Source: a virus. Taken from it: DNA of 30,420 nucleotides. The translations under genes were made by a program, and so were the position numbers. The notes below the pieces were generated by a model. The model was not told the DNA's origin and made no database searches. It saw nothing but the letters and a program-made list of their open reading frames with translations. Below are positions 1 through 30,420 of this stretch, one piece after another (positions within the stretch are counted from its first letter, which is position 1; every line of letters begins with the position of its first letter). The stretch is from positions 1 to 30,420 of IMG/VR virus record IMGVR_UViG_3300028712_000010. One strand, written 5' to 3'.

Positions 1-360
1 ATTCCCGACACCCCCGTCCGCCCCAGAAACGGCGCGTTTCGCGGCGATTTTCCGCGCAGATTTGGTGGGGGTGGGGGTGGGGGGTCCCCCCTCCCCCCTC
101 ATTGCCTCGCTTTTCGCCTTCTCGATGACACCGCGCTGACCACCACCATCGGAGCATCGACGGCACTCGATCCTCATGTTGTCGAGGTTCCACATCAGGT
201 CGGGTCGACTGCCCCTGCTGAGGATGTGACCGACCCGCATGTCCTCCTTGGTCAGCACCTGCTTGTCGCACACCGCGCATGGACTGGGCAGGTAGGTAGC
301 GAACAGGTCGCGGATCCGATCGACGTCCCTGCCAGTCCAGGTGTTGGTGCCTCGGGTCAT
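1..360 (-). CDS. HNH endonuclease, 3' end beyond left edge
   Basis: The frame opens at ATG 360 behind a GAGGAGAG ribosome-binding site about 10 bases upstream and stays open to base 1, so at least 120 residues are present and the C-terminus is missing. Two zinc-knuckle pairs are visible (C28-x2-C31 and C66-x2-C69). Between them H45 in VGHILSRG and N58 in WNLDNMRIEC give the His-Asn-type ββα-metal core of HNH nucleases. The C-terminal part seen is Pro/Thr/Lys-rich. In many HK97-type phages an HNH protein lies just upstream of the terminase genes and assists terminase at cos. Here the gene reads leftward out of the window while terminase reads leftward in from the right edge, which fits that role if the two edges join. 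The motif is clear; the packaging role is inference. Confidence 0.85.
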   Translation of the reverse strand, partial: MTRGTNTWTGRDVDRIRDLFATYLPSPCAVCDKQVLTKEDMRVGHILSRGSRPDLMWNLDNMRIECRRCSDGGGQRGVIEKAKSEAMRGEGGPPTPTPTKSARKIAAKRAVSGADGGVGN

Positions 361-409
361 GGCCCGTCACTCTCCTCTGCTTGAGGATCTCTAACCATCA
401 GGTGGTTGC

Positions 410-556
410 CTAACCACGTCGGTCCTCGGGCCGGGCGATCAGGTCGATGTGCACCGTGATCACCCGGCCGGTCCGTCGTGCTGGCGCGGATGCCTGGGCC
501 AGCAGCCACTCCAGGTACCGGATCTCCGTGGCGATGGGGTCCTCGTCCTCAGCCAT
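410..556 (-). CDS. Small hypothetical protein (48 aa)
   Basis: A short frame starts at ATG 556, overlaps the end of the upstream 72-aa gene by 8 bases and stops at TAG just before the HNH leader. The product begins MAEDEDPIATEIRYLEW and is acidic at the N-terminus and Arg-rich at the C-terminus; the first half could form one amphipathic helix. No domain is recognised. Support is the tight packing between two better-supported genes in one leftward operon and a start codon overlapping the previous stop. The ribosome-binding site is weak (GGACGGGG, rather far), so translation may be coupled. It could be a chance frame. Confidence 0.5.
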   Translation of the reverse strand: MAEDEDPIATEIRYLEWLLAQASAPARRTGRVITVHIDLIARPEDRRG

Positions 557-767
557 GTCGGCTGCCCCGTCCGTCCTGGCCGCGCACGTGCCGCTGCATC
601 TCGGGTCGGGGAGTCACGTCCTCGGACCGGCACTCCTCGGCGTACAGCTCGTCCCACTCCGCAGCGTGCCGCGCCTTCAACCGGACCATCGCTCGGTACC
701 TGGCCCGATTGGCCCGGCGCTTCTGCTCGCCCCACCTCGCTGGGTCGAGGTGCATCCCGGCTGCCAT
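549..767 (-). CDS. Small basic hypothetical protein (72 aa)
   Basis: ATG 767 is chosen over the adjacent GTG 770 because AGAGAGGA lies at a good distance upstream. The product is rich in Arg and Lys, with a central segment RRANRARYRAMVRLKARHAA that should be helical, followed by a Glu-rich stretch (EWDELYAEECRSED). Proteins of this length and composition, built around a W-x-x-x-R-R-x-x-N-R-A-R-Y-R core, are common among small early genes of actinobacteriophages, without known function. It is the first small gene downstream of the primase/helicase and a non-coding gap, in the same direction. A nucleic-acid-binding role is only suggested by charge. Confidence 0.65.
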   Translation of the reverse strand: MAAGMHLDPARWGEQKRRANRARYRAMVRLKARHAAEWDELYAEECRSEDVTPRPEMQRHVRGQDGRGSRHG

Positions 768-823
768 CACGTACGTCCTCTCTGACTACTACAAATGTTG
801 ACTGCCCGACCTGCCTGACCAAC

Positions 824-892
824 CCAACCTTTTTCCCGGTTACCTATGTGTGTGTGTGTGTGCGCGCGAAAGAGATATCTACAAAAGGTTGG
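824..892. repeat. 10-bp inverted repeat around TG/CG tract
   Basis: CCAACCTTTT (824-833) is matched by AAAAGGTTGG (883-892), enclosing about 49 bases. Extra GGTTGG hexamers occur just beyond the right arm and again near 937 and 1047-1076. In RNA or single-stranded DNA this gives a stem with a large loop. Confidence 0.6.
847..868. repeat. (TG)8(CG)3 alternating tract
   Basis: Eight TG dinucleotides (847-862) run straight into CGCGCG (863-868), giving 22 bases of strictly alternating pyrimidine-purine, a sequence class known to adopt Z-DNA readily. It lies in the loop of the 824-892 inverted repeat, in the non-coding gap below the primase gene. Confidence 0.8.
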
Positions 893-973
893 ACAGGTTG
901 GGTGGAGCTTGGGTTTTCGCAGGTCAGGAGGGTGGCCAACCTCTCGACCGACCACTGCCCATCAGCCCGACCT

Positions 974-2638
974 TCACTTGAATCTGACACCGCTCCACCC
1001 CCTCCAGCGGTGACCGTCTATAAGGGTTCGCACCCCACTGACTGGCCAACCCCTCTCGCCCAACCAGCTGGCCAACCTCATCGCGAAAGGTCGGGCAGTG
1101 ATCTCCGTCAAGGTCTGTGTCGCATATTCGTTGAACAGCCAGTCCGTGTAGATGGTGGTGGTGGGGTCCGGGATCAGGTGCTCGTCGAGCCACTTGCCGA
1201 TCGGGTCGTGCTCGGCCCGCTCCTCGGAGGTCATCTCGCGGACCTTCTCGGGCGGTCGCATTCCGTCGGTCAGGTAGTACCCGGCACCGGCGACCACCCA
1301 GGCCAAGATCCCCTCGCCCTCGGCCTTGAGCTTGTCCAGCAGATCCTCGTCCTCACGACCGGCGAACGAGACCTCCCACGGTGCGATCTGCAGCCGCGTC
1401 CCCAGCGCTCGGTCGCTGCCCTCGAAGCGGGGCATCTGGTTGGTCGTCAGCAGCAGCGTGAAGGCGGGCTCGAAGGTGAACTCGTCCTTGCGCATGAAGT
1501 TGGCTCGCAGCGGTGCACCACCGGTCAGCATCTTCACCTGGGCTCCGTCCATCGACCGGGCTGCCCTGGTCTCGTCGACCCACACGAACCTCCGATGCAC
1601 CAACGAGGCGATCTGGGTCAGGTGCCGCTCGGTCCGGGTGACCAGCAGCAGCTCGGATCGGGCGATGTCGGCGTAGTCACCGAGCACGTGGGCCAGCACC
1701 TGGGCCAGCAGACCCTTGCCGTTGCGGCCGTCGTTGCCCAGGTCGACCGGGAACACGTGCGAGCGCTGCGCTCCGTAGGCGCACAGCCCTGCCCGGCGCT
1801 GCAGGTAGGCCCTCATCTCCGGGTCCGGCTGGGCGGCAGCCAGGTAGGTCTCGAACGTCGGTGCGGTGGTGGTCTCGTCGGGGTCGTAGGCGAACGGGCA
1901 CACCGCGGTACACAGCGCCGCGGAGTCGTGCGGTGAGAGCTGTCCAGTGCGCAGGTCGATGATGCCGCTCAGGCAGTTCAGCAGGCCGGGGTCGGGGTTG
2001 AGGTCGCGCTGCCGCAGCGTCACCAGGTCGCTGTCCTGGGCCATCACGTCCACCTGGCGCCAGACGTTGCTCAACATCGCCGACGATCGGTAGTGCGCCT
2101 CGATCTTCAGTGCCCTGGCGAACGCCTTGGCGCGGTCGTCGTCGCTCAGCTTCTCGGCGTCCTTGATGATCTGAGCGGCCTTCTCGCGCCCGATCTTGGC
2201 GAGGAACCGCTGCACCATCGCCTTGGCCTTGCCCTCGCCGGTGGTGTCGTAGAGCCCGCGCCAGCGGACCTTGGTCCACACGATCCAGCGCTCGACGTCG
2301 CCGACGTAGCGCAACGTGTGCCGGTGCTCGGCCAGGAACCGGGCAGCCAGGGACAGCTCGTCGTCCTCGCTGTGCAGCGCCTCGACGCCGTGCTCCGGTG
2401 CCCTGGCGAAGTCGACCCGCGTGCCCTCCGGCACCGCCGCCTTGAGCCGGGTCTCGGTGTCTCGGGCCAGCTTCTCGGCACCGGCCTGGGCGATCACCAC
2501 CACCCGGTCGTAGGTGTCCAGGTCGGCCTGGTGCTCGGGAGCGAATCCCGTCAGGGCGGCGCAGGTGAAGAGTTCCTTCTTGCGCTTCAACGCTGCCGGT
2601 GGTGAATCGTCGATCCACAACGTGTGTTGGGCTGCCAC
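974..2638 (-). CDS. D5-type phage primase/helicase (SF3 ATPase)
   Basis: This 554-aa protein carries the D5_N-like region (NCLSGIIDLRTGQL, then CPFAYDP) followed by an SF3-type P-loop, GNDGRNGKGLLAQVL, with NGKG as the Walker A core. Next comes a Walker B-like FVWVDETRAARS, then LLLTTNQMPRF, which holds the sensor Asn of this family. The family unwinds DNA at the origin and often carries an N-terminal primase domain. Here only about 215 residues precede the D5_N region and I see no primase active-site motif, so it may be helicase only. GTG 2638 is chosen because GAGAGG lies about 9 bases upstream. It follows the coiled-coil gene after a 60-base gap and sits above the candidate origin. The helicase assignment is firm. 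Confidence 0.9.
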   Translation of the reverse strand: MAAQHTLWIDDSPPAALKRKKELFTCAALTGFAPEHQADLDTYDRVVVIAQAGAEKLARDTETRLKAAVPEGTRVDFARAPEHGVEALHSEDDELSLAARFLAEHRHTLRYVGDVERWIVWTKVRWRGLYDTTGEGKAKAMVQRFLAKIGREKAAQIIKDAEKLSDDDRAKAFARALKIEAHYRSSAMLSNVWRQVDVMAQDSDLVTLRQRDLNPDPGLLNCLSGIIDLRTGQLSPHDSAALCTAVCPFAYDPDETTTAPTFETYLAAAQPDPEMRAYLQRRAGLCAYGAQRSHVFPVDLGNDGRNGKGLLAQVLAHVLGDYADIARSELLLVTRTERHLTQIASLVHRRFVWVDETRAARSMDGAQVKMLTGGAPLRANFMRKDEFTFEPAFTLLLTTNQMPRFEGSDRALGTRLQIAPWEVSFAGREDEDLLDKLKAEGEGILAWVVAGAGYYLTDGMRPPEKVREMTSEERAEHDPIGKWLDEHLIPDPTTTIYTDWLFNEYATQTLTEITARPFAMRLASWLGERGWPVSGVRTLIDGHRWRGWSGVRFK

Positions 2639-2698
2639 CTCGCTGCGCCTCTCGGGGGTGAGTGCGGGCCAAGGTTGGACCCGCGGTGGATGTGCGGG

Positions 2699-3052
2699 TC
2701 AGGCAGAGACGGCAGCGACGTCGTCTTCGGCAGTGGTCGCTCCGGTAGCCGCAGCTAGCTCAGCCTGGAGCTGGTTGATGCGGGCCTGGATACGGGCTTG
2801 CTCGGCCTGCCTGCGCTCCTCCTTGATGGCAGCTCGCCGCGCCTCGTCCAGGCCGTAGAAGTCCAGCGCCAGCCGGAGCCTGCGCAGTTCGAGCCCGGTC
2901 AGCGTGATGCCATCGAGCTGGCGAGCGATGGCCTTCTCGATATTGACCAGGCTCAGCTCGCGGCGCAGCTCTTTCTCCAGCTCCGGCCGGTCATTTCTGA
3001 CCGCGGCGGAAATCTCGCCTCGGAGGCGACGGGTGACGTCGGGATTCGACAT
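2699..3052 (-). CDS. Coiled-coil hypothetical protein (117 aa)
   Basis: ATG 3052 has AAGGA eight bases upstream. The product is highly charged and mostly helical: an Arg/Glu-rich N-terminal half (RRLRGEISAAVRNDRPELEK) and a coiled-coil-like C-terminal segment with repeated E/R/Q/A heptads (RRQAEQARIQARINQLQAEL), ending in an Ala/acidic tail. Similar small helical proteins occur in actinophage early regions; no function is known to me. It is the first gene downstream of the array hairpin and an AT-richer gap, and lies 60 bases above the primase/helicase, so it is probably cotranscribed with it. Confidence 0.75.
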   Translation of the reverse strand: MSNPDVTRRLRGEISAAVRNDRPELEKELRRELSLVNIEKAIARQLDGITLTGLELRRLRLALDFYGLDEARRAAIKEERRQAEQARIQARINQLQAELAAATGATTAEDDVAAVSA

Positions 3053-3180
3053 GCGACGGGTCCTTCGAGTTTGCAGAAACAGAGCCGTCGTTTGCGTCTT
3101 CGAGCTATCACTTTCTTACACCGTGGAGGAAATATCAAGCGAATAGCTGAAATGGTTTAACTAACTTCCCCAATGCAACA
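3053..3180 (-). promoter_or_regulatory. AT-richer gap, possible early promoter
   Basis: About 130 bases between the array hairpin and the coiled-coil gene have a sharp drop in GC (runs such as TTTAACTAACTT and AAATATC on the plus strand). Since the hairpin at 3181-3208 should stop or slow leftward RNA, a new leftward promoter is expected here to serve the primase genes. A TTGATA hexamer is present on the minus strand, but no -10 box at standard spacing is convincing, so the exact promoter is unresolved. Confidence 0.35.
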
Positions 3181-3208
3181 GGGCGAGCGACCTTTCGGTC
3201 GCCCGCCC
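3181..3208 (-). terminator. GC hairpin with GAAA tetraloop closing array 1
   Basis: Two 12-base arms (3181-3192 and 3197-3208) enclose four bases. Read leftward the loop is GAAA, a stable GNRA tetraloop, and the single imperfect position becomes a G-U pair, so all 12 positions pair in leftward RNA. Read rightward the same position is an A-C mismatch and the loop is UUUC. The structure therefore favours leftward RNA. The following bases (TGTTGCATT) are only moderately U-rich, so it may be a terminator, a stabilising 3' end or a processing boundary. Confidence 0.7.
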
Positions 3209-3527
3209 TGCCCGAGCCTGCCGTGCCGTGACGTGCCTTGCCGAGCCCCGCCACGACGTGCGATGCCACGCCACGCCTCGCCTGCCGTGCCTTGCCGTGC
3301 CACACCGTGCCGAGCTGAGCGCTGCCGGGCCGCGCCGAGCCGAGCCGTGCCTCGCCCTGCCTCGCCTGCCGTGCCTTGCCGAGCGCTGCCATGCCACGCC
3401 ACACGCCGCCGCACCGTGCCTTGCGGAGCCATGCCGAGCCACACCTGCCGTGCCTTGCCGCGCCGCGCCCCGCCTTGCCAAGCCGTGCGCAGCCGAGCCC
3501 TGCCGGGCCTTGCCGGGCCTGCCGTGG
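3209..3527 (-). repeat. Degenerate GGCNN pentamer array 1 (3' UTR or small RNA)
   Basis: On the leftward strand about 60 consecutive pentamers of the form GGCNN start directly after the TAA of the 142-aa gene and run into the GAAA-loop hairpin. The pentamer phase changes by one base only where the 9-mer CACGGCAGG occurs. Its complement lies at 3518-3526, 3444-3452, 3365-3373, 3281-3289 and 3217-3225, giving spacings of 74, 79, 84 and 64 bases, each 5n-1. The composition nearly lacks stop codons, so several frames on both strands are open, but none has a ribosome-binding site or a non-repetitive product. It is most likely non-coding RNA or a DNA element; function unknown. A second copy with the same start and orientation logic lies at 7039-7124. 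Confidence 0.85.
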
Positions 3528-3956
3528 TTAGCTGGCGGCGGCGTACGAGCCGTCGATGATGTCGCCGAACTCGCTCAGGTGCTCCCACTTGCGGCGGAAC
3601 GCCTTCCACTCGCGCTCGCACTGCCGCAACAGCTCGGCCCGATCGACAGGATCGGCCAGCACGGTCTCGACTGGCTTGTAGCCGTGCGCGCCCTCATTGC
3701 TGGCCGTGGTGAGGTTCACGAAGGCGGGCACCTTGCGTTCCGCGCCGTCGGGGTCGGTCTTGTAGACGACCTTCACGCTGCGGATCAGCCGCCGAGCGAC
3801 CTCCTCGCGGTACCGTTCGGCCGCTTCGGCGTCGTCCCAGGGCAGGAACTCGTGCAACGGTGAACCCGGCGGGCGACCCTCCTCGACCACGATCTGGGGT
3901 GTCAGCTCTCCTCGCCGGTTGTAGATGTCCTGCAGCAGCTCACGAAGGTCGCTCAT
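3528..3956 (-). CDS. Conserved actinophage protein, unknown (142 aa)
   Basis: ATG 3956 overlaps the TGA of the upstream gene (ATGA), so the two are translationally coupled. The product has an N-terminal QDIYNRRGELTPQIVVEEGR segment, then PWDDAEAAERYREEVARRLI, a strand-rich middle (SVKVVYKTDPDG, KVPAFVNLTT) and a helical C-terminal part with conserved-looking Trp and Tyr residues (EREWKAFRRKWEHLSEF). From memory, proteins with this pattern are recurrent in actinobacterial phages and prophages, often next to the partner encoded upstream; I know of no assigned function. The pentamer array begins immediately after its stop codon. It may act with the upstream protein and the array RNA, but that is inference. 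Confidence 0.75.
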   Translation of the reverse strand: MSDLRELLQDIYNRRGELTPQIVVEEGRPPGSPLHEFLPWDDAEAAERYREEVARRLIRSVKVVYKTDPDGAERKVPAFVNLTTASNEGAHGYKPVETVLADPVDRAELLRQCEREWKAFRRKWEHLSEFGDIIDGSYAAAS

Positions 3957-4618
3957 GACCGCACCTCCACGTTCTTGGTCAGGTCGATCTTGTAGGTGCC
4001 GTAGTCGCCCTTGCGCTCAGGACGCCACTCGCCGACCCCGACTCCCATGCCCCCGGCGTCGATCAACGAGAGCAGCGACTCCAGCGTCAGCGACGACTTC
4101 ACGAAGGTCACCTCCAGTACCGCCGACCACTCGTTGAAGAGCGGACGGTAGCGGAGATCGTGCCCGCTGCCGACACCCACGACCGCCTCGAACATCTGCG
4201 GGCTGCCCTCGATCCTGGTCAGCAGCTGACCGTCCTCGGCCGGTTCCCCGGCGAAGAACATCATCTGCCGCAGGCTGGTCATGGTGACCTTCTTGTCGTA
4301 GTACCTCGCGCCGCCGATGGTGGCCTGCTTGAACGCCACCGAGGGCACGCCGAAGCCGCCGTCGCTCTTGAGCCGGTAGAACGCCGCCTCGTACTCGGCG
4401 TCGGGGTTCTTCGCCGACCGCATGGTCGAGCGTCCCTGCATCGCGTCGAGCATCGCCTTCTTGGCCTTCTCCGGGAAGCGGTTCACGATCAGCGGGGCTG
4501 TGCCGATGATCGGAACCAGTGCCGTCTCGGCGGCGACCCGCTCGATCTGCATCGGGGCGTCCTTGCCGCCTCCGGTCGGTTCTTCAGGTGGGGGTGTTCC
4601 TTTCGGTGCAGTCGTCAT
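3953..4618 (-). CDS. Conserved phage protein with RAMP/Cas7-like glycine loop
   Basis: ATG 4618 is preferred to longer forms because GGAAGG lies eight bases upstream and the extension is Arg-rich shadow sequence. After a Pro/Gly-rich linker of about 20 residues the 221-aa product has ETALVPIIGTAPLIVNRF, a Lys-rich EKAKKAMLDAMQGR segment, GVPSVAFKQATIG and the strand pattern RYRPLFNEWSAVLEVTF. It ends with GGMGVGVGEWRPERKGDYG. A small ferredoxin-like domain ending in such a glycine-rich loop resembles RAMP/Cas7-type RNA-binding folds; a single-strand annealing protein is another reading. Both are inference from motif shape. The family is common in phages without a known role. It sits between a small helical protein and the 142-aa partner, with the array downstream. 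Confidence 0.75.
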   Translation of the reverse strand: MTTAPKGTPPPEEPTGGGKDAPMQIERVAAETALVPIIGTAPLIVNRFPEKAKKAMLDAMQGRSTMRSAKNPDAEYEAAFYRLKSDGGFGVPSVAFKQATIGGARYYDKKVTMTSLRQMMFFAGEPAEDGQLLTRIEGSPQMFEAVVGVGSGHDLRYRPLFNEWSAVLEVTFVKSSLTLESLLSLIDAGGMGVGVGEWRPERKGDYGTYKIDLTKNVEVRS

Positions 4619-4622
4619 CCGA

Positions 4623-4973
4623 CTAGCCTTCCTTTTCAGCCACCCCGGAGCCTCTCTCCGGGGTGTCGCTTGTGGCCCCCGTGGTCCCCCCGTTGTCCTG
4701 CTCTTGCTCCTCCGCGCGCTTGCGTGCCTGGGTCGCCAGTCGCTTCGCAGCGACCGCGACGTAGTGGGCACGCCGAGCCTCAGCAACGAGCCGATCGCGC
4801 TCCTCCTCGGGCAGCACCCGGTCCGGGTCCACCTCGTCGACGAAGCGCTGCTCCAGCGCGGCTCGTGCCGCAGCCGTCGCCTCCACTCGCTCCGTCAGAG
4901 TGCGCATCCGGCGCCAGCGTGCCTGGGCGGCGACCTGGGCTCCGTGCGACCGCTCTGCGGGGGTGAGTGGCAT
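4623..4973 (-). CDS. Conserved helical actinophage protein (116 aa)
   Basis: This is the first gene of the leftward early operon. ATG 4973 (MPLTPAERSHGAQVAAQARW) fits the usual family N-terminus better than an upstream TTG at 5009, although neither has a clear ribosome-binding site, so the mRNA may be leaderless or nearly so. The product is almost entirely helical and contains RFVDEVDPDRVLPEEERDRL followed by ARRAHYVAVAAKRLATQARK, a pattern I recognise from many small proteins of actinobacterial phages, prophages and plasmids. Function is unknown. The C-terminus is a low-complexity Glu/Gly/Thr tail. It ends four bases before the start of the RAMP-like gene, so the two are cotranscribed. Confidence 0.75.
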   Translation of the reverse strand: MPLTPAERSHGAQVAAQARWRRMRTLTERVEATAAARAALEQRFVDEVDPDRVLPEEERDRLVAEARRAHYVAVAAKRLATQARKRAEEQEQDNGGTTGATSDTPERGSGVAEKEG

Positions 4974-5112
4974 GTCTGGATCGTGCGCGCAAAATGGTCG
5001 GGTAATCAAGAGGATCTGGCTGCTGAAATCGTGTTGTGCACTGTAATCACCTGCATTTACGCCTGCTGATGAAACGGTGTTGTATTCACAAATCCCAGGC
5101 TCAAGAAAAGGT

Positions 5113-5141
5113 TTGTTAATCGCACTGAAACAGGTTATTGT
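5113..5141 (+). promoter_or_regulatory. Sigma70-type promoter for the 5220-7032 operon
   Basis: TTGTTA (5113-5118) and TATTGT (5136-5141) are separated by exactly 17 bases, matching the vegetative consensus at four of six and four of six positions. Transcription would start near 5148, about 70 bases above the ParB-like start codon. Confidence 0.6.
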
Positions 5142-5149
5142 TCGCGAAC
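5140..5149. promoter_or_regulatory. Perfect palindrome GTTCGCGAAC, candidate operator
   Basis: The 10-base perfect palindrome overlaps the end of the predicted -10 box and the expected transcription start, an ideal place for a repressor dimer to block RNA polymerase. The binding protein is not identified; the ParB-like product encoded just downstream is a possible candidate for autoregulation. Confidence 0.45.
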
Positions 5150-5155
5150 GAAAGC

Positions 5156-5189
5156 GGCCCCGCCCGGAGCGGTAACTCCGAACGGGGCC
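5156..5189 (+). promoter_or_regulatory. Bulged leader hairpin
   Basis: GGCCCCG (5156-5162) pairs with CGGGGCC (5183-5189), and inside it GGAG (5166-5169) pairs with CTCC (5176-5179) around a CGGTAA loop, with symmetric three-base internal bulges. It lies in the 5' leader of the ParB-like mRNA and could be an RNA stability element, attenuator or protein-binding site. Few T residues follow, so a simple terminator is unlikely. Confidence 0.5.
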
Positions 5190-5199
5190 TTGCCACCTA

Positions 5200-5215
5200 G
5201 GACTACAAGGAGTCC
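5200..5215 (+). promoter_or_regulatory. Hairpin holding the ParB-like Shine-Dalgarno
   Basis: GGACT (5200-5204) is complementary to AGTCC (5211-5215), and the Shine-Dalgarno AAGGAG (5207-5212) lies in the loop and right arm, seven bases before ATG 5220. Folding would partly hide the ribosome-binding site. The stem has only five pairs, so the effect may be modest. Confidence 0.45.
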
Positions 5216-5219
5216 CAGA

Positions 5220-12549: not shown

Positions 12550-13350
12550 TCAGTAGATCAAGTGGAGGCTGCTGCGAAACTTCTGCATGGTGACGCTGGT
12601 GTTCTTGATGTCGAGGTCGCCGTCGATCAGGACCGTGCGGTACGGCCCACTCGCAGAACTCGGATCGGCCGACCCGAGGTCGTTGAACGCAGTCACCCGG
12701 ACCCAGAGATCCACACCCGCTGGTAGCGGGGTGAGCTGGACGTAGGTCGACGACGTCGACACCACCAGCACCATCTGGGTGAACGCCGGGTCGAGCGCCA
12801 CCTGGTAGGTCAGCGAGGTGAACGCGTCGACCACGTCGGTCTTCACGACCAGGGTCTTGAACATCACCTCGACGGTGAAGCTCGGCGAGGAGGTGGGCGC
12901 CTCGGTCGGGCCACCCTCACCGGCCGGACCCGCCGGGCCGGGATCTCCCACCGGACCCGTCGGTCCGACGGTTCCTGTGCCACCCGTCGGCCCTGCAGAT
13001 CCCGTCGCTCCGGAGGTGCCAGGTGGCCCGGTCGGACCCGTGGTCCCGGCCGGACCCGGAGCCCCTGTCGGACCGGTAGCTCCGGTGAGTCCCACAGGCC
13101 CGGTGGGACCTGTGGGACCGACCGGGACACCGGTCTGCAGGTCGCTGATGTTCAGCCCCCCGGCGCTGACGTCCTGTGCTGCCGTGGAGGAGACCGCCAC
13201 GTCTACCGACGCCGCCGGTGCCGTCGTGCCCACCAGGTCGACGGAGTGGGCGAAGACGTTGCTGATGTCCACGCCCGTGCTCGGCAGCACCGTCAGGTCA
13301 GCGTGCGCCGCCTGGGTCGGTTCCACGCTCACGTGGATGTCGTCAGCCAT
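12550..13350 (-). CDS. Collagen-like tail fibre protein (266 aa)
   Basis: ATG 13350 has AGAGGTG seven bases upstream. Residues about 1-75 are beta-rich and Ser/Val-rich. Residues about 78-150 form a Gly-X-Y collagen-like tract rich in Pro and Thr ([21 protein letters not shown]), which is expected to make a triple-helical stalk. The C-terminal domain resembles a fibronectin type III fold ([40 protein letters not shown]). The last residues, [13 protein letters not shown], resemble the end of the next fibre protein. The arrangement head-stalk-FN3 is typical of a trimeric side fibre in actinophage tails. Confidence 0.85.
12905..13130 (-). repeat. Collagen Gly-X-Y coding repeat
   Basis: About 25 Gly-X-Y triplets are encoded with GGN-CCN-ACN-like codons and a nine-base DNA periodicity. 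Such repeats expand and contract easily, so the stalk length may vary between related phages. Confidence 0.85.
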
Positions 13351-13377
13351 CTCGGTTCACCTCTTCCGTCCTCCGCC

Positions 13378-13731
13378 TCACGGCGTGAGGACCCTCGTCA
13401 CATCGCTGGTGAGCGACAACGTTCCGGCGACCACGGTCTGCACCTGGACGTCGTCGGAGTGCCAGTCGACTTCGACGTCCCAGACGTTGGTCGCGCCCAT
13501 CTCTCGGGTCTGCTTCGGGCTCAGCACGAGCGTCAGCGTGTTGCCCGAGATCGAGACGGCGAACTGCCCGGAGATCTCGGAGCTGTCGGCGGTGGGGCGT
13601 ACCTGCGCCACCACCTTGGAGCCGGTGAAGTTGGCCGGGACCGTGTTGCTGTCATCAGCCCAGACCTTCAGGCTGATCCCGAGGGTGTCTCCTCGGTAGT
13701 GCGTGATGTCGACCTTCGTAGGGACCGGCAT
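13378..13731 (-). CDS. LtfC/BppU-like beta-sandwich tail protein (117 aa)
   Basis: ATG 13731 lies one base after the stop of the holin-like gene, so the pair is translationally coupled. The product opens DITHYRGDTLGISLKVWADD and continues with FTGSKVVAQVRPTAD and TLTLVLSPKQTREMGATNVW, ending in beta strands (VWDVEVDWHSDDVQVQTVVA). The 'RGDT - hydrophobic strand - D/N - phi-TG - R phase' layout matches small single-domain proteins of the LtfC/p132/Gp6 or BppU N-terminal beta-sandwich type found in baseplates. I assign it by pattern only; direct homology was not tested. Confidence 0.6.
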   Translation of the reverse strand: MPVPTKVDITHYRGDTLGISLKVWADDSNTVPANFTGSKVVAQVRPTADSSEISGQFAVSISGNTLTLVLSPKQTREMGATNVWDVEVDWHSDDVQVQTVVAGTLSLTSDVTRVLTP

Positions 13732-13732
13732 G

Positions 13733-13969
13733 TCACTCGTCTCCTCCTGTGGTGTCGCCCGGAGGCGGCGTGTCGTTGCTGTTCTTGCCGATCAGCCATC
13801 CGCCGAGCGCGGACATGATCGCGATGACGAGCCCGAACAAGGCGTCCCAGATCTCCGGGAGCGCGGTGCCGCGGAGCGCCAAGGTGAAAATGACGAGCAG
13901 CGTGCCCACGACGAACAGGCCGACGATCCCGGCCAGCGCGTAGGCGACGTTGTCCTTGGCGTTCACCAT
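13733..13969 (-). CDS. Holin-like membrane protein (78 aa)
   Basis: ATG 13969 overlaps the stop of the minor tail gene (TGATG) and has GAGGAG in the end of that gene. Two membrane segments are clear: AYALAGIVGLFVVGTLLVIF and, after a short charged-free loop, ALFGLVIAIMSALGGWLIG. A hydrophilic acidic tail (KNSNDTPPPGDTTGGDE) follows. Size, two helices and a charged C-terminus fit class II holins or related small phage membrane proteins that set the time of lysis. It sits in the middle of the tail fibre genes with no endolysin beside it, so a structural or unrelated membrane role remains possible. Confidence 0.65.
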   Translation of the reverse strand: MVNAKDNVAYALAGIVGLFVVGTLLVIFTLALRGTALPEIWDALFGLVIAIMSALGGWLIGKNSNDTPPPGDTTGGDE

Positions 13970-15408
13970 CAGTAGCTCCTCGTCTGATAGGTGACTTCGA
14001 GCTTCCAGAGGCCTGGGCCGCTGCTCGCGAACCCGCGGTACTCCGCGGCGTTGCTCAGCCCCGGCCCGACCGAGATGCCCTTGAACACTGTCTTGGCCAC
14101 CACCGCAGGAGCCCAGCCGAGCGCCAGCGCCAGCGGCCCTTGGTTCGCGTCGTGCGAGCTGGAGCCGGTGGTGCCGCCTGCGGTGCCCACGGTGAACGTG
14201 GAGGGCGCTGAGCCGTTGCTGTGCCAGCCGAGCCGCAGCGTGCCGCCTGCGTCGCCGTAGGACCATCGGTTCCAGTTGCTGCACCGCAGGATCACCTGGG
14301 TGACCACCGCGTCCGCAGGCAGCCCCGGAGCGAACCCGATCAGCGACTTGGTGTTGCCCCACGTCGACGCGCCGTAGCCCTGCTGCACGCTGGCGTCCTG
14401 GCCTGAGCCGACCGTCTTCGCGCCGGACTGTGCGTACGGCTGAACCCAGGACGCGCTGACCACCTTGGTGAACGACGCGTACGGCTTCAGCACCGGAGTA
14501 GTGGCGCTGACACCGCTGCTGGTCGCGTACGTCGCATCGCCGCTGTAGTCGGCTCGGAAGAACCAGCTGCCTGCGGTCGTGACCCAGGTCTTGGTCGCCG
14601 TCTGCTCCTCGATGGCCGAGGACCCCAGCGCCGTCCACGGACCCGACGCCGAGGCCGATCGGTAGAACCGCATGGTCCCGGTGGCTGCCGCCCGGTTCAC
14701 CGTGGCGGTCAGTGTGATCGTCTCGCCCTCGGTCATCGTGGTCGGCAGCCGGGTGATCGTGGTGGTGGTCGAGGTCTTCGAGGCGGCGATGTACACACCG
14801 TCCTTGGACAGGTCCACGTTGCCGGTGACCATCGGCGTGCGCGGGCGCCAGCTGTCGCCGTCCCAGTAGCGGATCGCGGGGGCGCCTGGGGTGTTGCCTG
14901 CCACCGCGCCGGGCGTGAAGGTCACCTGGATGGTCTGGTAGGCCACCTGTGAAGGCGTGCTGGCGGCGCTGTCGTACTTGTACTCCAACCAGCACTGGCC
15001 GGTCTCGCCTGGTTCGAGCAGCATCGTGCCGACCAGCGTGAACGGGAACATGCTGAGCGCCTGCCCGAACCGCGCTCGGGTCCCGGTGCCGTTGGCGCCC
15101 CGATCGGTGACCAGGGTCAGGTCGCCGTACTGCGCCGATCGGTTCCAGTAGGAGCCGGTGAACAGCAGCTGCGCCACCCCGCCGATGTTGGGCGGTGCGG
15201 TGACCAGCGCGCCCTTCACCGGCGCCGGTGCCTTGGTAGAGACCAGCGTGCTGGCCAGCGCGGTCGAGGCTGTGAAGGCGACGCTGGCCACCTGCGGGAC
15301 CGCGGCGGTGTCGCCGTTCGGGTTGAACCAGATCGCCCCGATGTCGAAGCCCTTCGGCTGCCTGGTCAGCTTCGCCGAGAGCAGGTTGAGGTCCACCGCG
15401 TTGGGCAT
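13969..15408 (-). CDS. Minor tail protein with Ig-like domain (479 aa)
   Basis: ATG 15408 overlaps the upstream stop (TGATG). The N-terminal part (LNLLSAKLTRQPKGFDIGAI) leads into beta-rich sequence. A bacterial Ig-like domain is visible at about 210-300: ITRLPTTMTEGETITLTATV, TGTMRFYRSASASGPWTALG, SWFFRADYSGDATYATSSG. The C-terminal third (SASWVQPYAQSGAKTVGSGQ, then QVILRCSNWNRWSYGDAGGT) resembles the beta-jelly-roll or DNRLRE-type surface domain seen in actinophage minor tail proteins. Ig-like domains on phage tails bind cell-surface carbohydrate weakly and help adsorption. The tail role is supported by its position between other minor tail genes. Confidence 0.75.
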   Translation of the reverse strand: MPNAVDLNLLSAKLTRQPKGFDIGAIWFNPNGDTAAVPQVASVAFTASTALASTLVSTKAPAPVKGALVTAPPNIGGVAQLLFTGSYWNRSAQYGDLTLVTDRGANGTGTRARFGQALSMFPFTLVGTMLLEPGETGQCWLEYKYDSAASTPSQVAYQTIQVTFTPGAVAGNTPGAPAIRYWDGDSWRPRTPMVTGNVDLSKDGVYIAASKTSTTTTITRLPTTMTEGETITLTATVNRAAATGTMRFYRSASASGPWTALGSSAIEEQTATKTWVTTAGSWFFRADYSGDATYATSSGVSATTPVLKPYASFTKVVSASWVQPYAQSGAKTVGSGQDASVQQGYGASTWGNTKSLIGFAPGLPADAVVTQVILRCSNWNRWSYGDAGGTLRLGWHSNGSAPSTFTVGTAGGTTGSSSHDANQGPLALALGWAPAVVAKTVFKGISVGPGLSNAAEYRGFASSGPGLWKLEVTYQTRSY

Positions 15409-17429
15409 CAGATACCCCCGGTGAAGCGCAGGCCGACGCGACCGCGACGCGGCACGATGTCACCCGAAGGTGTGGTGACTTCGGCGGGCACGGTGATGCT
15501 GGCCGTCATCAGCACGTTGTCGCCACCGACCGACACCGCGACGGGGTAGGCCAGCACCACGCTCTCGGGTGCGTCGGGCAAGGGGTCGATCGTCTCCGCG
15601 GCCCAGCACACGACCGCCTCCATCGTGGCGGGCGGGGTCGCGACCATGCTGGCGGTCGCGGTGAACGTCAACGCGTCGCCGGGCTCGACGTCGAACGGGT
15701 AGCTGTTCCACAACTCGCCGGTGCCGCCCGAGGGTGTTGCTGCGATGGTCATGTCGAACCACGAGGACGAGGAGTTGTTCCGCTCGCCGTCCCACTGGAA
15801 GACCTTCTTCGTGCTGCCCACCGTGGAGCCGTCGAAGTAGGCAACCGGGGTGGCGCTCTGGGTCATCATGGCCTGGTCGAACGAGGCCGCGACTGCAGCG
15901 GCGGTGCCACCAGGGCCGGTCGCGGTGCCTCTGATGACCAGCACCATCACCGCCGTCGCTGCGTTCGCGGGCGGCGTCACGATCGCCTCCAGCAGGCCCG
16001 CGGTGACACGGGTGGTGCCGAGCGCGTCCACGATCGCCCCGGACTGGTCGAGCAGCTGCACCAGCATCATCACCTCGTGCCCGGCAGGCAGCGTCACCGC
16101 AGACACGTCCACGCGTGCGTAGTGGGCCTGCTCAGGGACGACGGGCATCCCCTGGTGGAAGACCCCCACCGTGTCGCTCTGCGTGCTCCCTTGGGCGCTG
16201 GCGGCGATCCGCTGTGCCCCGGCGCTGATGCTGCGGGTGATGGTGCCGTTGGTGCCGCTGTTTGCAGCCCACCAGCCGTCGGCGACACCGTCGGCGTTGG
16301 AGTCGACGTCGAAGGCCGGTGAGGTGACCAGGTTGCGGTTGATCAGCACGTTGCCCGCGACGCGGGAGAAGTGCGAGCTGGTCGACTGGCCCGGTGCGCC
16401 GTCCCAGAGGTAGACGTCGTCGGCTTCGCTGTCGGTGGTGTCTCCGTCGAAGTAGGTCACCCCACCAGGCAGCGGGTCCCAGCCGAGTCGGAACATCACG
16501 TCGTCGAGGTAGGCCGTCGTGCCCGCGACCGGCGCGAGGCACTGCAGCCCGACGAAGTACTGCCGCGGGTTGGCCTCGTCCGGCGTGGTCATCTGCACCT
16601 CGCGGTAGACCCAGGCATCCCGCTCGGTGACCGGCGTAGAACCGTCGAAGAAGGCGACCGACAGGTACACGTCCGGGCTGCCTGCGGGCACGTAGATCCA
16701 GCCGCTGAGCGTGACCTTCGTCTTGGGCGGGATGTCCGTCGAGCAGTAGATGATCATCGCCGACTGGGTGTTCCCCGGCAGCAGGTTGGGCCAGGTGGCC
16801 TTCGCCGAGTGCAGCCCGGTGTGCGCGCGCTCGGTGCTGTACTCGACAGCGCACTCGGTGCTGCTGCCGAACAGCGTGTTGGTGGCCCAGCCGGTGGTGC
16901 CCTCCACCGAGGGGTTGGGCACCAAGTTCCTGGCGACCAGCGCGGTGGCGCCTTGGGTGATGTGCAGCCCGACGCCAGCGGTGAGCGCCGTCTTCTGCCA
17001 GGCCGGGATGTCCGGGTCGATGAAGTTCCAGGCTTCGAGCTCGCGCATCGAGCCAGCGATCTGAACCTCGACTGCTTCCGGCATGCCGGGGTCGGAGTCG
17101 TCGACGATGTGCGGTGCGACCGAGGAGTCACCTTCGAGGAAGCGGTCGACATCGAAGACCGGCGGGCTCGTCATCAAGTCGCCGTGCGACTCGATCTGGA
17201 TCCACTCACCCTCCTCGGGAGGGTCGCCCTGGTACACGATCCCGGAGACGATCTCATCGCTGATCAGCACCGTGGCGGTGTCGCCCTCGACCGAGATCAC
17301 CTCGGCGGACCCGACCCGCACCGGGGGCAGCGGGTCGCTGTTGTTGAAGACCTCGTCGAGCCGCGAGCGCGGCACCCGGTAGGCGTCAGCGGCTGCGGGT
17401 TCGAGGCTGTCCGGGGAGCTGTTGCTCAT
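15408..17429 (-). CDS. Minor tail protein with two carbohydrate-binding-like modules
   Basis: The 673-aa product starts one base after the previous stop. Residues about 30-100 resemble the OB-like or hub domain of minor tail proteins (VRVGSAEVISVEGDTATVLI). Two related jelly-roll-like modules follow. The first runs from LVARNLVPNPSVEGTTGW to FDGDTTDSEADDVYLWDG, the second from INRNLVTSPAFDVDSNADGV to YFDGSTVGSTKKVFQWDG, each closing with YFDG, WDG and a Ser-rich SSxF motif. A beta-rich C-terminal part ends the protein. Modules of this 'N-L-x-x-x-P' type resemble CBM_4_9-like carbohydrate-binding domains. The gene likely adds sugar-binding capacity to the tail tip. Confidence 0.75.
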   Translation of the reverse strand: MSNSSPDSLEPAAADAYRVPRSRLDEVFNNSDPLPPVRVGSAEVISVEGDTATVLISDEIVSGIVYQGDPPEEGEWIQIESHGDLMTSPPVFDVDRFLEGDSSVAPHIVDDSDPGMPEAVEVQIAGSMRELEAWNFIDPDIPAWQKTALTAGVGLHITQGATALVARNLVPNPSVEGTTGWATNTLFGSSTECAVEYSTERAHTGLHSAKATWPNLLPGNTQSAMIIYCSTDIPPKTKVTLSGWIYVPAGSPDVYLSVAFFDGSTPVTERDAWVYREVQMTTPDEANPRQYFVGLQCLAPVAGTTAYLDDVMFRLGWDPLPGGVTYFDGDTTDSEADDVYLWDGAPGQSTSSHFSRVAGNVLINRNLVTSPAFDVDSNADGVADGWWAANSGTNGTITRSISAGAQRIAASAQGSTQSDTVGVFHQGMPVVPEQAHYARVDVSAVTLPAGHEVMMLVQLLDQSGAIVDALGTTRVTAGLLEAIVTPPANAATAVMVLVIRGTATGPGGTAAAVAASFDQAMMTQSATPVAYFDGSTVGSTKKVFQWDGERNNSSSSWFDMTIAATPSGGTGELWNSYPFDVEPGDALTFTATASMVATPPATMEAVVCWAAETIDPLPDAPESVVLAYPVAVSVGGDNVLMTASITVPAEVTTPSGDIVPRRGRVGLRFTGGI

Positions 17430-17430
17430 C

Positions 17431-18744
17431 TCAGTTCCCCAGGTCGGTGACGTTGAGCTGCCGCGTCCGCAGCCGCAGCGGTCCGCCGGTCAGGTCGAAC
17501 TCGCAGCGCTGGATGTAGTGGAACTCCTTGAACGTGGTGACCACACCTGCTGCGTCGGTGTGGGTGACGTCAATGCGCACGATGTCGTCAGGTTCGAGGT
17601 CGTATCTCGGCAGGATGTCGAGGTCGATGTAGCGGATCAGTCCACGACGCCGTCGCAGCAGCGCATTCGCTCGTGCCTGCCGGTTGACCTGCACCGCGGT
17701 GGTGATCTTGTCGACCTCCTCGGAGATGACCACCGGCAAGTAGCCGAACGAGTCACCCCACTTCGCCGGTCCGCTGGTCTGCAGCGCGTCCTTGTGCCGG
17801 TTCACGTCGACGTCGACGTTCTTGTAGATCCACTTGCCCTTCTTGTCCTTCTTCCGGGTGTTGACCTTCTTGGTCACCACCGAGTGCATGTTGATCCGGA
17901 CCCCGTTCGCGCCGCCGTCGCGGGTCACCGTCGAGGTCATCGCGATCAGGTTGCCGGACGCGCCGCCCTTGATGATCGCGACCGGGTACTTGCTGGTGCC
18001 GATGTCGGGGCCGACGCCCCTGATCGCGGTGTCGTCGACGTCGGAGGAGTCCGAGAGGGACTGGCGGTAGGTCAGGTCGCCGTTGCTGTTGAAGTAGATG
18101 TCGATGCCGTACTTGCTGGCCAGCTCCTCGGCGCACTCCCAGCGACCGCGGCCTGCGTCGGCGACGTACTTGGTCACCCGCCTGCGGGTGTTGTCGACCG
18201 CGTTGGGCAGCACCACGTTGGACCAGCCGCCGTTCGGCAGCGCGGCTTGCACCATGCCGGTGATCGCGCCACCGACGGTGTGCCCGACGTAGCTCTTGCG
18301 GGACATGTGCAAGTAGCCGTCGACCACCTCGGAGTAGTCGGACGCCTCGACGGTCAGGATCGTGGACGGGCGCTCGAAGACGTTCGAGGTGATCCAGAAC
18401 TCGCCCATCTTCAGCCACGACGTGTTGGTGCCGTCGGCCTTGTCGATCCGGCAGAACAAGTAGATCCGCTGCCCGAACGGCGTCAACGGCGACGTGTCGT
18501 CAACCGGTGCCCAGGACTCGCCACCGCCGATCTCCAGCACCACCTGGCGCCGGTACGGGTCGGAGGAGTCCATCGTCAGCCGCCCACCGACGATCGGGAT
18601 GTCCTTGGCGATCGTCACTGCGCTGCCGCCCGAGCCCCACTTGTAGACATCGGCTTTCCACTGGACGCGGTGCGGCTGCAGGCACCGTGCCCGGAACTCC
18701 TCCGCATCGGCGGCCGAGAAGCCACGCGACTCCAGCTTCGCCAT
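17431..18744 (-). CDS. Minor tail protein, tail hub-like (437 aa)
   Basis: ATG 18744 overlaps the upstream stop (TGATG). The product begins MAKLESRGFSAADAEEFRAR, then VGGRLTMDSSDPYRRQVVLE, RIYLFCRIDKADGTNTSWLK and DYSEVVDGYLHMSRKSYVGH. Further on KYGIDIYFNSNGDLTYRQSL is followed by a long strand-rich domain with a Lys-rich insertion (TRKKDKKGKWIYKNVDVDVN) and ends in a small alpha/beta piece. The pattern, with a middle dipeptide-rich segment around residues 120-230 and a C-terminal beta domain, fits the DUF5047-type minor tail proteins of actinophages. These sit at the tail tip and act like the hub in which fibres attach. Family assignment is from memory. Confidence 0.75.
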   Translation of the reverse strand: MAKLESRGFSAADAEEFRARCLQPHRVQWKADVYKWGSGGSAVTIAKDIPIVGGRLTMDSSDPYRRQVVLEIGGGESWAPVDDTSPLTPFGQRIYLFCRIDKADGTNTSWLKMGEFWITSNVFERPSTILTVEASDYSEVVDGYLHMSRKSYVGHTVGGAITGMVQAALPNGGWSNVVLPNAVDNTRRRVTKYVADAGRGRWECAEELASKYGIDIYFNSNGDLTYRQSLSDSSDVDDTAIRGVGPDIGTSKYPVAIIKGGASGNLIAMTSTVTRDGGANGVRINMHSVVTKKVNTRKKDKKGKWIYKNVDVDVNRHKDALQTSGPAKWGDSFGYLPVVISEEVDKITTAVQVNRQARANALLRRRRGLIRYIDLDILPRYDLEPDDIVRIDVTHTDAAGVVTTFKEFHYIQRCEFDLTGGPLRLRTRQLNVTDLGN

Positions 18745-19865
18745 CAGTGCACCGTCACTTGCAAGGTGCGGGTGCTGGCACCGGCAGGACCGGAGACCTT
18801 GAGCTTGACATTCTTCTTGCCCCGGAGCGCCCAATACACCTTGTGAGGCCCGCGCGTGTAGAAGTGCCCGACCTTGTTCGAGGAGTGCGCAGCGTCGCCG
18901 ATCGACCAGTCCCAGGTGTCGTACTGGCCGGTGCCAGCGTCGGACAGCGTCACCCACTGCCGCCGAGCAGGCGTGGTGTCGGAGATCGCGAACTTCGAGG
19001 TGGGTGCGCTCACCAAGGTGTCGTTGTCGCCGATCCTCCGGATCAGCGGGACGCTCGGGTCGGTCTCGATGAAGTCGACGTGGATGTACCGCTTCTGGCT
19101 GTTGGCGTGGGTGGCCTGCTCGACCGAGACATCTAGAGGCAGAAGACGCATATCGTCGAGCAGCAGCGTGTTCGAGCCGCCGGAGTTGAGCTGCACCGGG
19201 CGCACCAGTCCGCTGCTGGGGAACAGGATCGTGCGCAGCGCGTCGTACTGTCCGATGTCGCTGGTGAGCAGCGTCAGGGTGCCGCGACGTGCTTCTCGGG
19301 TGTCTGAAATCCAGATCGGAAACTGCTTGCCGATCACCGCCATCTCGGTCCCGCGAGCCACGTACTTCACGTCGAGGTCGACCACGCAGCACACGGCGTA
19401 CTGCGCCAGGATGTCGGTGGAGCGCACCACCACGGTGCCGTTGAGGAACCCACCGCCGAGGTTGGCCTCCTCCTCGTCTTGAGCGAAGTGCACTGCCTGG
19501 GCGTACGGCGTGATCGCGCCGCGCTCGATTGGGTAGGGCGTGCTCCAGTCGGCGTACTCCACCGGGCCGATCGACTCCGAGGGCACGATGAACCACACCG
19601 TCGGCCGGACCGGCGTCTCGTAGTCGCGGAACGTGTGCGACGTCGAGGTGGCCTTCCAGCCGACCCGGTGCGCCACCGAGGACCACAGCACCAGCCGGTC
19701 AGGCAGCTCGCGCTCGTAGATGCGCTTGCCGAGGTCGTTGTAGCCCAGGAACCTCAGCTGCAGCCGGTAGACGTCGTAGCGGATCCCGACCGAGAGCCCG
19801 GTGACCGAGAGGTCGACGCTGAGCGTCTCCAGGTCATGGCTGGTGATGGTGATGCCGATGGCCAT
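18744..19865 (-). CDS. Distal tail-like minor tail protein with PKD-like end
   Basis: ATG 19865 overlaps the tape measure stop. As the first gene after the tape measure it holds the position of the distal tail (Dit-like) protein. The 373-aa product has a beta-rich N-terminal half with IRYDVYRLQLRFLGYNDLG and PTVWFIVPSESIGPVEYADW. A middle segment follows, GGGFLNGTVVVRSTDILAQY, then QFPIWISDTREARRGTLTLL, the latter pattern usual in actinophage minor tail proteins. The last 70 residues (TWDWSIGDAAHSSNKVGHFY, then GPHKVYWAL and VKLKVSG) look like a PKD domain, known from cell-surface binding proteins. It probably joins the tail tube to the tip and may also touch the host. Confidence 0.75.
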   Translation of the reverse strand: MAIGITITSHDLETLSVDLSVTGLSVGIRYDVYRLQLRFLGYNDLGKRIYERELPDRLVLWSSVAHRVGWKATSTSHTFRDYETPVRPTVWFIVPSESIGPVEYADWSTPYPIERGAITPYAQAVHFAQDEEEANLGGGFLNGTVVVRSTDILAQYAVCCVVDLDVKYVARGTEMAVIGKQFPIWISDTREARRGTLTLLTSDIGQYDALRTILFPSSGLVRPVQLNSGGSNTLLLDDMRLLPLDVSVEQATHANSQKRYIHVDFIETDPSVPLIRRIGDNDTLVSAPTSKFAISDTTPARRQWVTLSDAGTGQYDTWDWSIGDAAHSSNKVGHFYTRGPHKVYWALRGKKNVKLKVSGPAGASTRTLQVTVH

Positions 19866-22024
19866 CAGGCTTTCCTCCCAGACAGCGAGACCTGGGCCAT
19901 CCGGCCGGTCTTCAGCGTGAGGTGGTCGGCGATCTCAGCGCCGTCCAAGTAGATCTTGACCGGCGTCCGACGCGGTGCGAGCTGGGTCGGCTCCGACGTC
20001 ACTCGGGCCGCCTGACGCGCCACAGCCTGTGCTGTGCGGGCTTCCACGCGGGCGGTGGGGCTGAACCACGGGTCGGCCCCAGGAGCCGCCACAGCAGCCG
20101 CCATCGTGCGCAGGCTCATCATCTGGGCACTGGGCGCAACCGACTGCGTGCCAGCTGTCGCACCGCCACCGCCACCACCGCCGCCGCCCCGCTTCCGAGT
20201 GGTCACCCAGATCGTGGTGTTGCGGTCCTTGGCGGCGTTGTCGATCGCGCTCTTGGCACTTGCCGTGCCCTTGTCGTCGACGTTGATCGTGACGTTGCGC
20301 GGCTTGGTGGCCTTCTTGAGCGCGGAGTTCAGCTGAGACAGCTTCTCGACCTGGGCCGCGACCGGAGCCTTGCGGGCCTTGCCGCCGGGCTTGGCCGCCT
20401 TGTCCAGCGCGCCCTGGACCGGCTTCGCACCCGTGGCGATCGGGGTGATCGGTGCGGTGCGCCCCTTGCCTCCAGGCCGGGCCAGCTTGTTCAGGAACCC
20501 AGCCGCAACGTTCAGGCCGCGTGGCACGGGTGTGACCGGTGCGTTCCGTGGCCGGGCCAGGTTGCTCATCATCCCGCTCGCCACTCCGAGCCCCGGCAGG
20601 GTGGGCCTGACCGGTGCGGTGCGCGGGCTGGCGAGACCGGCCAGCAGACCGTTCGAGGCCGCGAGCCCCGGCAGTGTCGGCGTGATCGGCACCGTCTTCG
20701 GTGCCGTGGTCTGGGCGATCGAGGCGTCCGCCTGGGTGGTGTTCGCGGTGACGCCGATCGGCGGCATCTGCCGGGGCAGCCCCATGATGTTGGCCAGCAC
20801 CCGGTCGACCTCGGTCTTGTCGATCCCGGCCTTGATCAGCAGCCCGCGGGTGCCCTCGCGCACCTTGGCGTACCAGGCAGCCTTGTCGAAGTTCGGGTTC
20901 AGCTCGGCGCGACGTGCACCCTCGGACAGTCCCTCCTCGGCGAACGCGGAGATGTCCTGGATCAGCTTCTGCTTCTTGTCACCGAGCCCACCGATCTGGC
21001 CGATGGTGAGGTCGGCCGGGAGCTTCACGCCGTCGCCGACGGCCTTGAGGATGTCGCTGCGCAGGTTGGCCTTCTGGATGATGAAGCCGACCTTGGCCCG
21101 GACCGAGGCACCGATGCCCTTGAACGCCTCGGCGATGTCACGGGCCTGCTGCTCCAGCTGCTCGGCCGACATCGCGCCGCCCTCCAGCCCGGCCTTGACC
21201 TTGGCCAGCGCCTCCTCGCTGGTCGTCCCGAGCTGCTTGACGCTCTCCTTGGACTTGTCGGCGCCGCCGGTGAAGAAGCCCCACAGCTGCTTGGCCGGGT
21301 TGAGCCCGATCAGCCCGGTGCCGCCGGTGAACTGCTCCATCTCGCTGTTGAGGTTCGCGATCGACTGGGTGGTGGCCATGATCGGCCCGAGCATCGTGTT
21401 GAGGAACTCCAGCAGCTGGGTCATTCCCGGCAGGAACAGCGTGCCCAGGGTCTGGCCGGTCTGCGAGAGCGTGTCCTGGAACGTCGAGAGCTGGCCGTTG
21501 AAGGTCCCGGCCTGGTCGGCCATCGCGGTGGGGTACATCTCATTGAGCGACTCGCGGACCAGGTCGATCGCATCAGCGCCGAGCTTGCCCTCGGTGGCCA
21601 GCTTCTGCACCTGGGCGATCGGCATGTTGAGCTTGTCGCCGAGCGCGCCCCACACCGGCACGCCAGCCTCAGCCAGCTGCTGCAGCTCCTCGTAGCTGGC
21701 CTTGCCCTTGCTGACCATCTGCGCGAAGACGGTGCCGACCTGGGCGATCGGGACACCGGTGGCCGAGGCCACGTTGCCGATGTCGTTGAGCCAGTCCGGG
21801 ATCTGCTTGAGCGGCACACCGGCCGCGACCAGCTTCTTGGTCGCCTCGGTGGCGTCGTCGATCGCGAACGGTGTCTTGGCTGCCCACGCCTGCAGCTCCT
21901 TGAACGTCTCTGCGCCCTTGCCGACGGTCAGGGCGTCCAGCTGGGTCACCGAGGTCTCCACGTCGGCGGCCATCCGGCCGAACTTCCAGCCGACCGCGGC
22001 CACCGCAGCGAGAGCGAGCGCCAC
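19865..22024 (-). CDS. Tape measure protein, C-terminal part (frameshifted)
   Basis: This frame encodes the second part of the tape measure, beginning within VGAVALALAAVAAVGWKFGR; GTG 22024 is only the first possible start and has no reason to be used. The TMP core (MAADVETSVTQLDALTVGKG to LYTHM-like MSLNE region) includes the family's helical pattern: TPFAIDDATEATKKLVAAGV, PIAQVGTVFAQMVSKGKASY and MYPTAMADQAGTFNGQLSTF. Residues further on carry six degenerate 25-29-residue repeats and a poly-Gly tract, then a short C-terminal alpha/beta piece. It is in the -1 frame relative to the N-terminal part; the two join cleanly if one G is restored in a G run at 22092-22095. The full protein would have about 1,088 residues, predicting a tail of roughly 160 nm by the usual 1.5 Å per residue. 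Confidence 0.85.
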   Translation of the reverse strand: MALALAAVAAVGWKFGRMAADVETSVTQLDALTVGKGAETFKELQAWAAKTPFAIDDATEATKKLVAAGVPLKQIPDWLNDIGNVASATGVPIAQVGTVFAQMVSKGKASYEELQQLAEAGVPVWGALGDKLNMPIAQVQKLATEGKLGADAIDLVRESLNEMYPTAMADQAGTFNGQLSTFQDTLSQTGQTLGTLFLPGMTQLLEFLNTMLGPIMATTQSIANLNSEMEQFTGGTGLIGLNPAKQLWGFFTGGADKSKESVKQLGTTSEEALAKVKAGLEGGAMSAEQLEQQARDIAEAFKGIGASVRAKVGFIIQKANLRSDILKAVGDGVKLPADLTIGQIGGLGDKKQKLIQDISAFAEEGLSEGARRAELNPNFDKAAWYAKVREGTRGLLIKAGIDKTEVDRVLANIMGLPRQMPPIGVTANTTQADASIAQTTAPKTVPITPTLPGLAASNGLLAGLASPRTAPVRPTLPGLGVASGMMSNLARPRNAPVTPVPRGLNVAAGFLNKLARPGGKGRTAPITPIATGAKPVQGALDKAAKPGGKARKAPVAAQVEKLSQLNSALKKATKPRNVTINVDDKGTASAKSAIDNAAKDRNTTIWVTTRKRGGGGGGGGGATAGTQSVAPSAQMMSLRTMAAAVAAPGADPWFSPTARVEARTAQAVARQAARVTSEPTQLAPRRTPVKIYLDGAEIADHLTLKTGRMAQVSLSGRKA
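20203..20712 (-). repeat. Six degenerate 25-29-residue repeats in tape measure
   Basis: Successive segments begin APKTVPITPTLPGL, APVRPTLPGLGVASG, APVTPVPRGLNVAAG, APITPIATGAKPVQG, APVAAQVEKLSQLNS and VTINVDDKGTASAKS, and most end in LA/KA-x-P-x-R or KPR/KDR. They preserve a beta strand followed by a short helix while the sequence drifts. Repeat number would change tail length directly. Confidence 0.7.
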
Positions 22025-22044
22025 CGCCCCGACACCGGTCGCGG

Positions 22045-23130
22045 CTACCGGAGCGGCACTGCCAACGGCTGCCAGGCCACCGGCGGCCTCACCCCGGCAG
22101 CCCCGACACCGCGCAGTCCTACTGCTGCCGTGCCGAGGCTGAGTCCGAGGTCGTCAGCATCGCCTTCCAGGTCCATCACTGGGCCGCTGACCCCAGCCAG
22201 ACTGGACCGGGCCGAGAGGATCGAGGAGACCCAGCCCTGGTTGTTGGTGCGAGCCCGGCCCATGGCCGCGGCGAAGTACTGGGTCTTGGAGACCACCTCG
22301 CCGGTCTTGTCGACCAGCCGATCGTAGGCGTCCACCGCCATGCCCACCGCGTCGGCGTGCCGGTCGACCGCGAGAGCAGCCTCGGCGGAGGAGTCCTCGT
22401 TGCCGTCGAGTGCCCGGTTGAGGTTGTCCACCTCCACCACCACGTTGCGATAGGCGTCGCCCAGCGCCGCGGTGTGTGTGGCCCGGCCCATCACCGTGGC
22501 GAACAGCTCACCGGCGCCCTGCGCGGCCGTGGCGATGTTCGCGCGCACCGTCGGAAACGCCTGCTGGACCGCAGAGCCGAGAGCCGATCCGAACGAGAGC
22601 GCCAGCCCTCCCTGGAAGCCGGAGATCACCGACTCGGCCATGGACATCCCGACCGCGTTCATCGAGGTGCTGGTGGCCGTGCTGCTGACCGACGTGTTCA
22701 TCGTGGCCGACAGCGCGACCCGTTCACCCTGCAGGCCACGCAGTGCGGCACGCGCCTTCTTCTCGCCCGCGATCAGCCCGGTCAGGTCGAGGCCGACGTC
22801 GGGGTTGGCCTTCTTGTGCTCGATGTCGTCGAGCACCTTGTTCAAGTTGGCGATGTCCCGGTTGAGCCTGTCCATTTGAAGCTTGGCCGGGATGTCGATG
22901 TCTTCGCCGTCGAGCTGCTGCACGCTCTTCTTGAGGTTGCCCAGCTCGTTGGAGGTCGTCTCGGTGTTGGCGTTGACCTGGAGGTCGATCGCCTCAGCGT
23001 CGACCTTCGCGATGTCGGTGCTGAGATCCTCCATCGCCTTGGAGGCTTGGGTGGTCGCGTTGGTCAGGCTGCGCGCATCGCCGGTGAGGTTGACCTTCAG
23101 CTCTTGGGTGCTGGTGCGTCCGCTGACCAT
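22045..23130 (-). CDS. Tape measure protein, N-terminal part (frameshifted)
   Basis: ATG 23130 overlaps the stop of the upstream gene (TAATG) and is preferred to an upstream codon inside it. The product is helical and coiled-coil rich with QELKVNLTGDARSLTNATTQ, QLDGEDIDIPAKLQMDRLNR and GLIAGEKKARAALRGLQGER, then a hydrophobic Ala/Gly/Ser segment SVISGFQGGLALSFGSALGS, as in siphophage tape measures. It reads correctly through SLGTAAVGLRGVGAAG and then turns into Arg/Pro/Trp-rich sequence that ends at 22045. The shift site is a run of four C on the plus strand (22092-22095); five would give GAAGGEAAGGLAAVGSAAP and one continuous protein. It is thus a broken or mis-sequenced gene rather than two genes. 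Confidence 0.85.
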   Translation of the reverse strand: MVSGRTSTQELKVNLTGDARSLTNATTQASKAMEDLSTDIAKVDAEAIDLQVNANTETTSNELGNLKKSVQQLDGEDIDIPAKLQMDRLNRDIANLNKVLDDIEHKKANPDVGLDLTGLIAGEKKARAALRGLQGERVALSATMNTSVSSTATSTSMNAVGMSMAESVISGFQGGLALSFGSALGSAVQQAFPTVRANIATAAQGAGELFATVMGRATHTAALGDAYRNVVVEVDNLNRALDGNEDSSAEAALAVDRHADAVGMAVDAYDRLVDKTGEVVSKTQYFAAAMGRARTNNQGWVSSILSARSSLAGVSGPVMDLEGDADDLGLSLGTAAVGLRGVGAAGVRPPVAWQPLAVPLR

Positions 23131-23606
23131 TACGTCATCTTCCGAATCACGTCTTCGACCAGATCGGCCCACGCTTCGAGGACCGCAGTGCTGCCGTCAC
23201 CCTCGAAGATCGTCGGGTTCCACCACTTCCCGGTCTTGCCGACGTACGGCGCGAACTGCCGGGTGGTGGCCCGACGCACCACGACGTACTGCTTGCCGCG
23301 CGGGCTGGTGGAGAAGTACGTCGTGCGCCGGTGCCCGCCGCCGTACTCCGAGCCCATGATGTAGGGCAGTCCCTTGGCCGTGACCGTGGGCATCCCGGCC
23401 CGCATCCCGGACTTCACGTGGTCGGCCACCCGGTTGGCGTGTGAGCCCTGGGCATGTCCGGCCGCGCGCAGCTCGACGGCCAGTGGCTCAGCGAGGTCCC
23501 GCCCCCGGCGCGAGACCTCGCTCTTGATGTTGCGCGGCATCGCGCGCATGGCCGTGATGCTGGACTCCCAGCCCGGTGCAGAGGCGGCGATCGAGAGGCT
23601 GGCCAT
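23130..23606 (-). CDS. HK97 gp10-like tail protein (158 aa)
   Basis: ATG 23606 overlaps the stop of the chaperone extension (TGATG). The product has a helical N-terminal half (ITAMRAMPRNIKSEVSRRGR, LAVELRAAGHAQGSHANRVA) and a beta-rich second half with IMGSEYGGGHRRTTYFSTSP and RQFAPYVGKTGKWWNPTIFE. It then ends in LEAWADLVEDVIRKM. The order 'helices, then YGGG/EYG, then a PxxFEG and closing helix' is the layout of HK97 gp10-like morphogenesis proteins that act at the head-tail joint. Its position after the chaperone, not before the tail terminator, is unusual. The family call is tentative, but a role in tail building is well supported by context. Confidence 0.6.
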   Translation of the reverse strand: MASLSIAASAPGWESSITAMRAMPRNIKSEVSRRGRDLAEPLAVELRAAGHAQGSHANRVADHVKSGMRAGMPTVTAKGLPYIMGSEYGGGHRRTTYFSTSPRGKQYVVVRRATTRQFAPYVGKTGKWWNPTIFEGDGSTAVLEAWADLVEDVIRKMT

Positions 23607-23806
23607 CAGTCCTCCTCGTCATCGTCGTCTGCGCCGGTCGAGCCGGGGTTGAGCAGGTCCAGCAGGGTCAGAATCACCTCTTCGCCCTCGGCCTCAAGCT
23701 GGCTGACCGGGATCCCGGTCCGCACCATCAGAGCGACTAGGAGACGTCCCCAGGACTCGTTGGGGTAGGCGACTGGCTCGTCGCCTCCGTAGGGTCCTGC
23801 GTGCCC
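23606..23806 (-). CDS. -1 frame extension of tail assembly chaperone
   Basis: A frame open from 23806 to TGA 23606, overlapping the chaperone end by 70 bases, encodes YPNESWGRLLVALMVRTG, IPVSQLEAEGEEVILTLLDL and an acidic end (GADDDDEED). It lies in the -1 frame of the chaperone gene. In many siphophages a fraction of ribosomes slips here to make a longer protein, the gpG/gpGT arrangement of lambda. C-CCA-ACG at 23758-23764 is the best partial slip site; it is not a canonical heptamer. An internal ATG at 23728 exists without a good ribosome-binding site. The length (about 50 residues after a slip) is short for the family. Confidence 0.65.
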   Translation of the reverse strand, partial: GHAGPYGGDEPVAYPNESWGRLLVALMVRTGIPVSQLEAEGEEVILTLLDLLNPGSTGADDDDEED

Positions 23807-24072
23807 TCAGCCTCGTCGTCCTCGTCGTTGAGGCCCTCGACCCAGACGCACTGCTCGTCGAAGTCCTCGTACTTCTCGTAGGCGCCGTTGAGCACGCCCT
23901 CGCGCTTGCCCGAGGACCACGCGAGCCAGGTGAGCATCGACAGCGACATCGGCTCGGCCAGTGCCGACCGTCGATGCTTCTTCTCCCAGCCGCGCAGGTC
24001 TCGTCCGTCGTAGGTCGACTCCACCGTGGTGCCGTCGGCCAGCTCGGCCTTGGTGCGTTGGCGAAGGCTCAC
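23737..24072 (-). CDS. Tail assembly chaperone (gpG-like)
   Basis: GTG 24072 overlaps the tail tube stop (GTGA). The 111-aa product starts MSLRQRTKAELADGTTVEST, has a Trp-rich helical middle (GWEKKHRRSALAEPMSLSML, TWLAWSSGKREG) and an acidic tail (NDEDDEAEGTQDPTEAT). Its place between the tail tube and the tape measure, and the existence of a -1 overlapping frame, identify it as the shorter of the two chaperones that guide tail tube polymerisation around the tape measure. Residue similarity inside this family is generally low, so context is the main evidence. Confidence 0.8.
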   Translation of the reverse strand: MSLRQRTKAELADGTTVESTYDGRDLRGWEKKHRRSALAEPMSLSMLTWLAWSSGKREGVLNGAYEKYEDFDEQCVWVEGLNDEDDEAEGTQDPTEATSQSPTPTSPGDVS

Positions 24073-24470
24073 GGCGTGGTCACCGTTCCGTCGGTGGGCA
24101 CCCCGATCACGTCGAGTTCGACATCAGCGGTGAGGGCGGCTCCGGCGTCGCCGCCGAAATCGGAATCCTGGACCGGACGGCAGGTGCCCGTCCTGGTCTT
24201 GCTGCCGACGACGAGGACGAAGTCGATCTCGCCGGTCGGCTCGGCGACGTACGCCTCGTGAATCAGGTCGAACACGGACTCGGCCTGGCCGTAGTCCTGG
24301 AAACCGCTGAGCGAGAGGTTGTAGTTCGCCGTCGCCGAGGTCTCCGTGCCGCAGAAGCTGGTCAGCTCCTCGGTGTCCGGATCGTCGACGAGAGCAGCCT
24401 TCGTCAGCTGGCACTCGACCTGGGAACCGTCCAGCTCCAGGGTGAGGGTCTTGATCGTGTTGATGGCCAT
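24069..24470 (-). CDS. Major tail tube protein (133 aa)
   Basis: ATG 24470 has AGGAGA eight bases upstream, a strong site as expected for an abundant structural protein. The product is beta-rich: TIKTLTLELDGSQVECQLTK, then FCGTETSATANYNLSLSGFQ, EIDFVLVVGSKTRTGTCRPV and AGAALTADVELDVIGVPTDG. This sequence of strands and a short central helix (DYGQAESVFDLIHEAYVAEP) is the tail tube fold that stacks hexameric rings between head and tip. The gene lies between the tail terminator-like gene and the chaperone, as in most siphophages. The C-terminus TDGTVTTP lacks an added Ig-like domain. Confidence 0.8.
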   Translation of the reverse strand: MAINTIKTLTLELDGSQVECQLTKAALVDDPDTEELTSFCGTETSATANYNLSLSGFQDYGQAESVFDLIHEAYVAEPTGEIDFVLVVGSKTRTGTCRPVQDSDFGGDAGAALTADVELDVIGVPTDGTVTTP

Positions 24471-24485
24471 TTTGTTGTCTCCTGT

Positions 24486-24890
24486 TCAGGCCCGAATGCG
24501 GATGGAGAGGGTGTAACCCGGTAGCTCGACGCCGTTGACCAGTACCGGGATTGGTCGGGCGTCGAGCGGCTCGATGGAGAAGATCCCCGGCACGTCGACG
24601 TCGAGCGCCGCCACCACGTCGAGCAGCAGCTGGCTCATCACCCGCATCGCCGACGCCGGGTCGTTGCGCGAGGTGACGAGGGTGACGCCGAACGTCCAGG
24701 TGGCGTTGCAGAAGCCAGAGGAGCTGTCGGCGAAGTCGATGTCGGGCTGACCGATCACCGCAGCGCCGCCCGCTGTGGGCGGACGCACGGTGTCCAGGGG
24801 CGCCCAGTAGGAGCGCACCCCCGGAACGGTCTCCAGGATCGCCGCCAGCGCCTGGGCGATGTCGACGGTCTGGGTGGTGGAGGTGACCAT
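24486..24890 (-). CDS. Tail terminator / tail completion-like protein (134 aa)
   Basis: ATG 24890 overlaps the connector stop (TGATG). The product begins VDIAQALAAILETVPGVRSY and continues with a strand-helix-strand layout: NATWTFGVTLVTSRNDPASA, MRVMSQLLLDVVAALDVDVP and LVNGVELPGYTLSIRIRA. An N-terminal helix beginning 'I-A-x-A-L-A-A-I-L-x-T-V-P-G-V', with a long central helix and closing strand pair, is typical of tail terminators that cap the tube under the connector. The gene order connector, terminator, tube supports this. Confidence 0.7.
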   Translation of the reverse strand: MVTSTTQTVDIAQALAAILETVPGVRSYWAPLDTVRPPTAGGAAVIGQPDIDFADSSSGFCNATWTFGVTLVTSRNDPASAMRVMSQLLLDVVAALDVDVPGIFSIEPLDARPIPVLVNGVELPGYTLSIRIRA

Positions 24891-25240
24891 CAGGCCACCG
24901 GGATGACGCGGTGCGGAGCTTCCAGCGCCGCAACGTCAGTGTCGTAAGCCGGGATCCTGGCACTGACGAAATCGCCGCCAGCGCCGCTGACGCCGACGAT
25001 CCCCTCGGGGCTGTTCCTGCGAGCGGCAAGCCGCTGGCTCCGCAGGAAGATCGCCTCGCGGAGATCGTCGGTGAAGATGGCGTCGCCGAAGCCGTCGGCC
25101 GGGTAGAGCACGATCTGCGCCTGCTGCTCCAGCGCGGCGTCCAGGCTCTCCTGGAGCACCACCGCGTCCTGGTCGTCCCCAGGCTCCAGACCCAGCCACG
25201 CGGTCAGCGCGGCCAGGTCTGGAGTTCCCTTGAGTGCCAT
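24890..25240 (-). CDS. Head-tail connector (gp6/adaptor-like, 116 aa)
   Basis: ATG 25240 lies three bases after the capsid stop. The product is mostly helical: DLAALTAWLGLEPGDDQDAV, ESLDAALEQQAQIVLYPADG and LREAIFLRSQRLAARRNSPE, then GIVGVSGAGGDFVSARIPAYD. The gp6-like adaptor is a small all-helical protein binding below the portal; the 'xxLxxWLGLEP-xDD-x-V' start and 'RxRxxxxRxNSPEG' centre match the common actinophage form. The gene position directly after the capsid is standard. Confidence 0.8.
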   Translation of the reverse strand: MALKGTPDLAALTAWLGLEPGDDQDAVVLQESLDAALEQQAQIVLYPADGFGDAIFTDDLREAIFLRSQRLAARRNSPEGIVGVSGAGGDFVSARIPAYDTDVAALEAPHRVIPVA

Positions 25241-25243
25241 GGA

Positions 25244-26386
25244 TCAGCCCGAGACCTCGACCAGCGCCTGCGGCCGGACCACGACGGTCTTGCTGCGCTT
25301 CTCAGCGAGCAGCGTGAACACGTTGCTCAGGAACGTGTCGCCGTGGCTGTCCGAGACGAACAGCTGGATCTGGTTGCGGTAGAAGTGCTGCACCGCGGTG
25401 CCGAACGAGCCGACGATCGCCGTGCCCGCAGCCTGGCTGGCTGCCGGGATCGGGGTGAGCCCCCAGAACCGCTGCGAGACCTGCGGCCCGAGCAGCGTCG
25501 CGCCCATGATGGCCACGTCCAGCTCGGCCCAGTCGCTCGGGTTCAGCATCACGGCGTCCGGGGTGTATCCGGCTGCCTGCACGGTGCCCATGCCGCCACG
25601 GATGGCGGAGAGCAGGTCACCGGCCGTTGCGGTGGGCAGGTCCGCGGCGGTGAGCGCGGCTACGGCCTGCTCCTCCTCCTCGCGACCGACCTCGCGGCGC
25701 AGCTCGTTGTCGATCAGGGACCGCACCGCGGCGTAGTCCTCGATCATCGAACGGGTGAGCTGGGTGGCCGCCGCGATGTTCTGCAGCACGCCGGGCACCA
25801 CGGTGGGCTTGAACTCCAGCAGCGGCTTCACGCCCTTCTCCGGGACGACCGCCGCGGACCCGGTGTGGCTCCACTGCACCGTCTCGATCGCGTTGCCGGA
25901 GACCTGCACCGCCGTGCACACGTTGAGCAGTGGCGTCGGTGCGGTCGGCGCGGTGGTGTCGTAGGTGAGTACGCCGCCCTTGAGGCCCGCGTCGACGAGG
26001 TCGGTGACGCCGGTGGGAAGCGCACGGGAGTGGACGTCCTCGATGGTGACGATCGCCGAGGAGCCCTTGCCGTGGTAGCCGGTCCAGGCGTCGTCGCGGG
26101 TGAAGATGTCACCCCAGCTGCCGCGCGACTGCGGCGCGGTCTCGCGCTGCTCGGCCTGGCGCTGGTGCGCACGGGCGAACTTGCCGTCCAGGGCGTCGGC
26201 GGACTGGCGGGCCTCGATCAGGCCGGTCAGGGAGGACACGCGCTTGTCGAGTTCGACGGCGCGGGTCTGGAGGTCGACGAAGGTCTCGTCCTCGGGGTTG
26301 AAGCCATCGCTCTCGGCGATCTGAATCGCGGCGTTGCGAACTTCGTCGCGCTCGTCGCAGAGCTTTTCCAGAACTTGGGAAGTCAT
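25244..26386 (-). CDS. Major capsid protein, HK97 fold
   Basis: ATG 26386 has a strong GAGGAGG eight bases upstream, giving 380 residues; longer forms lack a ribosome-binding site. The first 110 residues are a coiled-coil delta-like domain (LEKLCDERDEVRNAAIQIAE, VDLQTRAVELDKRVSSLTGL), which in this family acts as the internal scaffold and is removed by the prohead protease. The HK97 core follows with TVEWSHTG-like TVQWSHTGSAAVVPEKGVKP, ATQLTRSMIEDYAAVRSLID, ADLPTATAGDLLSAIRGGMG, YTPDAVMLNPSDWAELDVAI and the C-terminal SHGDTFLSNVFTLLAEKRSK. The gene follows the protease after 158 bases. No separate scaffold or decoration gene was found. Confidence 0.93.
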   Translation of the reverse strand: MTSQVLEKLCDERDEVRNAAIQIAESDGFNPEDETFVDLQTRAVELDKRVSSLTGLIEARQSADALDGKFARAHQRQAEQRETAPQSRGSWGDIFTRDDAWTGYHGKGSSAIVTIEDVHSRALPTGVTDLVDAGLKGGVLTYDTTAPTAPTPLLNVCTAVQVSGNAIETVQWSHTGSAAVVPEKGVKPLLEFKPTVVPGVLQNIAAATQLTRSMIEDYAAVRSLIDNELRREVGREEEEQAVAALTAADLPTATAGDLLSAIRGGMGTVQAAGYTPDAVMLNPSDWAELDVAIMGATLLGPQVSQRFWGLTPIPAASQAAGTAIVGSFGTAVQHFYRNQIQLFVSDSHGDTFLSNVFTLLAEKRSKTVVVRPQALVEVSG

Positions 26387-26544
26387 GGCGGTGCCTCCTC
26401 GGCACGCTCGAAAATCAGAGCGGCATGAGGATCGCGACGCGGGGACCTGGGCTACTGAGGGGCTCAACGCGCCTGCTGTCGGCGGGTCAGCGTGCCAGTT
26501 CGTCGAGGACCGGGAAGTTCAGCCCGGAGCCAGTACGAGGTTAT

Positions 26545-27144
26545 TCAACCACGCCGTGGACCGGAGGTCAGGGACGCGAGCTGGGCGATCGCCTGCTCCC
26601 GAGCACTGGCCCTGGCCGCCTCGCGCACGGCCAGGACCCGTGCTTCCTCGCCATAGGCACCAGCGCCTACAGGCGAAACTCCCATCAGCGTGGCCTTGTC
26701 GTGGCGCCACAGCATCCCGCCGCCGGGGCGCTGGGTGCGCCGCCAGAACTTCTTCTGCGGCCGGAACTCGACGCTCAGCTCGGTCAGGCTCTCCGAGCGG
26801 AACAGGGTGAGCACGTCACGGCCCGCCGAGGTGTCGGCGATCCGGAGCTTGCCGTAGAGGCCGTCGCTCTTGTCCTGCAGCTCGACCGCGTGCCCGATCA
26901 CCGTCTGGCGCTGGTGGCCTTGGTCGGTCACCTTGCAGCGCGAGGGGTTGGTGCACGCCGCCGCGAACGCACCGCGGGTGAACACCTCGTGCAGTCCTTC
27001 GGTCAGCTCGATCTCGTGCTCGTAGGGCACGATCCGGCACTCGATCAGGCCCTCCTCGGTGACGCCTTCGACGACAGCCCGGCGCACCTGGACGCCGTCA
27101 TGGTCCAGCTCGGGCGGGGTGATCACGGTGCTGCTGCTGGTCAT
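26545..27144 (-). CDS. Prohead protease (HK97 gp4-like, U35)
   Basis: ATG 27144 overlaps the upstream stop (ATGA). The 199-aa product contains the family core: IECRIVPYEHEIELTEGLHE, FTRGAFAAACTN, then VIGHAVELQDKSDGLYGKLR with the catalytic His, ADTSAGRDVLTLFRSESLTE and LSVEFRPQ with the catalytic Ser. In HK97-type phages this enzyme sits inside the procapsid, removes the delta domain of the capsid protein and destroys itself before DNA is packed. The C-terminal VREAARASAREQAIAQLASL is helical and probably targets it to the scaffold. The gene precedes the capsid gene, as usual. Confidence 0.92.
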   Translation of the reverse strand: MTSSSTVITPPELDHDGVQVRRAVVEGVTEEGLIECRIVPYEHEIELTEGLHEVFTRGAFAAACTNPSRCKVTDQGHQRQTVIGHAVELQDKSDGLYGKLRIADTSAGRDVLTLFRSESLTELSVEFRPQKKFWRRTQRPGGGMLWRHDKATLMGVSPVGAGAYGEEARVLAVREAARASAREQAIAQLASLTSGPRRG

Positions 27145-27350
27145 GACTTCTTCCTCGGCTTCTCAGGGGGCGTCGACCGCTGCTCGTTCATCTCGCGCTG
27201 AACAGGCTGCTCGTCCGCGGCCTTGTCGGGCGTCACCTTGTCCTTGGCCTTCTCGGCCTTGGCCTCCACCTTCGAGGCGGTCTTCTTGGCGGTGTCCTTG
27301 GCCTTCTGGCCGAGAGGCTTCTTCGGCCGTCGGCGCTCGGGTAGTGCCAT
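27141..27350 (-). CDS. Small Lys/Ala-rich protein between portal and protease
   Basis: ATG 27350 has AGAGGA about seven bases upstream and follows the portal gene after 16 bases; the longer in-frame extension is portal shadow. The 69-aa product is very basic and helical: MALPERRRPKKPLGQKAKD, then TAKKTASKVEAKAEKAKDKV with a histone H1-like KA repeat, and a charged tail (REMNEQRSTPPEKPRKKS). Its stop overlaps the protease start. Proteins of this composition in this spot occur in other phages and may bind DNA or RNA in the head, but no family is recognised. Confidence 0.65.
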   Translation of the reverse strand: MALPERRRPKKPLGQKAKDTAKKTASKVEAKAEKAKDKVTPDKAADEQPVQREMNEQRSTPPEKPRKKS

Positions 27351-27366
27351 TGGGGGTTCCTCTCGG

Positions 27367-28815
27367 TCAGCGCCACGGCTGTGGACGTCGTGCACGGATG
27401 TCGGTCGGCGCCGGAGCCTCATCCGGCACGGGGACCGGTGCAGGCTCCGGCTGGGGCTCCCGCTCTGCCGGGGGCTCGGGCAGAGGTTCGAGTCCTTCAA
27501 GCTCACGGCACTCGTTGGGGGTCAGCACACCGGCGTCGATGGCCACCTTGTAGGCGTCGAAGCGCTCCTTCGGCGGCGGGTTGGCGAATCGGTCCAAGTC
27601 GACCCGGACGCCCTGGGTGCCGGGCAGCAACGCGGTGAGCACGTCCTCGACCGCGGAGAGCCACGGGCTCAACGAGTAGTCCTTGTGCCGCTGCCAGAAC
27701 TCGGTGGCGTTGCGGTAGGTCCCGGAGTTGCTCATCGTCACGCCGAGAATCTCGGGATCGAGTCCGAAGGCGTAGGCGATCGAACCGATGTTCAGCCGGG
27801 TCACCTCGCCGAGCGCGCTGTCCACCGGCGAGAGCTGCAACGGCACGAACTTGGTGAAGCTGTTCAGCACCGCGATGCTGCGCCGGTCACCGCCGTGGCT
27901 GGCCATCCAGCGCCGTTTGAGGTCGGCCGCCTGCTCCGGGGTCATCGAGTCCATCGAGTGGTCTACCTGCAGGTAACCGGCCGGGATCCCGCTCCGGAAG
28001 GTGCCCGAGGCGTAGGTCTCGATCTGCTGGCCGAGGCCGAACGCGGACGGGTGCTGCTCGAAGACGCCGGGGGTGTGCCCGTCGGCGTCGGTGATCCCGT
28101 GCGGGTTCCGCAGCGCGGTGATCCGGTACTCGATCGGCCCGAGGGTGACCCGGCCGTCGCGACCGAAGACGACCTTGTCCTCCTCAGCCGCCCCGTCCTC
28201 GCCGATCACCCACCGCAGGGAGCCGTCAGCGGCCCGCTCGCAGTGCAGCAGGTGTGGACTGACCCTGCGCATCGACCCGGCCATCGGCTGGCCCTGGTCA
28301 TCCTCCTGGGCCAGGAAGGCGCCGGTGCCGAAGAGCACCGCGTCCCGGATCCAGCCGAAGAAGAACTCCCCACGCGGGGACTTGCTGGCCTCGCTGAAGC
28401 TGTCCGCCGGGTAGCGGCTGTCCGGGCGCAGCAGCATCGGGTCGGTGATCCACCGGGGTCGGCCCAGCGGACGACCGCCGAATCCGAGTTCGATGGTGCG
28501 GAACGGCGCCGCGGTCATCGGCCCGCAGATCAGCGAGACGGCGCGGGTGATCACCGGCAGCGCCCCACCTCGGCCGTTGACGTAGGGACCGTTCGGGCCG
28601 ATCGGGTAGGCGCCGCCGCCGGAGTCCAGGCCCATCCAGTGGATCGGAGGTTGGCTACCGGGGTCGATCCCCGGACCGGTGGAGTAGGGGAAGGTGTCGC
28701 CCTCGGAGTAGGTGCCGCCGATCAGCATGTCGGCGTTGGTGCGGGTGTAGCGGGCGCGCTCGTGGACGGGCTGGTGGCTGCTGCTGCGGATCCGGCGGGA
28801 GCGGGGGGTCGGCAT
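27367..28815 (-). CDS. Portal protein, HK97 family
   Basis: ATG 28815 is preferred to longer forms because GCGAGGTTG lies in place upstream and the extension is Ser/Arg-rich; the protein then has 482 residues. Typical portal segments are GALPVITRAVSLICGPMTAA, DSFSEASKSPRGEFFFGWIR, DAVLFGTGAFLAQEDDQGQP, SFTKFVPLQLSPVDSALGEV and AYAFGLDPEILGVTMSNSGT, then YRNATEFWQRHKDYSLSPWL. Twelve copies make the ring at the capsid vertex through which DNA enters. The C-terminus has a Pro/Glu-rich tail (PPAEREPQPEPAPVPVPDEA). The gene stands between terminase and the protease, the usual order. No fused MuF domain was found. Confidence 0.93.
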   Translation of the reverse strand: MPTPRSRRIRSSSHQPVHERARYTRTNADMLIGGTYSEGDTFPYSTGPGIDPGSQPPIHWMGLDSGGGAYPIGPNGPYVNGRGGALPVITRAVSLICGPMTAAPFRTIELGFGGRPLGRPRWITDPMLLRPDSRYPADSFSEASKSPRGEFFFGWIRDAVLFGTGAFLAQEDDQGQPMAGSMRRVSPHLLHCERAADGSLRWVIGEDGAAEEDKVVFGRDGRVTLGPIEYRITALRNPHGITDADGHTPGVFEQHPSAFGLGQQIETYASGTFRSGIPAGYLQVDHSMDSMTPEQAADLKRRWMASHGGDRRSIAVLNSFTKFVPLQLSPVDSALGEVTRLNIGSIAYAFGLDPEILGVTMSNSGTYRNATEFWQRHKDYSLSPWLSAVEDVLTALLPGTQGVRVDLDRFANPPPKERFDAYKVAIDAGVLTPNECRELEGLEPLPEPPAEREPQPEPAPVPVPDEAPAPTDIRARRPQPWR

Positions 28816-28930
28816 GCTCAACCTCGCGAGAGACAACGGGGAGTAGCCGACCTGGCTGCGGCTCAGCGTACGCCTGGTTACAGAAACCCGCTGGTGAGAC
28901 GAACCCAAGGGGTGGCGGCACCCCTGGGGT

Positions 28931-30420
28931 TCACCAGATCATCGGCACTCCGCCCTTGCGGGCCTGGCCGATCGCCCACACCGCCGCCTTCACCGCATCC
29001 AGCCGACTGGTCGAGCGCAGCCGCAGCCCCTCCGGGCTGGCGGAGATCCGCACGTCGAGCACCTGGGTCTCCAGCACGTCCGAACCGTCGTGGGCGAGCA
29101 CGCCCTCGTCGAGGAACCGCTTCAGCTCGGTGACCGCCTGCCGGGAGGTGCCGCCGACACCGGTGGCGCCGGTGGCGACGATCGCCGGGTCGTCGAGCAG
29201 GGACTTGCCCGCCAGGACGTTGAACGCCCCCAGGGACGACGCCCAGGCCGCCGCTGAGGCCACGTCACCGAACGACTGGGCACTGACGCCGACGCGGCCG
29301 TCCGGGAGCCTGTACGCCGCCACGGCCGAGCAGCCGTCGGTGAACCAGGACTCCAGCGCCACCACCGCCGGGGACTCACCGATCGTGGGCAGCCAGCCGT
29401 TCAGGGTGTCCCAGTCGGCGGTGTTGATGATCGAGGTGCCTGCTGAGGTCTTGGCGGCGTTCAACGGCGGCCAGATGTTCAGCAGCTGGGCTCGGAAGGC
29501 TTCGATCGGGTCGGGGTCATCGTCGGTCGGGTCCGACTCGCCGCGCATCGCCCGGTCGTACTTGGCGCCGATCATCTTGGCCCGCTGCGGCGTCCAGTGG
29601 GCGCTGGCGTCCTTCCAGACCTGGGGGTCGGAGATGTCGGCATCCTCCGGGGCGCCCCAGACCATCAGCAGCGTCTCCCAGTCCTCGCCGAGGCCGGACA
29701 GCGCGCTGGCGATCTTGCGGCGCATCAAGGACGTCGCCCGCCGGTGCGCCGTGGAGGTCAGCACGATCTGCGGCATCCGGCGCTCGATCGTCGCGGGCTC
29801 CAGGCCCTCGTCGATCACCATCGGCGGCACGTCCCAGCCCTCGTCGCACAGCCCCAGGCTGCAGTCCCAGCCGTAGACGGCGTTCTGGGCACGGACCAGC
29901 CACCGGTCGCCGCTGGGGGTCTCCATGGCCTCTTTGCCGTTGGCGCGGGTCACCGTCCACCCGGCCTTCTCCTCGGCCCAACGCCACGCGCGCCGTTGCA
30001 CCTCGCGACACACCGGCAGGTCGCTGCCGGTGTGGATGATCGTCTGCGGCTCTGAAAACACCTCCGGGTGCGCCATCCGCCAGGTCGCCACCGCAGAGAG
30101 TCGTGAGGACTTGCCGACGCGCCGCGAGCAGCTCTCCACGACCGTGGTCCACACCAGCTCGCCGTCGGCGTCGTGCTCCAGCTGGCGCCGGGTGGCCAGC
30201 TTCTGCCACCAGCGCATCTCGATGCCCTGCTCCTCGCGCAGCCAGATCTCCAGGTCCAGGCCGTAGCTACCGGTCGCCTGCGGGTGCGGCGGGCTCATCC
30301 ACCGCGGCCAGGAGGCATCCTCCGGCAGGTCGAGGAGATCGGCGAGCCACGGGACACCCGCCAGGCATTCGGGGCGAAACGCCGGGACAATCGCGACATT
30401 CGGGGAGAGAGCGCGAGAGT
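28931..30420 (-). CDS. terL: Terminase large subunit, 5' end beyond right edge
   Basis: The frame ends at TGA 28931 and stays open through the right edge, so ATG 30298 is internal and the true start is missing. About 496 codons are seen. The ATPase part contains IWLREEQGIEMRWWQKLATR (the adenine-binding region), VVESCSRRVGKSSRLSAVAT with a Walker A-like RRVGKSS, and GWDCSLGLCDEGWDV with Walker B D-E. IVLTSTAHRRATSLMRRKIA follows, with a coupling-motif-like TSTA. The C-terminal nuclease part starts near VVALESWFTDGCSAVAAYRL, where the first acidic residue appears as Glu rather than the usual Asp. The enzyme cuts concatemers and drives DNA into the head. Small terminase is not in the window. 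Confidence 0.93.
   Translation of the reverse strand, partial: SRALSPNVAIVPAFRPECLAGVPWLADLLDLPEDASWPRWMSPPHPQATGSYGLDLEIWLREEQGIEMRWWQKLATRRQLEHDADGELVWTTVVESCSRRVGKSSRLSAVATWRMAHPEVFSEPQTIIHTGSDLPVCREVQRRAWRWAEEKAGWTVTRANGKEAMETPSGDRWLVRAQNAVYGWDCSLGLCDEGWDVPPMVIDEGLEPATIERRMPQIVLTSTAHRRATSLMRRKIASALSGLGEDWETLLMVWGAPEDADISDPQVWKDASAHWTPQRAKMIGAKYDRAMRGESDPTDDDPDPIEAFRAQLLNIWPPLNAAKTSAGTSIINTADWDTLNGWLPTIGESPAVVALESWFTDGCSAVAAYRLPDGRVGVSAQSFGDVASAAAWASSLGAFNVLAGKSLLDDPAIVATGATGVGGTSRQAVTELKRFLDEGVLAHDGSDVLETQVLDVRISASPEGLRLRSTSRLDAVKAAVWAIGQARKGGVPMIW

What the first reader, a model, noticed from the sequence alone, without database searches (positions are those of the whole stretch)
3181..3527. 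Non-coding GGCNN pentamer array ending in a strand-specific GNRA hairpin
About 60 GGCNN pentamers fill the space between the stop of a conserved unknown gene and a 12-bp hairpin. The hairpin is perfect only when transcribed leftward (G-U versus A-C; GAAA versus UUUC loop), so the leftward RNA is probably the functional form. The array has no supported gene, no spacers and no known role. It could be a stable 3'-end RNA, a decoy or guide for the upstream RAMP-like protein, or a recombination or annealing substrate.
Basis: partly seen in the sequence, partly recalled or inferred. Interest (0 to 1): 0.87.

Follow-up and report, generated by a model that had tools for sequence, protein, structure and literature searches.

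The report
VIPR guide-RNA array in a phage
The odd GGCNN repeats are the guide-RNA array of a VIPR system, a CRISPR-like weapon described in a 2026 preprint that phages use against rival phages, and one of the guides read here perfectly matches a gene of another phage.

Summary
The array is real, non-coding and far beyond chance. The window also holds a second, unreported array on the other strand (7046-7113). Scanning phage contigs for the bare DNA pattern brought up 120 loci, and 84 carry a relative of the window's "RAMP-like" gene. Arrays lie on the sense strand, usually just after a stop codon. In sister mycobacteriophages GGC is conserved while NN is close to saturated. The gene is homologous to the solved SUSP1 Vipr protein (profile E 3e-42), and its model matches CRISPR RAMPs. 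This is therefore a VIPR system as described in bioRxiv 2026.04.26.720920, in which a Vipr RAMP uses GGY/NN vrRNAs to find double-stranded DNA through the NN pairs with a 1-nt skip. Array 1 parses into four guides separated by GGCA "slips" and a repeated handle. Guide 3 matches 28 of 28 NN bases under the 1-nt-skip rule in a tail gene of another phage contig, with skips on wobble positions: independent evidence that the published code applies here. New member of a known kind. The slip punctuation and the arrays without a vipr gene in the target phage may be new details. Expression and repression are untested.

The parts
3953..4618 (-). vipr: RAMP-like protein of 199-221 aa (two possible ATG starts), phrog_4652
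   Evidence: Profile of the family hits PDB 36pp 'SUSP1 Vipr protein', E 3e-42; AlphaFold2 pLDDT 95.9 and Foldseek best hits all CRISPR RAMPs; SUSP1 gene hits the family HMM at 2.4e-49
3528..3956 (-). candidate accessory gene (vap), 142 aa, phrog_15946, 'family B'
   Evidence: Next to vipr or its array in many loci; overlaps vipr by 4 nt; confident model but no PDB fold match; not the family of SUSP1 vap1
3205..3524 (-). array 1: multi-guide vrRNA array, GGYNN units, sense with vipr/vap
3460..3519 (-). guide 1: CC AA CC AG TC TG AC TT AA GG GC GC
   Evidence: Parse; no exact target found
3381..3445 (-). guide 2: GT TC AT TC AA AC GC GG GT GT AT AG TC
   Evidence: Parse; no exact target found
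3297..3366 (-). guide 3: GA AG GA AC TC TC GC CC AG TC TC AC GT AC; matches a tail gene of contig IMGVR_UViG_3300043313_001888
   Evidence: 28/28 NN bases with 1-nt skip, 0 mismatches
3219..3282 (-). guide 4: GA GT GT AT AC GT GG TC AA AC; 3' limit uncertain
   Evidence: Parse; imperfect codon-phased similarity to the start of another tail gene of the same contig, 16/20; no exact target
3446..3459 (-). handle copy 1, GGCAAGGCACGGCA, ending in the 4-nt slip GGCA
3367..3380 (-). handle copy 2, GGCAAGGCACGGCA
3283..3296 (-). handle copy 3, GGCAAGGCACGGCA
3181..3208 (-). terminal hairpin, 12-13 bp with GAAA loop (likely 3' tail or end of the array transcript)
7041..7117 (+). array 2: apparent single vrRNA, opened by ACGGCA slip; GT GA AA CA GT CA GC TT CG GA AC GG TC AT
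7115..7162 (+). hairpin after array 2 (about 18 bp, loop TCAC)

Best explanation
The array encodes VIPR RNAs (vrRNAs), the guide RNAs of a phage-encoded VIPR system. The gene just upstream encodes Vipr, a small RAMP related to the Cas7/Csm3 fold. Vipr subunits are expected to line up on the RNA, one per GGY triplet, so that each exposed NN pair reads DNA. Target DNA is recognised as NN-x-NN-x-NN, with one base skipped between pairs, and binding would block transcription of a competing phage. Shown here: the gene family, array anatomy, strand, GGY conservation with NN turnover, and a perfect natural target for guide 3. Inferred from the preprint: transcription and processing into single guides, RNP assembly, DNA binding and repression.
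For: Homology to the solved Vipr: profile E 3e-42; SUSP1 vipr scores 2.4e-49 with my family HMM. Model pLDDT 95.9, top Foldseek hits all CRISPR RAMPs. Linkage: 84 of 120 loci fetched by DNA pattern alone carry the gene; 5 of 5 Vipr homologues picked by protein have an array on the same strand. In 114 of 127 arrays the upstream gene is on the same strand. Cheoctovirus pair Quico/Donkeykong: GGC 5/132, NN 42/81, flanks 11/276 mismatched. Deviant triplets are mainly GGT, 182/422, fitting the published GGY. Units between slips peak at 8-13; the preprint gives 9-16 repeats per vrRNA (PMC13142463). Guide 3: of three 18-base core hits, one extends to 28/28 bases, in a phage tail gene with skips on codon position 3.
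Against: No transcript or binding data for this phage. Only one of five guides has an exact target; scans of cores of the other four found none, although they required exact 18-20-base matches in a partial collection. A small search among the fetched loci did not by itself distinguish the skip rules. The accessory protein is not of SUSP1's vap1 family. The tails lack a shared sequence and the published pseudoknot was not tested.
Confidence: 0.95

Rival explanations
1. The array is a 3'-UTR protein-binding or sponge RNA: a TRAP-like oligomer binds GGY triplets two bases apart, and the NN bases carry no information.
For: Triplet plus 2-nt spacer resembles TRAP target layout (own knowledge); the array is sense and near stop codons; GGY conserved.
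Against: It predicts no NN-coded targets, yet guide 3 matches 28/28 bases under exactly the published skip rule. It does not predict guide-length segmentation by slips.
Confidence: 0.03
2. Recombination or annealing tract at a module boundary, with repeats maintained by slippage.
For: Array length differs between near-identical phages, mostly by multiples of about 5 nt; some relatives lack it.
Against: Slippage would copy NN: neighbouring NN are identical 249 times against 264 expected by chance. Strand bias and linkage to one gene family are unexplained.
Confidence: 0.01
3. A real protein is encoded across the array, as annotated in several mycobacteriophages and Gordonia phages.
For: Arrays are stop-poor; some records annotate ORFs there.
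Against: Annotation is inconsistent between near-identical phages (none in Brocalys, Quico or Saal). Only 77 of 177 sense frames of long arrays are open. The substitution pattern has period 5, not 3.
Confidence: 0.01

Closest known systems
VIPR of Escherichia phage SUSP1 (type II; bioRxiv 2026.04.26.720920, PMC13142463; PDB 36pp)
   Same: Homologous Vipr RAMP; GGY/NN RNA in the intergenic space; small accessory gene beside vipr; 1-nt-skip targeting of a competing element
   Different: SUSP1 has separate ~100-nt vrRNAs each with its own tail, mostly GGT, and vap1 of family C. Here four guides run on in one array separated by GGCA slips and a handle, mostly GGC, one terminal hairpin, accessory family B, and a further array in another operon
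VIPR 'staggered arrays with overlapping vrRNAs' (named in the preprint, fig. S18)
   Same: May be the same architecture: contiguous guides in one array
   Different: The figure is in a supplement that could not be read, so identity is not established
Class 1 CRISPR-Cas (Cas7/Csm3 RAMP filament on crRNA)
   Same: RAMP fold; guide RNA with a handle; periodic unpaired positions
   Different: No direct-repeat/spacer array; guide bases lie two by two between fixed GGY; the genes tested beside the array matched no Cas family; phage-encoded
TRAP RNA-binding sites (NAGNN repeats)
   Same: Triplet plus 2-nt spacing in RNA (own knowledge)
   Different: No guide function, no RAMP; used only as an early working idea

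Membership tests
VIPR | vipr gene encoding a RAMP homologue (RRM core, G-loop) | tested here: met
   G-rich motif AGxxxGxGDxRP...G nearly invariant
VIPR | Intergenic RNA of alternating GGY/NN beside vipr | tested here: met
   (as DNA; transcription not observed)
VIPR | GGY conserved, NN hypervariable | tested here: met
   Homologous arrays of Cheoctovirus phages
VIPR | About 9-16 repeats per vrRNA | tested here: met
   Window guides of about 10-14 units; slip-to-slip spacing peaks at 8-13 units across loci
VIPR | NN pairs specify DNA with a 1-nt skip | tested here: met
   Guide 3, 28/28 bases; one guide of five
VIPR | Skip base on codon wobble position in coding targets | tested here: met
   (guide 3 site)
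VIPR | Accessory vap gene | tested here: inconclusive
VIPR | Conserved structured 3' tail | tested here: inconclusive
   Both arrays end in strong hairpins, with no common sequence; pseudoknot not tested
VIPR | vrRNA expressed, bound by Vipr, represses target | not testable with these tools
   Needs bench work
VIPR | Assignment to one of seven types | not testable with these tools
   Type definitions lie in supplementary files
CRISPR array | Identical direct repeats separated by unique contiguous spacers | tested here: not met
   5-nt units; the only repeated element is a 14-nt handle
Intrinsic terminator (hairpin 3181-3208) | Stem followed by a U-run | tested here: not met
   Leftward RNA continues ...CGCCCUGUUGC, no U-run

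The most novel reading that the evidence does not exclude
Beyond being a VIPR, this phage group uses a punctuated multi-guide array: 4-nt GGCA slips plus a short handle mark guide boundaries. Guides are also placed away from vipr, in other operons of the same phage and in phages with no vipr at all, which would then borrow a rival's Vipr. The targeted phage has two such arrays, one ending in nearly the same handle, and no vipr found in the 37.5-kb contig.
Probability: 0.4. Interest if true: 0.75.

Novelty: new member of a known kind. Interest (0 to 1): 0.62.

Why it matters
VIPR is a newly described RNA-guided DNA recognition system with a non-contiguous code, proposed as an ancestor of CRISPR. 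This window gives an actinobacterial-type example whose guides can be read by eye. It independently supports the 1-nt-skip code with a perfect natural target in another phage, shows GGY conserved and NN turning over between sister phages of M. smegmatis, and suggests a rule (GGCA slips) for cutting long arrays into guides. It also shows that 'hypothetical genes' in several mycobacteriophage and Gordonia phage records lie in guide arrays, so the system can be tested in ordinary laboratory phages.

Tried and rejected
Rfam: no hit. RNA folding of the array is no better than shuffles (z -0.36 leftward, +2.65 rightward), so it is not a structured RNA apart from the hairpin. Literature searches by repeat pattern gave nothing; the preprint was found only after the PDB hit. 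TRAP-like sponge, two-layer G-quadruplex, Rho exclusion, recombination tract and coding-repeat ideas were considered and dropped once the Vipr homology and the target were found. Bacterial-genome scan: GGCNN runs there are mostly simple identical repeats (20 of 138 NN-diverse, against 205 of 225 in phages). Cores of guides 1, 2, 4 and of array 2: no exact target in IMG/VR. Target search within about 2 Mb of fetched loci was too small to tell skip rules apart. Vipr in 346 Actinomycetota genomes by single-sequence search: none (uninformative). Two further core hits of guide 3 (L266, L268) do not extend and are taken as chance. Family B fold: no PDB match.

Full report
Observation. The finding is accurate in its main points. 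On the minus strand 3205-3519 holds 51 GGC triplets in 5-nt register. The best chance score in 60 resampled windows is about a tenth of that observed, and the reversed pattern gives no match. The array begins 8 nt after the stop of the 142-aa gene and ends in the 3181-3208 hairpin with a GAAA loop, well paired only as leftward RNA. The two arrays lie on opposite strands but each is sense to the gene before it.

A phage-wide pattern. Of the arrays in the viral loci, 205 of 225 have varied NN. In bacterial genomes the same kind of pattern is mostly simple repeats, with only 20 of 138 varied. Control triplets in the same loci give 4 chains each against 234. With a home-made gene finder, the gene on the 5' side is on the array's strand in 114 of 127 arrays, often within about 20 nt of the stop codon, and locus GC runs from 39 to 76%.

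Selection. Near-identical Cheoctovirus phages of M. smegmatis have homologous arrays between near-identical flanks. Quico against Donkeykong: 5 of 132 GGC bases differ, 42 of 81 NN bases, 11 of 276 flank bases. So GGC is held fixed while NN turns over. Deviant triplets are mostly GGT; 4-nt units are GGCA in 172 of 189 cases. Neighbouring NN are identical about as often as chance predicts, so the array is not grown by simple slippage.

Gene linkage. Genes beside arrays fall into few families. One, to which the window's RAMP-like gene belongs, is present in 84 of the 120 loci fetched by DNA pattern alone, usually next to the array. In reverse, five phages chosen only because they encode the protein (Pipp, ODay, Cy-LDV1, Trine, LESphi2) all have arrays on the same strand. 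The 142-aa gene is a second recurrent family, 'B'.

Identity. The family profile hits PDB 36pp, 'SUSP1 Vipr protein', at E 3e-42. The AlphaFold2 model (pLDDT 95.9) has CRISPR RAMPs (Csm3, Cas7, Cmr) as best fold matches. The preprint (PMC13142463) describes VIPR: Vipr plus vrRNAs of alternating GGY/NN that read double-stranded DNA as NN with one base skipped, aimed at competing phages. As a control, SUSP1's own vipr hits my family HMM at 2.4e-49, and GGY arrays are found beside it.

Reading this array. GGCA slips and the handle GGCAAGGCACGGCA cut array 1 into four guides. Across loci the number of units between slips peaks at 8-13, close to the published 9-16 repeats. Array 2 opens with the same ACGGCA slip.

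A natural target. A nine-unit core of guide 3 searched with 1-nt skips gave three phage contigs. In one, IMGVR_UViG_3300043313_001888, the match extends to all 14 units, 28 of 28 bases with no mismatch, and stops where the handle begins. The five units outside the searched core match 10 of 10 bases (chance 4^-10 for each hit). The site is in a tail-protein gene and the skipped bases are codon third positions. The two phages share a superinfection-exclusion lipoprotein gene (77% identity over 337 nt), which suggests, but does not show, a shared host. Guide 4 has an imperfect, codon-phased resemblance to the start of another tail gene there (16 of 20 bases), too weak to claim.

What differs from the published type II example. 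The window has a contiguous multi-guide array, mostly GGC, and accessory family B instead of SUSP1's vap1 (which is my family C, E 1.9e-18). Family B has a confident model with no PDB match. The preprint mentions staggered arrays and seven types; its supplement was not available, so I cannot say whether this architecture or accessory is already listed. The target contig itself carries two arrays but no detectable vipr, a hint that guides may work with a Vipr encoded elsewhere; the contig may be incomplete.

Limits. Nothing here shows transcription, processing or repression. Four of five guides have no exact target in the collection searched.

Noticed in passing
L270 16395-16559 (-); contig IMGVR_UViG_3300043313_001888 32906-32963 (-): The phage targeted by guide 3 carries two GGCNN arrays of its own, each followed by a hairpin with a UCCG loop; the first ends with almost the same handle as window array 1, yet no Vipr was found in the 37.5-kb contig.
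   Followed up: partly
window 6349-6807 (+) and L270 18124-18669 (-): Superinfection-exclusion lipoprotein (Lipoprotein_Ltp) gene shared by the window phage and the phage its guide 3 targets, 77% nucleotide identity over 337 nt.
   Followed up: partly
L131 3938-4324; L255 824-1012; L130 3986-4309; L272 2611-2880: Annotated hypothetical genes (Donkeykong gp48, Zizzle gp53, UmaThurman gp40, Pipp gp43) lie inside GGCNN arrays and are probably spurious.
   Followed up: partly
L276 1581-1883 (+): Pseudomonas phage LESphi2 has three separate GGY tracts, each followed by apparent stem-loop sequence, between a sigma-factor-annotated gene and its Vipr homologue.
   Followed up: no
window 841-890: Run of TG repeats (tgtgtgtgtgtg) in an AT-rich gap near the primase gene.
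   Followed up: no
L263, L264 (Firehouse51, Squirty): Close relatives keep the gene upstream of the Cheoctovirus array, or part of it, but lack the array, with other genes in its place.
   Followed up: partly

What the first reader, a model, noticed from the sequence alone, without database searches (positions are those of the whole stretch)
3528..4973. Conserved unknown trio with a RAMP/Cas7-like protein above the array
Three tightly coupled genes (helical 116 aa, 221 aa with GGMGVGVGEWRP, 142 aa) form the head of the early operon and end exactly at the array. The glycine-rich loop near the C-terminus of the 221-aa protein resembles RNA-binding RAMP proteins. A phage RNP made of this protein, its partner and the array RNA is a testable new system; a single-strand annealing recombination module is the main alternative.
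Basis: inference. Interest (0 to 1): 0.72.

Follow-up and report, generated by a model that had tools for sequence, protein, structure and literature searches.

The report
Phage VIPR system with guide arrays
This bacterial-virus locus encodes a small Cas7-like protein, a partner protein and RNA guides built from five-letter repeats, which makes it a VIPR system, a recently described kind of RNA-guided weapon that viruses probably use against rival viruses.

Summary
The 221-aa protein is a RAMP: it matches the solved SUSP1 Vipr protein by sequence (E=5.1e-8), and its AlphaFold2 model (pLDDT 89.8) matches Csm3/Cas7 subunits (Foldseek 7e-7, VIA Z 11.4). The adjoining 'array' is a set of VIPR guide RNAs: GGY/NN pentamers, four vrRNAs at 3219-3519 (-) and a fifth at 7046-7115 (+). 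VIPR was described in a 2026 preprint (PMC13142463), so the kind is known.

The 'trio' is a pair. The 142-aa partner, a predicted winged-helix protein, is found in 89 of 96 vipr loci; the 116-aa protein in 1 of 96. Arrays lie within 1.5 kb of vipr in 89 of 95 loci.

My additions: guides lie head to tail, separated by a 4-nt 'GGCA' phase slip; whole guides come and go between mycobacteriophages with identical vipr genes; under the published 1-nt skip rule, and no other skip, guides hit other loci's vipr genes and near-match genes beside their own array. No target was found for the window's guides; the fifth may be aimed at a rival integrase (suggestive only).

The parts
3953..4618 (-). vipr: 221-aa RAMP (Cas7-fold) protein
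   Evidence: PDB 36pp_D SUSP1 Vipr E=5.1e-8, profile 9.1e-11; AF2 pLDDT 89.8; Foldseek and VIA best rows CRISPR RAMPs; phrog_4652
3528..3956 (-). 142-aa partner, candidate Vap: predicted winged helix plus long C-terminal helix
   Evidence: in 89 of 96 vipr loci; phrog_15946 in 41 of 41 homologues scanned; AF2 pLDDT 91.6; VIA rows mostly winged-helix, Z up to 5.7, weak
3446..3519 (-). vrRNA v1, 14 GGYNN units plus GGCA
3367..3445 (-). vrRNA v2, 15 units plus GGCA
3283..3366 (-). vrRNA v3, 16 units plus GGCA
3219..3282 (-). vrRNA v4, 12 units plus GGCA (end cut by eye; the script ran on to 3203)
3177..3212 (-). stable 16-bp hairpin right after the array, probable terminator or 3' cap
   Evidence: minimum free energy -33.9 kcal/mol for 3160-3215; no T run, so not listed by the terminator scan
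7046..7115 (+). vrRNA v5, orphan guide of 14 units at the end of the divergent operon that carries the superinfection-exclusion-like lipoprotein gene
7118..7157 (+). hairpin after v5
   Evidence: inverted repeat I17; -48.5 kcal/mol for 7105-7170
7477..7518 (-). near-match of v5 in the window's own integrase gene, 19 of 28, skip base at codon position 3; a lead to a rival integrase as target
   Evidence: suggestive only
4623..4973 (-). 116-aa helical ORF, neighbour only; not part of the system
   Evidence: found in 1 of 96 loci, the window itself

Best explanation
The locus is a VIPR (Viral Interference Programmable Repeat) system of a temperate phage with a probably actinobacterial host. SHOWN HERE by computation: the 221-aa protein is a Vipr/RAMP of Cas7 fold; a 142-aa predicted winged-helix protein is its constant genetic partner; the adjacent DNA encodes head-to-tail guides of GGY/NN pentamers separated by a 4-nt GGCA phase slip; a fifth guide sits beside the integrase. 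INFERRED from the characterised SUSP1 and P. fulva systems: several Vipr subunits coat one vrRNA, each gripping a GGY, and the NN pairs read double-stranded DNA with one skipped base per step (usually a codon wobble base), so that the complex blocks transcription of genes in competing phages or prophages; the partner probably helps DNA binding. INFERRED from guide statistics in relatives: many guides are aimed at a rival's copy of the VIPR locus and the genes next to it.
For: Sequence match to solved Vipr; RAMP fold; partner in 89 of 96 loci; array within 1.5 kb in 89 of 95 loci, 109 of 110 arrays on vipr's strand, GGY 1.62/1.28/0.94 bits against NN 0.06/0.01 bits over 8655 units; 12-16 units per guide, within the published 9-16; matches to vipr genes: 5 of 726 guides at -log10P>=8 with skip 1, shuffle mean 0.15, maximum 2; own-locus near-matches within 1 kb of array or vipr: 13 against shuffle mean 2.13, maximum 6, skip 1 only; guide gain and loss between phages with identical vipr.
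Against: No RNA, binding or repression data for this locus. No target found for the window's guides (v1-v4 searched only in held loci). The plain count of guides with a match of at least 0.85 anywhere in the held DNA is not raised (79 against 81 in shuffles). The guides lack the individual tails seen in SUSP1, and a hairpin after the array is not general. The 142-aa partner does not match SUSP1's neighbour gene by BLAST.
Confidence: 0.93

Rival explanations
1. Single-strand annealing recombination module (RecT/Redbeta/Sak-like) with a repeat-rich recombination site or origin.
For: Position in an early operon near a D5-type primase/helicase gene; repeats beside the genes.
Against: RAMP fold with Csm3 rows on top and sequence match to Vipr; Gordonia phage UmaThurman carries separate RecE and RecT genes besides its vipr pair; the variable NN positions follow a targeting code.
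Confidence: 0.02
2. The RNP is a regulator of the phage's own genes: guides near-match neighbouring genes because they repress them in cis.
For: Guides near-match genes beside their own array; v5 near-matches the window's own integrase.
Against: Own-locus matches are imperfect (v5 19/28; best in the family 18/20), whereas matches to vipr genes of other loci reach 16/16, 19/20 and 25/28, as expected for guides aimed at divergent alleles. How many mismatches are tolerated is not known.
Confidence: 0.08
3. The vipr pair is real but this window's tracts are decayed or unexpressed; units with CGC, GTC or AGC in place of GGY are mutations.
For: Several off-consensus units in the window (CGCAC, CGTGT, AGCTC, GTCGT); no sigma-70-like promoter found in 2900-7300.
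Against: The vipr and partner ORFs are intact and coupled; the family as a whole has T at the second position in 11% of 8655 units, so off-consensus units are common in arrays; the promoter scan does not cover actinobacterial promoters well.
Confidence: 0.07

Closest known systems
VIPR of Escherichia phage SUSP1 (type II; PMC13142463; PDB 36pp)
   Same: RAMP protein homologous by sequence, a small partner gene directly downstream, GGY/NN guide tracts on the same strand
   Different: Vipr about 22-25% identical; partner gene not homologous by BLAST; SUSP1 has single guides of about 100 nt with structured tails (main text), here head-to-tail guides with 4-nt phase slips and no general tail
Unannotated VIPR loci in Gordonia phages (UmaThurman, Pipp, Ecliptus, ODay) and mycobacteriophages (Saal and others)
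   Same: Same vipr-partner pair; arrays adjacent in the three read, UmaThurman, Ecliptus and Saal
   Different: Array may lie before vipr or between vipr and the partner; all annotated hypothetical protein; Vipr 42-58% identical
Csm3/Cas7 RAMPs of type III CRISPR-Cas
   Same: Fold (Z 11.4 over 154-159 residues); backbone protein on a guide RNA (inferred)
   Different: Guide is a GGY/NN tract, not a spacer between CRISPR repeats; no Rfam family, CRISPR repeats included, matches the window

Membership tests
VIPR | Vipr protein: RAMP with single RRM-like core and glycine-rich loop | tested here: met
   36pp_D E=5.1e-8, profile 9.1e-11; RAMP fold
VIPR | Tandem YNNGG (GGY/NN) repeats with conserved GGY and variable NN beside vipr | tested here: met
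   window; family 89 of 95 loci, bits per position
VIPR | 9-16 repeat units per vrRNA | tested here: met
   14, 15, 16, 12 and 14 units; v4 end cut by eye
VIPR | Accessory vap gene next to vipr | tested here: inconclusive
   constant partner in 89 of 96 loci, winged-helix-like; identity with any of vap1-6 not known, no BLAST match to SUSP1's neighbour gene
VIPR | Conserved 3' tail after the repeat tract | tested here: inconclusive
   hairpins after both window tracts but no general hairpin: mean z 0.12, 9 of 102 arrays below -2; sequence tails not modelled
VIPR | 1-nt skip recognition of DNA targets | tested here: inconclusive
   family: supported, skip 1 only; window: no target found
VIPR | vrRNA expressed and bound by Vipr | not testable with these tools
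   needs RNA sequencing and pull-down
CRISPR-Cas class 1 | CRISPR array of conserved repeats and unique spacers | tested here: not met
   the tract has a 5-nt period with three conserved positions; no Rfam match in the window
CRISPR-Cas class 1 | Cas7-type RAMP fold | tested here: met
   a shared fold, not membership
Single-strand annealing proteins (RecT, Redbeta, Sak) | Annealase fold or family match | tested here: inconclusive
   no Pfam match for the 221-aa protein; CRISPR RAMP rows among the best Foldseek rows; absence from a list does not exclude

The most novel reading that the evidence does not exclude
In this branch of VIPR the guide arrays behave like a memory of allelic warfare: whole guides are gained and lost between otherwise near-identical phages, they are aimed at divergent copies of the VIPR locus itself and the genes beside it in rival phages, and orphan guides (here v5, beside the superinfection-exclusion lipoprotein and the integrase) are aimed at a rival's integrase, so that the phage defends both its niche locus and its attachment site. 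How guides are renewed, with no known adaptation gene in the published account, would be an open question.
Probability: 0.4. Interest if true: 0.82.

Novelty: new member of a known kind. Interest (0 to 1): 0.6.

Why it matters
It places a months-old class of RNA-guided system in phages with established laboratory hosts (Mycobacterium smegmatis, Gordonia terrae), where the genes are still labelled hypothetical. Arrays of up to about 65 guides, and near-identical phages with different guides, make the open question of how such a guide array is renewed directly testable.

Tried and rejected
Targets of the window's guides: all five searched in 96 held loci; v5 also in viral contigs with exact 9- and 8-unit patterns and in 396 actinobacterial genomes with up to 3 mismatches. 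Nothing convincing; the seven 8-unit hits match 18-21 of 28 bases, i.e. about chance outside the seed, and I recognised no integrase among them. v1-v4 were not searched in collections.

A guide shared by mycobacteriophages (11 units): 2 exact 9-unit hits in viral contigs that do not extend (19 and 18 of 22), 0 of 249 genomes at up to 2 mismatches.

Close relatives of the window phage through integrase and primase: none in viral contigs; the portal found 11 distant ones (24-28%). The host is inferred as actinobacterial from weak matches only: terminase to Arthrobacter phages, portal mostly to Microbacterium and Mycobacterium phages, and the vipr pair itself. The three genomes searched with the integrase gave nothing.

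A common structured tail after arrays: rejected. The two strong skip-3 matches into vipr are probably the array of L006, whose vipr span overlaps it by 109 bases; I did not trace them one by one.

Wobble check with a crude gene finder: 10 of 13 near-array skip-1 hits have the skip at codon position 3, against 27 of 64 in shuffles; beyond 1 kb 7 of 12 against 100 of 189, no clear difference.

In one search the number of distinct guides that hit a vipr gene at 0.86 or better was not raised (6, against 2, 2, 7 and 8 in shuffles); only the strength of the best matches was.

Related loci are not independent: several are near-identical phages (L005, L075, L077, L080, L081; L061 and L062; L086 and L087). 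Dropped as duplicates before counting: L001 (the window), L021, L043, L047, L072; of these L043, L047 and L072 were still among the 974 guides. L100 was left out by a slip in my filter; it has an array too.

Full report
WHAT IS THERE. The start codon of the 142-aa ORF overlaps the stop of the 221-aa ORF (ATGA). A few bases after the 142-aa stop, on the same strand, begins a run of GGYNN pentamers that ends near 3203-3219; its score of 81 compares with at most 8 in ten Markov resamplings of the window. A second, separate run lies at 7046-7115 on the plus strand, after a gene of 64 aa and just before a hairpin and the convergent integrase gene.

THE PROTEIN. The 221-aa protein has no Pfam match and hits a PHROG of unknown function (phrog_4652). 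Against the PDB it matches chain 36pp_D, 'SUSP1 Vipr protein', at E=5.1e-8, and a profile of 39 sequences reaches 9.1e-11. The AlphaFold2 model from those sequences has mean pLDDT 89.8 and pTM 0.81. Foldseek's 50 listed rows are CRISPR effector subunits, best 6xn3_F (Csm complex) at 7.0e-7, and VIA-align gives Z 11.4 to Csm3-type chains over 154-159 residues.

THE KIND OF SYSTEM. The main text of PMC13142463 (preprint; all four parts read; supplement not seen) describes VIPR: a RAMP (Vipr), an accessory protein (Vap) and vrRNAs of 9-16 YNNGG units that read double-stranded DNA through their NN pairs with one skipped base per step, used mostly between phages. A search for 'VIPR' with 'vrRNA' from 2025 on found only this paper in the held library. 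The window fits: the guides have 14, 15, 16 and 12 units (v1-v4) and 14 units (v5) (the end of v4 is my cut by eye).

FAMILY EVIDENCE. I collected 99 loci carrying vipr relatives besides the window's own copy, chosen by the protein and not by the array; after removing duplicates 96 remain, window included. The 142-aa partner is found in 89 of 96 and the 116-aa protein in 1 of 96. Arrays lie within 1.5 kb of vipr in 89 of 95 loci, and 109 of 110 such arrays are on vipr's strand. Over 8655 units the three GGY positions carry 1.62, 1.28 and 0.94 bits and the two N positions 0.06 and 0.01 bits. Guides follow each other without a spacer: 841 of 974 guides end in a 4-nt step, and the 4-nt unit is GGCA in 799 of 1102 cases. 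Some arrays are huge: 65 and 62 guides in L029 and L076. This differs from SUSP1, where single guides lie apart, and may correspond to the 'staggered arrays with overlapping vrRNAs' that the preprint mentions in one sentence (fig. S18, not seen).

GUIDE TURNOVER. Six mycobacteriophage loci of one kind have vipr genes that are 91-100% identical, yet their arrays differ. In 4 of 15 pairs the vipr genes are 100% identical (L005/L080, L005/L081, L080/L081, L075/L077), and these pairs differ by gain or loss of whole guides, by small changes inside a guide, or both. No adaptation gene was looked for.

THE CODE. With shuffled unit order as control, I asked which skip length gives matches. Five of 726 guides match a vipr gene of another locus at -log10P>=8 with skip 1 (25/28, 19/20, 16/16, 17/18, 18/20), against a mean of 0.15 and a maximum of 2 in 20 shuffles, and the ten best have the skip base at codon position 3. 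Near-matches within a guide's own locus are enriched for skip 1 only, chiefly within 1 kb of the array or vipr: at -log10P>=5.5, 13 against a shuffle mean of 2.13 (maximum 6 in 30 shuffles); beyond 1 kb, 12 against 6.3 (maximum 11). Mean excess over shuffles is z=2.95 for skip 1 and below zero for skips 0, 2 and 3 (604 guides). Against this, the plain count of guides with a match of 0.85 or better anywhere in the held DNA is not raised (79 against 81). My reading is that guides are aimed at divergent copies of the VIPR locus and its neighbours in rivals, so that they near-match the owner's own copy. [quoted passage not shown] the enrichment next to the guide's own array is my addition.

THE WINDOW'S GUIDES. 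No target was found (v1-v4 only in held loci). v5 near-matches the window's own integrase in frame (19/28, skip at codon position 3). One of 500 unit-order shuffles does as well within that gene, but 3 of 30 do somewhere in the window, and 40 gene-guide combinations were examined, so this is only suggestive. It fits the idea of a guide against a rival's integrase, placed at the end of an operon with a superinfection-exclusion-like lipoprotein gene (phrog_4980).

THE PARTNER. The 142-aa model (pLDDT 91.6) is three helices and short strands followed by a long helix. Foldseek finds nothing significant (best E 0.59); VIA-align's rows are mostly winged-helix proteins at Z 4-5.7, which is weak. A DNA-binding helper fits the preprint's description of vap genes in types II, VI and VII, but homology to SUSP1's neighbour gene was tested by BLAST and not found. 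The type of this system is therefore not assigned.

VERDICT. A member of the VIPR family in a phage of a probably actinobacterial host, with a guide layout and guide statistics that add to the published account. Not a new kind of system; not a trio; nothing points to an annealase.

Noticed in passing
L003:6634-6957 (Gordonia phage UmaThurman gp40): An annotated 'hypothetical protein' that lies almost wholly on the guide array (6626-6936), so it is probably not a protein.
   Followed up: partly
L029:8676-12649 and L076:8711-12182: Giant guide arrays of 3.5-4 kb, 65 and 62 guides, between vipr and the partner gene.
   Followed up: partly
window 6349-6807: Lipoprotein with Ltp domains (phrog_4980, superinfection exclusion), in the operon that ends with the orphan guide v5.
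   Followed up: partly
window 7162-8025: The integrase's best match in the phage collection is Streptomyces phage Mulchroom, a 14.8-kb record whose host field names another phage, MulchMansion; possibly a satellite.
   Followed up: no
L056:1086-1394 and L066:16194-16248: Guide tracts about 7 kb away from the vipr gene, like v5 in the window: orphan guides may be common.
   Followed up: no
all arrays held: The second position of the GGY core is T in 11% of 8655 units, so the consensus is looser (GKY) than the published GGY; whether GTY units sit at fixed places in a guide was not tested.
   Followed up: no
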